Shown: one piece after another, positions 1-64,000 of the stretch
Position numbering within the stretch: position 1 is the first letter of the stretch
Layout: the number at the start of each line of letters is the position of its first letter
NCBI RefSeq assembly: GCF_038049935.1
Contig: NZ_CP145886.1
Location: 2,798,501-2,862,500 of the forward strand
DNA from: Rossellomorea sp. y25
GTDB lineage: Bacteria; Bacillota; Bacilli; Bacillales; Bacillaceae_B
DNA: 64,000 nucleotides
Direction of reading: 5' to 3'
Notes under the pieces: generated by a model
Database searches by the model: none
What the model was told of the DNA's origin: nothing
The model's input: the letters and a program-made list of their open reading frames with translations, nothing else
Translations under genes and position numbers: made by a program

Positions 1-121
1 TTTGCCTTCTTGCCAGGTTATCATTGATATCCTCTGCTACTAAAGGCATTCCAGCAGGCAGCCCTTCAATGATGGTCGTTAATTGTGGTCCATGTGATTC
101 TCCAGATGTTAAGTATCTCAT
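1..121 (-). CDS. aroC: Chorismate synthase, N-terminal fragment (cut by window edge)
   Basis: Only the first 40 codons lie in the window. The translation begins [12 protein letters not shown] and continues with [13 protein letters not shown], the N-terminal signature of chorismate synthase, which converts EPSP to chorismate with reduced FMN in the shikimate pathway. An AAGGGGG ribosome binding site lies 7 bases before the ATG at 119-121. In B. subtilis the same gene (called aroF there) follows cheR, as here. The rest of the gene runs off the left edge, so nothing can be said of the C-terminus. Confidence 0.93.
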
Positions 122-234
122 TTACTTTCCCCCTTCAACTCGTTAAAGAATTATGTACCAATATAACATAGAATTTATGTCATTTCCTAGTCCTTAAGTT
201 TAAAAATTTTCTAACAATCTCTTTCCCTGAGATT

Positions 235-337
235 AAAAAACGATGTGAACCCACTATATATGAACGCATTAGCTGAATTGTTACTCGAAAGGAACAATTC
301 AGCCGTCCACTATATGCAGATTACATCGTCGTTTTTA
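235..337 (-). terminator. Two-tier hairpin with T-run between cheR and aroC
   Basis: On the minus strand an outer arm (ACATCG/CGATGT at 323-328 and 241-246) encloses an inner perfect 11-bp hairpin (272-282 with 293-303, GCTGAATTGTT and its complement), and the structure ends in a run of six T. It begins at the cheR stop codon, so it most simply terminates cheR transcription. It also lies within the aroC leader and could attenuate readthrough. Confidence 0.65.
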
Positions 338-1108
338 TATTTTTTTGTAGAAGAATGTGTCTTCTGTTTCAAAGCCATATTGAGAAGGGTTAAAGATTTG
401 TTCTGTACTTCCTACAAATAGTACGCCGCCAGTTTTTAGTGAAGCATTGAATTTTTTATATAAGATGTTTTTTGCTTCTTCTGTAAAATAAATTAACACA
501 TTTCTGCAAACGATCAAGTCATAGTTCTCCTCAAACGGGTCAACCAAAAGGTTCTGTTGCTTAAATGTAACGACTCTCTTAATTTCTTCATTCAGTTTAA
601 AAAAGGGAGGTTCTTGAGTGAAAAATCGGGCTATCATCTCTCTTGGGACCTCATTTAGTGATCGCTCTGGATAGATACCGTTCTTCGCTCGCTGAATCGC
701 ATTCTTATCAATGTCTGTAGCGTTGATGCATATTTGAGAAAGGGGTATGTACCTTGACAGCATCATCGCAAGGGTGTAGGGCTCTTCCCCGGTAGAACAG
801 GCTGCACTCCAGACTTTAAGGGTTTTCTGTTCACGTAACAGTCTCGGTAAAATTTTCTTCTCAAGTACTTCCCACCGCTTATAGTTGCGGTAGAACTCTG
901 TAACGTTAATCGTCATCCGATCCAGGAATTCTTCCATTTCCTCTCTGTCCCGTGTCATGCTACTGAAGAACTCTTGAAAACTTCCGTATCCCCTCTTTTC
1001 GTATAGGGCCGTTAATCTCCGCTTCATTTGGGCTTCTTTGTAAAGGGATAAATCAATTCCCGTTTTGCGTTTTATCCCCTGTATAAATTCATTATAATCA
1101 TTGGACAT
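335..1108 (-). CDS. cheR: Chemotaxis protein methyltransferase CheR
   Basis: CheR uses S-adenosylmethionine to methylate glutamates on chemoreceptors and so sets adaptation. The protein is 257 residues, close to the B. subtilis length. The N-terminal helical domain (about 1-75) ends in NVTEFYRN (69-76), the usual CheR motif. The SAM-binding segment [10 protein letters not shown] is at 101-110, followed by the acidic loop NATDID (129-134) and CRNVLIYF (201-208). The ATG at 1106-1108 was chosen because translation from there matches the family N-terminus; an upstream start at 1165 would add 19 residues not seen in CheR. Position between aroC and ndk matches B. subtilis. Other chemotaxis genes are not in the window. 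Confidence 0.95.
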
Positions 1109-1191
1109 AGGATTCACTCTCTTTGCACCTTTTAAGTATATATCTATATTAACTATATCGAACATTCATGAGAAAAGTTAATCCAACAAGC

Positions 1192-1227
1192 AAAAAAAAG
1201 CAAGTCGTCTTAAACGACTTGCTTTTC
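1192..1227 (-). terminator. Intrinsic terminator after ndk
   Basis: A 13-bp stem (AAAAGCAAGTCGT at 1197-1209 with its complement at 1214-1226) and a five-base loop are followed on the minus strand by a T-run. It lies directly after the ndk stop. Confidence 0.85.
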
Positions 1228-1244
1228 TAAATATTGTACGAAGA

Positions 1245-1691
1245 TTAATAAACCCACTCATTCATTAACTTAGAATATTCAATTAGTTCCTCTTCTTTAA
1301 AGAATAATGCGATTTCTCTAACAGCGCTTTCAGCAGAGTCAGATCCATGGATGATATTCTTTCCGACTGTTAAGCCGTAGTCACCTCGGATTGTACCAAG
1401 AGCAGCATCCTTAGGATTTGTAGCGCCCATCATTCCACGAGCTGTGGTGATGACGTTTTCACCTTGCCAAACCATCGCAAACACAGGTCCAGAAGTAATG
1501 AAGTCAACAAGTTCTCCAAAGAATGGTCTTTCCTTGTGCTCACCGTAATGCTCTTCAGCTAGCTCATTTGAAATACTCATAAGCTTTGCTCCAACTAATT
1601 GAAAGCCCTTTTTTTCGAAACGTGATACGATATCACCGATTAACCCTCTTTGTACGCCGTCCGGCTTTACCATTAAAAATGTCTTTTCCAT
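1245..1691 (-). CDS. ndk: Nucleoside diphosphate kinase
   Basis: Transfers the gamma phosphate from ATP to nucleoside diphosphates through a phospho-histidine. The 148-residue length is typical. The start [16 protein letters not shown] is the family N-terminus, and NIIHGSDS places the catalytic histidine at 115. The ATG at 1689-1691 follows a GGGGAAG ribosome binding site; longer in-frame starts upstream add residues unlike the family. The gene stands downstream of hepT and has its own terminator. Confidence 0.97.
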
Positions 1692-1793
1692 CTTCCCCAC
1701 TCCTAAATATGTATGTATAGAAGTCCTAAGGACATCCCACGAAAATAGTAACACTGATTGGGGTTTTTGGCAACGTTTCCATTTTAAATTTTC

Positions 1794-2756
1794 TTAATAT
1801 TTTCTCTTACCAATAAAGTTTGCAATATTTTTTAATGTTTTCTTCACACGGTTGTAAGGGAGATGATTCAGATCTTCCAACGCCCTGTCCAAATACATTC
1901 TACTAAGCTGATGGGATCGATCTATCGCATCGGTCGCCAAGATGGACGAAATGATTTCTTTCATCTCTTCTGGAGAAGTATATTCAGTCACTCTTTCAAT
2001 CTTTGTTTTAAGTTCAGGTTTTTCCATTGCATATAAAATCGGCAGGGTGATATTCCCTTGCCAAAGGTCACTGCCAGCAGGCTTTCCAAGTTCTTCCTCA
2101 CTTGCTGTAAGATCTAATATATCATCTGTAATCTGAAAGCTCATCCCCACATTATAACCAAAGCGATATAGGCGTCGATGGATTTCTGCAGGAGCCCCTG
2201 AAGAGATAGCACCAATCTGGCAGCTTACAGCAATAAGCAGAGCCGTTTTACGTTTGATTCTGAGCAGGTAATCTCTCAGGTTTTGATCAAATCGATATTT
2301 ATCTTTTATTTGAGCGATTTCACCCTTACACACTTCAACAATGGTGTGAGAAAGTATTTGATGCGCTTCAGGTGCTTTAATATTCGTCATATACTCAAGA
2401 GCGCGTGCAAAGATGTAATCCCCGGTATACATGGCGATACGATTGTCCCATTGAGCTTTAATCGTTGGCTTTCCTCTTCTTAACTCTGCATCATCAATCA
2501 CGTCATCGTGAACAAGGGATGCCATATGAATTAACTCCAAAGCCACTGCTACATTTTTCACAATGTTAATATCATATTGTCCGAATTTTGCAGACAGCAA
2601 GACGAAAACAGGTCGGATTCTTTTACCACCTGCTTGTAGAAGGTGAAGGGACGCCTCTTGTAAAAGTTGTGATTCTGACTCAATCGCAACTTCAAGTTCC
2701 TTTTCAATTTCATCTATATCCGTTTTTAGAAACGAATACATACTGTTTAGCTTCAT
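1794..2756 (-). CDS. hepT: Heptaprenyl diphosphate synthase component II
   Basis: Catalytic subunit of the two-part enzyme that builds the C35 side chain of menaquinone-7 from farnesyl diphosphate and isopentenyl diphosphate. The 320-residue protein has the trans-prenyltransferase signatures: GGKRIRP (43-49), a first aspartate-rich motif DDVIDD (84-89) and a second DDILD (211-215). It works with HepS (3492-4325); the methyltransferase gene menG lies between them, the arrangement seen in B. subtilis. Isopentenyl diphosphate could come through the Fni isomerase at 14.5 kb. Confidence 0.96.
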   Translation of the reverse strand: MKLNSMYSFLKTDIDEIEKELEVAIESESQLLQEASLHLLQAGGKRIRPVFVLLSAKFGQYDINIVKNVAVALELIHMASLVHDDVIDDAELRRGKPTIKAQWDNRIAMYTGDYIFARALEYMTNIKAPEAHQILSHTIVEVCKGEIAQIKDKYRFDQNLRDYLLRIKRKTALLIAVSCQIGAISSGAPAEIHRRLYRFGYNVGMSFQITDDILDLTASEEELGKPAGSDLWQGNITLPILYAMEKPELKTKIERVTEYTSPEEMKEIISSILATDAIDRSHQLSRMYLDRALEDLNHLPYNRVKKTLKNIANFIGKRKY

Positions 2757-2783
2757 AGTTTTTCCACCTAATTTACGAATTTC

Positions 2784-3485
2784 TTACTTTCTGCCTGAAT
2801 GCATAGCAGCCACTCCGCCACTATAGGGTTTCACGTGTATATCTTTAAATCCGGCTTCTTCAAACATCTTTGCAAGCTCTTTCATCCCCGGAAAATCTCT
2901 TGCCGATTCCTGTAACCAGGAGTATTCAGTAAAGCTCTTAGCAAAAATCTTTCCAAACACCGGCATCACAAAGCGAAAATACAAGTAATACATCTGCTTG
3001 AATCCGAACATGGTTGGTTGAGAGGTTTCAAGACATACAGCCATTCCACCAGGTTTTACCACACGATTCATTTCTTTCAAAACATGGAGGTAGTCGGGTA
3101 CATTTCGTAAGCCGAACCCGATTGTTACATAATCAAACGTGTTATCGTCAAATGGCAGCTCCATAGCATTGCCGTGAATGAGCTCGATATTGTTCAGGTG
3201 GGAATGTTCTACTTTCTCCCGGCCGATCGAGAGCATATTTTGACTGAAATCCAGCCCCACTACCTTGCCCGTTTCTCCGACTTTTTCTCCTATAGCTAAC
3301 GTCCAATCCGCGGTTCCACAGCAAACGTCCAGAGCCTTTGAGCCCGGCTCCACATTCATATGTTTCATGGTGTCTTTTCTCCACTTTTTATGCTGCTGGA
3401 AACTAATTACCGAATTCATCTTATCATAATTGGAATATATTTTTTCAAATACTCCGTGGACTTTTTGTTCTTTGGACTGCTGCAT
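2784..3485 (-). CDS. menG: Demethylmenaquinone methyltransferase
   Basis: SAM-dependent C-methylation of demethylmenaquinone, the last step of menaquinone synthesis. The 233-residue protein has the UbiE/MenG fold: the SAM-binding motif [10 protein letters not shown] around 52-61, GLDFSQNML after it, and FGLRNVPD, a UbiE family signature. It begins [21 protein letters not shown], typical of the Bacillus enzyme. Only 6 bases separate it from hepS, so the hepS-menG-hepT genes look like one transcription unit. Confidence 0.96.
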
Positions 3486-3491
3486 TTCGAT

Positions 3492-4325
3492 TTACCCTTC
3501 TTCCGCATATAGTTTGGTCATAGGTTCAGGCTCAGCATAAGGCAATAGCTCTACAATCAACTTTTTAAAATATGGTGTTACCGGTTCTATGTTCTCTAAC
3601 TGAGTTTGAATTGTTTTCTTCGTTGACGCGATTAATTTATCCAGCTTTGAAAGCAAATGTCTGGACTCTTCCTTCGTTAGCTTTAAAGACGGTGTTTCAC
3701 TGCATGAATCGTTTGTTAAAGTCGACAGCGCTTTTATGAAGCTCGTATTCTGTGCATGCTCAATACAAATTCTCTCTTGGACAAGCTTCTTGTATAAAAG
3801 GGCTTGCTCAACAATCATGCTCCATTTGTCATCTTCAAAAAAACGAAAGAAGTTTGAAACGATCGCTGATTCTCTTGTCTTTAAGCTTGCCATTAGCTCA
3901 TCAAGATTTTGATGTTCCTCTTTGTAGATGGAAATTTTGCTTTCGTTAATCTCTTTAATCGCTTTCGCTAAAGTCGCGATAAGGTCCACATCATCTGTGT
4001 CAGCAAGGATTTTGTAATAAAGGCTGCTAAAGTATACTCCTGCAAGAACCGTAAGCTGCCTCTCTTTCAATGGATCAAGCTCAGAGATTGTAACCTTTTC
4101 ATGGGTATCAAGGGCTATCTGCAATAACATGGCAGTCGAAATCCATTGTACAACTTCTTTATTCAAGGTCCGTCCCCCACTTACAAAAGGAAGGAGCAGG
4201 AAATAAATCCGGTCCCGATCAATGTATGGTTGATCGATGTATTCCTTTAAATAAGAGTGATGTAACTGCTCTTCTATGTATTGATGAATGATATTCGCTT
4301 GATGGTTACAATCAATGAATTTCAT
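3492..4325 (-). CDS. hepS: Heptaprenyl diphosphate synthase component I
   Basis: Small regulatory subunit of heptaprenyl diphosphate synthase; it lacks aspartate-rich catalytic motifs and sets product length together with HepT. The 277-residue protein shows the HepS features: an N-terminal helix, then YFLLLPFVSGG near residue 42 and VTISELDPLKERQLTVLAGVYFSSLYY across 80-105. Assignment rests on these and on position between mtrB and menG, as in B. subtilis. Start is the ATG at 4323-4325. Confidence 0.9.
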   Translation of the reverse strand: MKFIDCNHQANIIHQYIEEQLHHSYLKEYIDQPYIDRDRIYFLLLPFVSGGRTLNKEVVQWISTAMLLQIALDTHEKVTISELDPLKERQLTVLAGVYFSSLYYKILADTDDVDLIATLAKAIKEINESKISIYKEEHQNLDELMASLKTRESAIVSNFFRFFEDDKWSMIVEQALLYKKLVQERICIEHAQNTSFIKALSTLTNDSCSETPSLKLTKEESRHLLSKLDKLIASTKKTIQTQLENIEPVTPYFKKLIVELLPYAEPEPMTKLYAEEG

Positions 4326-4418
4326 ACCCTATAATCCCCATTTCTACTATGTATCGGTCTAAAAATTTCAGCATTAAATATTATACCATAAAATCTTCAA
4401 CAATAGGGAATCCGACTT

Positions 4419-4454
4419 GCCCCTTTATAATCCTGTGTATAACAAAGGGGACGA
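4419..4454 (-). terminator. Possible hairpin downstream of mtrB
   Basis: An inverted repeat CCCCTTT/AAAGGGG with a 17-base loop lies between mtrB and hepS. There is no T-run on either side, so it is a weak terminator candidate and could be an RNA-stability hairpin. Confidence 0.25.
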
Positions 4455-4521
4455 CTACGAAGGTCACATCTTCTTAGTCAGTCCCACCCGGTTCTCCTCT
4501 GGAACGAACATTCTCAGAGTA

Positions 4522-4746
4522 TTATTTCTTGTTATCACTTTCTACTTCACCGTAGCTTGTGACGATGGTCGCTTTCCCTCTAACTTTAATCGCAGAGGTA
4601 TGATCCGTAAACTGAGCAATCATGACTTCACCTTTATCAAGCTTTTCAGAATGATGGAACCGGGTATCCGTTCCCCTCGTCAGCCCGATCACATTCACAC
4701 CATCTTCAATCGCTTTAATCACAATATAATCATTTGAATTCGTCAT
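4522..4746 (-). CDS. mtrB: Trp RNA-binding attenuation protein (TRAP)
   Basis: TRAP forms an 11-subunit ring that, with bound tryptophan, binds GAG/UAG triplets in trp leader RNA and causes termination. The 74-residue protein matches the family: [36 protein letters not shown] and [15 protein letters not shown] are all present, including the KK/R residues of the RNA-binding face. It lies 10 bases downstream of folE, the same mtrA-mtrB pairing as in B. subtilis. No trp operon is in the window. Confidence 0.97.
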
Positions 4747-4756
4747 TGGCCCACTC

Positions 4757-5323
4757 CTAATTCTTTATAAAAGAAAGAACTTCGCTGCGTGCTTGAGAGT
4801 TATCTTTAAACGAGCCTCTTACAGCTGTTGTCACTGTACTTGATCCAGGCTTCTTCACGCCTCTCATTGTCATGCACATATGCTCCGCTTCAACCACTAC
4901 CATGGCACCATGGGGCTCCAGGGTTTCCATGATGGTATCCGCCACTGTGGACGTGATTCTTTCTTGAAGCTGAGGACGTTTCGCAACAGATTCAACTGCT
5001 CTGGCCAGTTTACTTAAGCCCGCCACTCGACCGTCTCGTGGAATATACGCAACATGAGCTTTACCGTAGAAAGGAACCAAGTGATGCTCGCACATTGAGT
5101 AAAAAGGAATTTCCTTCACCAGCACAAGCTCTTCATGCTCTTCACTGAATATTGTTTCAAAGTATTCTTTCGGATCGTGATCAATTCCGGAAAATACTTC
5201 TGCATACATCTTCGCCACGCGTTTAGGCGTATCTAATAAACCTTCTCTATTAGGATTCTCTCCAATAGCTTCTAAAATTAATCGAACTGCTTCTTCTATT
5301 TGGCCGTGATTGACTTGTGCCAT
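4757..5323 (-). CDS. folE: GTP cyclohydrolase I
   Basis: Opens GTP to 7,8-dihydroneopterin triphosphate, the first step of folate synthesis. The 188-residue enzyme has the zinc-binding and catalytic motif [12 protein letters not shown], with Cys78, His80 and His81, and the partner cysteine in [11 protein letters not shown] (Cys150). The C-terminal segment [10 protein letters not shown] is also conserved. Also called mtrA in Bacillus because it is cotranscribed with mtrB. Start is the ATG at 5321-5323 behind TAGGAGGAC. Confidence 0.97.
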
Positions 5324-5499
5324 TATGTTGTCCTCCTAAAATAACTTAAAGAAATAGTAACATTGTTAATATTAGCACAAGCCCATAATGTCATCAAAGA
5401 CTAGTGCTTTAGAAGTTTTATAATATTATAAAACAGTCTATAAAGGAATATGATTCGTGCATATTTTCAGTTAGGAGAAACCATACTAAAAATGAGAAG

Positions 5500-5530
5500 C
5501 AAAAAAGGCCGCATAAATATGCGGCCTTTC
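5500..5530 (-). terminator. Intrinsic terminator after hup
   Basis: An AGGCCGCAT/ATGCGGCCT stem is followed on the minus strand by GCTTCTC, with A/T runs on both flanks. It is placed 21 bases after the hup stop. Confidence 0.85.
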
Positions 5531-5551
5531 TGATACGCTCAAAGTATGTAA

Positions 5552-5824
5552 TTATTTTACAGCTTCTTTAAGCGCTTTACCTGGTTTGAAAGCAGGTACT
5601 TTGCTTGCTGAGATTTCGATCTCTTCACCTGTTTGTGGGTTGCGACCTTTACGGGCTGCACGCTCACGTACTTCGAAGTTACCGAATCCGATTAATTGTA
5701 CTTTATCACCGTTTGCAAGTGAGTTTTGAATTGTATCGAAAACAGCGTCAACCGCTTTTGTAGCGTCCTTCTTAGATAGCTCAGCAGCTTCTGCAACAGC
5801 ATTGATAAGTTCTGTCTTGTTCAT
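5552..5824 (-). CDS. hup: Nucleoid-associated protein HU (HBsu)
   Basis: Histone-like DNA-binding dimer that bends and compacts DNA. The 90-residue protein is near identical in form to HBsu: [20 protein letters not shown] at the N-terminus and the beta-arm sequence [12 protein letters not shown]. The ATG at 5822-5824 was chosen because GGAGGAGGTGA lies just before it; an in-frame ATG at 5860 would add 12 residues that overlap this ribosome binding site. It is flanked by a long AT-rich upstream region and its own terminator, fitting strong independent expression. Confidence 0.97.
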
Positions 5825-6306
5825 GCCATTCACCTCCTCCCAAGGAAATGTCTCAGTCATGATTCATTTACTTTAATATCATTAGTAAACAAGTTTAGCG
5901 GATTCTATACATAAAGTGTAGAAAAAACGCTTGAAAACGTTGCTGAATCAATATTCAACAACAATTCTGTTAAAAGATTATCACAATAGATTAACCTTAG
6001 CAAGAATAAATCAAGAAATAATGGGAATCTTTTCTTATTTGAAACACAAATGTAATAGAATCCCTGTCTAGCCCTTTATTCTTGCCGTCTATTCAACCTA
6101 TCACTTCTTTCCAATGACTGCAACTAATACCCTCACCCATCAGGTACTCTATCTTACTTCCCAACCTGATTACCCTCTAAACATTCACGAGATCTTTTTA
6201 TTTTTGAATAAACCAATTTAACTTTTACTTTTTACTTTGGATAAATACACTACAAACCCTTTATCATTAAGGGTTTATACGTATTAAAAGGCTAATTCCC
6301 ATGTCA
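5825..6306. other. AT-rich upstream region of hup
   Basis: No convincing gene was seen here. The stretch should hold the hup promoter or promoters. One weak sigma-A candidate on the minus strand pairs TACACT with TAAACT at a 17-base spacing around 5890-5920, but neither hexamer is close to consensus and I do not call it. Confidence 0.5.
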
Positions 6307-6441
6307 TTACACACCCATTATATCAAGGAGAAATTCATAAATATTCATTTCAAAAACCAGGCTCACAAATAAGATATACACAGCAATATCATGTTTGGAA
6401 ATAGAAGAAACAAGAAGTTCAAGTTCTCCTATTTCATTCAA
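6307..6441 (-). CDS. Possible 44-residue small protein
   Basis: A short open frame between spoIVA and hup starts with TTG at 6439-6441, 8 bases after a GGGGA ribosome binding site. The product begins MNEIGELELLVSSISKHD and contains AVYILFVSLVFEMNIYEFLLD, an amphipathic to hydrophobic stretch. I do not recognise it. The composition looks protein-like, and the gene sits just after the spoIVA terminator, so it would need its own promoter. It could equally be a chance frame in an AT-rich spacer. Confidence 0.3.
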   Translation of the reverse strand: MNEIGELELLVSSISKHDIAVYILFVSLVFEMNIYEFLLDIMGV

Positions 6442-6481
6442 TTTTTTTGTCCCCAATCTTTTATGACATTCAATTTTCCAC

Positions 6482-6508
6482 AAAAAAAAGACCTTCCGAG
6501 GAAGGCCA
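6482..6508 (-). terminator. Intrinsic terminator after spoIVA
   Basis: GCCTTCC/GGAAGGT stem with a short loop, followed on the minus strand by eight T, directly after the spoIVA stop. Confidence 0.85.
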
Positions 6509-6514
6509 CACGAT

Positions 6515-7993
6515 TTATAAGATTATGGCGATTAATCCACCCGATCCTTCATTTATGATTCTTTCCAGCGTATCCTTCAGTTTATACCTTGCATTTTCGG
6601 GCATTAAAGATAGTTTCGCTTGAATCCCTTCCCTCACGATGGAGCTTAAGCTTCTTCCGAAGATGTCAGAATTCCAAATGGAAAGTGGATCATCTTCAAA
6701 ATCTTGCATTAAGTAGCGCACTAGTTCTTCGCTCTGTTTTTCTGTACCTATAATCGGTTCAAACTTAGACTGTACATCCACCTTAATCATGTGTATGGAT
6801 GGTGCTACTGCTTTTAAGCTGACTCCAAACCTGGATCCCTGCCTGATGATTTCCGGCTCATCCAGGCTCATATCATTTAATGACGGGGCTGCAATGCCAT
6901 ATCCCGTCTGTTTCACCATCCTTAATGCGTCAGAAATCTGATCGTATTCCGCTTTCGCATGTGCGAAATCCTGCATTAATTCAAGGAGGTGATCTTTTCC
7001 GCGAATTTCCACACCGACAATCTCCTTCAGGACTTCATCGTACAGCTCATCCGGAGCGTACAGGTCGATTTCCGCAATCCCTTGACCCATATCGATTCCA
7101 GCAAGTCCTGCACGTTCAATATGATCAAATTCACTGAAGTAGTGAACAACACGATCTACGTCCCTCAGTCGTTTAATATCCTTAACGGTTTCTTTCACGG
7201 CTTCCTGATAGTTCTGTCGTAGCCAGTGCTCTTCTTTCAGAACCATGACCCAGCTTGGAAGGTTCACATTCACTTCAAGTACCGGGAATTCAAATAGTGC
7301 TTCTCTAAGCACGTTGAGAACGTCTGAGTCCCTCATGCTCTCCACACTCATGGCCAAAACTGGAATGTCATACTTATCCTGAAGTTTCACTCTTAGGTCT
7401 TCTGTCTCAGGTGCATGAGGTCTTGCCGAGTTGATGACCATGATAAATGGTTTACCCACTTCTTTCAGTTCCTCAATGACCCTTTCTTCCGCTTGGATGT
7501 AATCTCCTCTGCCAATTTCACCGATAGAGCCATCTGTTGTCACAACAACTCCGATCGTGGAATGTTCCTGGATGACTTTACGCGTACCGATCTCGGCCGC
7601 TTCATGGAACGGAATAGGCTCTTCATACCAAGGTGTATTGATCATTCTGGGTCCATTTTCATCCTCATACCCTTTAGCACCCGGGACCGTATATCCCACA
7701 CAATCTACCAATCTCACATTCACTTCGAGGCCTTCATCCACGTGAACGGAAATGGCTTGATTCGGAACAAACTTCGGTTCAGTCGTCATGATGGTCTTGC
7801 CTGCAGCGCTTTGAGGTAATTCATCCTGCGCTCTTGCACGTTCTGATTCACTGGCGATGTTAGGAAGGACCACAAGTTCCATGAACTTCTTGATGAATGT
7901 TGATTTACCTGTTCTGACTGCTCCCACCACACCTAAATAGATATCTCCGCCTGTTCTTTCGGCAATGTCCTTAAATAGATCGACTCTTTCCAA
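6515..7993 (-). CDS. spoIVA: Stage IV sporulation protein A, coat morphogenetic ATPase
   Basis: SpoIVA polymerises on the forespore surface with ATP and forms the basement layer of the spore coat. The 492-residue protein carries a Walker A motif GVVGAVRTGKST (21-32), the signature DCVGYTVPGAKGYEDENGPRM, and the conserved C-terminus SGGLIAIIL. The start is TTG at 7991-7993: the upstream in-frame ATG (8006-8008) lies against GGGAGGG, which is the ribosome binding site for the TTG, and the TTG start gives the B. subtilis length. A possible sigma-E promoter (TCATAAG, 15 bases, CATAAATA) lies upstream. Neighbours match B. subtilis. Confidence 0.97.
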   Translation of the reverse strand: MERVDLFKDIAERTGGDIYLGVVGAVRTGKSTFIKKFMELVVLPNIASESERARAQDELPQSAAGKTIMTTEPKFVPNQAISVHVDEGLEVNVRLVDCVGYTVPGAKGYEDENGPRMINTPWYEEPIPFHEAAEIGTRKVIQEHSTIGVVVTTDGSIGEIGRGDYIQAEERVIEELKEVGKPFIMVINSARPHAPETEDLRVKLQDKYDIPVLAMSVESMRDSDVLNVLREALFEFPVLEVNVNLPSWVMVLKEEHWLRQNYQEAVKETVKDIKRLRDVDRVVHYFSEFDHIERAGLAGIDMGQGIAEIDLYAPDELYDEVLKEIVGVEIRGKDHLLELMQDFAHAKAEYDQISDALRMVKQTGYGIAAPSLNDMSLDEPEIIRQGSRFGVSLKAVAPSIHMIKVDVQSKFEPIIGTEKQSEELVRYLMQDFEDDPLSIWNSDIFGRSLSSIVREGIQAKLSLMPENARYKLKDTLERIINEGSGGLIAIIL

Positions 7994-8200
7994 GAGATTC
8001 CCTCCCATCTTATATTCCAGGGATGTTTCATCCGTGTATTCTGTCTCACATTCTATATTTATGATGTTGTCCCAATGACTTATGACTATTAATATGCTAT
8101 TTTTCCCCCCTTATGATTAAAAGTATAAAAATTTATTATGTCTGAGCATTTATGATCATTAGTTTTGATGAAATTTCCCTATAAAGGATGACATAAAAAT

Positions 8201-8245
8201 AATAACCCTTCTCTTACAATATATTTTGTAAGAGAAGGGTTATGC
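8201..8245 (-). terminator. Intrinsic terminator after yphF
   Basis: A long stem of about 18 bp (AACCCTTCTCTTACAA and its complement around an AT loop) lies immediately after the yphF stop and is followed by TTATTTTTATG on the minus strand. Confidence 0.85.
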
Positions 8246-8956
8246 CTATTTTGTCATAAAGACAGGTTCGTTATTTTCATCCACCGTATAGGGTAAAGAA
8301 TATGCCGGAACAAAAAAGGTGTCCTCGACAAGTAAATTCCTGATATCCACACCAGGTTCAAGTTCTTTATCACTGGTTTCAATCTGTTCAAATAAGTCCA
8401 TTGAGTAATCTACAAAAATTTCACCATCCCCATTAATGACAAGGGGAAGATTTTTGTTTGAATAAGGGCTATTCACATACACTTCACCATCATAACCCAG
8501 TTCTTTATAATTTAATGTATACACATTATTGGCTACTTCTTCTTTAAATGGCGGATAGCCTTGAGCTTCAATTCTGATTTTCAATTCTCTTATTTGTTCT
8601 GCTAGCCTAAGGTCGAAAATCTTGACTTGAGGATTTTCCTCCACGTTTATCAGCACATATTGAAAAATCCCACCGTTTTCAAAAGCATTCCCTGGAATCT
8701 CTGCTAGGTACTGGGGTGAAAGCTTTCTGAAGTCAATCGGATACTTCTGATAAATGGGAGTATCCTGATCTCTGGTCTTAATTGGAAGTAACCCATCATT
8801 GTCCTTTTGATAGGTTTCTACCGCATCTTGTACAGCTTTCACCTGCGTTTCATAAGGGATCTGATTCTGACTAAGCTTTTCCTCAGGGTACATACATCCA
8901 GAAAGAATACTCATAGTAAAAATAAGAAGAAATGCAATTAAACCTAAGCGTTTCAA
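8246..8956 (-). CDS. yphF: YphF-like lipoprotein
   Basis: A 236-residue predicted lipoprotein. The signal peptide ends in a lipobox ILSGC with Cys21 as the lipidation site, so the mature protein should be anchored to the outer face of the membrane. The rest is soluble, with a VQDAVETYQKDN helix and GYPPFKEEV and NGDGEIFVDYS segments. Position between spoIVA and yphE fits B. subtilis YphF, whose function is unknown to me. The start is TTG at 8954-8956 with AAAGGA upstream. The arrangement next to spoIVA hints at, but does not prove, a sporulation role. Confidence 0.8.
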   Translation of the reverse strand: MKRLGLIAFLLIFTMSILSGCMYPEEKLSQNQIPYETQVKAVQDAVETYQKDNDGLLPIKTRDQDTPIYQKYPIDFRKLSPQYLAEIPGNAFENGGIFQYVLINVEENPQVKIFDLRLAEQIRELKIRIEAQGYPPFKEEVANNVYTLNYKELGYDGEVYVNSPYSNKNLPLVINGDGEIFVDYSMDLFEQIETSDKELEPGVDIRNLLVEDTFFVPAYSLPYTVDENNEPVFMTK

Positions 8957-8987
8957 TCTAAAAACGTCCTTTCAATCGGACAGCAAC

Positions 8988-9185
8988 CTAATTGGTCGGT
9001 CCACTAAATACAATATAAATCATCATAAGTCCACCAGCAATCATCAGTATGTAGGCCATGAATGCTGTTATAAAACGCAAGAATTTTTGTTTGATTTTAT
9101 ACCGGCTAAAATAGATCGTTAATATAGCAAAAAACATGAATCCCATAGATGCAAACGAAATCCACATCTTCATCATCGAACTCAA
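8988..9185 (-). CDS. yphE: Small membrane protein YphE (DUF2768-like)
   Basis: A 65-residue protein with two hydrophobic segments, about 8-26 and 38-60, separated by a basic loop RYKIKQKFLRF, giving a hairpin membrane topology. TTG at 9183-9185 is the start, with AGGAGGG 7 bases before it. It is 31 bases upstream of yphF, with which it is probably cotranscribed. Family assignment is from size, pattern and gene order; no function is known to me. Confidence 0.75.
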   Translation of the reverse strand: MSSMMKMWISFASMGFMFFAILTIYFSRYKIKQKFLRFITAFMAYILMIAGGLMMIYIVFSGPTN

Positions 9186-9580
9186 AGTACATCCCTCCTG
9201 TTATCGAATGTATTATATCATAAGATTTTTATAAAGGACTAGAAAAGAATGGTTGTTCATCAATCTGTTACAAACCGATAGAGAGACTTACCCTGCTCGA
9301 TAACATCCTTTAGCAGAACTTTTCAAAAAAAAAGAGCCTCTCAAGTATTTCATCATCGTTTGATGTTAAAATACTTGAGCTGCTCTAAACAAAGGGAGAC
9401 CTACCCATCCATAGGCAAAGCTGTATATATTCATCACAGTGTATGCAACAGTATCAAGGTTCGCATCCTCGAATGCCTATTATTCCAAGATTAATTCAAT
9501 GTTTACGAAAGAAATTTCCACTTCTTTATATATCATTGTCCTTGAAAGATGATAAGGCATCCCATGGTAAAAGAATCAGC
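9186..9580. other. Gap between yphE and gpsA
   Basis: It holds a strong gpsA-side terminator (separate entry) and presumably the yphE-yphF promoter. A 48-codon plus-strand frame near 9447 has no ribosome binding site and is not called. Nothing else was recognised. Confidence 0.5.
9325..9386 (-). terminator. Intrinsic terminator downstream of gpsA
   Basis: CTCAAGTATTTT pairs with AAATACTTGAG, with an inner CATCA/TGATG hairpin, and nine T follow on the minus strand. It lies about 195 bases beyond the gpsA stop. Confidence 0.8.
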
Positions 9581-10627
9581 TTAATTTAACCGCTCACCGA
9601 GAATATTCACAAGGTCTTCCATTTCGTTTGTCTTGACACGACCCATTAAGTGGTCAACCGCTTCTTTCGCTTCTACCTTATTAAAGAGCACATCATATAA
9701 AGCATTGGTAATCGGCATCTTCACTTCATACTTTTCTGCCAGCTGGTGAGCCGCTTTGGTCGTCCGTACACCTTCTACAACCATCCCCATATTATCCAGG
9801 ACCTCATCAAGGTTATGACCCTTACCAAGCATGTTTCCCGCTCTCCAGTTTCTAGAGTGTACACTTGTACACGTAACGATCAAATCACCGATACCGGTTA
9901 AACCTGAAAACGTTAATGGGTTAGCTCCCATCTTAGTTCCTAAACGGGCTATTTCTGCCAGTCCTCTTGTAATAAGAGCCGCTTTTGCATTATCTCCATA
10001 TCCTAAGCCGTCTGTAATTCCGGCTGCAAGGGCAATGATATTCTTTAAGGCCCCACCGATTTCAACCCCGAGCATATCCGGATTCGTATACACACGAAAA
10101 TTCATGTTCATAAATAAGTCTTGAATCTCTTCAGCTGCCTTCATATCCTTAGAGGAAACGGTCACGGTCGTTGGGTGTCTCAGACTCACTTCTTCTGCGT
10201 GACTAGGCCCGGACAGTACCACCACTGTATGTAATTTAGCAGGATCCATTTCATCTTCGATCATCTCTGAGATTCTTAGAAGGGAATCAGGTTCAATTCC
10301 CTTACTAACATGAACAACGGTTAATGGTGCACTTTGAACCTCTTGAATCTGCCCTAATACTCCGCGAATCGCCTTCGTTGGAACAGCCAGGATAATGGTA
10401 TCAACGCTATCTAAAGACTCTTTAAGATCGTGATACCCTTTGATAGATTCTGGAAGTTTAATCTCTTTCAAGTACTTTTGGTTGGTATGCTGAGTATTAA
10501 TTTCATCGATCTGTTCTTTTTTGTGTCCCCATAATCTTACTTCCAAGCCATTATCAGCCAGGACCATAGCAAGAGCCGTACCCCAGCTTCCTGCTCCAAC
10601 GACAGTTACTTTCTTTGAATTTCTCAT
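9581..10627 (-). CDS. gpsA: Glycerol-3-phosphate dehydrogenase [NAD(P)+]
   Basis: Reduces dihydroxyacetone phosphate to sn-glycerol-3-phosphate for phospholipid and teichoic acid synthesis. The 348-residue enzyme has the N-terminal dinucleotide-binding motif [12 protein letters not shown] (9-20) and the conserved catalytic segment [14 protein letters not shown] with its lysine. The ATG at 10625-10627 follows AAGGTGG; earlier in-frame starts give a tail that overlaps the end of der. It lies 17 bases after der, so the two are probably cotranscribed. Confidence 0.96.
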
Positions 10628-10643
10628 TTTTACACCCACCTTA

Positions 10644-11954
10644 TTATTTTCTTGCGCGAGCAATAATACGAATAGGAGTTCCTTCAAATCCAAATGCATC
10701 ACGGATTCTATTTTCCAAGAATCGTTCGTATGAGAAGTGCATTAATTCAGGATCATTAACAAATACCACAAAAGTCGGTGGTTTGACAGCTACTTGCGTC
10801 GCATAGTAGATCCGGAGTCTCTTACCATTATCTGTAGGAGTCGGATTCATTGCTACTGCATCCATGACCACTTCATTCAACACGCTCGATTGCACTCGCA
10901 GAGCGTGATTTTCACTCGCCATATTAATGATCGGAAGTAGTGTATGGATCCGTCTCTTCGTTTTAGCAGACAGGAAAACGATCGGAGCATAATCAAGGAA
11001 TTGAAAATGTTCGCGGATATTCTTTTCCCATTTATTCATGGTTTTCTCGTCTTTTTCAACGGCATCCCATTTGTTCACGACGATCACGACTGCCCGACCT
11101 GCATCATGAGCATACCCGGCAATTTTCTTATCCTGCTCGATAATCCCTTCTTCTCCATCAATGACAGATAAGACGACATCGGAACGTTCGATTGCTCTAA
11201 GTGCTCTTAACACACTGTATTTTTCAGTGGTTTCATATACTTTACCTTTTTTCCTCATCCCTGCAGTATCAATGATGACATAATCCTGTCCATCATAAGT
11301 GTAGGAGGAATCAATCGCATCTCTTGTAGTTCCAGCAACGTTACTCACAATCACACGCTCTTCACCTAATAAAGCATTGACTAAGGAAGATTTCCCAACG
11401 TTTGGTCGACCAATTAATGAAAACTTGATCACATCTTCTGCATAATCCTCTTCTTCTTCATGTTTGAAGTTTTTCACAACCTCATCAAGAAGATCTCCTA
11501 AACCAAGTCCATGTGAACCAGAAATTGGATACGGCTCACCAAATCCCAAGGCGTAAAAATCATAAATCATTTCTCTCATTTCAGGGTTATCAATCTTATT
11601 AATCCCCAGTACGACCGGTTTCTTCGAACGATAAAGGATTTTCGCTACGATTTCATCCGCTGCTGTTACTCCTTCACGTCCATTCGTTAAGAATACGATC
11701 ACATCCGCCTCATCAATAGCGATTTCAGCCTGCTGTCTGATTTGATCCAGGAATGGTTCATTTCCCAGTTCAATTCCACCTGTATCTATAATGTTAAATT
11801 CATGAGTCAGCCACTCAGCAGAACTATATATACGGTCTCTTGTTACACCAGGTACATCTTCAACAATGGATATTCTTTCTCCAACTATTCTATTAAAGAT
11901 CGTGGACTTCCCAACGTTTGGACGCCCTACGATTGCTACTACTGGTTTTGTCAC
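10644..11954 (-). CDS. der: Ribosome-associated GTPase Der (EngA)
   Basis: Essential two-domain GTPase for 50S ribosome assembly. The 436-residue protein has two G domains, each opening with GRPNVGKS (at 10-17 and again near 180), switch motifs GVTRDR and [12 protein letters not shown] and DTAG, and NKID and NKWD. A C-terminal KH-like domain ends in RIIARARK. The start is GTG at 11952-11954: it has AAAGGGTG 6 bases before it and gives exactly the B. subtilis length, whereas the GTG three codons upstream lies against the ribosome binding site. Confidence 0.97.
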
Positions 11955-12043
11955 GTTATTCACCCTTTCTGTAAGAAGGTTGTCCTATTCTTACATTTCC
12001 TCTTTTTAGCCATTTCAATCATCTTTATAACTATGAATAAGAA

Positions 12044-12083
12044 GGACTGGCCCTTAAGGTATTGTTTCCTTATGGGACAGTCC
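12044..12083 (-). repeat. GGACTG/CAGTCC hairpin upstream of der
   Basis: An imperfect palindrome, GGACTGgCCCttAAGG pairing with CCTTatGGGaCAGTCC around an eight-base loop, lies between the YIEGIA partner gene and der. No clear T-run follows on the minus strand, so it is either a weak terminator or a small repeat. A similar GGAC-type hairpin occurs at 19158-19194. Confidence 0.5.
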
Positions 12084-12126
12084 CCCCTAACTTAACTATT
12101 TTATCAATAAAAGAATAAACTGGCAA

Positions 12127-12318
12127 TCAATGTTTTACAATGATAAATAGCCCTTCATCCAGTTCATGAGCAATACCATCCAGTATCGCTTCTAAATTTG
12201 CACAGATTTTCTGCAATTCTTCATCTGTTTTACAATAAAAGACGCTCGTTCCACTTGGAACCTTTTCAGGGGTTGTCGTAACCGTCGCGAGAATAAACTT
12301 CTGAATAGATGTACTCAT
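12127..12318 (-). CDS. Small partner protein of YIEGIA (capping complex subunit)
   Basis: A 63-residue soluble protein beginning MSTSIQKFILATVTTTPEKVPSG. Its stop-start junction overlaps the YIEGIA gene by 4 bases, so the two should be translationally coupled. Proteins of this size next to YIEGIA genes are annotated as capping complex subunit for YIEGIA; I rely on that family knowledge and the gene pairing, not on a catalytic motif. There is no signal or membrane segment, so it would act in the cytoplasm. Confidence 0.7.
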   Translation of the reverse strand: MSTSIQKFILATVTTTPEKVPSGTSVFYCKTDEELQKICANLEAILDGIAHELDEGLFIIVKH

Positions 12319-13211
12319 TCTAATTTACTCCCCTCTTGATTCGCCTTTGATTCAGATGGCATTCTTATCGCATTTTCCAAGGTCGGTACCTGCCCAAGAA
12401 TGGCAATGGCTTTCTCTACATCCTTTCGCTGCGGAAGGACGAAGACACCTATTCGACCATCGTCCAAATCTCTCTTGGCCAGTGGCGTTAATGCGGGAGT
12501 GCCTGAATCTTTAAATATCCCCAACGAAGTAGACATATCATGAAGAATCGCTTGCCTTTGACCAAGGTTCGCTACCGTTGATCTGGCATCGAATGATTTG
12601 GGAGAAAGGACAAACCCCATTCCATACTTTAAAATTTCTTCTTGTCTTACCTTTAATCCAATATTCATGATGTAAATATTATCAACGTAAAGTCCGGCCC
12701 CATCAAAATGAGGCTTCACATATTCAATCGTTACGATATCCTTTAACCTGCCCCCAGCCATTAGCTTATGTGCAATCACCATACATATCGCACTGATCAC
12801 CAGCGCTACATAGAAGTTAAAGACAATATAAGCTAAAGTAGCTAAGAGAGAAGTGAAAATAACCAAGTAATTACGGCTTTCAAATGCTACGGCAATCCCT
12901 TCAATGTATGTGGCCCCTCTAGGGACAAGTTCATATGCATCTAACTCTGTCAATGTGTTCCTCTCCATATTTCGCACATCCCGAAATTGAGACGCAGCAA
13001 CGGTCAAGAAAGTAATCGCCGTGAAGTTCTCCTCTAGTAAAGCAGGAATCGCGATGGTGCCTAAGCCAGCAGCAATAAATCCAAGAGCGATATGTATAAT
13101 CTTCCCATGCAAATAAGTGGGATATTGGCGATAGTCTGTACGCAGCATATAAATTCTGGTTAATGTCCCCACTACTACTCCGAAGATGACCGGATACACA
13201 TACTCATTCAT
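12315..13211 (-). CDS. yphB: YIEGIA family membrane protein (YphB-like)
   Basis: A 298-residue protein with about four hydrophobic segments in the first 150 residues (near 5-20, 38-57, 62-76, 118-150) and a soluble C-terminal half. The family name motif YIEGIA is at 102-107. The C-terminal part includes NIGLKVRQEEILKYGMGFVLSPKS. It overlaps its small partner at the 3' end and yphA at the 5' end by 4 bases each, forming a tightly coupled three-gene unit. The molecular function is not known to me; conservation in spore formers suggests a sporulation-related role. Confidence 0.8.
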   Translation of the reverse strand: MNEYVYPVIFGVVVGTLTRIYMLRTDYRQYPTYLHGKIIHIALGFIAAGLGTIAIPALLEENFTAITFLTVAASQFRDVRNMERNTLTELDAYELVPRGATYIEGIAVAFESRNYLVIFTSLLATLAYIVFNFYVALVISAICMVIAHKLMAGGRLKDIVTIEYVKPHFDGAGLYVDNIYIMNIGLKVRQEEILKYGMGFVLSPKSFDARSTVANLGQRQAILHDMSTSLGIFKDSGTPALTPLAKRDLDDGRIGVFVLPQRKDVEKAIAILGQVPTLENAIRMPSESKANQEGSKLE

Positions 13212-13825
13212 AGATTTTTCATTTCCCCTTTGTTTGATTGTACTTTGACGTTAAAATACTGATTAATTTCTCCAAACAACTTAATGATTAAAAGGATTCC
13301 AGTAGAAATAGCCAGGACATCAAGATAAACAGGGCCACCGATAGGATAAAATAATCCTACCTTCTTTAACGGAATGCTCAGAAAGACTTCTCCAACTATA
13401 CTACTGCCGGCAATAGCGATCATCCGGAGCACGTATGAAGATGAGCCATAGAAAAGAACACCCAGGAAAGCAAGCGATAGAGCAATGATAAGGTTCCGAT
13501 CGATAAACATTAGAACAGGATCATAAATAGCCACTAATCCTATGCCTGCATATAGCATTCCCATCGTCAGAATAGCTACATACATATAAAACTTCTCTCT
13601 CAAACTAAGAATTCTTAAGTAACGGAAACAAATAAGGCCTATAATAAAAATCGGTGCTGCGACGTCCACAGAACCTACTTTTACACCATATGGAAACACG
13701 CATAATAACACTAAACACAAGAATGAATAGCGAAAACGATAGGGGTGCGCCTTATTCATCATAAACGTCGTATAAATCCAAATTCCCCAAAGCAACCATA
13801 AATACAGGATCCCATCCACAATCAC
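13208..13825 (-). CDS. yphA: Multi-spanning membrane protein YphA
   Basis: A 205-residue protein made almost wholly of hydrophobic helices (about six) with few charged loops, so an integral membrane protein of unknown role. GTG at 13823-13825 follows AGGAGGGAGTGA and was chosen as start. It is first in the yphA-YIEGIA-partner unit and overlaps the next gene by 4 bases. Naming follows B. subtilis gene order; there is no catalytic motif to support a function. Confidence 0.7.
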   Translation of the reverse strand: MIVDGILYLWLLWGIWIYTTFMMNKAHPYRFRYSFLCLVLLCVFPYGVKVGSVDVAAPIFIIGLICFRYLRILSLREKFYMYVAILTMGMLYAGIGLVAIYDPVLMFIDRNLIIALSLAFLGVLFYGSSSYVLRMIAIAGSSIVGEVFLSIPLKKVGLFYPIGGPVYLDVLAISTGILLIIKLFGEINQYFNVKVQSNKGEMKNL

Positions 13826-13925
13826 TCACTCCCTCCTATTATCTACATTATGGAAAATCTTTATGTATCTCATTCATGTATGAATCAACTTTTCAAAGAA
13901 AAAATAAGAAAGGGAGGTGTTTACG

Positions 13926-14057
13926 ATGGGTAAAGATCGTCAAGAAAAGAAACTAAAACAAAGCAAACGAGTAGAATCAGACCGAGACCAGGGCCTGCAC
14001 TACAACGGAGCAACAAGCCTGCAAGGACCGGAAGAAGCCAAAAAGGGGCAAAGGTAA
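13926..14057 (+). CDS. ypzI: YpzI family small protein
   Basis: A 43-residue, highly charged protein beginning MGKDRQEKKLKQSKRVESDR and ending EEAKKGQR, which I recognise as the YpzI family of Bacillus. ATG at 13926-13928 has a near-perfect ribosome binding site GGGAGGTG 6 bases before it. It is one of few plus-strand genes here and lies divergent to yphA. The sequence has no hydrophobic segment and looks largely disordered. The family is found in spore formers; its function is unknown to me. A structured repeat begins 4 bases after its stop. Confidence 0.85.
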   Translation: MGKDRQEKKLKQSKRVESDRDQGLHYNGATSLQGPEEAKKGQR

Positions 14058-14060
14058 CAA

Positions 14061-14250
14061 GAAAAGCGGAAGGGGCTCGCCCTGGGGCGACAAGCATAAG
14101 ACGAGTCACCCAGAAAGGCGTTCTTTGCCTTTTTGGGTGACTTGGCTTATGACCTCGAGCCCCAAGCCCCTGTAGCTGGACATCAAGAAAAGCGGAGGCG
14201 GCTTGATAGAGGCGACAAGCATAAGACGAAGTCACACGGAAAGGTAGCCT
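14061..14250 (+). repeat. Structured ~126-bp repeat: one full unit plus a truncated unit
   Basis: A full unit (about 14062-14186) carries the nested arms AGGGGCT/AGCCCCT, TGGGGC/GCCCCA, CATAAG/CTTATG and GTCACCC/GGGTGAC around an AAAGGC hairpin. A second unit begins at about 14187 with GGCGGCTTG and stops after its inner left arm. The element begins 4 bases after the ypzI stop and lies between convergent ypzI and fni. Same family as 27114-27912 and 41857-42222. Confidence 0.9.
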
Positions 14251-14284
14251 GGGTTGGCCCGACAAGCGTATTTGACTGGAAATC

Positions 14285-14440
14285 ATTTGGACAAACAATA
14301 ATTCAGCCGAAGTTCTAAATAATCCGGCCGTTTTGAATGATAATCCAGCGGAAATGGCCAGGAATCAGGCCGATTTGAACTAAAATCCAGCCGTTTTATG
14401 GGTTAATCCAGCCGTTTTACAAAAATACCCAAAATTCACA
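14285..14440. repeat. Degenerate ~20-bp repeats with core AATCCAGCCGTTTT
   Basis: About five imperfect copies of a motif near AATCCAGCCGTTTT follow one another at roughly 20-23 base spacing: AATCCGGCCGTTTT, AATCCAGCGGAAAT, AATCAGGCCGATTT, AATCCAGCCGTTTT twice. No gene overlaps them. The function is unknown. Confidence 0.6.
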
Positions 14441-14461
14441 ACTCAACTCACGCAAGAAAAA

Positions 14462-14497
14462 AAGAACGAATTCTCAAAAGAGAATTCGTTCTTTTTA
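14462..14497 (-). terminator. Intrinsic terminator after fni
   Basis: AAAAAGAACGAATTCTC pairs with GAGAATTCGTTCTTTTT around an AAAA loop; T-runs on both strands make it bidirectional and usable by fni and by ypzI. Confidence 0.85.
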
Positions 14498-15553
14498 CTT
14501 ATTAAACGTTCTTTTGCTATAACTTGCAGGATTCAACCCTCTAACTTCCAGCCAATGAAACACATCCCCTGACAACACGAGTGGAACGCTGTGAAGATCT
14601 TCTAGACGCCTACACCCCAGGGCACACATCAGAAACTGAATATCCGTATGAATCTGATTCACTTCATCAATGGAATCCTTTAGACCTGATTCCAGAAGCT
14701 GTTTGAGAATGACCCCTGCCATCCCTACAGCAGATGCCCCTAAACCTAGAGACTTAACGATGTCTAAACTATTTTGGATGCCTCCGGAAGCTAGGATTGG
14801 TTTCAAGGATGTTGCATGAGTCTCAGCGATCGATATGGCAGTAGGAATCCCCCAATCATCGAAAAATTCCAACATTCGTTTTCTTCGTTGATTTTCGATT
14901 TTCGAGAAGTTTGTTCCGCCAAAGCCGCCTACATCGATGGCTGAAATATTTGAGTGGGACAAGGATTCGGCAACCTCTTTACTGATACCAAAACCCGTCT
15001 CTTTCACAATGACAGGTACTGAAATACTCCCAGCAATCTCCTGTATTCTTTCAAGAGCGCCTCTGAAATCCCTGTCTCCCTCAGGCATAGTTAATTCTTG
15101 TATGACATTTAAGTGAATCTGCAGCGCATCGGCTTCAATCATCTCCACGGCATCTTTTGCCTGTTGAACAGTTGCTTCGCTTCCTAAATTCCCAAAAACC
15201 ATTCCGTTTGGATTATGTTGGCGAACGACTTTATATGTGTTACGTTCTGAAGGGTCTTTAAGTGCAGACATTTGAGAACCGACAGCTATTGCCAGACCGG
15301 TTTCCCGTGCAAGAATCGTTAATTCTTCATTGATTTTAGAAGTTGATTCACCACCGCCGCCTGTCATAGCATTTATGAAAATTGGCGAACTCCAATTAAG
15401 TTCGCCAATTTTTGCCTGTAGATGAACGTCATCTACTGCTATATTCGGTAAGCTTTGGTGGACAAAAGCAACTTCATCAAAACCTGTTCTGCGTTGTTGG
15501 CCAGTTGATAAAGCGTAATTAATGTGGTCTTGCTTTCTTTGAGCTCTTGTCAC
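14495..15553 (-). CDS. fni: Isopentenyl-diphosphate delta-isomerase, type 2
   Basis: FMN- and NADPH-dependent interconversion of IPP and DMAPP. The 352-residue protein has type 2 features: an N-terminal RKQDHINYAL segment, NAMTGGGGE near 62-70, GNLGSEA, IHLNVIQE, a phosphate-binding IDVGGFGGTNF loop and LASGGIQNSLD. GTG at 15551-15553 is the start, with GGTGATG upstream. It lies 12 bases after the S1-domain gene, as in B. subtilis (ypgA/fni). It would supply DMAPP for the prenyl chain made by HepST. Confidence 0.95.
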   Translation of the reverse strand: MTRAQRKQDHINYALSTGQQRRTGFDEVAFVHQSLPNIAVDDVHLQAKIGELNWSSPIFINAMTGGGGESTSKINEELTILARETGLAIAVGSQMSALKDPSERNTYKVVRQHNPNGMVFGNLGSEATVQQAKDAVEMIEADALQIHLNVIQELTMPEGDRDFRGALERIQEIAGSISVPVIVKETGFGISKEVAESLSHSNISAIDVGGFGGTNFSKIENQRRKRMLEFFDDWGIPTAISIAETHATSLKPILASGGIQNSLDIVKSLGLGASAVGMAGVILKQLLESGLKDSIDEVNQIHTDIQFLMCALGCRRLEDLHSVPLVLSGDVFHWLEVRGLNPASYSKRTFNK

Positions 15554-15565
15554 AATTCATCACCA

Positions 15566-16696
15566 TTACTTAAGATCTTTTAATTTGTCACCAATCATTT
15601 CACCCAATTGGAATCCGGTATTTTCCTCAGGCATTTCGTAATCAGTCACTTCTTCCTCTTTTTCTTCAAGAGATTTGATGCTTAGAGATAAACGTTGATC
15701 ATTCTCATTTACATCCAATACCTTCACTTGTACTTCTTGGTTTTCCTGTAGGACTTCGTGAGGGGTACCGATATGCTTATGTGAAATTTGAGAGATGTGA
15801 ACAAGTCCTTCTACACCAGGTAACACTTCTACAAATGCTCCATACGATACTAAGCGTTTTACCACTCCGTCCAGAACACTGCCTTTGGGTGCTTTTTCAG
15901 AAATATTACTCCAAGGTCCAGGTAGGGTTTCTTTAATGGATAGAGAAATACGTTCGTTGTCACGATCAACGCTTAATACTTTGACCTGTACTTTCTGACC
16001 CTCGGTTACTACGTCTGAAGGCTTCTCAACGTGTTCGTGAGAAAGCTGAGAGATATGAACCAATCCATCTACTCCACCAATGTCTACGAACGCTCCGAAA
16101 TCTGTAATTCGCTGAACTGTCCCCTCAAGAACAGCACCAGATTCAATATCAGTAAGAAGTTGTTTCTTCTGCTGCTGCTTTTCTGCTTCTACAACAGCGC
16201 GGTGTGAGAGGATTAGACGATTTTTCTCCTGATCCAATTCTACAATCTTAAACGTTAAAGTTTTATCCTTATAGTCCGAGAAATCCTCAACATAATAATC
16301 TTCCACTAATGATGCAGGAACAAAACCCCTAACCCCAAGATCAACTACAAGTCCGCCCTTTACAACATCTTTCACTTCCGCTTCAAAGACGTCGCCATTT
16401 TCAAAGCGAACTTTCATTTCTTCCCATGCTTTTTCAGCATCTACTTTACGTTTAGAAAGAACCAGAAGTTCTTCTTCAACTTTCGTCACGATTAACTCAA
16501 GTACATCCCCTTCACTGACTACATCAGAAGCTTTTTCGATATGAAGGCTTGAGAGTTCACTAATTGGAATGATGCCATCCACTTTGCTATCTTGAACGTC
16601 AACTAAGACTTGTTTCTCTTCAACCTTAGTAACTGTTCCTTTAACTTTTTCACCGATTTCAAGATTCTTCACTTCAATTCCATTCATGTCTTCCAT
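15566..16696 (-). CDS. ypfD: S1 RNA-binding domain protein (ribosomal protein S1 homologue, YpfD)
   Basis: A 376-residue protein made of four S1 domains, roughly 14-85, 100-165, 186-255 and 272-341, the last two ending in the repeated VDGLVHISQLSH and VEGLVHISQISH pattern. Low-GC Gram-positives have four S1 domains rather than the six of E. coli S1, and the N-terminal ribosome-binding part is reduced. ATG at 16694-16696 follows AAGGAGG with 8-base spacing; a longer in-frame start is not supported by a ribosome binding site. It probably aids mRNA binding, though its essentiality in this organism cannot be judged. Confidence 0.93.
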   Translation of the reverse strand: MEDMNGIEVKNLEIGEKVKGTVTKVEEKQVLVDVQDSKVDGIIPISELSSLHIEKASDVVSEGDVLELIVTKVEEELLVLSKRKVDAEKAWEEMKVRFENGDVFEAEVKDVVKGGLVVDLGVRGFVPASLVEDYYVEDFSDYKDKTLTFKIVELDQEKNRLILSHRAVVEAEKQQQKKQLLTDIESGAVLEGTVQRITDFGAFVDIGGVDGLVHISQLSHEHVEKPSDVVTEGQKVQVKVLSVDRDNERISLSIKETLPGPWSNISEKAPKGSVLDGVVKRLVSYGAFVEVLPGVEGLVHISQISHKHIGTPHEVLQENQEVQVKVLDVNENDQRLSLSIKSLEEKEEEVTDYEMPEENTGFQLGEMIGDKLKDLK

Positions 16697-16818
16697 TATG
16701 TACTCCTCCTTAATCCATGACTGCAAAGATTTTGATAATTGCGAGACTTCACAATTTAAAATATTCTTTCTACTAACTTCTAATAAATACTACTTTTTGT
16801 CAAGCGAGAAAGCTCATA

Positions 16819-17400
16819 TTATTGATGCTCGTGTATTAGTTTTTCAATATGCTGCATGATAATCTCGGTCGTCTTCTCTGCATTTAATCTTTCTTCACGA
16901 ATGCCCTCCATAGGAATAGGGGGGCCGAATACGACTTTTAATTTCTTGAAGGGTTTATAGGGTCCAATGATCGCACATGGTACAACGTAAGCATCGGAAC
17001 GAAGAGCAAAGAAGCCCGCTCCAGCCAATCCCTTACCAATTTTCCCTGTCTTACTTCTAGTACCCTCCGGGAACAGTCCTAAAACATCCCCTTGTTTAAG
17101 AACCTGTAAACCTTTCCGGAGTGCTTCCCGGTCACTCATTCCCCTTTTCACCGGGAATGCCCGTAAATCAGGTAATAGCTTACCTAATACCGGGACACTG
17201 AAAAGCTCTTCTTTAGCCATGAACGAAACAGGTCTGGGAGCTGAAATCCCTACCACAGGCGGATCTAAGTTATCAATATGATTGGCACACAATAGGACTC
17301 CCCCGTCTTTCGGGAAGTGCTCTAACCCCTGGACCTCGATACGATACAGCGGGGAAAGAATCGATTTAACGAGTCCTTTTGCAAAGGAATACAAGTTCAC
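16819..17400 (-). CDS. plsC: 1-acyl-sn-glycerol-3-phosphate acyltransferase
   Basis: Adds the second acyl chain to lysophosphatidate to make phosphatidic acid at the inner membrane face. The 193-residue protein has the acyltransferase HX4D motif as NHIDNLD (His41, Asp46), FPVKRG near 82-87, the substrate-binding FPEGTRSK (110-117) and VPCAIIGP. GTG at 17398-17400 is the start, 1 base after the cmk stop, so it is translationally coupled to cmk. A catalytic preference among acyl donors cannot be read from the sequence. Confidence 0.93.
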   Translation of the reverse strand: MNLYSFAKGLVKSILSPLYRIEVQGLEHFPKDGGVLLCANHIDNLDPPVVGISAPRPVSFMAKEELFSVPVLGKLLPDLRAFPVKRGMSDREALRKGLQVLKQGDVLGLFPEGTRSKTGKIGKGLAGAGFFALRSDAYVVPCAIIGPYKPFKKLKVVFGPPIPMEGIREERLNAEKTTEIIMQHIEKLIHEHQ

Positions 17401-17401
17401 A

Positions 17402-18070
17402 TTAACCTTTCCTTTCTACTAGCAACATAATTTGATCCACTACTTCTGAAATGGACAGTGAAGTTGTGTCTATTTCAATTGCGTCATCCGCTTTCTTAAG
17501 AGGAGCCACTTCTCTTTCTGAATCAATCTTGTCACGGCGAGCGATGTCTTCTTTCAATTGTTCCAAGTCAGAAGGAAACCCTTTCGATACATTTTCTTCA
17601 TGTCTTCTTTGCGCTCTTTCTTCTACACTCGCTAATAAGAATACTTTAATTTCAGCGTCGGGAATCACATGAGTCCCGATATCTCTTCCGTCCATTACAA
17701 CAGCACCTTGTTCAGCTAAGTGCTGCTGCCTATTCACCATTTCTTCTCTGACTTGAGAATGAACGGCCACATGAGATACCGAATTGGTAACGGCAGCCTG
17801 ACGGATTTCATCTGTCACATTTGCTCCATCTAAATATACAATTTGACCATCTTCAGTCGGTTCAAGCTTTATTGTTGTTTGAGACAATAAATTCTTCAAC
17901 TCATTTTCATCATGCAAGTCTATATTCATTTTCAAAGCTTTATATGTTAATGAACGGTACATCGCCCCAGTATCAATATAAAGATAAGATAATTTACCTG
18001 CTACAATTTTCGCTACTGTACTTTTCCCCGCCGCTGCAGGACCATCGATTGCAATTCTTAATTTCTTCAA
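17402..18070 (-). CDS. cmk: Cytidylate kinase
   Basis: Phosphorylates CMP and dCMP. The 222-residue enzyme has the P-loop [10 protein letters not shown] (9-18), the nucleotide-binding [24 protein letters not shown] and the LID region RRHEEN. The start is TTG at 18068-18070 with AGGTGG 5 bases before it. It leads the cmk-plsC pair, followed by the S1-domain gene, as in many Bacillaceae. Confidence 0.97.
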
Positions 18071-18154
18071 CTAATCCACCTACTTAAATTCCTAATAATT
18101 TTCTTACCTATTTTAACATAAATCTCATATCACGTTGAAAGAATCTTTATTCAA

Positions 18155-18185
18155 AAAAAAGAGCAGGCAATCAATCACCTGCTTT
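18155..18185 (-). terminator. Intrinsic terminator overlapping the end of ypfB
   Basis: GCAGGT/CCTGC stem followed by eight T on the minus strand. The 5' arm contains the last codons of ypfB, so the stop codon at 18171-18173 lies inside the structure. Confidence 0.75.
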
Positions 18186-18419
18186 ACCCGATAAGGTTTC
18201 GACTATTTCACTGTATTCCATTTTCTCCACTCCCTCATAAAAAACAATCTTGTGGAGCTCCGGAAAGATATTTAATTGATGAAAAACAAATTGGACTGCT
18301 ATTAATAAAATAAAATGGATAATGACTAATTTGATTAATATTCGTTCAACCGATTTAATTGTACTCACCCTTTTCCTATTCATAGAAAAAGTATGTGTAA
18401 ATAATGGATTTTTATTCAA
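18171..18419 (-). CDS. ypfB: Small membrane protein YpfB-like
   Basis: Up to 82 residues with one long hydrophobic segment (about 30-50, LVIIHFILLIAVQFVF) and a C-terminal SEIVETLSG tail. Position between motI and cmk, and the YEGVEKMEYSEIV segment, fit YpfB. The start is uncertain: TTG at 18417-18419 has AAAAGGG four bases before it and overlaps the end of motI by 8 bases; internal ATG and GTG codons lack well-spaced ribosome binding sites. A shorter form is possible. Function unknown. Confidence 0.65.
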   Translation of the reverse strand: MNKNPLFTHTFSMNRKRVSTIKSVERILIKLVIIHFILLIAVQFVFHQLNIFPELHKIVFYEGVEKMEYSEIVETLSGKAGD

Positions 18420-19059
18420 GCAACCCTTTTTTCCTTAAATTTAGCTGTCGTTCAAAACAATATCTTAGAATAAGCTGTCGTTGATTTTCAGATAAATGTA
18501 TAAATTCAATACTGGCGATTTGTTTATGATCTTTTTCCCAAACCCGTATGACCTTGCCTTCTATCTCTACATACTGGCATTCACCCGTTTGCATTGGAAG
18601 GACGATGATAGTGGATATCTCAGAACCACTTTCAAGGTTCATTCCTTGTCTCACCATTACAGCACAGCCACCTGCACTTATATCCTCTGTTAACGTCGGG
18701 TGATAGTGATCATTTATTTTTAAAGAGATATCCGTATTGGCTTCAACACGAACAAACTGCCTTCTTTGTATCTTTACTAAACCTCCCTCACCAGGGTAGT
18801 GAAGATGGATCATCGGGATTTTGGATAATTTCCGTCCCATTACTTCTGTTTCAAACATAAGTACCGTTTGCTCATTAACAATGAAACTGGCTTTAAGCTG
18901 TGTACCATCAATTAAAAAAATGGCTTTCTCAGTTTTCGTATGAATGGGGTAATCAATATAAATGCCTTCATCGCCAAGCTCAACGACCCGGCACCTATAA
19001 CGTTCAAATGTATCATTATGGATCGGTTCCAACTGCAATGTGGTACCTGCTTTTATCAT
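18412..19059 (-). CDS. motI: PilZ-domain c-di-GMP receptor (YpfA/MotI)
   Basis: A 215-residue protein with an N-terminal YcgR-like barrel (about 1-95) and a C-terminal PilZ domain. The c-di-GMP-binding residues are visible: RRQFVR (99-104) supplies the RxxxR motif and DISAGG (126-131) the D/NxSxxG motif. In B. subtilis this protein binds c-di-GMP and then holds the flagellar stator MotA, stopping motility. ATG at 19057-19059 is preceded by GGGAG. The ypfB frame overlaps its 3' end, which suggests coupling. Confidence 0.92.
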   Translation of the reverse strand: MIKAGTTLQLEPIHNDTFERYRCRVVELGDEGIYIDYPIHTKTEKAIFLIDGTQLKASFIVNEQTVLMFETEVMGRKLSKIPMIHLHYPGEGGLVKIQRRQFVRVEANTDISLKINDHYHPTLTEDISAGGCAVMVRQGMNLESGSEISTIIVLPMQTGECQYVEIEGKVIRVWEKDHKQIASIEFIHLSENQRQLILRYCFERQLNLRKKGLLE

Positions 19060-19157
19060 AGTCCGAAACTCCCACTTTCAGTTTAAGTATCTTTATTATG
19101 GCATGACTTTCATCCCCTTTCCATACCTTTTTATAGCTCTGTTCTGAATTTAATAAC

Positions 19158-19194
19158 ACAGGGACGGACCTCCATTTCGGAGGTCCGTCCCTGT
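19158..19194 (-). repeat. Perfect 16-bp hairpin after ypeB
   Basis: ACAGGGACGGACCTCC (158-173 of this kb) pairs perfectly with its complement around ATTTC. It starts 5 bases beyond the ypeB stop and should end the ypeB transcript. No T-run follows, only GTTATTAAATT, so termination is less certain than for the other hairpins. Confidence 0.6.
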
Positions 19195-19198
19195 CTGC

Positions 19199-20545
19199 TC
19201 ATACGACTTCTTCATAAATCGGTTCCGCTTTTCTTAGTTTCTCTACTTTTTCTTCTTCTCCAGTGTTTGCATTGATGAATATTCTAAAGGTATCTTTTCC
19301 TAGCATTCCTAAGAATTCGTAGCATAGTACTTCTTCATTTAGATCATTCACAATGACAGATTGACGCTCTTCCATTACTTTAAGGTTAGGGTTGGTCGTT
19401 TCTTTCGCTTGTTCCTGAGTAATGGACGGTTCAGCAATCTCTCTGTCATGGTTATTCTTTAAATATTCTTCGGCAGCAAACCCGACGATTTGACCATTAT
19501 CCAATGCTACCTTTATTTTAACAGAATCCGGATAAATCCTTACACCATCCAGGACTGTCACATATGTGAAAATTCCAATGTTATCATACTGTGCACTTTC
19601 AAATAGTTCTAAATTGGAAAAGTCGTTATCTTTCAGGAACGCAGTCGCTTTCTCTGCCGCTTTATTTAAGCTGATTTTAGCATCCTGGACTTCGCGATTG
19701 TTGATGTACCAGATTGGATATCCACCTTTTTGAGTAATATCCATGCTTGCATGTGTTTTACCTTTTTCAACCGTAACACTATAAAATTTATAGTCAGAGC
19801 CTTTTCCGCTCTTCGTTACTTTTGCATCAATCTTTTCACTTATCCCGGAGTATTTTCTTAAGATTGAAACAGCCTCATCCTTTGAAATCTCTTTCCCTTT
19901 TATCTTCTGAAAATTTTGGTCTTTCTTCTCAGTATTCACAAATGTTGTCGTACCAAAATTTGCTTCATCATATCCGGATACATTTTTTTCAACGGTTTTA
20001 AAGCCATCGATAATGGTGTTATCAGCCTGTTCATTCCCTGACGCCAAAGCAAGCTCCACATCCATCCATCTCAGGTTGTTCTCCATAACCAGATGTTGAA
20101 CCTTTCTTAACTGATTCTGAATATCAGCACTTTGTGCATATAAATTTTCAAGTGATTTATATTCTTTATCCGTTAAAGGATTCTTATCTAAATCCCTCAC
20201 TGCTACTCGGTAGCTGAAATCTCCAATATTACTTAAAAACTCTTCTGTTTTATTAAACGGCAGCAGCGTTAACGGAAGCTGCCCTACATCACTGTGCGCC
20301 TGAGAAGTTAATCTCCATATATCGGCAAGTGCCGGAGACAATGATTTCCTTGAATTCATGGCAAGAGTCGAACCTATTTTATCGTGAACCAGATCCACTT
20401 GATAAGTTAACTCATGGAACGCTCTTTGATAGTTATTTTCAGCATTGATTAATATCGCATTTTTTTCCTGATGCTCTTGGTATCCCCAGAATGCGGTTCC
20501 TGCAACACCAAGGACGAGCACCGTTATTAAAATGACACGTAGCAA
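19199..20545 (-). CDS. ypeB: Germination protein YpeB
   Basis: YpeB is needed to place and keep the lytic enzyme SleB stable in dormant spores, and sits in the same operon. The 448-residue protein has an N-terminal membrane anchor (about 3-19) and a long C-terminal part with three PepSY-like repeats, seen as ISKDEAVSILRKY, ISLNKAAEKATAFL and ITQEQAKETTNP. TTG at 20543-20545 is the start, with AGAGGTG 7 bases before it. It lies 14 bases after sleB, matching the sleB-ypeB operon of B. subtilis. Confidence 0.95.
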   Translation of the reverse strand: MLRVILITVLVLGVAGTAFWGYQEHQEKNAILINAENNYQRAFHELTYQVDLVHDKIGSTLAMNSRKSLSPALADIWRLTSQAHSDVGQLPLTLLPFNKTEEFLSNIGDFSYRVAVRDLDKNPLTDKEYKSLENLYAQSADIQNQLRKVQHLVMENNLRWMDVELALASGNEQADNTIIDGFKTVEKNVSGYDEANFGTTTFVNTEKKDQNFQKIKGKEISKDEAVSILRKYSGISEKIDAKVTKSGKGSDYKFYSVTVEKGKTHASMDITQKGGYPIWYINNREVQDAKISLNKAAEKATAFLKDNDFSNLELFESAQYDNIGIFTYVTVLDGVRIYPDSVKIKVALDNGQIVGFAAEEYLKNNHDREIAEPSITQEQAKETTNPNLKVMEERQSVIVNDLNEEVLCYEFLGMLGKDTFRIFINANTGEEEKVEKLRKAEPIYEEVV

Positions 20546-20559
20546 TGTACTTCACCTCT

Positions 20560-21435
20560 TTAACTACAGAATATGTGCTTTCCAATTTTCTTAATTTGTG
20601 GACGTGACCAAATCCACTTGCTTGTTGCTGTCACAGGGTTAAAGTAATAGAGAGCACTTGAAGAAGGATCCCAGCCGTTTATGGCATCTAAAACCGCTTC
20701 TTTCGCTTTTTCATTTGGCGTTAACCATATTTGCCCATCTGCTACGGCTGTAAAGGCACCAGGCTCAAAGATGACCCCCGCCGCTGTATTCGGGAATGCC
20801 GAGCTGTCAATTCGATTGAGAATTACCGCTGCTACCGCAACTTGTCCCTCATACGGTTCACCCCGGGCTTCTCCATATACCGCATTTGCCATCAATTGAA
20901 TGTCGTTTTGTGAAAATCCATTAGGCGTATTCACTGCCGTTGGCTTGGAAGGAGTGGGTGTTGGTTTTGGAGCAGGCTTCTTTTGAGGAGCTGCTTTTCC
21001 ACCGGATTTTCCGCCTCCAGCCCCGCCACCTCCAGGACCTTTTTGTTTATTTAAATCTGTTCCGCCATAATGAGTGAAGTTGTTGCCTTTTTCAATTTGT
21101 TTTTTTACAAATTGCTTGTTATACTTTGAGGCTTTCACCAGTTTTTCTTTCGTTTTCGCTCCTGCCAATCCATCAATAGGAAGTCCGAACTCATATTGAA
21201 AGTTTCTTAGAGCCCAATATGTGCCCCACCCAAATACTCCATCAATATCACCGTTATAGTATCCGATATATTGAAGTCTGGATTGCAGTTCGATTACATC
21301 CTCACCTGTTGCGCCATGTTGGATTACTTGATTAGAAAAAGCGTCTGCCTTCTCTCCTTCAGATGAAATCATAAAAAGAGAAAACATAAGCACCATGACG
21401 ACTGAAGTAGAAATCAATTTGAAACGACTATTCAT
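20560..21435 (-). CDS. sleB: Spore cortex-lytic enzyme SleB
   Basis: Lytic transglycosylase that breaks the muramic-lactam-containing spore cortex during germination. The 291-residue precursor has a signal peptide ending KADA (cleavage near 32), a peptidoglycan-binding repeat (about 36-100), a glycine- and proline-rich linker (about 133-165) and a C-terminal hydrolase_2 domain. The catalytic glutamate is Glu189 in NAVYGEARGEP. The linker, with GPGGGGAGGG and KPAPKPTPTP, is notably low in complexity. ATG at 21433-21435 is the start. Expression in the forespore is expected. Confidence 0.96.
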   Translation of the reverse strand: MNSRFKLISTSVVMVLMFSLFMISSEGEKADAFSNQVIQHGATGEDVIELQSRLQYIGYYNGDIDGVFGWGTYWALRNFQYEFGLPIDGLAGAKTKEKLVKASKYNKQFVKKQIEKGNNFTHYGGTDLNKQKGPGGGGAGGGKSGGKAAPQKKPAPKPTPTPSKPTAVNTPNGFSQNDIQLMANAVYGEARGEPYEGQVAVAAVILNRIDSSAFPNTAAGVIFEPGAFTAVADGQIWLTPNEKAKEAVLDAINGWDPSSSALYYFNPVTATSKWIWSRPQIKKIGKHIFCS

Positions 21436-21473
21436 AATGCTTTAACCTCCATATCTTCAATTAACATTAACTC

Positions 21474-21503
21474 TAGTTTTTGTAGTGGCTCCCATTTTAT
21501 ACA
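21474..21503 (-). promoter_or_regulatory. Candidate sigma-G promoter of sleB-ypeB
   Basis: On the minus strand TGTATA (21498-21503) and AAAACTA (21474-21480) are 17 bases apart, 5 of 6 and 5 of 7 matches to the sigma-G consensus. sleB is forespore-expressed in B. subtilis. The -10 is imperfect, so this is tentative. Confidence 0.4.
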
Positions 21504-21670
21504 AGTGAATAATAAAAATTAGCAAGCCCATAAGCGGAATCGTCTCGTTAAGAGGCTACAAGCACTTTGATAAGACAATGTAATGTGTCAGCAAAAGCCA
21601 TGTAAACAATGGAAGTTATAATGGAATGAGGATTACTTCAAACAAATCCGGAATTGAAAGGGAGGTCATG

Positions 21671-22015
21671 ATGGAGGACTATTTAGCAAAGTCATTAGAT
21701 GAGTGGAAAGAAGATATTTCAGAGGTGTTGGATCAGATTAATACTGATTACGAAGAGATAAAGAAGGAACTGAAGGTGTATTCCTATAAGTACGGCATTA
21801 CAAAGCAAGTCATTCAATCAACAGTGAATGAGGAAATCATCGAAAATATCAGGGAAATGTATCATAAGCCTTTTGAAGAAAAGTACAATGAACTGAAGGA
21901 ATACATACGCGAATTGGACGAAAAAAGAAAAGTGTTTCAAATGTTCGTGAATAAAATTGATGAAGTGAAACGAAAGGAAGCACCCAAAACAGACCTGGCA
22001 GCTGCTTACAAGTGA
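21671..22015 (+). CDS. Unknown coiled-coil protein
   Basis: A 114-residue, strongly charged protein rich in Glu and Lys with long helical stretches (KSLDEWKEDISEVLDQI; EKYNELKEYIRELDEKRK), so probably coiled coil and cytoplasmic. There is no membrane segment or known catalytic motif, and I do not recognise the family. GGGAGGT lies 4 bases before the ATG at 21671 and 1 base before another ATG at 21668; the longer frame from 21626 lacks a ribosome binding site. It is on the plus strand between sleB and prsW and has its own terminator, so it looks like a real independent gene. Confidence 0.65.
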   Translation: MEDYLAKSLDEWKEDISEVLDQINTDYEEIKKELKVYSYKYGITKQVIQSTVNEEIIENIREMYHKPFEEKYNELKEYIRELDEKRKVFQMFVNKIDEVKRKEAPKTDLAAAYK

Positions 22016-22024
22016 ATATTAAAT

Positions 22025-22056
22025 GAGACCGCCTTAGCAAAAAGGCGGTTCTTTGT
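22025..22056 (+). terminator. Intrinsic terminator after the coiled-coil gene
   Basis: GACCGCCTT/AAGGCGGTT stem followed by CTTTGTT on the plus strand, about 10 bases after the stop codon. Confidence 0.8.
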
Positions 22057-22093
22057 TACCGGGAGTACATAAGAGTATCTGAAAATACAATGT

Positions 22094-22128
22094 AAAAAAA
22101 GACGCTTCAAATAGTAAAGCGTCTTTTA
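22094..22128 (-). terminator. Intrinsic terminator after prsW
   Basis: GACGCTTTAC and GAAGCGTC form a stem followed by a seven-base T-run on the minus strand, overlapping the prsW stop. Confidence 0.8.
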
Positions 22129-22812
22129 GATAATTTCTTTATCGAATTCAGTACGTGTATATTTCTTTTCTGTTAAACGATGAGCACTTTTCACTTTCTT
22201 CAAACCCAGCCACCATAAGAAAAACATAAACGGTACCATAAAATAGACCCAGTTTTTCTCGGCTAAAAAGATGTAATTATATGTTCCATGTAACAGGATG
22301 GGCACAGATATCGCAATAAATAGCCACTTATGCCTCTCTTCACTTGAGGAAAACTTTGCTTTTCCTAAGTAATATCCCATAATGACACCGAACAAGGCAT
22401 GACTTGAAACAGGAAGGATCGCTCTTCCAAATGCATGTTCAACACCGTTTGCAACCAAATACAAAATATTTTCAATAGTAGCGAAACCAAGTGACACACT
22501 TGCACCATAAATTATGCCGTCGTATGGTTCATTAAAATCAACATGTTGGAAAATCGCAAACATTAAAATAAACCATTTGAAGAATTCTTCTAAAAGCCCG
22601 GAAGAAATGAAAGCCGTCGACCAATTGGAATCAATGATTCCTTCAACTTCTAACACATATTGTAAGAACATAATAGGAAAGGTGATAAGGGCCCCATACA
22701 TAAAGGTTTTGAACACTAGCGTAATAGGTTCTGCCTCATATTCATCCCGCAAATAAAAGTAACTTAGCAATGCTAATCCTGGTGCTATACCCGCTGATAA
22801 AATCACCAGCAT
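22126..22812 (-). CDS. prsW: Intramembrane protease PrsW
   Basis: PrsW makes the first cut in the anti-sigma factor RsiW, releasing sigma-W under envelope stress in B. subtilis. The 228-residue protein has about seven or eight membrane segments and the key glutamate pair Glu75-Glu76 in [12 protein letters not shown], plus conserved histidines in PVSSHALFG and later LLHGTYN. ATG at 22810-22812 follows AAAGAGGA. rsiW and sigW are not in the window. Confidence 0.93.
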
Positions 22813-22899
22813 AAAAAAGTCCTCTTTTCTTTCTGTTTTCTTAATCGTATCATGTTAATGTAGGAATGGAAACAGGAATTTATTTGGTTGGAGGAATGA

Positions 22900-23877
22900 A
22901 TGATGAAGAAAGATATTTTGGTCATACATACAGGCGGTACCATCTCTATGATGGAAGACGAACAGACTGGAGCAGTCACTCCCGGGAAGGAAAATCCCCT
23001 TTCGGTACAAACGTCTATCGTATCGAATTTAGCAAATTTAACGGTCTTAGAAGCATTTCATCTGCCTTCCCCCCATATTACAACAGAGCACATGCAGCAA
23101 TTGAAAGAGATCATTGAAACGAAATATAGGGAAAAATCATTTGACGGTGTCGTCATTACCCACGGAACAGATACGCTCGAAGAAACTGCCTACTTCCTGG
23201 ATTTAACCCTTTCTCTTCCAGTCTCCCTAGTCGTTACAGGGGCAATGAGATCAAGTAATGAAATTGGAGCGGACGGTCTTTATAACCTCATTTCATCCGT
23301 TCGGGTAGCTGCTGATGACAAATCCAAGAACAAAGGGGTTTTAGTCGTCCTGAATGACGAAATTCACTCTGCGAAGAACGTGACCAAAACTCACACAAGC
23401 AATGTATCTACCTTTCAAAGTCCACAGTATGGTCCGATCGGCATTGTGACGAAAAGAGGCGTCCTCTTTCATCACCAGCCTACTTCAAATGAATACTATC
23501 ATGTTTGTGATATTTCAAAGAGAGTGACGCTGATCAAGGCATATGCTGGAATGGACTCTGGCTTATTGATAGCCATTAAAGATTTACAATATGATGGAGT
23601 TGTAATCGAAGCATTGGGACAAGGAAATCTCCCACCTGATACGGTCAATGGAATCAATGAGCTGTTAGCTGCAAACATTCCTGTTGTCTTGGTTTCGAGA
23701 TGCTTTAATGGAATTGTTCAGGATATATACGGCTATTCAGGTGGGGGGAAACAATTGAAAGAAAAAGGGGTTATCTTTTCAAACGGTCTAAACGGACAAA
23801 AGGCGAGAATTAAATTAATGGTTGCACTTTCCCAAACCAATGACATTAAAGAATTAGAAACGATTTTCAAAAATTAA
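22900..23877 (+). CDS. ansA: L-asparaginase
   Basis: Hydrolyses asparagine to aspartate and ammonia. The 325-residue protein has both threonine active-site signatures: HTGGTIS (10-16) and THGTDTLEET (87-96), with the conserved TGAMRSSNEIGADG after them. There is no signal peptide, so it is the cytoplasmic type. The start is ATG ATG at 22900-22905 behind TTGGAGG. It lies alone on the plus strand between prsW and bdr. Ammonia and aspartate metabolism links it loosely to the glutamate dehydrogenase nearby. Confidence 0.93.
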   Translation: MMKKDILVIHTGGTISMMEDEQTGAVTPGKENPLSVQTSIVSNLANLTVLEAFHLPSPHITTEHMQQLKEIIETKYREKSFDGVVITHGTDTLEETAYFLDLTLSLPVSLVVTGAMRSSNEIGADGLYNLISSVRVAADDKSKNKGVLVVLNDEIHSAKNVTKTHTSNVSTFQSPQYGPIGIVTKRGVLFHHQPTSNEYYHVCDISKRVTLIKAYAGMDSGLLIAIKDLQYDGVVIEALGQGNLPPDTVNGINELLAANIPVVLVSRCFNGIVQDIYGYSGGGKQLKEKGVIFSNGLNGQKARIKLMVALSQTNDIKELETIFKN

Positions 23878-23914
23878 GATTGTTCTCCAGCCAGGCTAAA
23901 TAGATACCCAACAG

Positions 23915-23953
23915 AAAGGAAAGAGGCTCACATCAGAGCCTCTTTCCTTTTCA
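23915..23953 (+). terminator. Bidirectional terminator between ansA and bdr
   Basis: AAAGGAAAGAGGCT pairs with AGCCTCTTTCCTTT around a short loop, with T-rich flanks on both strands. It serves convergent ansA and bdr. Confidence 0.85.
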
Positions 23954-24919
23954 TCATTTATACTTTTGGGTAAGGGATTCAGAGATTAATCCTCCATGCA
24001 AACGGCCATTTTCAATAAAAATTTCATTCGCATTATTCCCAGCAGCTATGACACCTGCAATATAGACGCCCTCTACATTGGTTTCCATCGTTTCGGGATG
24101 ATAGGAAGGTCTTCCGGTTTCCTTATCAATATCAATCCCCATTTTCGTCAAAAAGCTATGATCCGGGTGATAACCTGTCATCGCAAACACAAAGTCATTC
24201 TTGATTTCTTTTTTCTCGCCATTTACATTGTAAATGACAGAGTCATCTGTAATTCCCTCTACGCACGCGTTGAATTCCATCGTTACTTCGCCATTTCTGA
24301 CAAGTGCATCAAAGTTAGGGAGAATCCAAGGCTTCACGCTCTTTGAGTACTCACTCCCACGGTATAGAACGGTTACTCTTGCCCCCGCTTTATTCAATTC
24401 CAGAGCTGCATCGACCGCTGAGTTCTTCCCTCCGATCACAACCACATCTGTGTCAAAAAAGGGATGTGCTTCTTTAAAATAATGGAACACTTTCTCTAAG
24501 TCCTCTCCTGGAATCTCTAAAAAATTAGGATGATCATAGTAGCCAGTCGCAATGACAATCGACTTACTTTCATACGTTCCCTTTGAAGTGGAAACCGAAA
24601 AACGGTCGCCTTGCTTCTCGACTTTATGAACGGTTTCGAATCGGTTGATTCTTAATTCTTTCCGCTTAGCCACTTCACGATAATACACGAGCGCCTGATT
24701 TCTTCTTGGTTTATGTTCTTCGATCACGAAAGGAACCTCACCAATTTCAAGCTTCTCACTTGATGAAAAAAAGGTTTGATGAGTCGGATAGTGATATATG
24801 GCATTCACAATATTCCCTTTTTCAATGATTAAAGGGTTGATTCCTTTTTCTTTTAAACTAATAGCAGCAGACAACCCACAAGGTCCTCCACCCACAATAA
24901 TGCATTCTTCCATTTTCAA
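23954..24919 (-). CDS. bdr: Bacillithiol disulfide reductase (YpdA/Bdr)
   Basis: FAD- and NADPH-dependent reductase that returns oxidised bacillithiol to the thiol form. The 321-residue flavoprotein has the N-terminal FAD motif IIVGGGPCGLSAA, whose Cys is the proposed active cysteine of YpdA, FSSSEKLEIG, the second dinucleotide motif VVIGGKNSAVDAALEL and the ATGYYDHP segment. The start is TTG at 24917-24919 because AAGGAG lies 8 bases before it; the ATG two codons later is the alternative, and the upstream TTG at 24937 is inside the ribosome binding site. Gene order bdr-gudB matches B. subtilis. Confidence 0.93.
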   Translation of the reverse strand: MKMEECIIVGGGPCGLSAAISLKEKGINPLIIEKGNIVNAIYHYPTHQTFFSSSEKLEIGEVPFVIEEHKPRRNQALVYYREVAKRKELRINRFETVHKVEKQGDRFSVSTSKGTYESKSIVIATGYYDHPNFLEIPGEDLEKVFHYFKEAHPFFDTDVVVIGGKNSAVDAALELNKAGARVTVLYRGSEYSKSVKPWILPNFDALVRNGEVTMEFNACVEGITDDSVIYNVNGEKKEIKNDFVFAMTGYHPDHSFLTKMGIDIDKETGRPSYHPETMETNVEGVYIAGVIAAGNNANEIFIENGRLHGGLISESLTQKYK

Positions 24920-25163
24920 ATTCAGACACTCCTTCAATTCCTCTATCTGAATGGTGATTTACGTTCGTGCACTTCAGATGTTAAAATATTCTCTACCCAA
25001 TTATTATGGAATAAGATTGTGTTTAGGTCAAAAGGAAGCACTCACATCTTTTATCCCTGCCTTCAATATTATCTGTAATAACAGCTGAATTTAATGCTAT
25101 TCAATACTTTTATTAAAAGGTTCTTTTCGTATAGTTTGTTGCTATTGTATAGGAGAAAGTGCT

Positions 25164-25291
25164 AGTTGATTTCCGCTCCAGGTGCTCGCTTTCCGCGGGG
25201 CGTGAGTTGAGCCTCCTTAGGCTTTGCCCTGCGGGGTCTCAACTTTCCCGCTATTCCCGCAGGAGTCGAGCACCTTCCGCTCCAATCAACT
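25164..25291 (-). repeat. GC-rich palindromic element, copy 1
   Basis: The ends AGTTGATT/AATCAACT and GGTGCTCG/CGAGCACC are inverted repeats. The interior on the minus strand reads GACTCCTGCGGG, then GAGACCCCGCAGG, then AAGGAGGCTC. The flanking DNA is AT-rich, so the element stands out in composition. It resembles sequences I recall as widely dispersed in Bacillaceae genomes, but I know no formal name. Confidence 0.75.
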
Positions 25292-25455
25292 TTCTAAGTG
25301 TGAGTTTCTTACTATAGACTAATATAAATATCATAATCGTTTAGAATACAGCAATTTTCTGATTGTACAGTAGATTTTAGCTCGTATAGGACAAACTGTT
25401 TCTTTCAATTGTTTATTAGCATAAATAAGCTCTGTCACGAAAAACTCTTATACAC

Positions 25456-25568
25456 GGTGAGGGGAACTGTGTAGACTCCGGCGGATTTTGGTCGTGCCGA
25501 GACCCCGTTCGGCTAAGCTGAGGAGGCTCGGCCGAACGCTAACTGCAAGCGGAGCAGTTCCCCTCACC
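25456..25568 (+). repeat. GC-rich palindromic element, diverged copy 2
   Basis: Perfect 14-bp arms GGTGAGGGGAACTG and CAGTTCCCCTCACC enclose GACTCCGGCGG, GAGACCCCG and GAGGAGGCTCGG, the same ordered blocks as copy 1 with different terminal arms. It is oriented opposite to copy 1, which lies 165 bases away. Confidence 0.7.
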
Positions 25569-25657
25569 ATCCAGCATAAGCTGGTTGGAGCCCTGGCAGG
25601 TCCTATGCTAGAAAACAACAATCTTTGCCAAAAGAGCCTATTAAAAAGACAAATAAA

Positions 25658-25690
25658 AAAAAGATGAGATAGCGTCCATCTCATCCCGTT
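25658..25690 (-). terminator. Intrinsic terminator after gudB
   Basis: GATGAGAT/ATCTCATC stem followed by eight T on the minus strand, about 10 bases after the gudB stop. Confidence 0.85.
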
Positions 25691-25699
25691 CTTATGAAA

Positions 25700-26977
25700 T
25701 TAAATCCAACCTCTGAATCGGCATGCTTCTGCCATTTTTCTAACGCCTACCATATAAGCCGCAAGTCTCATATCGACTCGTCTGGACTGCGAAGTTTCAT
25801 ATACATTATTAAAGGAGTTGACTAGAATCTTTTCCAGCTTTTCTTCCACTTCTTCTTCAGACCAATAGTATCCTTGATTATTTTGTACCCATTCAAAGTA
25901 AGAAACCGTTACTCCGCCCGATGAAGCTAATACATCCGGCACTAACAAAATCCCTCGCTCTGTTAAGATTTTTGTCGCTTCTAATGTCGTCGGGCCGTTC
26001 GCAGCTTCTACCACAATGCTCGCCCGAATATTGTGAGCATTTTTTTCTGTAATCTGATTCTCAATTGCTGCAGGCACGAGAATGTCACAATCAAGCTCTA
26101 ATAGTTCTTCATTTGTAATCGTATTATTAAATAATTTCGTAACCGTTCCAAAGCTATCTCGACGATCCAGCAAATAATCGATATCCAAGCCATCCTCGTC
26201 ATGAAGACCGCCGTAGGCATCAGATATCCCTATCACCTTTGCTCCTGCGTCATGCATAAACTTTGCAAGGAAGCTTCCAGCATTACCGAAGCCTTGAACG
26301 ACGACTCTCGCCCCTTCAAGCTTTATCCCTTTTTTCTTGGCTGCTTCATGGATACAAATGGTCACGCCCTTCGCGGTTGCCGTTTCGCGACCATGAGATC
26401 CTCCAAGCACCAATGGTTTCCCTGTAATGAACCCTGGAGAATTGTACTCATCTATTCGGCTGTATTCATCCATCATCCACGCCATGATTTGAGAATTAGT
26501 GAAAACATCAGGAGCTGGAATATCTTTAGAAGGCCCTACAATTTGGCTGATCGCGCGTACATAACCACGACTCAACCTCTCTAATTCTCTAAATGACATA
26601 TCCCGGGGATCACAAATGATTCCCCCTTTACCTCCACCGTACGGAAGGTCTACAATTCCACACTTCAAACTCATCCATATTGAAAGTGCTTTCACTTCTT
26701 TCTCTGTAACATTCGGGTGAAAACGGATCCCGCCCTTTGTCGGTCCAACTGCATCATTATGTTGAGCACGGTATCCCGTGAAAACTTTTACTTTCCCATC
26801 ATCCATCCGGACTGGTATTTTAACTGTTAACATTCTTACAGGTTCTTTTAATAATTCAAATACTTCTTGTGAATACCCCAATTTATCAAGTGCAAGATGA
26901 ATAACCGTTTGTGTAGATTTCAGTACATCGTGTTGATCAGATGCTTGGTGATTTTCTTTCCCCTTTTCGGCTACCAT
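25700..26977 (-). CDS. gudB: NAD-specific glutamate dehydrogenase
   Basis: Deaminates glutamate to 2-oxoglutarate. The 425-residue protein has the glutamate-binding [12 protein letters not shown] and [10 protein letters not shown] segments, with the catalytic lysine in the latter, and the Rossmann motif [13 protein letters not shown] at 26975-26977 follows GGGAGG. The segment [10 protein letters not shown] is uninterrupted, so the short duplication that inactivates GudB in the B. subtilis 168 laboratory strain is absent and the enzyme should be active. Gene order points to gudB rather than rocG. Confidence 0.95.
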
Positions 26978-27113
26978 GTATGTAAACCTCCCAGTATCCT
27001 TCACTGTTTAACGGAACCTCGTCCGCTTTCATGACATAGTATACACGTTTGATTTCCTCTTGCAAAGAAGGAAAATAAAAAAAAGAAGATTTTTTTGAAA
27101 ACGCTATCATAAA

Positions 27114-27912
27114 CGAAAAGCGGAGGCGGCTTGGGCAGACCCGACAAGCATAAGGCGAGACCACCGGAAAGGCGCTCTTTGCCTTTTTGGTGGTCTCGCC
27201 TTATGACCTCGAGGGGCTAGCCCCTGGAGCTGGACATATCGAAAAGCGGAAGGGTTTCGCCCTGGGGCGACAAGCATAAGACGAGTAACCCGGAAAGGCG
27301 CTCTTTGCCTTTTTGGGTTACTTGGCTTATGACCTCGAGCCCCAAGCCCCTGGAGCTGGACATATCGAAAAGCGGAAGGGGCTCGCCCTGGGGCGACAAG
27401 CATAAGACGAGTAACCCGGAAAGGCGCTCTTTGCCTTTTTGGGTTACTTGGCTTATGACCTCGAGCCCCAAGCCCCTGGAGCTGGACATATCGAAAAGCG
27501 GAAGGGGCTCGCCCTGGGGCGACAAGCATAAGACGAGTAACCCGGAAAGGCGCTTTTTGCCTTTTTGGGTTGCTTGGCTTATGACCTCGAGCCCCAAGCC
27601 CCTGGAGCTGGACATATCGAAAAGCGGAAGGGGCTCGCCCTGGGGCGACAAGCATAAGACGAGTAACCCGGAAAGGCGCTTTTTGCCTTTTTGGGTTGCT
27701 TGGCTTATGACCTCGAGCCCCAAGCCCCTGGAGCTGGACATATCGAAATATCGAAAAGCGGAAGGGGCTCGCCCTGGGGCGACAAGCATAAGGCGAACCT
27801 GCCGGAAATGCGCTTTTGCCTTTTTGGTAGGTTTGACTTATGACCTCGAGCCTCTAGCCGCCGGAGCTGGACACATCGAAAAGCGGAGGCGGCTTGGGCA
27901 GGCCGAGAAGAA
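27114..27912 (+). repeat. Tandem array of six ~126-bp structured repeats plus a seventh fragment
   Basis: Units start at 27114, 27240, 27366, 27492, 27618 and 27744/27752, with a truncated seventh at 27877. The period is exactly 126 bases for the first five steps; the sixth unit is preceded by an 8-base duplication of CGAAATAT. Units 2-5 are almost identical, units 1 and 6 differ in their stem arms. Each has arms CATAAG/CTTATG, an AAGGC hairpin and the conserved flanks GACAAG and GACCTCGAG. Because 126 is divisible by 3, several frames stay open through it, but none looks coding. Confidence 0.95.
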
Positions 27913-27930
27913 ATCACAACAACCATCTCA

Positions 27931-27967
27931 AAAACAAAAAACACTTCCAGGAATCAACCTAAAAGTG
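27931..27967 (-). terminator. Likely terminator after mecB
   Basis: CACTT/AAGTG stem with a 16-base loop followed on the minus strand by TTTTTTG TTTTT. It lies 80 bases after the mecB stop. Confidence 0.55.
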
Positions 27968-28048
27968 CAAAACTTTACCTATTTATCCTATAAATCATAG
28001 TAAACCATATATCTAAAGGGGGTGAAGATTCAGTACCACATACCACGA

Positions 28049-28633
28049 TCAAAAATAAAACAGAATTTTTTCAATGGAATCCTTTATTAAAACAGCACGG
28101 CCATATTCCATCAGGATATGTTTCGTAGTCTTTGAGTGCTGGCCATATTCAGCGCAAATGGCCTCCAAAATAAAGCTATCGCATTCAAGTAGGTTTTCTA
28201 TAAGTAAGTAATACTTATTTTCATAATAATAAATACTTAACTGTATAAGACGATTGTTCACTTTGCTCAATTCGTTGATGCGTTTAAGGAGGTTCAGTAC
28301 ATCCTCGAAATCATCAAAGTAGACGAGCACATCATGATCATTCATGGACTTTATGATTCCATTTTCGTCTTCCCAATCAGAAAAGTCATCTTCTGACTCT
28401 AACGTGAGGATCATACAAATTTCCTGATCATCGAATGACTCAATCTCCACGGTGATTTCCATTTGCGTTTCAATGCCGAACTTCCCTTGAACTTCGTCCA
28501 GCATATCTTCAAAAAGATCATGCCACATATAGGAATCTTTCCATTGGTCTTGTTCAAATAAACCTTTTTGCTCTAACTCTTCCACACTAATGGAAAATTT
28601 TATTTTGTTGTCAGAAATTCTTTCGAGCTTCAT
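28049..28633 (-). CDS. mecB: Adaptor protein MecB (YpbH), MecA paralogue
   Basis: MecA-family adaptors bind substrates and the ClpC ATPase and promote degradation; MecB is the paralogue with a lesser part in competence control. The 194-residue length equals that of B. subtilis YpbH. The N-terminal domain begins MKLERISDNKIKFSISVEELEQ; a long acidic middle (ESEDDFSDWEDEN) precedes the ClpC-binding C-terminal domain. ATG at 28631-28633 has GGGGG 7 bases before it. Gene order next to ypbG agrees. MecA itself is not in the window. Confidence 0.88.
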   Translation of the reverse strand: MKLERISDNKIKFSISVEELEQKGLFEQDQWKDSYMWHDLFEDMLDEVQGKFGIETQMEITVEIESFDDQEICMILTLESEDDFSDWEDENGIIKSMNDHDVLVYFDDFEDVLNLLKRINELSKVNNRLIQLSIYYYENKYYLLIENLLECDSFILEAICAEYGQHSKTTKHILMEYGRAVLIKDSIEKILFYF

Positions 28634-28704
28634 CTTCGTACCCCCTAGAGTGTGACGATTTATCACCATACTATGTAAAGGGCAGAAAACAGTGCATAAT
28701 CCAC

Positions 28705-29616
28705 TTATAATTTACTTTTCAGCCATAGTTCCCAATCGGATTTGGATTGTCCGACGATGTGTTCCTGGAATTGCTCTTTCTTATCTCCTGGGAGGTTGTC
28801 TACAGCAAACCCGCCAATCCCGATTTCCAGGTCTTCACGCTCATCTTTTAATGTAGTGACTAGAGACAGCAGGTTGTCTGCATTTTCTCGTAAGGTGCAG
28901 GAGAAGAATAAAAACTTAGGATTTACTTCGTCAAGAACAATGTCTATATCATTTTCTTTTATACTGGAACCTAAATAGATTACTTCAAAGCCCTTTCTTC
29001 TTACATAGAGAGTAAAGATTAATAATCCTAATTCATGCCATTCTCCAGGTCCGCAAACTGCCACTACTTTAGGTAAGATGCCGTTGTGTGGAAACGAGTG
29101 CATGATGATGCCGATTCGAGATCTGAGTATCGATGTGGCAAAATGCTCGTGTGCAGTCGTGATTTTGCCGTTCTCCCACAGGTCTCCGATTCTCACCAGT
29201 AAACTGCCCAGGATATCAATCACTACTTTATCGATCGTGTAAACAGCAAACGACTGGTTGATTAACTCATGTGCTTTTGTTTCATCAAAGCTTAAGAGTG
29301 CTTTTAACAGATCATCTGAGATGCTTTGAGTACGATCCTTTTGTTCAGATGAGGTGATCTCATTTTCTTCCAGCTCTTGTTTGTCAAGCAGTGCAACAGC
29401 CTGACTAATGGTAAATCCCTGATTGACCTTTTCAACCAGCCATTTTAATATATTTAAATGCTGTTCAGTGTATAAACGGTGACCCGATTCATTTCGTACA
29501 GGAGCAATAATCTGATATCTTCTCTCCCATGCCCTTAATGTACCTGGTTGTATTCCTAAAATTGTGGACACAGCTTTTATATTGTATTTGCCTTCTAACT
29601 TCTTATCATTGCTCAT
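28705..29616 (-). CDS. MerR-family regulator with B12-binding domain (CarH/LitR-like)
   Basis: A 303-residue protein with an N-terminal MerR helix-turn-helix (about 11-75, including LRAWERRYQI) and a C-terminal cobalamin-binding region. The helical bundle has Trp147 followed nine residues on by Glu157-His158, the Wx9EH motif of CarH light sensors. The Rossmann part has GEWHELG (191-197), fitting the ExHxxG motif whose histidine ligates cobalt. It is therefore likely to bind adenosylcobalamin and sense light or B12. It lies between mecB and ypbG, which are adjacent in B. subtilis. A sigma-A promoter precedes it. Its targets are not identifiable here. Confidence 0.85.
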   Translation of the reverse strand: MSNDKKLEGKYNIKAVSTILGIQPGTLRAWERRYQIIAPVRNESGHRLYTEQHLNILKWLVEKVNQGFTISQAVALLDKQELEENEITSSEQKDRTQSISDDLLKALLSFDETKAHELINQSFAVYTIDKVVIDILGSLLVRIGDLWENGKITTAHEHFATSILRSRIGIIMHSFPHNGILPKVVAVCGPGEWHELGLLIFTLYVRRKGFEVIYLGSSIKENDIDIVLDEVNPKFLFFSCTLRENADNLLSLVTTLKDEREDLEIGIGGFAVDNLPGDKKEQFQEHIVGQSKSDWELWLKSKL

Positions 29617-29650
29617 AAATAGTCCCCCAAGTAATTCTCTTCTCTCTGAA

Positions 29651-29690
29651 ATTATAATCGAGAAACCCTTTTGTGTAAAATTTGTATAGG
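29651..29690 (-). promoter_or_regulatory. Sigma-A promoter of the MerR/B12 gene with possible operator
   Basis: TTTACA (29674-29679), 17 bases, then a perfect TATAAT (29651-29656) on the minus strand. Two imperfect 11-base direct repeats (CTATACAAATT and TTACACAAAAG) cover the -35, the arrangement known for CarH-type operators. The promoter is convincing; the operator is inference. Confidence 0.75.
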
Positions 29691-29712
29691 TAATGAATAA
29701 CAAATGTTCATT

Positions 29713-30477
29713 TCATTCTTTTTCGATTATCATCAAATGGGTTTCTGCCGGAGCTCCCAAGCGTAATGGAAGTGCAGTGGTCCCATAACCGTTACTTACT
29801 AATAGGGTGGTCTGCGGGAGTTTTTCAAGTCTTCCTTTTTTATACAGTCCCCAGCCGAACAAGCGAATTTGTCCACCGTGTGTATGACCGCTTAACATCA
29901 AATCAATACCTTCTTCTTTTCGTACCTCTCTCACAAGTCCCGGGTCATGACTCACTAAAAGATTAAATTCATCTGGTCTTGTCCTTTTAAGAGCAGATGT
30001 GTAGGAAGCTCTTTGCGTACTCGCATCGTCTACTCCAATCATGTTTATCATTCCGTTATGGATCGGCACTTTAACTGAATCATTTACGATTTCAATGATT
30101 CCCTTTTGTTTGAATATTTCCTTCAGCCGATTTGTATCCACTTCATAATCATTATTGCCCCAGACAAAATATATCCTACCTAGAGTCAGCAGTTTATCTA
30201 AATTTCGTTCAACTCTTGAAAATGGGACTCCTTTTTCTAGAAGATCCCCGCCAATAATGACAAGATCGGTTTTTCCCTTCACTTCTTCAATAATTTCATC
30301 TGAAACTTCCCGCTTATGTATATCTGATATAAAAAAGAGGGAAATCGGCTTCGTATCATCAGGAAAGTCCGTAAGCTTCACCTTTTCCATTTTAACAACA
30401 TTTCGACGTGCTTCATATGACATAAAAAAGAGGAGCATGACTCCCCCTGCTAATAACAAAATAATAAATTCAAGCAT
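29713..30477 (-). CDS. ypbG: Membrane-anchored metallophosphoesterase (YpbG)
   Basis: A 254-residue protein with an N-terminal membrane segment (about 2-20) and a calcineurin-like phosphoesterase domain. Metal-binding motifs are SDIHKRE (51-57), GGDLLEKG (near 77-84), GNND (near 112) and SGHTHGGQ near 205. The substrate cannot be read from the sequence. ATG at 30475-30477 follows AAGGAGG. Its start overlaps the end of the upstream membrane-protein gene by 8 bases, so the two are probably cotranslated. Confidence 0.88.
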   Translation of the reverse strand: MLEFIILLLAGGVMLLFFMSYEARRNVVKMEKVKLTDFPDDTKPISLFFISDIHKREVSDEIIEEVKGKTDLVIIGGDLLEKGVPFSRVERNLDKLLTLGRIYFVWGNNDYEVDTNRLKEIFKQKGIIEIVNDSVKVPIHNGMINMIGVDDASTQRASYTSALKRTRPDEFNLLVSHDPGLVREVRKEEGIDLMLSGHTHGGQIRLFGWGLYKKGRLEKLPQTTLLVSNGYGTTALPLRLGAPAETHLMIIEKE

Positions 30478-30853
30478 TGTGGCCTCCTTGGCGGCGAAAA
30501 TCTATAGAAATAATACCATAAAAAATGGATAAAAAGGAAAAAATCATTGTTTGCCACATCCCAAAACAACTTAATAAATAGATGATGACTATATGAAAAG
30601 GAATGATGAGTAATTCTTTATGTAGTTTACCATTTAATAATCTCAGAATAGAATACAATTCAAATTTAAGTAAATTCCCTTGAACCATCAGTCCCACCAT
30701 AAAAGCCATCATTGCCGCAAAGAATGGTACAGGATTTAAGACTAACTCAACAATGAACTCTGAGCTATTAAGCAATTCTGCTGCAGGAAACCATTTAATG
30801 TATAGATACCCTAAAAGAAACGTGATAAGCAGTTTAGCAATATGATTGATCAA
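30470..30853 (-). CDS. Unknown small membrane protein
   Basis: A 127-residue protein with about four hydrophobic segments (near 5-18, 35-52, 78-95, 98-115) and a basic C-terminus DFRRQGGHNA. I do not recognise it. The start is TTG at 30851-30853, 7 bases after GGGAGGG; the ATG at 30866-30868 lies against the ribosome binding site. That site and start are within a strong hairpin that looks like the terminator of the upstream gene (see 30851-30893). It overlaps ypbG, so the pair may depend on readthrough or on a promoter I have not found. Confidence 0.6.
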   Translation of the reverse strand: MINHIAKLLITFLLGYLYIKWFPAAELLNSSEFIVELVLNPVPFFAAMMAFMVGLMVQGNLLKFELYSILRLLNGKLHKELLIIPFHIVIIYLLSCFGMWQTMIFSFLSIFYGIISIDFRRQGGHNA

Positions 30854-30893
30854 AAAAATCCCTCCCATAAATCTTATGAGAGGGATTTTTTTT
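30851..30893 (-). terminator. Terminator of the CBS gene overlapping the start of the next gene
   Basis: AAAAAAATCCCTC pairs with GAGGGATTTTTTT, and the stem continues inward as CATAA/TTATG. On the minus strand the 3' arm contains the GGGAGGG ribosome binding site and the T-run ends at the TTG start of the gene at 30470-30853. The stem would hide the ribosome binding site, and termination would occur at the start codon. Confidence 0.8.
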
Positions 30894-30912
30894 CATACAG
30901 GGTTTCCGTCAA

Positions 30913-31548
30913 TTATTCATCTTCTTGAATATCCAGGATACGGAACCCTGATTTCTCTAACTTATGAAGGAATTTATCCATATTATCCTTCTTTTCTACC
31001 TTTAGTACGATACGTCGCAATAATTTATCGGTTTCATCAAAGGTTACAAGGGATATGACCGATTCCGAGTACTGCTGAATGATATCCCCAAGGCGGGCAA
31101 TCCTTCCTTCTGTTTCTACAGAAGAAAAGGCGATGCGGACTCCCTTCTGGTCCATCCCGAATGCACTTCTGAATTGATCGAGTACATCAAAGCGGGTAAT
31201 CAGGCCAAGGAATTTTTTATTTGCCCCTACGACAGGGAGAATCGGGGAATCCTTTAATTCGACCAAAGCATTTTCAAATACATCTTTTTCTGTTATATAT
31301 TTGTCGGAATCTGCAATAATATCACGCACCTTTCTCTCCTTGAGAAAGGCTTCTTTATCCATTCCTGAAAGAAAGAAGCTCTGATAGATATTGTAACGAG
31401 TTGCTACCCCTTTATATTCATCATTCGCCAGGACCGGTACTCCATCAATTTTATGATGCTCCAGTACTGTTAGGGTCTTTTCGATTGAATCATTTTCATC
31501 TACCACGTAGCATTTGTGTTTCGGTATCATGGCACTTTTAACAAACAT
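30913..31548 (-). CDS. CBS-domain protein with C-terminal ACT-like region (AcuB/CbpA-like)
   Basis: A 211-residue soluble protein with two CBS domains (about 5-60 and 75-130; KIDGVPVLANDEYKGVATR and SPILPVVGANKKFLGLITR) and a C-terminal ACT-like domain (about 138-208). Two tandem CBS domains usually bind adenine nucleotides; related Bacillus and Listeria proteins bind c-di-AMP, but the ligand here is not decided by sequence. ATG at 31546-31548 follows GAGGTGG. Function in this genome is unknown. Confidence 0.75.
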   Translation of the reverse strand: MFVKSAMIPKHKCYVVDENDSIEKTLTVLEHHKIDGVPVLANDEYKGVATRYNIYQSFFLSGMDKEAFLKERKVRDIIADSDKYITEKDVFENALVELKDSPILPVVGANKKFLGLITRFDVLDQFRSAFGMDQKGVRIAFSSVETEGRIARLGDIIQQYSESVISLVTFDETDKLLRRIVLKVEKKDNMDKFLHKLEKSGFRILDIQEDE

Positions 31549-31699
31549 TTGACCACCTCATTATTAATATCCTACCTTTTTAGTATTCAACATTTTCAAA
31601 GGATTTCCCTTCATAATTATGAATTTTAATTATTTAACATGTTCTATTTATTTATTTCATATGTTGTTACGAAGGATTTACTTTAAAGGAGGGATTATC

Positions 31700-31921
31700 A
31701 TGCATGAATTTTATAAAGCTTATTATCCATATGTAAGTCCATTCGATCCATGTAAGCCGATCACCCGTAAGGTTTATTCAACTCCTCCAAACCTTTACTT
31801 AGGTTTTCAGCCTCCCAACTTGGAGCAATATTCACCAAAAGAAGCGCTACAAAAAGGCACTCTTTGGAAAGTGTTTTATGATCCCTACTATAGTCCCTAT
31901 GAAAAGATGAAGGGAGAGTAA
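31700..31921 (+). CDS. cotJA: Spore coat-associated protein CotJA
   Basis: A 73-residue protein rich in proline and tyrosine (HEFYKAYYPYVSPFDPCKP; PPNLYLGFQPPNLEQY), as expected for CotJA, which is needed for CotJC to assemble into the coat. ATG at 31700-31702 follows AAAGGAGGG; the earlier in-frame ATG at 31619 has no ribosome binding site. First of a plus-strand three-gene operon, with 6 bases to cotJB. A possible sigma-E promoter (ACATGTT, 14 bases, CATATGTT) lies near 31638-31666, consistent with mother-cell expression. Confidence 0.92.
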   Translation: MHEFYKAYYPYVSPFDPCKPITRKVYSTPPNLYLGFQPPNLEQYSPKEALQKGTLWKVFYDPYYSPYEKMKGE

Positions 31922-31927
31922 ACTGAC

Positions 31928-32188
31928 ATGAAACAGCTTCCCCCCCATTATTATGAAGTGCTGGAAGAGTTACAAGCGGTTGATTTCGTGATTCTCGATC
32001 TTACGCTATATCTCGATACACACCCAGAAGATTATGATGCAATCTCTCAATATAATATGTACATTAAAACCCGAAAACAAATTAAAAAGAAATTTGAAAA
32101 GGAATTTGGTCCTCTGACCAACTATGGATATAGCTATTCCAATTACCCTTGGGACTGGAAGGACGCTCCGTGGCCATGGCAAGTATAA
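31928..32188 (+). CDS. cotJB: Spore coat protein CotJB
   Basis: An 86-residue protein beginning MKQLPPHYYEVLEELQAVDF and including DLTLYLDTHPEDYDAI and the aromatic tail YPWDWKDAPWPWQV, typical of CotJB. It lies between cotJA and cotJC and is translated from the same mRNA, with 22 bases to cotJC. It is a component of the coat inner layers in the CotJ operon; there is no known catalytic role. Confidence 0.93.
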   Translation: MKQLPPHYYEVLEELQAVDFVILDLTLYLDTHPEDYDAISQYNMYIKTRKQIKKKFEKEFGPLTNYGYSYSNYPWDWKDAPWPWQV

Positions 32189-32210
32189 AAAAATAAGGAG
32201 GTGCATGACA

Positions 32211-32780
32211 ATGTGGGTTTATGAGAAAAAGCTTCAATATCCTGTTAGAGTGAGTACATGCAATCCTAAATTGGCTAAATTTCTGATTGAGCAATATGGT
32301 GGTGCAGATGGAGAACTTGCCGCTGCCCTGAGGTATCTCAATCAACGCTATACCATCCCGGACAAAGTCATCGGATTGTTAACGGATATTGGGACGGAGG
32401 AATTTGCTCACTTGGAAATGATCGCCACAATGGTTTATAAATTAATCAAAGATGCAACTCCCCAGCAGATGAAGGACGCTGGACTTGACCCTCATTATGT
32501 CAATCATGATGGAGCGATCTTCTATCACAATGCTGCGGGTGTGCCGTTTACTACATCGTATATAGCGGCTAAAGGTGATCCGATCGCTGATTTATATGAG
32601 GATATCGCAGCTGAAGAGAAAGCAAGGGCTACCTATCAGTGGATCATTAATATGAGTGACGATCCGGATTTAAATGATGGCTTGCGGTTTTTAAGGGAGC
32701 GTGAAATCGTACACTCCCAACGCTTCCGTGAAGCAGTTGAAATACTTAAGGACGAAAGAGATAAAAAGGTGTTCTTTTAA
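32211..32780 (+). CDS. cotJC: Spore coat protein CotJC, manganese catalase family
   Basis: A 189-residue di-manganese catalase-like coat protein. The four-helix bundle carries the metal ligands, seen as GADGELAAALRYLNQRY, GTEEFAHLEMIATM, ADLYEDIAAEEKARATYQW and REREIVHSQRFREA, with paired Glu and His. Whether it has catalase activity cannot be told. ATG at 32211 has a perfect AAGGAGGTG 7-9 bases before it. The operon ends with a strong bidirectional terminator. In B. subtilis cotJ is at another chromosomal site. Confidence 0.95.
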   Translation: MWVYEKKLQYPVRVSTCNPKLAKFLIEQYGGADGELAAALRYLNQRYTIPDKVIGLLTDIGTEEFAHLEMIATMVYKLIKDATPQQMKDAGLDPHYVNHDGAIFYHNAAGVPFTTSYIAAKGDPIADLYEDIAAEEKARATYQWIINMSDDPDLNDGLRFLREREIVHSQRFREAVEILKDERDKKVFF

Positions 32781-32852
32781 TGAATGGGAATGTAGAGTTG
32801 GCTCATTTCATCGAGCAAAGGGAGAATGGGCCAATCCTATAAAACTAAGCAC

Positions 32853-32893
32853 CAAAAAACGAGTATCCCATGGACTCGTTTTTTAGTGCTTGC
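32853..32893 (+). terminator. Bidirectional terminator between cotJC and ypbF
   Basis: AAAAAACGAGT and ACTCGTTTTTT form a stem inside flanking AGCAC/GTGCT; T-runs on both strands serve the convergent cotJ operon and ypbF. Confidence 0.85.
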
Positions 32894-32901
32894 ATTTTAT
32901 C

Positions 32902-33357
32902 TCACTTACTTCCATGAAATAAGTTAATATCCCATTCTTTTTTCATTTTTTCATACACTTGATGCCTTTTTTTCCACGCTTCTTCTTTCCATAAATCTTT
33001 ACTTCGATCAATGATTTCACACCTTAATGCATGATATTCTTTTTCTTTTTTCTCTTTTTTTTCATATAAGATTTTCGTAGCACCCCAGAGTCCAACCAAC
33101 AGCATGGTAATAAATAAATGAAAAGAGCTGGACACAAATACAGAAAACATCTCTGCAAATGAATAAGAATAAGGTCCAAGAACAAATTTCGTCACATAAT
33201 AGAGAAAAAAGAAGGAAGCAAACAGTGCTGCCCATAAGCTATAGAGGTGTATCACTTTGGCTTTATCGAACTTTTGTTTTTTGTCTATTAAATTATGTAG
33301 CATCTGCCCGGTGGCATGATCCGTCCATTCGCCAAAATCGTTTCCAGCATGATTCAT
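32902..33357 (-). CDS. ypbF: YpbF-like membrane protein (DUF2663)
   Basis: A 151-residue protein with two membrane segments (about 38-60 and 70-92) and a charged C-terminal half. The signature YHALRCEIIDRSKDLW and the ending KKEWDINLFHGSK match YpbF. ATG at 33355-33357 is 9 bases after AAGGAG; the ATG two codons upstream is too close to it. In B. subtilis ypbF lies next to ypbG and ypbE; here the cotJ operon and two cell-envelope genes have been placed around it. Function unknown. Confidence 0.82.
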   Translation of the reverse strand: MNHAGNDFGEWTDHATGQMLHNLIDKKQKFDKAKVIHLYSLWAALFASFFFLYYVTKFVLGPYSYSFAEMFSVFVSSSFHLFITMLLVGLWGATKILYEKKEKKEKEYHALRCEIIDRSKDLWKEEAWKKRHQVYEKMKKEWDINLFHGSK

Positions 33358-33479
33358 TACCATTCTCTCCTTCCCTTCCCTATAGTTTATGAACTTGTCC
33401 ATATAGATAGAATAGTAGAATAAAAAAAGGACCTTTTTCAGATCCCTTACACATCTATAAGAAAGGACGAATTGTATCT

Positions 33480-34625
33480 TCACCCAAACATTTGTCTCTG
33501 ATTGCGGTAAAAGATTATTTCACGGAATTCCACAATGAGTTGATCAAAGATGGTATCCCAGGATTGTTCTTCAGCTATTTGAAGAGCTTTTCGTTTCATA
33601 TCGGGTAGGCGGTCTTCTTGTAATATTTCCTCGATATGGTGAATAAATGAAGGATATTGATGAGCTTCAGCTATTCTTCCTGTTTGATCATGATCAACGA
33701 TATTCGTCACTCCCCCTTTATCAGCCACTACAGCTGGTAAACCGGATGCGAGCGCTTCCAATACCACATTACCAAACGTCTCTGAAGCAGAGGGGAAAAC
33801 GAACAGGTCAGAGGATGCATACACTTCCGCCAATTCATCTCCTGTTACATAACCCGTAAAAACTACATCTTCCAGTTTAGTTTTTTCCATAAGTTCATTT
33901 TTCATGGGTCCATCTCCTACAATAACCCACTGAACCTGATCTTTTAATTTTTGGGGAAGATGCTGAATGGTTTTCTCAAGTGTATCTAAGTCCTTTTCAG
34001 GCGCCAACCTGCCAACATACAGGAGGATGTATTTCTTGTCAACATTGTATTTCTTCCTTAGTTCAGAACTGCGCCTTTCAGGGGAATAGGTTTGACAATC
34101 GACTCCCCTGCCCCATATGGATAAGTCGGTAAAACCCTGCTTTTCTAAATGAAGTTTCGTTTCATTAGAGGGTACAAAAATGCGATCTGCCTGTGAATAA
34201 AACCATTTCATGTATTTCCACAATAATGGGTTCACCCACATCATTTTGTAATAATTCAGATACAGATCAAAATGGGTGTGATAAGAGGCTGCAAGGGGAA
34301 GATTCATTTTCTTTGCCCCACGGACCCCATACAGGCCCATAGTAAGAGGTGTGGTTACATGAATCAGGGTGGGGGAAAAATCTTTCAATTGCTTTTCAAT
34401 CGTTTTAGGATTGGCGATAGCTGTTCTGCATTCGGGGTAAAAGAAAAAAGGAAAACTTGTGAAGGAGTGTACATTTGGGTAGGATCCCTTTTTCTCTTGA
34501 GGATCGGGAACAAAAACTTTGTATTCAATCCCTCTTTTCTCATAATGATTCGTCAACCTTTTCAACGTTCTTGCTACTCCGTTCACTTGAGGATGATAAG
34601 TATCAGAAAACAATGCAACTCGCAT
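33480..34625 (-). CDS. Glycosyltransferase, GT4 family
   Basis: A 381-residue GT-B glycosyltransferase. The N-terminal acceptor domain begins FSDTYHPQVNGVARTL, an early motif of the MgtA/PimB-like subgroup; the donor domain has the YVGRLAPEKDLDTLE and SASETFGNVVLEALASGLP motifs with the catalytic EX7E residues. Such enzymes make membrane glycolipids or other glycosylated lipids; the sugar and acceptor are not decided. ATG at 34623-34625 has AAAGGGGGA 7 bases before it. It lies 52 bases after a PAP2 gene, suggesting a shared lipid or envelope function. Confidence 0.85.
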   Translation of the reverse strand: MRVALFSDTYHPQVNGVARTLKRLTNHYEKRGIEYKVFVPDPQEKKGSYPNVHSFTSFPFFFYPECRTAIANPKTIEKQLKDFSPTLIHVTTPLTMGLYGVRGAKKMNLPLAASYHTHFDLYLNYYKMMWVNPLLWKYMKWFYSQADRIFVPSNETKLHLEKQGFTDLSIWGRGVDCQTYSPERRSSELRKKYNVDKKYILLYVGRLAPEKDLDTLEKTIQHLPQKLKDQVQWVIVGDGPMKNELMEKTKLEDVVFTGYVTGDELAEVYASSDLFVFPSASETFGNVVLEALASGLPAVVADKGGVTNIVDHDQTGRIAEAHQYPSFIHHIEEILQEDRLPDMKRKALQIAEEQSWDTIFDQLIVEFREIIFYRNQRQMFG

Positions 34626-34677
34626 GTACACTTCCCCCTTTGTAATTGCCGTGCAATCTGTAAAGTCTATGGGTTTA

Positions 34678-35202
34678 TCAGATAAACAATAGAACCATTA
34701 AAGTGGTAGCAAATGCAAGGAATGCTCCTGCCAGTACATCTGAAGGATAATGGACCCCCAGAACTACTCTTGAATATCCAACCAACCAACTTAATGGAAA
34801 TAGGATCAGAATCGTTGCCGGATACTGAATCATAAAAGGAATCGAAATGGCAAATATTGCGGTTGAGTGACCAGACGGAAATGAATGGTCTTTAAATTCA
34901 TAGCCGTGAACCATCGCATTTGGTAATGATAGATAAGGACGGATTCTTTTTACCAATTTCTTAATGATGGTCATAAAAATATGACTGATACATAATGAGA
35001 TCATTGCGACCGTTACGGTTTTCTTCATAGATGTATAGTACTGGCTCAAGAAAAACAGGATCAGAATGGAGGCTACCGTAAGCCTCGCTCCTCCCAAATG
35101 AGTAACAATACCGAAGAATGAACGATACAGCTGTTTACTGCCATTAATTCTGTAAAACAACAAATCATCTACTTTTCGAAATCGCGTAATCATTCTGTCC
35201 AC
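34678..35202 (-). CDS. PAP2-family phosphatase
   Basis: A 174-residue membrane phosphatase with about five membrane segments and all three PAP2 motifs: KX6RP as KLVKRIRP (82-89), PSGH (109-112) and SRX5HX3D as SRVVLGVHYPSD (144-155). These enzymes remove phosphate from lipids such as phosphatidate, phosphatidylglycerophosphate or undecaprenyl diphosphate. The exact substrate is not resolved. GTG at 35200-35202 follows AAGGGG. It is probably cotranscribed with the downstream glycosyltransferase gene. This pair is absent from the corresponding B. subtilis interval. Confidence 0.87.
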   Translation of the reverse strand: MDRMITRFRKVDDLLFYRINGSKQLYRSFFGIVTHLGGARLTVASILILFFLSQYYTSMKKTVTVAMISLCISHIFMTIIKKLVKRIRPYLSLPNAMVHGYEFKDHSFPSGHSTAIFAISIPFMIQYPATILILFPLSWLVGYSRVVLGVHYPSDVLAGAFLAFATTLMVLLFI

Positions 35203-35330
35203 CAGACCAACCCCTTCTTTGTCTTAAAAGTACTGTCAACTTTATTATATTTTCAGTTTGTAACCCTTCTAATAAATCAATGTAAATATTATTAAAAATT
35301 GTTGCAAAGGAATTGTAAATGATAATCGAA

Positions 35331-35380
35331 GACAAAAAAGGCACTCACCCCAACTGATGTGGGGAGAGTGCTTTTTTATT
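35331..35380 (-). terminator. Intrinsic terminator after ypbE
   Basis: GCACTC and GAGTGC with inner CCCC/GGGG pairs, flanked by T-runs on both strands, overlapping the ypbE stop. Confidence 0.8.
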
Positions 35381-36062
35381 GGTCTAACGGAATTTCCAAT
35401 ACTTGTCCTGTCTGAATTTCATTATCTTGAATATGATTCCACTCTTTGATACGGTCAACTCCTGATTGTGAATTGTAGTATTTCATCGCAATTCGGAAGA
35501 GTGTTTCCTGAGGTTGTACCGTGTGATATACGATCTTGTACATTGGCTGTTCTTCCTTTGTTTCCTCTTTTACTTCTACTTCCGGCTTTTCCTCTACCGT
35601 TTCTTGATTAGCGGGTGGAGAAGATGGGGCTTGTTGTTCCTTACCTGCATTAGAAGAAGCAGCCTCTTTAGCCGGTTCTTGTTTATTGTCACCTGTAGAA
35701 GGCTCATCTTCTTTTTTGGGATCAGACTCTGTGTCACTCTCTTCGTTATCACTATCTGCCTGATCGTAGCGAACCTCTTCCACGTCATCCACATCTTCAG
35801 ACATGACCACCAGGGGACCATTTCTATTATCGAAATAAGAATAAATGCTGAACACAGTCAATGGCAAAAGAATAAAAAATAAGAGCAGCATACTAATCAA
35901 TGGATACTTCATTTTCAATTTGTTCTTATTCTTCTTTTTCTCTCTATGCAGCTCACTTCTGGCTGGGAGAGTCTCTCTTTTTTTGTCTGGCACTTCCGCT
36001 GGGACTCGTTCAATTTTTTGCTTTAATCTCGCTGCCTGATCTCGATATGGGTCTTTACTCAT
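35376..36062 (-). CDS. ypbE: Membrane-anchored LysM protein YpbE
   Basis: A 228-residue protein with a basic cytoplasmic N-terminus (KKKNKNKLKMKY), one membrane segment (about 53-75), a long acidic and low-complexity stalk (about 88-175, rich in Glu, Asp, Ser and Pro) and a C-terminal LysM domain (about 178-226) that would bind peptidoglycan. The start ATG overlaps the end of ypbD by 8 bases, so the two are coupled. Matches YpbE of B. subtilis in order and design; function unknown. Confidence 0.85.
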   Translation of the reverse strand: MSKDPYRDQAARLKQKIERVPAEVPDKKRETLPARSELHREKKKNKNKLKMKYPLISMLLLFFILLPLTVFSIYSYFDNRNGPLVVMSEDVDDVEEVRYDQADSDNEESDTESDPKKEDEPSTGDNKQEPAKEAASSNAGKEQQAPSSPPANQETVEEKPEVEVKEETKEEQPMYKIVYHTVQPQETLFRIAMKYYNSQSGVDRIKEWNHIQDNEIQTGQVLEIPLDQ

Positions 36063-36663
36063 GAGACATCCCTTCTTTACTCCCTTGTCTTCCTTTCTTA
36101 CGCATGTGTAAACCTAGTAAGAAATCGATAACAAAGTGCATAATGATTGTTACCAATAAATTCTCTGTTTGTTCATAAATGAAACCGATCCAAAAGCTAA
36201 GCAGGACAATATTAACAATTAAAAACCAGTGAGCCCAATACCTGAAATGAATGAGAGCAAATATAATGCTTGAAATAATTAAGCCAAAGTGAAATTGCAG
36301 TACACCTCTGAATAATATTTCTTCACTTATGCTAATGAAAAAAGCCAGTAAAGCAATTTCTCCAATACTTCTATTCGTAAATATTCGTGCATTCACCCCG
36401 CCATCATCGTAGTATCTACTCGGTAAATGCTTCATTAATATGATGTCGATGGCCACAATAATTAAGCCGCTTGTTAGTCCAATTGTAAAAATAGATGAGG
36501 ACATATAGAACTGTTTCCAAAATTCAGACCATGTATCAAATAAAAATATACCTAATCCCAAGGCAATCGTTAATAGTAAAATTTGAGTAAAATACAAATG
36601 AAATGTTAACTGCTTCTTGGTAAGCTGTTGTATGATTTCCCCTTGTTTCTGCATCGTTACCAC
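36055..36663 (-). CDS. ypbD: CPBP-family intramembrane protease (YpbD)
   Basis: A 202-residue protein with six or so membrane segments and the CPBP/ABI motifs: the glutamate pair in ISEEILFRGVLQ and histidines in FALIHFRYW and IMHFVIDFLLG. These enzymes process prenylated or other membrane proteins; the substrate is unknown here. GTG at 36661-36663 begins right after the recS stop, with AGGA inside the recS stop region; ATG at 36654 is the alternative. It lies in the ypbB-recS-ypbD-ypbE operon. Confidence 0.85.
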   Translation of the reverse strand: MVTMQKQGEIIQQLTKKQLTFHLYFTQILLLTIALGLGIFLFDTWSEFWKQFYMSSSIFTIGLTSGLIIVAIDIILMKHLPSRYYDDGGVNARIFTNRSIGEIALLAFFISISEEILFRGVLQFHFGLIISSIIFALIHFRYWAHWFLIVNIVLLSFWIGFIYEQTENLLVTIIMHFVIDFLLGLHMRKKGRQGSKEGMSHE

Positions 36664-38130
36664 TTATCCTAATAATAATTTTTCCAACCTTTTTTCCCAT
36701 GATGTTTCTATTGGGGCGACAGCGGTAAAAGGTTGACTCTTGAAATCCTTAAGAGTATAACCGCATTGATCGCAGCAGAAACTATTCTCCTTTTGAAGCA
36801 CTTCGTCGAAATAATGAAGGAGTCTCTCTCTTCTGCAAGAGCTGACCTGTATCCACTCGATCATTGAAATCAGTTTGTCCTTCTTGTATTGTAAACGATT
36901 GTTCCGTATTTGTTTCATTTTTTCTATCAATCTATCATCATTAAGTGCCTGTCCTTGAGTCAGCTCATCTGCATAATAAGTAAGAAATCGATATTGAACC
37001 TCTGACAGTTGCAACAGATCGACTATCTCTTTTGTCTGACCCTGTCTGCCTTCCTTTACATATCCTTGTATCTGTGCGTCTTCAGGTAATTCACTTTGAA
37101 TAAGCTGCAAAGGGATCGAAAGGTCTTGTTCAGAGTATAACACGACAGACACACTACCTTCTCCATCCCGTCCAGCTCTTCCGATTTCTTGTAGAAACGC
37201 TTCTATACTTGAAGAGAAATGAAAATGAATGACAAATCGGATATTTTCTTTATTTACACCCATTCCAAAGGCTGAAGTGGCACATATGATCCTTAGCTTG
37301 TTGGATAGAAATTGCTGCTGAATTAAAATCCGATCTTCCTGCTCCATCCCACCATGATAATGAGCGACACCTGTTACACCGTTCTCCCCTAGCCAAAAAG
37401 AAACGTCTTCTGCCATTCGTTTACTTGAAAAATAGATTATTCCCGGTCCATCCCATTTTGTAATGCATTCTAGAAGGGAATCCAGCTTTTCGTTATGATT
37501 CGTGACATTCTCGACAAACAAACCTATATTTTCACGATCTACTGAGTAGACTTTTTCTACTGCTTCATCCATTTGAAGCACTTCTCTAATGTCCTTCCTT
37601 ACTTCTTCAGTAGCAGTGGCCGTTAACGCCAATGTGGTTGGATTCCCAAGCTTGTCTTTAAGCTCTCCCAGCTTCAAGTAATCCGGCCTGAAATCAGGAC
37701 CCCATTGCGAAATACAATGAGCTTCATCCGTGACGAACAGGGATATATCTAATCTTTGAAGGGATGAGATGATACCGGGATTCATGACCATTTCTGGTGA
37801 TATGAAGATGAACTTGTATAGATGTAATTGCTCAAGAGCCGCTTTTCTCTCCATATAGGGTAAAAATGAATTAAGTGCGATCACCCTTTTTTCTCCCATT
37901 ATTTTCATCTGTTCCACTTGATCCTGCATTAATGACAGAAGAGGAGAAACGATTAACACTTGTCCCCTCATTAGATATCCGGGCAATTGATAGCACAGAG
38001 ACTTACCGGTTCCTGTAGGGAGCATCGCCACCGTATCTCGTCTATCCAGGACGGATTGAATGATTTCCTTCTGTCCTTTTCTAAAAGAAGAATAGCCAAA
38101 TCTCTTTTTAAGCTCTTGTTGCAACTTCAC
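36664..38130 (-). CDS. recS: RecQ-family ATP-dependent DNA helicase RecS
   Basis: A 488-residue helicase with Walker A PTGTGKS (38-44), the DEAH box [26 protein letters not shown], the Walker-like [15 protein letters not shown] and [10 protein letters not shown] motif VI, then a cysteine cluster near the C-terminus, CCDQCG. It lacks the HRDC domain of long RecQ, as does B. subtilis RecS. GTG at 38128-38130 with AGGTGA 5 bases before it was chosen; the GTG three codons upstream lies before the ribosome binding site. It overlaps ypbB by 23 bases. Confidence 0.93.
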
Positions 38131-39178
38131 GGTTCTCACCTGCCTTTGCGATCGCTACCCGAATTTGAAAATAAGATAAATGAGGAAGCTTTTCTTTAAT
38201 CGGTTTCAGCCTTTTGGTTTTCGCGTCTTTCATCACCATCAATACATTCTGATATTCTTCTTGAGAAATAAACGGCTCAATGGTAAATTCTTTCTGTGTT
38301 AAAATTAATTCGATCACGTGATCTTCAATGGTGTTTATTTTTAAATCACGTATACGTGAGATCTCTTCGATTGTATGCCCTTTTTGATACAACTCATATG
38401 TTTTACTTGTAGAAATTGTCAGGTTTTGCTGTTGATCACTTTTTAAGCCGATGGAATATAGTATAGGGTAAGTTGAACATTCCTTTTCTAATTCTGATAA
38501 CATACCGTGTACTAAATTAAGAAATTTAAAACGGAATTCTTCTTGATGCATATTTAATTTCTCCGAAACCTGCAGTTCTGTCCATCCATAATCCTTGTAT
38601 CCAGTTAAGCGGAAAACAAGGATGTTGGGATCCAAGGTTTGGGATAGCCTGGTTAACAGGCTGTGCAGCTCCTTATATAGAGCGGAAGATAAATTATCGA
38701 TATTAGGGTTCGCTTTTAGGCAGCCCTTCACCCAATCTTGAACATTTTTGTTGCGTTGCACAGGAAAATAGAGCGTTTCCTGCTGTTTCCCGTTCGAAAG
38801 AACTTGAACAAGGAGGCTTAATCTTTTCCAAAACAGAACCGTTTGATCACCGTAAACGAGTCCATTCATATTTGATGGAAATGAGTCACCTTGAAAATCA
38901 TTTTTGACAGAAATCATACCATCAGTGGTCACAGTCGCTTTCCCACTTTCGTCGACAATGACATACCCCACTTTCTCTAATTCCTTTACCTTCTGATTAA
39001 AGTACGCTCGTTTAAGCTTAGGTAAAGAAAGGAAAAACGGCTGCAAATAAAAGATATGGGCATCCTGGATCGACTGGGAGGATTTTTTTCCTTTTAAGAT
39101 ATGAAAAACAGAGTAAATTGAACGCTCTCCATTTATTTGCAAGAGACAATATAAAATCACATAATTAAGATAGGTCAA
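38108..39178 (-). CDS. ypbB: Helix-turn-helix domain protein YpbB
   Basis: A 356-residue protein paired with recS. The C-terminal part (about 265-350) forms a helix-turn-helix/RQC-like domain, seen in [22 protein letters not shown], followed by an effector region with [18 protein letters not shown]. The rest is of unknown fold. TTG at 39176-39178 has a perfect AAGGAG 7 bases before it; the upstream ATG at 39196 overlaps that ribosome binding site. The 23-base overlap with recS suggests that YpbB acts with the helicase, possibly supplying an RQC-like DNA-binding module. Confidence 0.82.
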
Positions 39179-39329
39179 TTCTCTACTCCTTAACATGTAG
39201 GTTATTGTCAAATATTGTACCATGAATTTGTTGTTTAACCATGTTTTGTTTTTCATATATAGGATAAAAATAAAAAGAAACCACCTAACTATTGAAAAGT
39301 TATACAATCCTCTATAAAATAAACATTAA

Positions 39330-39650
<321 letters not shown>

Positions 39651-39658
39651 TAATCACA

Positions 39659-39692
39659 AAAGCTAAGGAGAAATTCTCCTTAGCTTTTTCTT
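39659..39692 (+). terminator. Terminator after fer
   Basis: AAAGCTAAGGAGAA and TTCTCCTTAGCTTT form a near-perfect stem followed by a T-run on the plus strand. Confidence 0.85.
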
Positions 39693-39711
39693 TTTACATT
39701 GAAAATATTAG

Positions 39712-39746
39712 AAAAACCCCTCAATTGTGATTGAGGGGTTTACGAT
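39712..39746 (-). terminator. Terminator after ribU
   Basis: AACCCCTCAA and TTGAGGGGTT form a stem followed by TTTCTAAT on the minus strand, just after the ribU stop. Confidence 0.8.
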
Positions 39747-39757
39747 TTATATTAGCT

Positions 39758-40327
39758 CTATGCCGCTTTGTTCAGGGCTACCTGTCTTGATAACCAGCCT
39801 TGAAGGCGGACAAATAGTAAGATGAAGACCGTTGTTACTAAAATTCCTTTTAAAATGTTGAATGGGACAATTCCTGTAATGATTATTTCAGCTGGAAGCT
39901 CAAAATTCATAAAGTATTTATAAGCAGGCAGGAACACAAAATAATTAAGAATCCCCATGCTAATACTCATGACCACAGTACCTGTGATGAGACCAATCAA
40001 CAGTCCTTTTTTAGATTGAAAGCGTGAATAAATATAATATGTCGGTAGAATTAAAAGTACTCCCGCCATAAAATTGGCTACATGACCAATTGGGACGCCG
40101 GTATCGCTTCCTGTCATAATGTAGTCAATTACATTTTTAAATAATTCAACTAATATCCCTGCCAGAGGACCTAATGTCACAGTTGCAATTAACGCAGGAA
40201 CGTCACTAAAATCTACCATTAAAAACTTTGGAAATGGTGGAATCGGGAAGTTAAACAACATCAACACATAGGATATGGCACTTAACATACCAACCGTTAC
40301 AAACATGCGCGTATTCATTTTTCTCAT
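39758..40327 (-). CDS. ribU: Riboflavin transporter RibU (ECF substrate-binding subunit)
   Basis: A 189-residue S component of an energy-coupling factor transporter, with six membrane segments. Conserved riboflavin-binding elements include PFPKFLMVDFSDVPALIATVTLGPLAG in the first loop and helix 3 region. ATG at 40325-40327 follows AAAGGAGAGAGG; an earlier in-frame ATG is not needed. It would pair with the EcfAT module, which is elsewhere. The FMN riboswitch and terminator upstream shut it down when FMN is plentiful. Confidence 0.94.
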   Translation of the reverse strand: MRKMNTRMFVTVGMLSAISYVLMLFNFPIPPFPKFLMVDFSDVPALIATVTLGPLAGILVELFKNVIDYIMTGSDTGVPIGHVANFMAGVLLILPTYYIYSRFQSKKGLLIGLITGTVVMSISMGILNYFVFLPAYKYFMNFELPAEIIITGIVPFNILKGILVTTVFILLFVRLQGWLSRQVALNKAA

Positions 40328-40388
40328 AAAACCTCTCTCCTTTAGGAGATTCATCTCATATCGAAGATAGCTCAAGCCAAAGGTAGCA

Positions 40389-40422
40389 TTAAAAAACCCC
40401 TAGATACGTATATCTAGGAGAA
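40389..40422 (-). terminator. Riboswitch-controlled terminator in the ribU leader
   Basis: CTCCTAGATATAC and GTATCTAGGGG form a stem followed by six T on the minus strand, between the FMN aptamer and ribU, so FMN binding should end transcription here. Confidence 0.85.
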
Positions 40423-40483
40423 TGATAAGGCATACCCGAATAAACGTCTAGCTTCCCTTTTTCTAAACGTTTTGGCATAAACC

Positions 40484-40612
40484 CTCATCTTCTCCCATCC
40501 AGACTATACTGTCGGCTTTGGAATCGCACCAAATCCTGCCCCAAAAGGCTCGCGGGCTTAGAAACAAATGTTTCATCACCGCCGGTAGGGAATTTCACCC
40601 TGCCCCGAAGAC
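40484..40612 (-). ncRNA. FMN riboswitch (RFN element)
   Basis: The minus strand carries the RFN aptamer hallmarks in order: TCTTCGGGGCAGGGTG, AAATTCCCTACCGGCGGTGA, GCCCGCGAGC, GCAGGATTTGGTGCGATTCC, AAAGCCGACAGTATAGTCTG and GGATGGGAGAAGATG, the ends pairing as helix P1. It binds FMN and controls ribU through the downstream terminator. Confidence 0.97.
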
Positions 40613-40638
40613 GAATCTTTATTTTTTTATACATTCTC

Positions 40639-40667
40639 ATTATACATAAGGATGGGGATTATGTGAA
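40639..40667 (-). promoter_or_regulatory. Sigma-A promoter of the FMN-riboswitch-ribU transcript
   Basis: TTCACA (40662-40667), 17 bases, TATAAT (40639-40644) on the minus strand, 27 bases before the aptamer begins. Confidence 0.85.
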
Positions 40668-40728
40668 GGAAAAAGTTCGAATTCGAAATAAATTTGATTA
40701 ACCTGATTCTATAAAGTTTACACATCTA

Positions 40729-41643
40729 TTATTGCAGCTTTAAAACTTGCTGCGGATAGATAGGCGTCTTAAGATCCAATCCGTTCCAAGCCACCAATTC
40801 ATTCACATCAATTCCTTGTGCGACTGAAATGGAGTATAAGGTGTCTCCTTGTTTCACTACATACCTACTCCCTGCTGATTGAGGGATGTCTAAAGACTGG
40901 TTAACCACCAAATTGGTGTCATTTAACTCATTGGCACTCTTAATATCCTCCACAGATATATTGTATTGCTGAGAAATCCCCCAGAGGGTCTCCCCTTTAT
41001 GTACGATATGACTTACCTGTTTTTCATTAGATTGAACTTCTTCTGCAGAGCTTACACCATGGGTGCTTTCAGGTGTTCCGGAAACATCCACTGCCTGAAA
41101 AGGATCTTTCTCCTGAGCAAACACAAGCTGCCCAACCTGACCTTGTCCAAATACCATATAGGGATCGATTGCATTCTCCTTATCGATCGTCCATTTCCCC
41201 CTATGAACTTCAAAATGCAAGTGGGCTCCTGTCGACCTGCCTGTGTTTCCTAAACTTCCAAGCTGTTCACCTTGACCCACCTCTTGATTTTCTTCTACAA
41301 ACCGGTTTTCAAGATGAGCATAAACGGTTTCGTATCCGTTATCGTGCCTAATAAATACTACATGGCCGTAGCTTGCAGAAAGATAGGATTTAGTGACTTT
41401 ACCTTTAGCTACTGAATAAACAGGAGAACCGATATCTCCTCCTATGTCCATACCTTTATGTGTACCTGACCTTGTCCCATACGAGTCGGTTATCACCCCT
41501 TCAACTGGAAATGTCCAGGATACCGTTTCTTCCGCGATCTCATTCGTCTCTGCTTTCGCTATCTTTCCAGTAAAGAACATAAAGCTCACACACAACGCTA
41601 ACAGAAATACGATTAATAACCTTCTAACATAATCCAAAACCAT
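40729..41643 (-). CDS. Secreted M23 endopeptidase with two LysM domains
   Basis: A 304-residue secreted peptidoglycan hydrolase. A signal peptide ends near AKAET (about 30-32). The M23 domain (about 43-160) has zinc ligands in HKGMD (His62, Asp66) and HLHFE (His141, His143), so it is probably active. Two C-terminal LysM domains (about 212-255 and 259-303) bind cell wall. ATG at 41641-41643 follows AAGGAGG. In B. subtilis this interval carries serA and not this gene. The substrate crosslink and growth phase are not determined. Confidence 0.88.
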   Translation of the reverse strand: MVLDYVRRLLIVFLLALCVSFMFFTGKIAKAETNEIAEETVSWTFPVEGVITDSYGTRSGTHKGMDIGGDIGSPVYSVAKGKVTKSYLSASYGHVVFIRHDNGYETVYAHLENRFVEENQEVGQGEQLGSLGNTGRSTGAHLHFEVHRGKWTIDKENAIDPYMVFGQGQVGQLVFAQEKDPFQAVDVSGTPESTHGVSSAEEVQSNEKQVSHIVHKGETLWGISQQYNISVEDIKSANELNDTNLVVNQSLDIPQSAGSRYVVKQGDTLYSISVAQGIDVNELVAWNGLDLKTPIYPQQVLKLQ

Positions 41644-41856
41644 GCTTGTCCTCCTTACCCATTTGACGCAATACCTTTATTTCTTCCCGACTGAAGCGAC
41701 ACTACCGCTACCTTTTCACGCATTAAACCATTCTTGCCTTCTCACCTTCATTTCATGCACTCCCCACTATATGTACATGCCCCCTTCAATATTCATAACA
41801 GAATGAGATAATTTTCCTTTGAGTAGTTTGTCTAAGTTTGAGATAAATATACACGG

Positions 41857-42222
41857 AAATGCGGAGCCGACTGATCAGGCCCGACAAGCACTTTGGGAAA
41901 ATGGCAAAAGGCGTACTTTGCCTTATGCCATTTTTCCAAAGTGACCTCGAGGGACTAGGAGGCGCAGCTAGACATCCCAAAAGCGGAGGCGGCTTGGTCA
42001 GCCCCGACAAGCATAAGATGAATTGGCCTGGAAGGCGTCCTTTGCCTTCTTGGCCAATTTAGCATATGACCTCGAGGGGCTGGCCGCCGGAGCTGGATGA
42101 CACAAATGCGGAGGCGGCTTGGTCAGAGGCGACAAGCATAAGTCGAACATGCCGAAAAGGCGTCCTTTGCCTTTTTGGCATGTTTGACTTATGACCTCGA
42201 GCCTCTAGTCGCCGGAGTTACA
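41857..42222 (+). repeat. Three diverged ~125-bp structured repeats
   Basis: Units begin at about 41857, 41979 and 42104. They share GACAAG before and GACCTCGAG after the stem with the family at 27.1 kb but differ in their arms: ATTGGCC/GGCCAAT in the second, ACATGCC/GGCATGT in the third, and a much longer CACTTTGGGAAAATGGC-type arm pairing with GCCATTTTTCCAAAGTG in the first. The block lies between rsiX and the M23 gene. Confidence 0.9.
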
Positions 42223-42227
42223 CATAA

Positions 42228-42274
42228 AAAAAGACCAGAAACGGATTACTTCCCCGCTTCCAGTCTTTCCATCA
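42228..42274 (-). terminator. Terminator after rsiX
   Basis: AAAGACTGGAA and TTTCTGGTCTTT form an imperfect stem followed by seven T on the minus strand, close to the rsiX stop. Confidence 0.7.
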
Positions 42275-42277
42275 CAT

Positions 42278-43501
42278 CTAATTTTCTAAGCTTTTCTTAT
42301 TCGGGCTGATCGGTGTCTCAATTGGTTCGTTGAACTCGAATCCATTCCAGCTTTCCTGCTTAATATTTTCAAATAAAACCCTTTCATAACCGGAGCTTTT
42401 GCTTGTCAGCAATAAACCTTCTATCATCTCCAGAGCTGTGTCCTTATCTAAGGTTTCAATATCCAATTCATTTAAGAAGTTAATGGTTAAATAGTCATCT
42501 GAATCTGAAACACTAATATTGATGTTTTTCGGAATCACACTTTGGAAAAGGTTTTTGTCGGATCTTTTCATTGCTTGAATGGACTCTTTGACATTTCCTC
42601 TGTTTATGTTATCCGGCACAAGGAAGCGTTCTCTACCATTTGGTGAATATAGAAAATATGCCGTATGAACCTCTTCTGTTAGATCGACTTTTGAGAATTC
42701 CCCGGTAGAACTGAATTGCGGAACTGACCCGTCTTGTTCTTGAAGAACCACTTCGTTTAAATCCTGATGTTGAAATGAGTAAAGTAGAGAATGATAAAAA
42801 GCGTATTCCACCGAACTACTCCCACTATACGAATGATCTGCATCCAGAGTGAAGATGACTTTGCGGTCTTCAAGGGTGAATTTTCCTTTCAGGGGAAGAA
42901 AGTCTTCCATTCCCCAGCTTCCTTCAGGTAATACACCGGCAAGTTGTTCGTGTCGGGCCAACCAGCTTTCTTCATCTTCTGCCGGGTCGTCGACTACCGA
43001 GACGGGAACAGGTACCGCTTCGGGAGAAACAAGTCCATAGGAATAGTAGTCCTTTCCTTCCAAGTCTTCTTCATATAGAGATAATCTGTCTTCTGTAAGC
43101 GGTTTAAGGCTTTTTTCAGACTCAGCCATACTTAGCTGATTATTCTCGTTTTCAGTCGTAATTTGCTCCTTGTCAGAGTCTTGAACCATTTCGGAACTTC
43201 CCTCTGATTCTTCTGCCTTTTTCACTGTTATGTCCCTGCCAGATGATTCGGATTTCATTTCAGACTTTCCCATACTATTTTCATTGAATTGATTTAATAC
43301 GGTTGGAGCAAGCATAACCATAATGAATATGGCTGCCAGCGCAGCGACTGTTGGAATTAAACGGTTTAAAGCAAAGAATCTCTTTTTGTTCTGACGCTCC
43401 ATCCTTGCGTAAATTGATTGAGGAGTTCGATCATCTTTGATTCGAGGAAGCTTTTTGACAAGGTCCTCTATATCACGATCTTTCCATTCTGACTGCTTCA
43501 A
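42278..43501 (-). CDS. rsiX: Anti-sigma-X factor RsiX
   Basis: A 407-residue membrane anti-sigma factor. The cytoplasmic N-terminal part (about 1-45) includes DLVKKLPRIKDDRTPQSIY and should bind sigma-X; a single membrane segment follows (about 45-68, LIPTVAALAAIFIMVML); then a long acidic linker and an extracellular GerMN-like domain (about 220-400). The start is TTG at 43499-43501 behind AAGGGGG. It overlaps sigX by 29 bases, so the pair is translationally coupled and the sigma factor and its inhibitor would be made together. Confidence 0.9.
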   Translation of the reverse strand: MKQSEWKDRDIEDLVKKLPRIKDDRTPQSIYARMERQNKKRFFALNRLIPTVAALAAIFIMVMLAPTVLNQFNENSMGKSEMKSESSGRDITVKKAEESEGSSEMVQDSDKEQITTENENNQLSMAESEKSLKPLTEDRLSLYEEDLEGKDYYSYGLVSPEAVPVPVSVVDDPAEDEESWLARHEQLAGVLPEGSWGMEDFLPLKGKFTLEDRKVIFTLDADHSYSGSSSVEYAFYHSLLYSFQHQDLNEVVLQEQDGSVPQFSSTGEFSKVDLTEEVHTAYFLYSPNGRERFLVPDNINRGNVKESIQAMKRSDKNLFQSVIPKNINISVSDSDDYLTINFLNELDIETLDKDTALEMIEGLLLTSKSSGYERVLFENIKQESWNGFEFNEPIETPISPNKKSLEN

Positions 43502-44027
43502 TGTCTCTTTCCCCCTTTTGTAGCCGTTGATTCATTTCAATTCTTAACCATTTGATGGCTCTATGCTGGGTCGTTTTCACTTTACTTTCAGTCCAGCCTA
43601 AAACTTCAGATGTTTCAGCGATTGAAAGTTCTTGTAAATATCGCATAATAATCACCATTCGATAATCCGTCGAACATTGTTTTAAGCACTCGTACAATAC
43701 TTTAATTTCTTCCTTCGCAACGGCAATTTCTTCCGGGAGTGCCACGTCGTCTGTCACATCGTTTCGGCTCCAATCGAATTTATCCAATATTCGATTCTTC
43801 CAATTCTTTTGTTTTCTAAAATGATCAATGGCTACATTTTTTGCAATCGAAAAAAGCCATGTTCTTTCTGAGCTTTTGCCTTCAAAACGCTCATGAGATT
43901 TAAGCACCCGGATATATACTTCCTGCACCAGGTCTTCAGCCTGCTGCTTATTCTGTACCATATATATTAGAAATTGAAATACATCTTGATGATAATCAGA
44001 GTATAATTTCTCAAAAACGGAGTCCAC
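43473..44027 (-). CDS. sigX: ECF RNA polymerase sigma factor SigX
   Basis: A 184-residue ECF sigma factor with region 2 (about 10-75; FQFLIYMVQNKQQAEDLVQEVYIRV; TWLFSIAKNVAIDHFRKQ) and region 4 (about 120-170; YLQELSIAETSEVLGWTESKVKTTQHRAIKWLR). SigX controls cell-envelope charge modification genes in B. subtilis. GTG at 44025-44027 follows GGGGAGGGG. A promoter of the SigX type lies upstream, fitting autoregulation. The resE-sigX-rsiX order is the B. subtilis one. Confidence 0.94.
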   Translation of the reverse strand: MDSVFEKLYSDYHQDVFQFLIYMVQNKQQAEDLVQEVYIRVLKSHERFEGKSSERTWLFSIAKNVAIDHFRKQKNWKNRILDKFDWSRNDVTDDVALPEEIAVAKEEIKVLYECLKQCSTDYRMVIIMRYLQELSIAETSEVLGWTESKVKTTQHRAIKWLRIEMNQRLQKGERDIEAVRMERS

Positions 44028-44053
44028 TTGTTCCCCTCCCCGTCAATTTATTA

Positions 44054-44079
44054 GTCGTTTTTTATGTGAAAAAGTTACA
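44054..44079 (-). promoter_or_regulatory. Autoregulatory SigX-type promoter
   Basis: On the minus strand TGTAAC (44074-44079), 16 bases, CGAC (44054-44057) matches the ECF sigma-X/W type consensus (TGTAAC, about 16-17, CGAC). It is 26 bases before the sigX start. Confidence 0.8.
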
Positions 44080-44140
44080 CACTATCAATATAGTATTTAA
44101 CCGGTAAAAAGGAAAGACTTTATTCACAAGATTCTCTACA

Positions 44141-44179
44141 AATAAAAAGCCAACAGGGTGCTTTTCCCCCTGTTGACTT
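44141..44179 (-). terminator. Terminator after resE
   Basis: AAGTCAACAGGG and CCCTGTTGGCTT form a stem followed by TTTTATTTG on the minus strand, about 130 bases beyond the resE stop. Confidence 0.75.
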
Positions 44180-44307
44180 CTCCAGTTATTCCTATTTATT
44201 TTTATCACTTTTTCAACAACGTTTTCTACGAGCAGCCAAAAAATAAAGAATGTTTCCCATGTAACAAGAAAAATCGTCAAGTTTCTATGGATACCATCGA
44301 TTCTTGG

Positions 44308-46074
44308 CTAAATAGGAAGAAAGAAAGTGAAGGTTGTCCCTTGATCGACTTTACTTTGCACTTGAATATGACCTTTATGGGACTCAATAATGTTCTTCGC
44401 GATTGCTAAGCCAAGACCTGTGCCTGACTTCCCTCTTGTCCTGGCTTTATCTGCTTTATAGAATCGCTCAAATACAAAAGGAAGATCTTCTTCAGGAATT
44501 CCTGAACCCGTGTCTTTTACGTGAAACAAATAACCGCCCTTGCTTTCCGTCAGGGATACCGTTACTTCCCCGCCTGTAGGAGTATGTCTTAAAGCATTAT
44601 CAATTAGATTGGTTAATACTTGTTCGATTCTGTCCGGGTCCATATGAATTTCATTTTTGATCCCTACATCACTTTCAAAGAATATGGAGACCTTTTTTTC
44701 TTTGGCCAGTCCAATAAATTTATTGGTCACTCTTTCGGTGAAAGGCATGATACCTATTACGTCTTTATTAAGAGTGATATGCCCCGCCTCCATACGAGCC
44801 AAATCCAGAAGGTCATTGACCAAACGGCCCATGCGCAATGATTCATCATAAATAATTCGGGCTATCTCTTTCTTTTCTTCTTCAGTTTCAGCAATATCAT
44901 CAACGATCGCTTCGCTATATCCTTGAAGCATAGAGATTGGCGTACGGAGTTCATGGGATACATTTGCAATAAAATCTTTCCGAAGCTTATCCAATCTTCG
45001 CTCTTCTGTCATATCGCGGACGACCGCCACTGCTCCTCTGATGTTGTTGTTGTTGTAAAGAGGACTGATAATCACCACATACGAACGTCCTTGCAGACTC
45101 AGTTCACCGGTCTGTTCCATTTCTGTCACGACCACGCTTTGTAATAATTCTTTTACAGTAGTAGGGATGGCTTCCTCACTGCTTTCGCTTTGCTCATAAT
45201 ACCAATGCTGCAGGAATCTATCCGCCGGCGGATTGGTAATTAAGATCGTGCCGTCCCGATTAAAGGTGATGACGCCATCAGCCATACTGCTTAATATCGA
45301 GGAAAGCTGCTCTTTCTCCTGGCTCAGTGCGTTAATGTGAAACTTTAACTGCCTACCCATTTGGTTAAACCCTGTTGCAAGTTCACCGATTTCATCCTTC
45401 GTCAAAATCGGAACCTTTGTATCAAATTTACCCTTTGCTACCTCAAAGGCTGCTTCCCGCATTTTCCTTAATGGTGCGGTGATACGCGTAGAAAGGAAGA
45501 AAGCAAAAATGGTTGTTAAAATAAAGGCAATCCCGGCAGCAAGCAAAATCAGTTTCGTTGTTTGACGAGTAGTATCTTTAATAACACCAAGAGACTGATA
45601 GAGATACACAGCTCCATCTTCTTCATTGATATGCAAGGGCGTCCCGACAATAATGACGTTTTCATAACGGTTCGATGACATTTCCGAGGATAATTCAATC
45701 TCTTTCTTGACGGTAATTTCTTTTGTTTTCACTGATTGAAGTTGTTCATCTTCTGAAATATAGTCGTGAATATTCTTTTGAAATTCTGTAGAATCCTGTG
45801 AATAAAGTGACTCATTTTGATCTAAGGAGATAATGATGTTTATCGGGTCATCAATGATTTCTTTACCCAGTTCCATCCCGAGCTCCAAGTCTTTATGATT
45901 CTGAATGACCCTCGCCACTTTTTCAGCCGTATGGGTTAATTCTTTTTCAACCACATCGACGTGATAGTTTTGAAAGAATTCCAGTAAAAGAATCGTAAGG
46001 ATAAATAACACAAAGGAAACTAAGAGCAGGATCGTTAGCCATAGCTTTCCTACAACACTACGCCAGAGCCTCAT
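44308..46074 (-). CDS. resE: Sensor histidine kinase ResE
   Basis: A 588-residue membrane kinase: an N-terminal membrane segment (about 11-33), an extracytoplasmic sensor region (about 35-172), a second membrane segment (about 174-196), a HAMP domain (about 195-248), a PAS domain (about 255-360) and the histidine kinase core. The phospho-accepting His374 lies in [10 protein letters not shown], and the ATP-binding N and G boxes are visible ([26 protein letters not shown]). It phosphorylates ResD in response to oxygen limitation and nitric oxide in B. subtilis. It overlaps resD by 4 bases. Confidence 0.94.
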
Positions 46075-46787
46075 TCATTGGTTACCTCGAATTTGTATCC
46101 TACTCCCCATACGGTCACAATCATTTTTGCAGCCATCTCAGAAACTTTATTCAGTTTTTCTCTTAATCGCTTTACATGAGTATCAACTGTGCGCAGGTCT
46201 CCGAAAAATTCATAATGCCATACTTCCTTGAGCAGGTGCTCACGGTCAAACACTTTGTCTGGAGCTTTGGCAAGGAAATATAACAATTCGTATTCCTTCG
46301 GTGTCAGGTTCACATCTTTTCCATCAGCAGTTACCCGGTGGGCATCATTATCGATGGTAAGATGAGGATAAACGATCAGGTCCTTCGTCTTCGCGTCTGT
46401 TTGAATAAAGCTCGTCTTTGAAGAACGTCTTAATAGCGCTTTCACTCTCAAAACCACTTCGCGAGGAGAAAAAGGTTTCACTATGTAGTCGTCTGTTCCA
46501 ACTTCGAACCCTTGCACTCTGTTCACTTCTTCTCCTTTAGCAGTGAGCATGATCACGGGAGTCGCTTTCTTTTCACGAAGATGCTGACATACTTCGATCC
46601 CATCCATCCCCGGCATCATGATATCCAGTAAGATACAGTCGTAATTATTCTCGAGAGAAAGCGCTAATGCTTCTTCTCCATTCTCTGCTTCATCAATTTC
46701 ATAGTTTTCTCTTTCAAGATACATTTTTAAAAGTCTACGAATCCGGTCTTCATCATCAACAACTAAAATTCTAATGTTTTCCTCCAT
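46071..46787 (-). CDS. resD: Response regulator ResD
   Basis: A 238-residue OmpR-type regulator. The receiver domain (about 6-120) has the acidic pair DDED (11-14) and phospho-acceptor Asp55 in LLDIMMPG; the winged-helix domain (about 140-235) includes [13 protein letters not shown] and the [12 protein letters not shown] recognition helix. It activates genes of anaerobic respiration, including resABC in B. subtilis. ATG at 46785-46787 follows GGAGG. A terminator separates it from resC, so resDE has its own promoter as well as possible readthrough. Confidence 0.96.
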
Positions 46788-46845
46788 GGGTAATATCCCC
46801 CTTTTGTCTAATTAAACCATATTATCCTATATTTTATATGAAAAA

Positions 46846-46893
46846 AGAAGCTGACTCAAAGAGAATATCATTCTCACTATCGTCAGCTCCCTC
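46846..46893 (-). terminator. Terminator after resC
   Basis: GAGCTGAC and GTCAGCTT with an inner palindrome GAGAATGATATTCTC form a stem ending in TCTTTTTTC on the minus strand, between resC and resD. Confidence 0.75.
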
Positions 46894-46904
46894 CCGTTCA
46901 TTAT

Positions 46905-48095
46905 TTAAGCATATGAATGCAACCCTGCGATAATAAGGTTAACGGCCACCAGGTTGAAAAGAATAATGGCAACCCCGATCACGGCTAACCACGCAGATTT
47001 CTCACCGTGCCATCCTTTAGATAGGCGTAGGTGCAGAAAGGCTGCATAAAATAAGAATGTAATTAATGCCCACACTTCTTTAGGGTCCCAACCCCAGAAT
47101 CGCGTCCAGGCAATTTGCGCCCAAATCATGGCGAAGATGAGTCCGCCAAGTGTAAAGACTGGAAAACCGATTAAAACGGAGCGATAACCAATTTCGTCCA
47201 TTAGATCCAGATTCACATTTTTCACCAATGGCTGTAATTTTGCAGCAATACGCTTTCTGAAGATTAAACGTAATAGTAGATAAATACCTGTTCCAATCAG
47301 AAACGACCAAATAACGGTATTTAGTTTCTTAGCGTTAATAAGGGCTGGCATTTCTACAAGCGGCTCCATTACGTTGTCGGTTAATAGTCGGCCTTCATTC
47401 GGTCCGACAAGAGCCGGGAGTGTGTATTCAGAAACCGCTTCTGTCCCTTCTTGATTTACATATTGAAAGTTCGCTTCGTAATTCCCCAGGGTAAAGGCAG
47501 TTGATGCCACTACAAACCCTAATACGACAACTAAAGAATACATGACGGTTTCAAGCCAAAACGATTGCTTGCTTCCTTTTGTATGTTGCACTGATTTCAA
47601 TAAGTAGATTAACCCTGCCACAAAACTGATGGATAAAATCGCTTCCCCTGCTGAAACAGTTGTGACGTGGATTTTCAACCAATCACTTTGAAGAGCAGGA
47701 ATCAATGGGCTAATGTCTTTAGGAAACATACTGGCATAGGCGATCACCAAAAGTGCAAATGGTAACGCAATGACTCCAAGTATCGTTGTCTTATACATAA
47801 AGTAAAGAATGATAAAGGCTCCGACAAGCATCATTCCGAAAAAGGTTGTAAATTCAAACAAATTACTTACCGGAGCGTGTCCTGCTGCTCCCCATCTTAA
47901 AAAGAAGTAACCTATTTGAGCGGCAAATCCAATAAGGGTTAAAACTATCCCAATTAATCCCCACTTTTGTTGATTCGTTTCAGTTGTATTTTTTTGGCGA
48001 ATGCTCCCACCAAAAAACAACGTAGCAATCAAATACATCATGAAGGATACATAGAGTAAATTACTACTCCACGCTGCCATTGTTAGCGTTGACAT
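46905..48095 (-). CDS. resC: Cytochrome c biogenesis protein ResC (CcsA)
   Basis: A 396-residue membrane protein with about eight segments. The haem-handling tryptophan-rich motif appears as [21 protein letters not shown] sequence ([11 protein letters not shown]) near residue 335, with conserved histidines. With ResB it carries haem across the membrane and attaches it to apocytochromes c. ATG at 48093-48095 has AAGGAGG 7 bases before it. It overlaps the end of resB by 32 bases. Confidence 0.94.
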
Positions 48096-49731
48096 CTTCA
48101 TTCCTCCTTGCTTCGTCCTTTTGTTGTTGATCTTCAGGTTCCTGTATTCCAGTACCTTCCAAAACGAAGTTGATTTCATTTTTTAATCCATGCCAGTTTT
48201 TATTCGTATGGCCGGCTACGATGACTCCATCTTCACTCCGCCTGATCCAGATTCTTCGGTGGTGCCAATAAGCACCTTGTACGACACCTATCATAAAGAT
48301 GGCTCCACCAACGGCTAAGATCCAAAGAGTGAGGTCCTTATGAACGGTTAAAGCAGATACATCTCTTGTCTCCACACCTGCAAATGACAATTTATATTCA
48401 TTGTCACCAAGCGGTTCCAGGTTTTGCTGGATCCCTACAAAGCTCACTTCACCATCGGGCTTCTCAGGCGAGAACAATTTGAAAAGGAATGCAGGATTAT
48501 TCGGTAAAGGAGACTTGGTTTGCGGCTCCCCTTGTTCATTAAATCCAGAGAAATCAGGATAATATCCCATCAATTCTACTTTATAACCTTCTTCAAATGC
48601 ATAGGTATCTTGAGGATCGAATAGATCGACGGTGAATTTGCCGAAGCTCTCCCCAGACCCTTTATTATCAAATGTAAAGGACATTGATTTAAATTCATCC
48701 AGCTTGTAGCTTGTTTGGTATACGGCAAAGTTTCCAAATTTCAAAGGATGATTTACTTTGATCGAATCCTCTTTTTCCACTTCCCGGTCAGCCGTTTGTC
48801 CTGGAAGTTTATCTCCGGATTCTTTATACAGTACCACGTCAGACTGGAAATTCTTGGCGATGGTTCCATTCTTATCAATGGCTTCCCCAAACACTTCTTT
48901 GTCTTTTTCTTTATCGTATGTCTCTAACGTAAACCCTTTATTTTCTAAGTAATATTCTTGTTTCGTACCAGGAACGGCTCTCGTCTCACCTTCACGGATC
49001 CACACGGTTTCATCAATATACATTCCAGGAACGAATCTTAACATACCCCCGAATAGGAAGATGATGAGACCGATATGATTCACATAGGGACCCCATCTAG
49101 AAAAACGATTTTTCTCTGCAAGGATGTTGCCGTCCTCTTCACGGATCTTATATTTTTTTTGTGTTAATTTTTCTTTTATTTTACTTATAGAGTCATTGAT
49201 GTCGACCAATTCTGTTTTCCCATAGATTCGTTGGCGCTTCAGGAAACCAACATGTCTGGAAACACGTTGATTCTTGAGGGCACGATAGAGGGGAATTACC
49301 CGGTCAAGACTACAAATCACGAGGGAAACTCCAATCGATGCGATTAATAGTAGATACCACCATGAACTATATAAATCATGGAAACCTAACGTGTAATATA
49401 ACTCTCCAAAAAAGCCGTATACATCTTCATAGTACTCATTTGCTGGCTGTCCATTCGGAATATATTGTTCCTGGGGCAAAATCGTGCCGACTGCAGAGGC
49501 GATAAGTGTGATGACAATTAACCATACGCCAACCTTAACAGATGAAAAGAAATTCCAAATCTTGTCGATAATCGATCTGTTATACGTTTGGGAACGCCTT
49601 GCACTACCCTCATAACGCATGTCATGAAGCTTCTCATTCTTCGCTTCATCCGTTAAAGCCCGTCCACAGGATTCGCATAAAACGGTACCGTTAGGATTTA
49701 CATGACCGCATTCACATTTGATTTCTTTCAT
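48064..49731 (-). CDS. resB: Cytochrome c biogenesis protein ResB
   Basis: A 555-residue membrane protein, CcsB type. The N-terminus has a zinc-ribbon-like stretch with four cysteines ([19 protein letters not shown]), then a first membrane segment near 68-88, more near 127-145 and 215-233, a large extracytoplasmic domain (about 240-480) and a last membrane helix near 488-505. It works with ResC as the system II cytochrome c synthase. Start ATG at 49729-49731. Confidence 0.93.
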
Positions 49732-49765
49732 GTTAAAACTCCTTATATCAAGTTAAACTGCTGAG

Positions 49766-50296
49766 CTAAGGCTTGATGCTCTCTAAATCTTCTATGATAT
49801 CGTTTTCTGACATCGTACCTGTAATGATTTTTTCAATTTCACCTTGAGGGTTAATGAGGAATGTAGTCGGTAACGGATCTATACCGTACGCATTTTGAAC
49901 TTCCTCTTCTTGGTCTACTAAAATAGGGAACTCCAACCCGTGTTTAGACACGAATCGATTGATAAGGAAATCTGATTCTCCCACATTGACTGCCAATATG
50001 TGTACACCTTGATCTTTATATTTTTCATATTGATTATTCATATATGGCATCTCTCTTTCACATGGTTTGCACCATGTTCCCCAGAAATTCAGGAATACCC
50101 CTTGGCCCTCATAGTCGGACAAACGATGTTTATTCCCTTCCATATCTTGTAATACAAAGTCAGGCGCTTGATCTCCCACCTTTAACCTCCCTCTTTCATC
50201 CTTCGTAAAGTTTGCATACAGAGTATATGCAACCGCAGAAGTCAGCACAATGAGAATAATTGTCCGGATGAGTAATCTGCGTTTTTTCTTATTCAT
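49766..50296 (-). CDS. resA: Membrane-anchored thiol-disulfide oxidoreductase ResA
   Basis: A 176-residue thioredoxin-like protein held by an N-terminal membrane anchor (about 9-27). The active site is WCKPCE with Cys76 and Cys79, in a domain with the AhpC/TSA-type fold (GDQAPDFVLQDMEGN; VNVGESDFLINRFV). It reduces apocytochrome c cysteines so ResBC can attach haem. ATG at 50294-50296 is the start. It leads the resABC operon. Confidence 0.95.
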   Translation of the reverse strand: MNKKKRRLLIRTIILIVLTSAVAYTLYANFTKDERGRLKVGDQAPDFVLQDMEGNKHRLSDYEGQGVFLNFWGTWCKPCEREMPYMNNQYEKYKDQGVHILAVNVGESDFLINRFVSKHGLEFPILVDQEEEVQNAYGIDPLPTTFLINPQGEIEKIITGTMSENDIIEDLESIKP

Positions 50297-50553
50297 GTAC
50301 GTGTGCCTCCCATATTGAAATCGTTCTCAAGAATGGAAATGATTTTTCTCTCTTTACAGTAGCAAAGGGCCTGATGTCATAAGAATACCCTTATGAGATC
50401 AGTCCCTGCCATAATGTAATGTCCATTCCTTCATAATAAGCAGGGAAATATCCCTTGGATTTCAGGGTAAAATTCCTTTCCCATTATATCATTTATCACT
50501 TTAGAGATAGTGTAAATTATATGAAGGATATGTGACACTTTCCAACCTATTCT

Positions 50554-51285
50554 TTATCGGATATTTCCTGTTTCAGCCAGTGTTCTCAGCTGTTTCACTT
50601 CATGCGGAGTAAGTTCTCTTCCTTCTCCTGCGTTCAAGCCATGGAGAGACAGGAATGCATATCTTTCCCGTTTCAGCTTTTGTACCGGATACCCAATCGC
50701 TTCGAACATCCTGCGCACTTGACGGTTTCTGCCCTCATGAATGGTGATTTCTACGATGGATTTCCCTTGTTTCTTATCAATACTTAACACTTTCACTTTT
50801 GCAGGAGCAGTCATGCCGTCCTCCAGTTTAATCCCTTTTTCAAGTTCTCTGATTTTAAATTTAGGCGGGATGCCTTTTAATCTTGCTACGTATGTTTTTT
50901 CAATTTCGTTACTTGGATGCATCAGGGAGTTAGCGAAGTCTCCGTCATTGGTTAAAAGAAGAATACCTGACGTCTCATAGTCCAGTCTTCCTACAGGATA
51001 GATTCTTTCTTGGATTTCAGGGAAGAAGTCCGTTACAACTTGACGCTCTTTGTCGTCAGCCACAGCCGAAATAACCCCTCTTGGCTTGTAAAGCATATAA
51101 TATACTTTGTTTTCTCTTTCAATCTGAATCCCTGTCACTTCAACTCTATCTGAATTAGAGACCTTTGTTCCCAATTCCTTCACTACTACACCATTGACCT
51201 TTACTTTACCCTCTATAATTAATTGCTCAGCTTTTCGTCGAGACGCTACTCCACTATGAGCAATAACCTTTTGTAATCGTTCCAC
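50554..51285 (-). CDS. rluB: 23S rRNA pseudouridine synthase RluB
   Basis: A 243-residue pseudouridine synthase of the RsuA/RluB family. It has an N-terminal S4 RNA-binding domain (about 2-50; RLQKVIAHSGVASRRKAEQLI) and a catalytic domain in which GRLDYETSG holds Asp102. It should modify 23S rRNA at a position near the peptidyl transferase centre. GTG at 51283-51285 follows GAGGTGA. It lies between resA and the spmAB genes, as in B. subtilis. Confidence 0.93.
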   Translation of the reverse strand: MERLQKVIAHSGVASRRKAEQLIIEGKVKVNGVVVKELGTKVSNSDRVEVTGIQIERENKVYYMLYKPRGVISAVADDKERQVVTDFFPEIQERIYPVGRLDYETSGILLLTNDGDFANSLMHPSNEIEKTYVARLKGIPPKFKIRELEKGIKLEDGMTAPAKVKVLSIDKKQGKSIVEITIHEGRNRQVRRMFEAIGYPVQKLKRERYAFLSLHGLNAGEGRELTPHEVKQLRTLAETGNIR

Positions 51286-51362
51286 GGTATTTCACCTCAT
51301 TTAATTTTCAATACATTTGTCTTCATGAATTATTACACAATCCAGGCAAAATAGAAAGGTAT

Positions 51363-51398
51363 AAAGAAAAATCGACCTTTTCAGTCGATTTCTTTATA
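51363..51398 (-). terminator. Terminator after spmB
   Basis: AAATCGAC and GTCGATTT form a stem followed by TTTCTTT on the minus strand, 35 bases after the spmB stop. Confidence 0.8.
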
Positions 51399-51432
51399 CC
51401 TCATTGTTTCCATTATTAATAGATGCCAATCC

Positions 51433-51960
51433 TTAAAACATAATCGTGACGATGAAGATGGCGGCTACGATTCCGATGACGTCGGCTAGTAATCCGACCT
51501 TCAGCGCGTCTCCCATCTTACGTATCCCTACTGCCCCGAAGTACACGGTCAATACGTAAAGGGTCGTATCGGTACTTCCCTGTAAGGTTGATGCAAGTCT
51601 TCCGATAAAGGAATCTGGCCCGTGGGTAGCGACAATATCACTCATCATACCAAGGGCAGCTGTTCCTGAAATGGGCCTGATAATGGCAAGTGGCACAATT
51701 TCAGGCGGTATACCAAGTGCAAGCAATCCCGGACGGATGAGATTCACAAAGAACTCAAGTGCTCCTGATTCTCTAAAAATGGTAATCGCCACAAGCATTC
51801 CAATGAGGAAAGGAATGATCGATACGGCAATTTTAATGCCTTCTTTTCCCCCATCTACAAACACTTCATACGTTGGTACCTTTTTAAGGGTGCCATAGAT
51901 CAATATGAAGCCAATCATAATAGGGATTAACCATAATGAAATGGTGGATATCCATTGCAT
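51433..51960 (-). CDS. spmB: Spore maturation protein SpmB
   Basis: A 175-residue membrane protein with a nucleoside-recognition (Gate) domain: GESGALEFFVNLIRPGLLALGIPPEIVPLAIIRPISG-type sequence in the middle. With SpmA it is needed for low spore core water content and heat resistance. It starts right next to the spmA stop (51961), with no spacer, and follows dacB, forming the dacB-spmA-spmB operon. Confidence 0.93.
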   Translation of the reverse strand: MQWISTISLWLIPIMIGFILIYGTLKKVPTYEVFVDGGKEGIKIAVSIIPFLIGMLVAITIFRESGALEFFVNLIRPGLLALGIPPEIVPLAIIRPISGTAALGMMSDIVATHGPDSFIGRLASTLQGSTDTTLYVLTVYFGAVGIRKMGDALKVGLLADVIGIVAAIFIVTIMF

Positions 51961-52554
51961 CTATTTCACCTCACGACGAGTACGTCTGTAATGAAAATAA
52001 CGGTCTATCAGTATGGCTCCGATGGTCGATAGCATTGTGGCAATTAAGGTTGGTCCTACAATTTCAGTTGGAGAAGCTGAATCATATTTCATCCGGATCG
52101 CAATGACCGTTGTGGGAATGATGGTAAGGCTTGACGTATTGATCGCTAAGAATGTAATCATCGACCTGCTGGCATAGTCTTTTCCTCCATTAAGGTCCTT
52201 TAATTGCTCCATCGCTTTGATCCCGAGAGGTGTTGCTGCGTTTCCAAGGCCAAACATATTGGCCATCATATTTGATAATATATATCCCATAGCAGGATGA
52301 TTATCCGGCACTTCAGGAAACAACCTGGTGACAAAGGGTCTGAACAGCCTGGCCAGTTTATCCAATAAACCCGCTTCTTGAGCAATCCTCATGATTCCCA
52401 ACCAAAACACCAATACGCTGACCAATCCTATACAGAGGGTAACGGCTTCATTGGCAGATGTGAAAATGGCTTCGTTTACTTCTTCCATTTTCCCATTTAT
52501 AATGGCGAATACTAAACCGATGATGGTCATCCCGACCCAAATGAGATTAACCAT
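51961..52554 (-). CDS. spmA: Spore maturation protein SpmA
   Basis: A 197-residue membrane protein of the nucleoside-recognition family. The first helix begins MVNLIWVGMTIIGLVFAIING, and the conserved GLGNAATPLGIKAMEQL segment is in the middle. It is coupled to spmB, whose ATG follows the spmA stop, and overlaps dacB by 8 bases. All three are cortex-related genes expressed in the mother cell in B. subtilis. Confidence 0.93.
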   Translation of the reverse strand: MVNLIWVGMTIIGLVFAIINGKMEEVNEAIFTSANEAVTLCIGLVSVLVFWLGIMRIAQEAGLLDKLARLFRPFVTRLFPEVPDNHPAMGYILSNMMANMFGLGNAATPLGIKAMEQLKDLNGGKDYASRSMITFLAINTSSLTIIPTTVIAIRMKYDSASPTEIVGPTLIATMLSTIGAILIDRYFHYRRTRREVK

Positions 52555-53707
52555 GATCCCGGACTCCTATAAAGGACTCGAAGGAGTATGTCCAGAACTT
52601 CCACCAGCTTTTTTCTTCTTCTGTTTTACCCTTTGTTTTAAAGAAAATGGGAAGAGTGTCTACTTCTACGTCTTCTAAATACACGACAGCCTTTCCTACT
52701 ACTTCAGGTACATTTTTATTCTTTAACCATTCCTCTTTAGGCTTTAACATTTTATACTCTACCTTCACATCATCCACTTCACCATCTTGAAGGGTAAGGA
52801 CGGATTCACGTTTAAGATAGGCATGATCTTTGTATATTTCGTCATCCATTTTATCAATCGTTCCTTTTTCCAGGACGATCCTATAATCATATTGCTTAAA
52901 CCCGAATTCAAACATTCCAATATGATCATTCCAATCATCGGGACCATTGAGTGTAACGGCAATGAGATTCTCTCCATCCTTAGAAGCTGTGGACACAAGC
53001 GTTCTTTTGGCTCGTTTTGTGTAACCGGTTTTCCCACCCGTACTATGTTTATATAATTCTGTTAATAATCTATTTTTGTTCTTCCACTTACGATCCCATT
53101 TTTCTTCTGGATTTGGCGCAGTATGAACCTTAGTTCCTGCAATCTTCTTGTATAATTCGTTCTCCATTGAATATCTCGTTAGTACTGCCATATCATACGC
53201 AGTTGAATAGTGGTCCTCATGATCATCAAGACCATGGGGATTGGAAAAATGAGTATTTTCCATTCCGATTTCATTCGCCTTTTCATTCATCATATAAACA
53301 AATCCGTCCAGACTTCCGCCCACATATTCTGCTATGGCAACCGCTGCATCATTCCCGGATCTTAGCATAAGCCCATACACCAGATCTTCCAGCTTTATCT
53401 TCTCCCCCGCTTTTAAGTATAGCGAAGACCCTTCCGTACCAGCTGCATTCGAAGAAACCGTTACTTCCTTACCCATCTTTCCGGATTCGACTGCCAGAAT
53501 TGCTGTCATAATCTTTGTAATACTGGCAATTCGACTTTGACTGTGAGCATCCTTTTCATAAAGAATCCTCCCCGTCTCCTGATCCATTAAAATTGCCCGC
53601 TGTGAACTGACAGAAGGTGCGGCCTGAACTTCATTGGAAACGACTACAAACAATAAAGTAAAGATAAGGAAATAATTTATGTAAAATTTCACTTTCTTTA
53701 GATTCAC
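52547..53707 (-). CDS. dacB: Sporulation D-alanyl-D-alanine carboxypeptidase DacB (PBP5*)
   Basis: Trims pentapeptide side chains in the spore cortex and sets its crosslinking. The 386-residue protein has a signal peptide (about 8-29), and the three serine-DD-peptidase motifs: SITK (Ser62, Lys65), SGN (near 117-119) and KTG in STGGKTGYT. GTG at 53705-53707 was chosen because AAAGGAG lies 9 bases before it, while the ATG two codons upstream is only 3 bases away. A sigma-E promoter precedes it. Confidence 0.95.
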   Translation of the reverse strand: MNLKKVKFYINYFLIFTLLFVVVSNEVQAAPSVSSQRAILMDQETGRILYEKDAHSQSRIASITKIMTAILAVESGKMGKEVTVSSNAAGTEGSSLYLKAGEKIKLEDLVYGLMLRSGNDAAVAIAEYVGGSLDGFVYMMNEKANEIGMENTHFSNPHGLDDHEDHYSTAYDMAVLTRYSMENELYKKIAGTKVHTAPNPEEKWDRKWKNKNRLLTELYKHSTGGKTGYTKRAKRTLVSTASKDGENLIAVTLNGPDDWNDHIGMFEFGFKQYDYRIVLEKGTIDKMDDEIYKDHAYLKRESVLTLQDGEVDDVKVEYKMLKPKEEWLKNKNVPEVVGKAVVYLEDVEVDTLPIFFKTKGKTEEEKSWWKFWTYSFESFIGVRDHG

Positions 53708-53743
53708 ACCCATCTACTCCTTTGGTTCTAACGTGTTTGTACA

Positions 53744-53771
53744 AGTTTATGCAGGACAAGGGGTAATATGA
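53744..53771 (-). promoter_or_regulatory. Sigma-E promoter of dacB-spmAB
   Basis: TCATATT (53765-53771), 13 bases, CATAAACT (53744-53751) on the minus strand matches the sigma-E consensus well; the dacB start is about 37 bases downstream. Confidence 0.7.
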
Positions 53772-53826
53772 ATGAAAATCTGGAAATGCCAACACAGTAC
53801 AACTTGAAAAAACTGAAACACACAAA

Positions 53827-53860
53827 AACACAGCTGAGTCTTTCAGCTGTGTTTTCCATG
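53827..53860 (-). terminator. Terminator after ypuI
   Basis: AAAACACAGCTGA and TCAGCTGTGTTTT form a near-perfect stem with flanking T-runs, just after the ypuI stop. Confidence 0.85.
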
Positions 53861-53862
53861 TT

Positions 53863-54354
53863 CTATTCTTTGGATTGCAGCTTTTGGTTTCGATACTCGA
53901 CCTCGAATTCGATTAATTCCTCCCGAATGCTATGAAACTCTCCTTCCACACCTCTTAATAAGGCAGCGAAGCAGCCGGGAGGTTCTTGTCGAAACCGGAT
54001 TGCACTGCGATCGGGATAGGTAATACGACGATCTTCAAACCATAGATTATATCGCGGGGAATAATATTCCTCTATGCATTTATGATAGATTTTATAAAGG
54101 ATTCTTTCGGCAACCAGCTTCTGGAAGGGTTCAGTTTGAACAATGATTGTACAAGCATCCAGTCCTTCTTCACAATAGACAAGAAGTCTTCTTAAATTTG
54201 AAAGCAGCCCTTCGTAATAAGCTTTATCTCCATGTTTCCCCTCTAATAGATCTTGTATGGTAACGGTATTTAAATAGCCTTCAAATTTAATAATCGTATT
54301 TTCAAGAAAGGGTTGTATGTCTTGCACCTGAGTTTTCACAATAAAATCGTTCAT
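53863..54354 (-). CDS. ypuI: YpuI-like protein (DUF3907)
   Basis: A 163-residue soluble protein. Conserved blocks include LLVYCEEGLDACTIIVQTEPFQKLVAERILYKIYHKCIEEYYSPR and LWFEDRR. I match it to YpuI by these and by gene order beside scpB. There are no signal peptide, membrane helix or catalytic motif. Start ATG at 54352-54354. Function unknown. Confidence 0.75.
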   Translation of the reverse strand: MNDFIVKTQVQDIQPFLENTIIKFEGYLNTVTIQDLLEGKHGDKAYYEGLLSNLRRLLVYCEEGLDACTIIVQTEPFQKLVAERILYKIYHKCIEEYYSPRYNLWFEDRRITYPDRSAIRFRQEPPGCFAALLRGVEGEFHSIREELIEFEVEYRNQKLQSKE

Positions 54355-54397
54355 CTATTCCCCTCCATATTTCCCCTGCTAGTTCCATTTTATCAAT

Positions 54398-54446
54398 CCA
54401 TCGTTCTGAAAATTCTATTTCGTCAAAATTTTCAGAACGATGGACT
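54398..54446. repeat. Long perfect palindrome between ypuI and scpB
   Basis: Eighteen-base arms TCCATCGTTCTGAAAATT and complement surround an 11-12 base loop. No T-run follows on the minus strand, so it is not a normal terminator. A separate terminator for scpB is next to it. Confidence 0.6.
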
Positions 54447-54455
54447 CATGAAAAC

Positions 54456-54498
54456 AGGCAGGACCTCCAATCATATAGCCGAGTTCCTGCCTATTCAC
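54456..54498 (-). terminator. Terminator after scpB
   Basis: AGGCAGGAA/TCCTGCCT stem with TGTTTTC after it on the minus strand, about 20 bases after the scpB stop. Confidence 0.65.
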
Positions 54499-54518
54499 TA
54501 TCTACATATGATTTTATC

Positions 54519-55115
54519 CTAATCTTTCGAATCCATCGTTTCCTGAAATTTCTCAAAGAATAAATCCGCTTCATCCTGCATGAATTCGTCTTCTATATTC
54601 TCAGGCAAGGGTGGAAGTTCATCTATTCTCTTTAGTCCGAAATAGTCCAGAAATTCTTTCGTCGTACCAAACAAATAGGCACGACCCGTACCTTCTGCCC
54701 TACCAACTTCCTTGACCAGCCCTTTTGACGTCAGGGTCTGAATGGGACGTTCGGTTTTAACACCTCTGATTTGTTCGATCTCCATCCTGGTGATAGGCTG
54801 CTTATAAGCAACAATCGCCAGTGTTTCAAGAGCTGCTTGAGATAAAAAGCTTACATTTGGTGACTCAACCAATTTCTTTAAATAATCGGCGTTGCTTTTT
54901 TTGGTAACTAATTGAAAGGTATCAGCTATCTCAATCATATAAATTCCACGATTGACATCCTTTTCATAATCCATCTTTAACTCTTCAATGACATCCATCG
55001 CTTCCTGCTCCCCGATTTCCAATACGGAACAGACTTGCTTGAGTGAAAGACCTTCATCTCCGGCTGCAAACAATAAGCTTTCCAGTATCCCCTTCCAATT
55101 ACTGCTATTCAACAA
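54519..55115 (-). CDS. scpB: Chromosome segregation and condensation protein ScpB
   Basis: A 198-residue condensin subunit with two winged-helix domains. The sequence opens [22 protein letters not shown] and includes [31 protein letters not shown] and the tail [17 protein letters not shown]. With ScpA it forms the kleisin part of the SMC complex. TTG at 55113-55115 is the start, behind GAGGAGG. It overlaps scpA by 11 bases. Confidence 0.95.
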
Positions 55116-55863
55116 GTCCTACCTCCTCTCCTGCTTCAACAAATATTTCTGTGAAGTTTTTTTCTTGATTGACAATGATTTGCTTCCGCTTCATTAATTC
55201 CAGCACAGCAAGGAAAGTAACTACGAGATGTTCTTTATTATCGGTTGGGAAAAGACTTGTAAATGATGTACGCACTTTGATATTCCGTAAACTATGAAGA
55301 ATGTCATTCATTCTTTTCTCAATGGATATTTCCTGTCTGGTAATTCTGGTTTGAACGGGTCTTTGCAGCTTCTTACGCCTTAATAATTTATGAAAAGCTC
55401 CTAACATATCATATAAAGACACTTGAACTTCACTATTCTTCAAATCAACTTCTTCAGTGAATTCCGAAAGATCACTTGGAGGCTTCGTATACACTTGTCC
55501 CCGTTCTTCCTCACGATGCTTCAGCTCATTTGCCGCTTCTTTAAATTTACGATATTCAATCAATCGTTCAACTAATTCGTCACGTGGATCTTCCTCTTCA
55601 AATTCAATCTCATCGTTTAGAAGTCCTTCATCATGTTTCGGTAGAAGCATTTTACTTTTAATGGCTAATAACGTAGCAGCCATTACTAAGTATTCACTGG
55701 CAACATCAAGCTGCAAATTCTTCATCGTATGTACATATAACATATATTGCTCAGTAATTTGAGCCATAGGAATATCATATATATCAATTTCCAACGAGTT
55801 AATCAGATGCAAAAGAAGGTCTAGTGGACCTTCAAAAGCGTCAATTTTCACATTGTATTCCAC
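55105..55863 (-). CDS. scpA: Chromosome segregation and condensation protein ScpA
   Basis: A 252-residue kleisin that bridges the SMC heads. The N-terminal domain [32 protein letters not shown] and the C-terminal winged helix (about 170-240; [15 protein letters not shown]) are both typical. The middle is acidic ([16 protein letters not shown]). GTG at 55861-55863 is the start with GGTGAT before it. It heads the scpA-scpB pair and is coupled to scpB by overlap. Confidence 0.95.
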
Positions 55864-56044
55864 TTTATCACCAAATTTCTAATTACAGTCATTCCTGATA
55901 GCTACTTAATAGTATAGTAGATTGACCACTATTCTCCAATAGAAAGTTTTTGTTTATATAGTATGTACCTGTCGTTTTAGCAAAGACGTAGAATGTGCTA
56001 CACTTTAAATACTCAGACACTCAAAATATGAAAGGAGGTATCAC

Positions 56045-56566
56045 ATGGTTTATCCTAAACCTTATATAGAATTCTTAATGTATTTCCACGGAAATCGTGA
56101 TTACTTCGAATGTCATGAAGTGTTAGAAGAATATTGGAAAGAAGTGGACCCTAAGAACCGCTCTTCCCACTGGGTGGGGTTAATCCAGATAGCTGTAGGT
56201 TTTTACCATTACAGAAGAGGTAATCTTCCTGGAGCAGCCCGAACATTTAAGAAAGCCATCCAAAATATTGAGGTGAATCAGGAACAACTCTCTCACTTAG
56301 GAATCCATGCAGCTGAACTCCAAGACATGCTTGTTGATACCGGCCATGAACTAAGTACAAATCAGCCCTATAAGAGCATAAATATTCCCCTCACGGAGAC
56401 TTCTCTCCTTAAGCAAGTTCAATCACTGTGTAAGGACAATGGGTACTCATGGTGTTCTCCAAGTGATTTAACGAATAATGATCTCATTCATCGTCATTCC
56501 TTACGAGACCGTACAGAAGTGATTTTGGAGCGTAAAAATGCATTAGAACGAAAAAAAAGAGGCTGA
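56045..56566 (+). CDS. ypuF: DUF309 protein YpuF
   Basis: A 173-residue soluble protein on the plus strand. The DUF309 motif FECHEVLEEYWK (near 21-32) and WVGLIQIAVGFYHYRRGN are clear. Family members have a helical fold with a conserved Glu-Cys-His-Glu cluster that may be a metal or substrate site, but no reaction is known. ATG at 56045-56047 follows AAAGGAGG. It is convergent to ribT, with a shared terminator. Confidence 0.88.
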   Translation: MVYPKPYIEFLMYFHGNRDYFECHEVLEEYWKEVDPKNRSSHWVGLIQIAVGFYHYRRGNLPGAARTFKKAIQNIEVNQEQLSHLGIHAAELQDMLVDTGHELSTNQPYKSINIPLTETSLLKQVQSLCKDNGYSWCSPSDLTNNDLIHRHSLRDRTEVILERKNALERKKRG

Positions 56567-56595
56567 CCACCTATTAAGCAAGGTGGCCGTCCTCT

Positions 56596-56598
<3 letters not shown>
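56552..56598 (+). terminator. Bidirectional terminator between ypuF and ribT
   Basis: AAAGAGG and CCTCTTT enclose CCACCTT/AAGGTGG; T-runs at both ends serve the convergent genes. It overlaps both stop codons. Confidence 0.85.
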
Positions 56599-56979
<381 letters not shown>

Positions 56980-57094
56980 TTAAGTTTTATGCCTAATCTA
57001 TTTATTTCCTATTTTAGACAAAAACTAGAAATTTAATTGATATGAATGTTTATATATCTTACTAAATTTACTTTTATTAATCAACTTTAACCAA

Positions 57095-57187
57095 TCAATT
57101 CCCAGCCAGGAACATCCAGTAGATGACGCCCCACACTATGCCGGCTACTAATAAAAACAAAAACAACCCCTTATTGCTGATCTTCAT
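57095..57187 (-). CDS. 30-residue single-span membrane peptide
   Basis: A short gene of 30 codons with AAGGAG 6 bases before its ATG at 57185-57187. The peptide, MKISNKGLFLFLLVAGIVWGV followed by IYWMFLAGN, has a two-lysine N-terminus and one hydrophobic helix, the look of a small membrane protein. I do not know a named family. It lies between ribT and lysA; the lysA terminator separates it from lysA, so it probably has its own promoter or is cotranscribed with ribT. Confidence 0.55.
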   Translation of the reverse strand: MKISNKGLFLFLLVAGIVWGVIYWMFLAGN

Positions 57188-57279
57188 AAATGACTCCTTT
57201 GTCTATACTATATTCACCTTTATATATCATTGTTATTGTATAGTAAAATCAATATTTGTTAAAGTATGTTATTCAGTAT

Positions 57280-57326
57280 ATAAAAAAGTAGTCTTTAAGT
57301 ACGATATACTTAAAGACTACTTTTCT
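57280..57326 (-). terminator. Terminator after lysA
   Basis: AAAAGTAGTCTTTAAGTA and complement form a perfect 18-bp stem around a five-base loop, flanked by T/A runs. Confidence 0.85.
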
Positions 57327-57329
57327 AGC

Positions 57330-58631
57330 TTATTTAAACGTTACATCAAGTGAAATCATATCCTCATACGTCTCTCTTTGAACGGCTAACCTGGCTTCTC
57401 CATTCTCTACAAACACGACAGCCGGACGGGGAATACGATTATAGTTATTCGCCATGGAATATCCATAAGCACCTGTACAGAACACGGCAAGAATGTCACC
57501 GGCTTCTGAATCAGGAAGGGGTAAATCCCAGATCAACATATCACCTGATTCACAGCATTTACCAGCGATCGATACAGTTTCTTCCGGGGTTTGGTCTGCT
57601 TTATTCGCAATCAAGGCTTCATATTTCGCCTTATAGAGAGCGGGTCTGATATTGTCACTCATTCCTCCATCAATCGCTAAGTACTTCCGGATGTTTGGTA
57701 CTTCTTTTCTTGAACCCAATTTATAAAGGCTGGTGCCTGCATCGCCCACAAGGGAACGACCTGGTTCAATCCAGATTTCCGGCATTTCGAGATTGTATCT
57801 TTTAACTTCCTCTTTTACAGCAGAAATCATTTCCTTCACATATAGAGCAGGCGGGAGCGGGTCATCATCCTTCGTATATCGAATACCAAAGCCACCGCCT
57901 AAATTGATTACTTTAGGGTCAAAATCATATTGTGATTTCCATTGAGCTACCTTCTCAATAATTTTCTTAGCAGCAAGAATGAAGCCTGTTGTTTCGAATA
58001 TTTGGGATCCAATATGACAATGCAACCCCAACAATTCAATCCCATCATGGCTCATCGCCTTTTTCATAGCTTCCTCAGCTTGGCCATTACCCAAATCGAA
58101 TCCGAATTTGGAATCCTCTTGTCCGGTTAGTATATAATCATGAGTATGGGCTTCAATCCCAGGCGTCACTCTTAACAAAACCTTTGTCATTTGTTCAGAG
58201 GAGAGTGAAATTTCATTCACAAGTTCCAGTTCGTAAAAATTATCAACGACAATACAGCCTATTTTGTTTTCAATGGCCATCATCAGTTCTTCCCTGGACT
58301 TATTGTTCCCATTAAAATGGATGCGTTCAGGAGGAAATTCTGCCTTTAACGCAGTGTATAACTCCCCCCCTGAAACCACATCCAGTGATAATCCCTCTTC
58401 TTTCATTAATTGAAAGACCGCGATACATGAAAATGCCTTACTTGCGTAGGCAACTTCTGCCTTCACTCCAAGGGAATCAAACGTCTCTTTAAATCCTCTT
58501 GCCCGTTCTCTAATAAGTGCTGTGTCATAAACGTAAAGGGGAGTACCATATTGTTCTGCTAACTTTGTGGTACTCACCCCACCTATTGTAAGATGACCGT
58601 TTTGTATTTCTGCTGATCCATGAAGATACAT
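57330..58631 (-). CDS. lysA: Diaminopimelate decarboxylase
   Basis: PLP enzyme that makes L-lysine from meso-diaminopimelate. The 433-residue protein has the PLP lysine Lys65 in VAYASKAF, HFNGNNKSREE, HCHIGSQ, the GGGFGIRY phosphate-binding loop and the substrate motif CESGD near the C-terminus. ATG at 58629-58631 was chosen because it begins MYLHGS like the Bacillus enzyme; its ribosome binding site GAGGGG is somewhat far, and the ATG four codons upstream is the alternative. The spoVAF-lysA order matches B. subtilis. Confidence 0.95.
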   Translation of the reverse strand: MYLHGSAEIQNGHLTIGGVSTTKLAEQYGTPLYVYDTALIRERARGFKETFDSLGVKAEVAYASKAFSCIAVFQLMKEEGLSLDVVSGGELYTALKAEFPPERIHFNGNNKSREELMMAIENKIGCIVVDNFYELELVNEISLSSEQMTKVLLRVTPGIEAHTHDYILTGQEDSKFGFDLGNGQAEEAMKKAMSHDGIELLGLHCHIGSQIFETTGFILAAKKIIEKVAQWKSQYDFDPKVINLGGGFGIRYTKDDDPLPPALYVKEMISAVKEEVKRYNLEMPEIWIEPGRSLVGDAGTSLYKLGSRKEVPNIRKYLAIDGGMSDNIRPALYKAKYEALIANKADQTPEETVSIAGKCCESGDMLIWDLPLPDSEAGDILAVFCTGAYGYSMANNYNRIPRPAVVFVENGEARLAVQRETYEDMISLDVTFK

Positions 58632-58708
58632 GAAACGTCTCATTCCCCTCTTTAATGCTCTTCTAATTAAACGTAATTTACCACAGAATGAGAGTTGTTG
58701 CAATATTT

Positions 58709-60187
58709 CTAAGATTTCGCAGGTTGCTTATACTTATTTCTCGGCTGCACAATGCTAGGTCTGATTTTTGCTCCCGGCATAGAGCGGCGAATCAGGATTT
58801 GCATGAATGCTTTAGGACTGAATGGCATCAACGGCCACAGATAAGGTGTATTCAAAGATTTTATATTTGTAACGAATAAGATAAAAAGTGTTGTACCCAC
58901 CATCAAGCCAGGGATATGGAAGAAGGCAACTGCAATTAGAAGGAACAGTCTGGCCATCTTGTTCGCAGCACTCAATTCATAACTTGGTGTAGCAAACGTT
59001 CCAATGGATGCAACGGCTACATACAGGATGACTTCAGGTTGAAATAACCCTACATCAATGGCTATTTGTCCAATTAAGACAGCCGCTATCAGACCCATTG
59101 CAGTGGATAATGGGGTTGGAGTATGAATGGCGGCCACCCTGAACATTTCAACCCCGAAATCCGCTATGAACAACTGTACAATAACAGGAATATTCGTTTG
59201 CTCATTTGGCCCTACGAATTTAATCACTTCAGGTAAGAGGGAAGGATCCAATACAAATAGGTACCATAACGGGAGTAAAAACAGTGATGCTAATATCCCT
59301 AGGAATCTGGTCCATCTGACAAAGGTCCCGACAGCCGGTGATTGTCTATATTCCTCCGCATGCTGGAGGTGATGGAAATATGTCGTTGGTGTAATGATGA
59401 CACTCGGCGAAGTATCAACAAAAATAAGAACATGTCCTTCTAATAAGTGAGTGGCTGCGACGTCTGCTCTTTCAGTGTATCGAACGAGAGGATATGGATT
59501 ATACCCTTGCTTCACAAGGAACTCTTCAACCGTTTTATCCGCCATCGTTAATCCGTCGATCTTAATACTCTTCAATTCTTTCTTGATGACTTCAATTAAG
59601 CTCGGATTTGCAACATCATTTATATAAGCAATGGAAATGTCAGTTTTAGATCGTTCCCCGATACGAAATATTTCAAACCTCAATCGTGGATCCCGGATTC
59701 TTCGTCTTGTTAAAGCGGTATTCACAATAATATTCTCTACATAACCATCTCGGGAACCACGTACTACCTTTTCAGTATCAGGCTCTGAAGGCTGTCGCCC
59801 GGGATAACTACGAACATCAACAATGATTGCCTCGTCGTACCCTTCGACAAAGACTGCTATTAATCCTGATAGCACTTCGTCAACTGCTTCTTCAATCGTT
59901 TTAACCGGCTCAACCGATTGATGAACAAGGCGATTATGTACAATCTCATATAATCGGCTCGTTGCACGCTCATGATCATTGATCTCAACGAGTTCCTCCA
60001 CTATTTGAATAATGTAGGAAGCATCAGTCAACCCGTTAATATAATAGATGTGCACTCCTTTTTTCAAAATCATGAGTTTACGGACACCTAAATCAAAGCT
60101 TTTGTTTAATCCTACATGATTCTTCATGTACTCTTCTATAACAGCTAAATCTTTTGATATTGGTATTTCTTTCGTTTTCTCAGGCAT
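58709..60187 (-). CDS. spoVAF: Stage V sporulation protein AF
   Basis: A 492-residue inner-membrane spore protein of the GerA-receptor A-subunit family. The soluble N-terminal half (about 1-290) includes ARYTERAD-type sequence [19 protein letters not shown]; the C-terminal half has about six membrane segments and the motif [18 protein letters not shown]. It is thought to assist germination as an ion channel with a partner. ATG at 60185-60187 follows AAAGGAG. It overlaps the preceding spoVAEA gene by 8 bases. Confidence 0.94.
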
Positions 60188-60749
60188 GATATCCGCTCCT
60201 TTCCAAGATGATTTCAACAGCCTTTTTCGTAATGGGCGAACCTTGTGAGTAGTGATCCCTTTTGGCCATTTTGCCTATGTCACCAATCCCGACGATAACG
60301 GGAACATCCAGCTCATCAAGGCAATAAACCGTATCTCCCGTTAATCTTCCCAAATCCATTTCAGGTACACCAAATTTATCTACCCCATATGGAGTCAATT
60401 CACCAAATTTATCAATGCATACATCCACTCTTGTCCATTCTGCCTGCCTGGTTTTACTGGCTACCGCAATGATGCCGAGCACGTCTATGCCAGGGTGGTT
60501 CGCAACATACTTTAGTGCCCTTTCGCCTGCACCTTCTCCAATAAATCCACTATCATCAAACATCACAAAGACGGGGTCATTCTTTGCACTTCTGATTAAT
60601 TTCACAACCTCTGGTCCTGATAATACAGAAGGATTTCCTTTAGAGCTTGAGATACATCGTCCTCCATACTCCTTTGCCACGCACTCGATTGCCCGCTTGG
60701 CATATTCATCTCCATCTGTAATCAGGATCACTTTTCTTTTGTCGTCCAT
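60180..60749 (-). CDS. spoVAEA: Stage V sporulation protein AEA
   Basis: A 189-residue soluble protein with [44 protein letters not shown] and [22 protein letters not shown], the SpoVAEA sequence. ATG at 60747-60749 follows AGGGG; translation from further upstream runs into spoVAB. It is 22 bases after spoVAB, so the AC, AD and AEB genes that lie between them in B. subtilis are missing here. Confidence 0.92.
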
Positions 60750-60771
60750 ATGAACCCCTGCCTCTTGCTGT

Positions 60772-61194
60772 TTATTGATGAACCAAGTAGAGCCAATGAA
60801 AAAGTGAGCCGACAATTTTCCCAAATACAATCGCCATAATGAGAATGACGATTTGACCTTCAATCCCAATCCGCTTTGCGAGGATCGGGAACACATTCAA
60901 TACCTCTGTTAATGCAGCCGCCAACAGCCCGATGAACACTCCGCTCGCTAAACCGATGGGCATAAGAACGAATGGGGAAAAGTGCAGCGTATAATTATTT
61001 AAGCTGACAAATCCTCCTGCCAGTGCACCTGTAATGACGGCCAGTTCATAGTGGTGAATCATTTTCATTGTTTTTGTTAACTGAGTTAACCTTGGGATGA
61101 TTCCTAATACGGTTAGAAAAGCTACGAACCCGGAACCGACTGCCAGTCCACCAGCAAAACCAATAAATACTGTAATCAATACGCTAATGGTCAT
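60772..61194 (-). CDS. spoVAB: Stage V sporulation protein AB
   Basis: A 140-residue protein with about four membrane segments, beginning [20 protein letters not shown] and containing [20 protein letters not shown]. It is a component of the spoVA region needed for DPA handling in spores, though its own role is not known to me. It overlaps spoVAA by 11 bases. Confidence 0.92.
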
Positions 61195-61804
61195 CTAATT
61201 TTTTCTGACTTTCTTTATTTTCATGCATGATGACATATTGATCTAAATCCTGCTGGTAATTAAACATTTCAACTTCTAGTGGACTCGGCTCTTCATTAAG
61301 TCTTTTTCGAAACACATGGTTGAAAAATAAGATCATCCCAAGGCCTAAACCGAATGAATAGGGAACTTGAAATAATAATGGATGCGGATCCTCATCCCCA
61401 GTTACAAAATGATACAGCCTCTGATGAACCTCCCTCATACTTACATCTTCATGAAAATTCATAATTGCCAGGGCTGCACCGATGAATAATAGTAACCAAA
61501 CGCCAATGAAGAGCGGAAGAGAGATTTTCTTTTTCTCATAGATCACTTCAATAATACTTTGTGTGGGTCCAATCGTTTGAATATCAAGATCTGAGAAGTC
61601 CTTGCATATTTCTCTTATCACCCTCATCACATCGACCACAATGATATTCTTATCAGATGCCGTCACTTGATGGATCGGGATTTGCTTTAATTCTTCTAGA
61701 ATATTTTCAGGTGCTATGATTTGAGCAAGCTGTCCAAGCTTGACTGTACTCTCTTCCCTTACCTGCACTCGATGACGTAAGCGTATATACAAAATACCTT
61801 CCAT
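61184..61804 (-). CDS. spoVAA: Stage V sporulation protein AA
   Basis: A 206-residue protein, the same length as in B. subtilis. The soluble N-terminal domain (about 1-95; ILYIRLRHRVQVREESTVKLG) precedes two membrane segments (about 98-116 and 146-164). ATG at 61802-61804 follows AGGAAGTG. A sigma-G-type promoter lies upstream, so the operon should be on in the forespore, as in B. subtilis. Confidence 0.94.
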   Translation of the reverse strand: MEGILYIRLRHRVQVREESTVKLGQLAQIIAPENILEELKQIPIHQVTASDKNIIVVDVMRVIREICKDFSDLDIQTIGPTQSIIEVIYEKKKISLPLFIGVWLLLFIGAALAIMNFHEDVSMREVHQRLYHFVTGDEDPHPLLFQVPYSFGLGLGMILFFNHVFRKRLNEEPSPLEVEMFNYQQDLDQYVIMHENKESQKKLDDH

Positions 61805-61845
61805 GCAGTTCACTTCCTGAAAACATGATTTTCTCTTCGTACCAA

Positions 61846-61875
61846 TAGTATGGATTAACGGAAATAATTTATGTA
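61846..61875 (-). promoter_or_regulatory. Sigma-G promoter of the spoVA operon
   Basis: TACATA (61870-61875), 17 bases, CATACTA (61846-61852) on the minus strand; the -10 matches the sigma-G consensus CATWMTA exactly. It lies about 42 bases before spoVAA. Confidence 0.75.
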
Positions 61876-62027
61876 ATGGCTGCAAGTGGCCAGTTGAGAT
61901 GCATGGAGGAGGAAGTGAGAAACAGTATAGATTTTGTAGGTTCGGAGCTTTTGAAAATGGCAACAATTTCAAAGGGAGATTGTGGGGTCAATATATACTC
62001 AAATGTTGTATTCACTTCACAAATTAA

Positions 62028-62077
62028 AAATAACCTTGTCGTTTCAACATGATTCTTTGAAACAACAAGGTTATTTT
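62028..62077 (-). terminator. Terminator after sigF
   Basis: AATAACCTTGT and ACAAGGTTATT with GTTTCA/TGAAAC pairs form a long stem followed by TTTTTAATTT on the minus strand, directly after the sigF stop. Confidence 0.85.
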
Positions 62078-62079
62078 GC

Positions 62080-62844
62080 CTAAGATTCTGTATGCATATG
62101 ATCTTTCATTGTTTGTAATATCTTCTTCTCCAGTCTCGATACCTGGACCTGGGATATACCCAGTCGATCTGCTACTTCCGATTGGGTTTGGTCTTTGTAA
62201 TACCTTAAATACACAATCAGCCGTTCCCGATCATCCAGTTCCCTTATGGCTTCTTTTAAGGCGATTTTGTCAAACCATTTATTATCGCTATTATCCGCAA
62301 TCTGATCCAAAAGGGTAATGGGATCTCCATCATTTTCATAAACGGTTTCATGAATCGAAGAAGGGGCCCTGCTTGCTTCCTGAGCCATGATCACCTCTTC
62401 AACCGAATACTCCAGATGTTCGGCAAGCTCACTCACCGTCGGAACCCTCCCAAATTTCTTGGAAAGTTCATCCTTGGCTTTACGAATCTTGTTTCCCATC
62501 TCCTTCAGGGAACGACTTACCTTTACAGTTCCGTCATCCCGGATGAACCGCTGGATTTCCCCGATGATCATCGGTACAGCATAAGTTGAAAACTTGACGT
62601 CGTAGCTTAAATCAAACTTATCCACTGATTTCAGCAACCCGATACTGCCTATTTGAAAGAGATCATCAGGTTCATATCCCCGATTGAGGAAGCGCTGGAC
62701 GACAGACCAAACCAAGCGCATATTCTTTTGGACAATTAAGTCCCTGGCACTTTGGTCACCGTCCTGACTCTGCTTTATGAGCTCTTTCACCTCATGATCC
62801 TTCAAGAAGGTCTGTTCCTTTTCATTTTTAACTTCGACATCCAT
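62080..62844 (-). CDS. sigF: RNA polymerase sigma-F factor
   Basis: First forespore-specific sigma factor. The 254-residue protein starts MDVEVKNEKEQTFLKDHEVKELI, then region 2 (KNMRLVWSVVQRFLNRGYEPDDLFQIGSIGLL), region 3 and region 4 with the helix-turn-helix QSEVADRLGISQVQVSRLEKKIL. ATG at 62842-62844 with AAGGAG 8 bases before it was chosen over the GTG two codons upstream. SpoIIAB holds it inactive until SpoIIAA displaces it. Last gene of the spoIIA operon. Confidence 0.97.
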   Translation of the reverse strand: MDVEVKNEKEQTFLKDHEVKELIKQSQDGDQSARDLIVQKNMRLVWSVVQRFLNRGYEPDDLFQIGSIGLLKSVDKFDLSYDVKFSTYAVPMIIGEIQRFIRDDGTVKVSRSLKEMGNKIRKAKDELSKKFGRVPTVSELAEHLEYSVEEVIMAQEASRAPSSIHETVYENDGDPITLLDQIADNSDNKWFDKIALKEAIRELDDRERLIVYLRYYKDQTQSEVADRLGISQVQVSRLEKKILQTMKDHMHTES

Positions 62845-62856
62845 GGGCACGACTCC

Positions 62857-63300
62857 TTAATTGCATAGCGCTTTACTATTGGTCAAGTGCTTCTTTAGTC
62901 TTACCGTGGTGCCTGTACCTGGGTGTGATGACACTTCTATTTCATCCATGAAATTCTCCATAATGGTAAAGCCCATGCCAGAACGCTCAAGCTCTGGCTT
63001 GGACGTGAACAATGGTTGACGGGCTTCCTCTACGTCACCAATCCCGATTCCCTCATCGCGAATGGTCATATCTATGAAGCCATCCTCTTCCATAATGACA
63101 GAAATATAAACGGTACCATTTGGTCTGTTTTCATATCCGTGGATGATGGCATTTGTCACGGCCTCCGATACGACTGTCTTAATTTCAGTCAATTCATCCA
63201 TAGTCGGATCTAACTGTGCAATAAACGAAGCAACGGTAACTCTGGCAAAGGACTCATTTTGGCTTAAAGAACTGAATTGTATGTTCATTTCATTTCTCAT
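62857..63300 (-). CDS. spoIIAB: Anti-sigma-F factor and serine kinase SpoIIAB
   Basis: A 147-residue GHKL-fold kinase that binds sigma-F and phosphorylates SpoIIAA. The ATP-binding motifs are visible: N box [13 protein letters not shown]1 DEGIGIGD and G2 [15 protein letters not shown] at 63298-63300 follows TGGGGGTCG and begins [16 protein letters not shown]. It starts 1 base after the spoIIAA stop and 12 bases before sigF, so the three are tightly coupled. Confidence 0.97.
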
Positions 63301-63301
63301 G

Positions 63302-63652
63302 TTATGCGACCCCCAATCTTTGTAATGCGTTTTCTTCAGACGGCTCAAGACGGATAATCTTAAACAACCCTGACATTTCAAATAATCGGTTTACAGAAGG
63401 GGAAATCGCACACACAACCATCTCTCCGTGCTTTTGTTTGATCTGCTTGTATCGGCCTAAAATCACACCTAAACCTGAACTATCCATAAAGCTTAATTCC
63501 TCTAAATTCAAAATGATATGCTTCACATTCTCACTTTCAATCAGATTCGAAGCTTTTTCCCTAAGCTCATCAGCAGTATGATGATCCAACTCACCACTTA
63601 AACGGACACACAAAACATCTTTTTTGACTTCTAAGTTAATAGCAAGACTCAC
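63302..63652 (-). CDS. spoIIAA: Anti-anti-sigma factor SpoIIAA
   Basis: A 116-residue STAS-domain protein that frees sigma-F by binding SpoIIAB. The phosphorylation site is Ser58 in [12 protein letters not shown] at 63650-63652 follows AAGGAGG at 10 bases. It is the first gene of spoIIAA-spoIIAB-sigF and is dephosphorylated by SpoIIE, which is not in the window. Confidence 0.96.
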
Positions 63653-63689
63653 TATCAGAAAGCCTCCTTCTCTGTCGTATAGTGAGTCA

Positions 63690-63717
63690 TTTCGCTATTC
63701 TTTTAATAAATTCCTTC
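63690..63717 (-). promoter_or_regulatory. Candidate sigma-H promoter of the spoIIA operon
   Basis: GAAGGAATT (63709-63717), 12 bases, AGCGAAA (63690-63696) on the minus strand resembles the sigma-H consensus RnAGGAWWW, 11-12, RnnGAAT with one mismatch in the -10. The operon is sigma-H dependent in B. subtilis. The -35 sits in an arm of a palindrome (63709-63741). Confidence 0.6.
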
Positions 63718-63780
63718 TCCATGACAAAACTAGAAGGAATTCGTCATAATTAGAGGTTATTTTTATCAGGAGTCGTGGAT

Positions 63781-64000
63781 TTACTTTCCGACTTTAGTGA
63801 AAAGTCCAAAGGATTTTTTGTATAACTCCCACCAGCTTGCATCTTTCACACTTTTCTTTGCAACGAGAGTGCTTTCCAATACTTTTTCCCCTTTGTTCAT
63901 GATGACAAGGGTCCCGACTTTATCTCCTTTTTTGATAGGGGCCTTAAGGTCTTTAGAAAGTGTTATCTTCTGTTCCACTTTATCCAGTTTTTCACCTTTT
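63781..64000 (-). CDS. dacF: D-alanyl-D-alanine carboxypeptidase DacF, C-terminal fragment
   Basis: The frame runs off the right edge, so only about the last 72 residues are seen (KGEKLDKVEQKITLSKDLKAP then KKGDKVGTLVIMNKGEK and the ending KKSFGLFTKVGK). These fit the C-terminal domain of a low-molecular-weight penicillin-binding protein; the GTG inside is not a start. dacF precedes spoIIAA in B. subtilis and is partly cotranscribed with it. The catalytic motifs lie outside the window. Confidence 0.85.
   Translation of the reverse strand, partial: KGEKLDKVEQKITLSKDLKAPIKKGDKVGTLVIMNKGEKVLESTLVAKKSVKDASWWELYKKSFGLFTKVGK

What the first reader, a model, noticed from the sequence alone, without database searches (positions are those of the whole stretch)
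41857..42222. Paired changes in stem arms between repeat copies point to selected structure
Seen directly: copies at three loci keep GACAAG and GACCTCGAG, while the arms around them change in pairs. Inner arms: GTCACCC/GGGTGAC (14.1 kb), GTAACCC/GGGTTAC and GACCACC/GGTGGTC (27.1 kb), ATTGGCC/GGCCAAT and ACATGCC/GGCATGT (42 kb). Middle arms: TGGGGC/GCCCCA, AGCCCC/GGGGCT, AGAGGC/GCCTCT. Outer arms: GGCGGC/GCCGCC versus AGGGGCT/AGCCCCT. A terminal hairpin of AAGGC with GCCTT is nearly constant. Compensatory change at three levels argues for a conserved RNA or cruciform structure rather than drift. I do not recall a named Rfam family that fits, so it may be undescribed. An RNA, a mobile palindromic element or a terminator-like element are all possible.
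Basis: partly seen in the sequence, partly recalled or inferred. Interest (0 to 1): 0.85.

Follow-up and report, generated by a model that had tools for sequence, protein, structure and literature searches.

The report
Terminator-hugging mobile hairpin repeat in Bacillales
The window holds three clusters of a roughly 125-letter folding repeat that occurs about 100 times in this genome and in most sampled relatives of its order, keeps its fold while its letters change in pairs, tends to sit beside transcription stop signals, and looks like an unnamed small mobile element whose machinery is unknown.

Summary
The unit is ~125 nt: GAAAAGC, three nested stems, two constant internal loops (GACAAG, ACCTCGAG), AGCTGGACA. 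103 sense matches lie in the own genome. 298 of 397 genomes of the order match its model at E<=0.001, but 6 of 398 in a phylum-wide sample at E<=1e-6. Covariation is strong on an alignment made without the structure and in other genera. G·U outnumbers A·C on the strand as written, so that strand folds. No Rfam family fits.

It behaves as a chromosomal, non-coding mobile repeat: sites are occupied in some relatives and empty in others, units are separated by short copies of the local left flank, and unit number varies. Two placement rules emerged: arrays lie 5' of terminator-like hairpins, and the folding strand tends to point against the replication fork. I infer insertion by a single-strand step at forks. 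The enzyme is unknown: 19 of 36 same-genus genomes lack reverse transcriptase; REP-type transposases co-occur, but no copy lay in 50 transposase loci. An RNA role in 3' UTRs is the main rival.

The parts
41856..41974 (+). Unit 1 of the 42-kb array, short-P3 subtype (GACAAGCACTTTGGG...CCAAAGTGACCTCGAG)
   Evidence: 90.7 bits to model R1
41978..42097 (+). Unit 2 of the 42-kb array; P1 GGCGGC/GCCGCC, P2 AGCCCC/GGGGCT, inner arms ATTGGCC/GGCCAAT
   Evidence: 136.8 bits
42103..42222 (+). Unit 3 of the 42-kb array; P2 AGAGGC/GCCTCT, inner arms ACATGCC/GGCATGT
   Evidence: 141.5 bits
42226..42268 (-). Terminator-like imperfect hairpin (A-tract, AAAGAC...GTCTTT, read on the - strand it ends in TTTTTTT) of the - strand gene 42278-43501, abutting the array's 3' side; similar sequence is kept in relatives
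   Evidence: sequence read by eye; ORF
14061..14180 (+). Single full unit at 14.1 kb, inner arms GTCACCC/GGGTGAC
   Evidence: 140.7 bits
14186..14262 (+). Decayed second unit at 14.1 kb (5' part kept, 3' part lost)
   Evidence: by eye
27115..27876 (+). Six-unit array at 27.1 kb; units 2-5 nearly identical (inner arm GTAACCC), unit 1 GACCACC, unit 6 ACCTGCC; units 1 and 6 have one or two mismatches in the outer stems
27877..27906 (+). 3'-truncated seventh unit closing the 27.1-kb array
   Evidence: by eye

Best explanation
It is a small, chromosomal, non-coding mobile repeat. Shown: the strand reading GAAAAGC...GACAAG...GACCTCGAG...AGCTGGACA folds into one long interrupted stem with two constant internal loops, and this fold is under selection; copies are enriched beside terminator-like hairpins and in one orientation relative to the replication fork, at sites that are empty in some relatives; at many loci units carry short copies of the local left flank between them; unit number changes between species. 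Inferred: the folded single strand is what a protein recognises; insertion takes place on single-stranded DNA exposed at the fork, next to the hairpin of a terminator, and copies a few nucleotides of target; later growth of an array is by tandem duplication and exchange of units; stems stay paired because units that fold badly are not propagated. The mobilising enzyme is not identified; a tyrosine (HUH, RAYT-type) transposase acting in trans is the first candidate, not a proven one.
For: 103 sense matches in the own genome. Sites empty in some relatives and occupied in others: locus L065 has no unit in 3 of 7 relatives (G003, G024, G025), internal-deletion remnants in 2 (G004, G022) and a full unit in 2 (G007, G035); locus L047 has units in 4 of 7 (G003, G007, G022, G035), none in G024 and G025, and at most a remnant in G004. 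The 42-kb site is occupied in G000 and five relatives with 2-5 full units and 14 other orthologues have no match. Spacers match the own left flank: 2.93 of 5 nt against 1.81 permuted, 0 of 5000, 27 arrays. Terminator-like hairpin within 150 nt on the right in 20 of 35 non-nested own arrays against 1 of 35 on the left, control 83 of 1434; in seven genomes of six other genera 22 of 46 against 1 of 46, control 51 of 1130. Folding strand against fork direction in 29 of 35 non-nested own loci; negative local GC skew in 16 of 17 loci of other species of the genus and 36 of 46 in the seven other genomes. G.T against A.C: 74 against 22 in variable columns, 58 against 4 outside the fixed wobble columns in other genera. 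Not in 50,697 phage records; in 1 of 72,556 plasmid records, which carries chromosomal sporulation genes. RAYT genes enriched in genomes with the element (202 of 298 against 29 of 99, odds ratio 5.1, not corrected for phylogeny).
Against: No copy in any of 50 searched transposase loci. 96 of 298 genomes with the element have no RAYT match at the threshold used; G014 has RAYT-like genes but only one weak match to the element. No gene-bearing version in 297 loci, 1.96 Mb. A first sample of other genera showed no strand bias (6 of 13), and within G295 (3 of 7) and G331 (3 of 5) show none; three loci were already in that first sample. The ten copies nested in another repeat run the other way (2 of 10 against the fork, tally). 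The folding strand would be the leading-strand template, opposite to what is recalled for IS608-like elements. No same-species empty site was available, so exact ends are not proven. Most loci recovered in the relative G007 are occupied in both species (10 of 16 with full units), so movement is rare.
Confidence: 0.6

Rival explanations
1. It is a cis-acting RNA: in the sense orientation it is a 3'-UTR element between stop codon and terminator that binds a protein through the GACAAG/ACCTCGAG loop and protects or processes the mRNA end; copies are kept because they are useful.
For: Wobble pairs on the + strand, including three columns that are mostly G.U (340 G.T, 0 A.C), are typical of RNA. With a co-oriented upstream reading frame of at least 100 open codons, the unit starts 0-6 nt after the stop codon in 6 of 12 own arrays and 14 of 28 arrays elsewhere. 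Constant internal loops across genera.
Against: The majority orientation is against the leading-strand genes (29 of 35), so many copies would be antisense or outside the transcript. Copy number, presence and arms differ between related species. G014 has only one weak match. No transcript data were available.
Confidence: 0.2
2. A special case of the best explanation: it is a REP-type element mobilised by RAYT tyrosine transposases, differing from known REPs only in size and tag.
For: Y1 transposase domains in all 36 same-genus genomes; the 19 full-length proteins aligned look RAYT-like, and six of them match NCBIfam NF047646, one above and five below its curated cut-off. Odds ratio 5.1 across the order. 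REPs too lie next to 3' ends of genes (PMC3733652, passages read).
Against: No GTAG or CGTC tag; about 125 nt rather than 20-40; 0 of 50 searched transposase loci have the element (one of them, L306, holds only a weak remnant, and some lie in genomes without the element). By eye, no RAYT type is shared by all element-bearing genomes read (one type in G012 and G013, other types in G023).
Confidence: 0.2
3. It is a short retroelement: an RNA of the opposite strand ending in ...GCUUUU is reverse transcribed at nicked A-tracts after terminator hairpins, as group IIC introns insert after terminators (group IIC rule recalled).
For: On the - strand a unit ends as a hairpin followed by CTTTT (sequence) and often lies downstream of a terminator T-tract. 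Incomplete units are mostly 5' halves: 84 without a 3' half against 23 orphan 3' halves, related loci not removed.
Against: Wobble asymmetry favours the + strand. 19 of 36 same-genus genomes have no RVT_1 match, among them G007 with 92 model matches, the cap of that call, antisense echoes included. No group II intron match in the window.
Confidence: 0.08
4. It is not mobile: an old repeat spread by recombination and by the second repeat family in which some copies are nested.
For: Ten own loci are nested at one site of repeat B and fall into two arm types, so they probably moved with B. Most loci recovered in G007 are occupied in both species.
Against: 35 own arrays are not nested; loci with an empty counterpart exist.
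Confidence: 0.1

Closest known systems
REP / BIME elements with RAYT (GTAG- and CGTC-tagged families)
   Same: Many intergenic hairpins per genome, downstream of genes, paired or clustered copies, constant motif at one foot, Y1-type transposase in the genome (PMC3733652, passages read).
   Different: About three times longer, no GTAG/CGTC tag, two constant internal loops, directly repeated arrays, no copy in the transposase loci searched.
MRSC motifs (mobile/repeat sequence candidates) such as MRSC-65-2
   Same: Long covarying stem, dozens of copies per genome, RNA or DNA form undecided (PMC11109978, passages read).
   Different: MRSC-65-2 is described with a repeated UYCCGG and diverse phyla; this one has GACAAG/ACCTCGAG loops and is nearly confined to one order.
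bcr1-bcr3 MITE-like repeats of the Bacillus cereus group
   Same: Intergenic repeats in Bacillus, often in UTRs (PMC3446304, passages read).
   Different: bcr1 is called specific to the B. cereus group (title of a cited paper, seen); sequences not compared here.
Group IIC introns
   Same: Placement after a terminator hairpin and T-tract on the - strand (group IIC rule recalled).
   Different: No intron core in the Rfam scan, no consistent reverse transcriptase, folding evidence for the other strand.
Bhal-1 stem-loop family of Bacillus halodurans
   Same: Intergenic stem-loop family of a Bacillus species, 36 copies, 74 nt (PMC2267715, passages read).
   Different: Shorter; sequence not available, so identity could not be tested.

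Membership tests
REP (RAYT-associated) | 20-40 nt palindrome with GTAG or CGTC at one end | tested here: not met
   unit ~125 nt with GAAAAGC foot
REP (RAYT-associated) | RAYT gene flanked by the repeat | tested here: not met
   0 matches in 43 loci, 248,098 bases and 7 further loci, 24,885 bases; the 7 overlap loci except L329; the literature also reports exceptions
REP (RAYT-associated) | RAYT present in genomes with the repeat | tested here: inconclusive
   202 of 298 with, 29 of 99 without the repeat
MITE | terminal inverted repeats, no coding capacity | tested here: inconclusive
   ends match as inverted repeats at 10 of 16 positions by eye; no gene-bearing insert in 297 loci
MITE | target-site duplication of fixed length | tested here: inconclusive
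   short flank copies at unit boundaries (27 arrays), but their length varies (about 3-7 nt by eye) and there is no clean same-species empty site
MITE | related autonomous insertion sequence | not tested
Group II intron | Rfam group II intron core | tested here: not met
   window scan finds only an FMN riboswitch at gathering score; 41700-42400 with relaxed threshold gives three hits, all far below gathering score
Known Rfam RNA | match at gathering score | tested here: not met
Structured RNA | covariation beyond shuffles and slid controls | tested here: met
   phylogeny-aware R-scape not available
Structured RNA | transcribed | not testable with these tools
   no RNA-seq

The most novel reading that the evidence does not exclude
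An order-wide family of small selfish elements that moves by a single-strand step at replication forks and uses intrinsic terminator hairpins as landing sites, with an RNA-like folded strand as the recognised form and no dedicated transposase or reverse transcriptase in many hosts; in its boldest form the folded RNA itself guides or templates insertion, a SINE-like parasite in bacteria that borrows host enzymes.
Probability: 0.12. Interest if true: 0.9.

Novelty: new variant of a known kind. Interest (0 to 1): 0.62.

Why it matters
The element matches about three quarters of the sampled genomes of one order and has no Rfam family, so it goes unannotated or is called as spurious reading frames (one search lists ORFs of 182-231 aa inside the 27-kb array). 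If the terminator and fork rules hold, it would be a tractable system for how hairpins at gene ends become insertion sites and how a folded strand stays paired while its letters turn over. It also makes a practical question testable: whether strong hairpins at 3' ends of genes in these genomes are parasites or regulators.

Tried and rejected
First terminator scan too strict (right 10 of 35, left 1 of 35, control 68 of 1430 on either strand); repeated with longer loops, both reported. First spacer test was off register for tail copies (15 of 5000); repeated (0 of 5000 for windows of 3, 5 and 7 nt, 1 of 5000 for 9), where a few rows (L045, L048, L050, L055) are still misregistered. First longest-common-substring test of flanks was uninformative (4.20 against 3.66). 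Reverse transcriptase as required partner rejected. RAYT adjacency rejected. Larger gene-bearing version not found. Phage or plasmid carriage rejected. Weak Rfam hits at 41.9-42.1 kb (animal or plant RNA families by name, far below gathering scores) rejected as chance.

Literature: seven searches for such a repeat and two on RAYT and bcr1 showed no named match; most subscription papers are not held and no supplements could be read.

Limits and dropped rows: placement counts rest on loci that match the strict pattern; loci found only by the model were not fetched. The ten B-nested loci (chosen by eye) were left out of the strand, terminator and spacer counts. Neighbour calls use ORFs of 70 aa or more and are rough. 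In one search at most 8 matches per genome were scored, so it gives presence, not copy number. The model spans 135 nt and neighbours lie 126 nt apart, so miss some tandem units. The genomes were chosen from the best-scoring listed hits, not at random; three of their loci (L355, L359, L364) overlap loci (L214, L213, L216), so share some copies. Copies share ancestry, so the P values are nominal.

Full report
WHAT IS THERE. The interval 41857-42222 holds three directly repeated units of about 125 nt; related units lie at 14.1 kb (one full, one decayed) and 27.1 kb (six full, one truncated). The unit reads GAAAAGC GGA [P1] loop [P2] GACAAG [P3 with hairpin cap AAGGC...GCCTT] ACCTCGAG [P2'] [P1'] GGA GCTGGACA. 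For the five window units folded as RNA on the + strand no shuffle of 200 folds as well (z -5.5 to -8.7); the - strand of one of them gives z -3.7. In two of the five (27111 and 41856, which have one or two mismatches in the outer stems) the predicted fold does not form P1 and P2 as drawn.

IN THE OWN GENOME. The pattern GACAAGC-N55-85-GACCTCGAG occurs 77 times, against 0 for the reversed control; with a slightly looser gap the fetched loci hold 45 clusters. Covariance model R1 lists 103 sense matches of 57 bits or more before the first antisense echo (my count of the listing, which scored 150 of 1082 candidates). The 77 units carry 37 distinct inner arms; 73 of 77 pair at 6 or more of 7 arm positions, 73 of 77 have P2 at 5 or more of 6, 76 of 77 have P1 at 5 or more of 6, and 7 of 77 have any helix below threshold. 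One of them mixes arms of two unit types and looks like a recombinant.

COVARIATION AND STRAND. On a MAFFT alignment not fitted to a structure, 29 of 42 pairs have changes on both sides and every measure exceeds all 500 shuffles and all slid controls. On 55 copies from seven genomes of six other genera (aligned to the model, so leaning towards it) 34 of 41 pairs change on both sides and the score is 0.553 against at most 0.121 when slid. In 157 distinct rows three columns are mostly G.T (340 G.T, 0 A.C); variable columns have 74 G.T and 22 A.C (nominal p 9e-8), conserved columns 17 and 9 (p 0.17); in the other genera it is 58 against 4 outside the mostly wobble columns. A wobble pair on one strand is an A.C mismatch on the other, so the strand as written is the one whose fold is selected. 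That fits RNA or single-stranded DNA; it does not fit a symmetric cruciform.

RANGE. Genus: 36 of 36 genomes match, G014 only by one weak hit of 8e-4. Order: 298 of 397 genomes and 100 of 135 genera at E<=0.001. Phylum-wide sample at E<=1e-6: 6 of 398, of which 5 are of the same order (own genome included) and one is a single match of 1.8e-10 in the same class. Plasmids 1 of 72,556 records, a 690-kb record with chromosomal sporulation genes; phages 0 of 50,697. The genus is probably Rossellomorea, judged only from the strong named hits; no marker was tested.

MOBILITY AND TURNOVER. The 42-kb site is occupied in G000 (3 units), G003 (2), G004, G007 and G022 (3 and a fragment each) and G035 (5 and a fragment) with much the same left flank; the 14 other orthologues read (L234-L247) have no match. 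Locus L065 has a full unit in G000, G007 and G035, none in G003, G024 and G025, and internal-deletion remnants in G004 and G022. Locus L047 has 1, 2, 2, 4 and 6 units in G000, G003, G007, G035 and G022, the six-unit array alternating two unit types, while G004 has at most a remnant and G024 and G025 have none. In the 20 stretches of G007 read, 16 non-nested own loci were recovered: 10 have full units, 3 only fragments, 3 no element, with flanks 81-100% alike, and arms and unit numbers often differ at shared sites (counted by eye). So insertions are mostly older than this species split while arrays change fast, by duplication of one or two units.

ENDS. In the own loci read, arrays begin with a complete 5' end and often stop inside the next unit. 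Over 297 loci there are 84 5' halves without a 3' half, 23 orphan 3' halves and 296 full units, with related and overlapping loci not removed. The few nucleotides before each internal unit resemble those before the first unit of the same array (5-nt window 2.93 against 1.81, 0 of 5000 permutations, 27 arrays).

TWO PLACEMENT RULES. (1) A terminator-like hairpin lies within 150 nt to the right of 20 of 35 non-nested own arrays and to the left of 1 of 35 (control windows 83 of 1434); in seven genomes of six other genera 22 of 46 and 1 of 46 (control 51 of 1130). So the rule is an enrichment: about half of the arrays have no such hairpin by this scan. When a co-oriented open frame of 100 codons or more ends within 300 nt upstream, the unit begins 0-6 nt after its stop codon in 6 of 12 and 14 of 28 cases. 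(2) The folding strand points against fork movement in 29 of 35 own non-nested loci (nominal p 1.2e-4; dnaA lies in the first 6 kb and GC skew flips between 2.03 and 2.60 Mb). Local GC skew on that strand is negative in 16 of 17 loci of other species of the genus, 12 of 17 named contigs and 6 of 13 of a first set of other genera, and in 36 of 46 loci of the seven other genomes (nominal p 1.6e-4; not in G295, 3 of 7, or G331, 3 of 5). Gene orientation is a confounder, since most genes follow the fork; where the neighbouring frames are convergent or divergent, 15 of 17 own loci still point against the fork (my tally; rough frames). Ten copies nested in another repeat family run the other way (2 of 10).

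PARTNER. Reverse transcriptase (RVT_1) matches 17 of 36 same-genus genomes. Y1 transposase domains match 36 of 36; the 19 full proteins read are RAYT-like, and six of them match NF047646, one above its cut-off. Across the order RAYTs and the element co-occur (both 202, element only 96, RAYT only 29, neither 70; odds ratio 5.1, p 3.5e-11, not corrected for phylogeny), yet no copy lies in the 50 transposase loci searched (six of the seven repeat loci).

READING. The simplest account is a non-autonomous mobile repeat recognised as a folded single strand and inserted at forks beside terminators. The enzyme is open. The strongest rival is an RNA function in 3' UTRs. The kind (multi-copy covarying hairpins, REP or MRSC) is known; this family, its loops, its order-wide range and its two placement rules were not seen in the literature searched (listings; passages of PMC8632094, PMC2864571, PMC2267715, PMC3733652, PMC3446304 and PMC11109978 read).

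Noticed in passing
window 25235-25266 (- strand); own genome, 32 pattern hits: A second interspersed repeat family (ACTCCTGCGGGA...GAGACC...CCGCGGAAAGCGAGC) that hosts ten loci of the element at one site; the composites fall into two arm types and seem to spread together.
   Followed up: partly
window 14290-14425; also beside L058 and in L260: Short repeated motif of the type AATCCAGCCGTTTTA in several near copies.
   Followed up: no
window 40483-40616 (- strand): FMN riboswitch (RF00050, 122.9 bits).
   Followed up: no
genome G014: A same-genus genome with only one weak match to the element although it has RAYT-like and reverse transcriptase genes; useful contrast genome.
   Followed up: partly
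window 27107-28000: ORFs of 182-231 aa overlapping the array are probably spurious products of the repeats.
   Followed up: no
NZ_CP089998.1 (Cytobacillus spongiae): A 690-kb linear 'plasmid' record that carries dpaA and a YlmC/YmxH-family sporulation gene and has a copy of the element at its very start; it looks like a chromosome piece broken at the repeat.
   Followed up: partly
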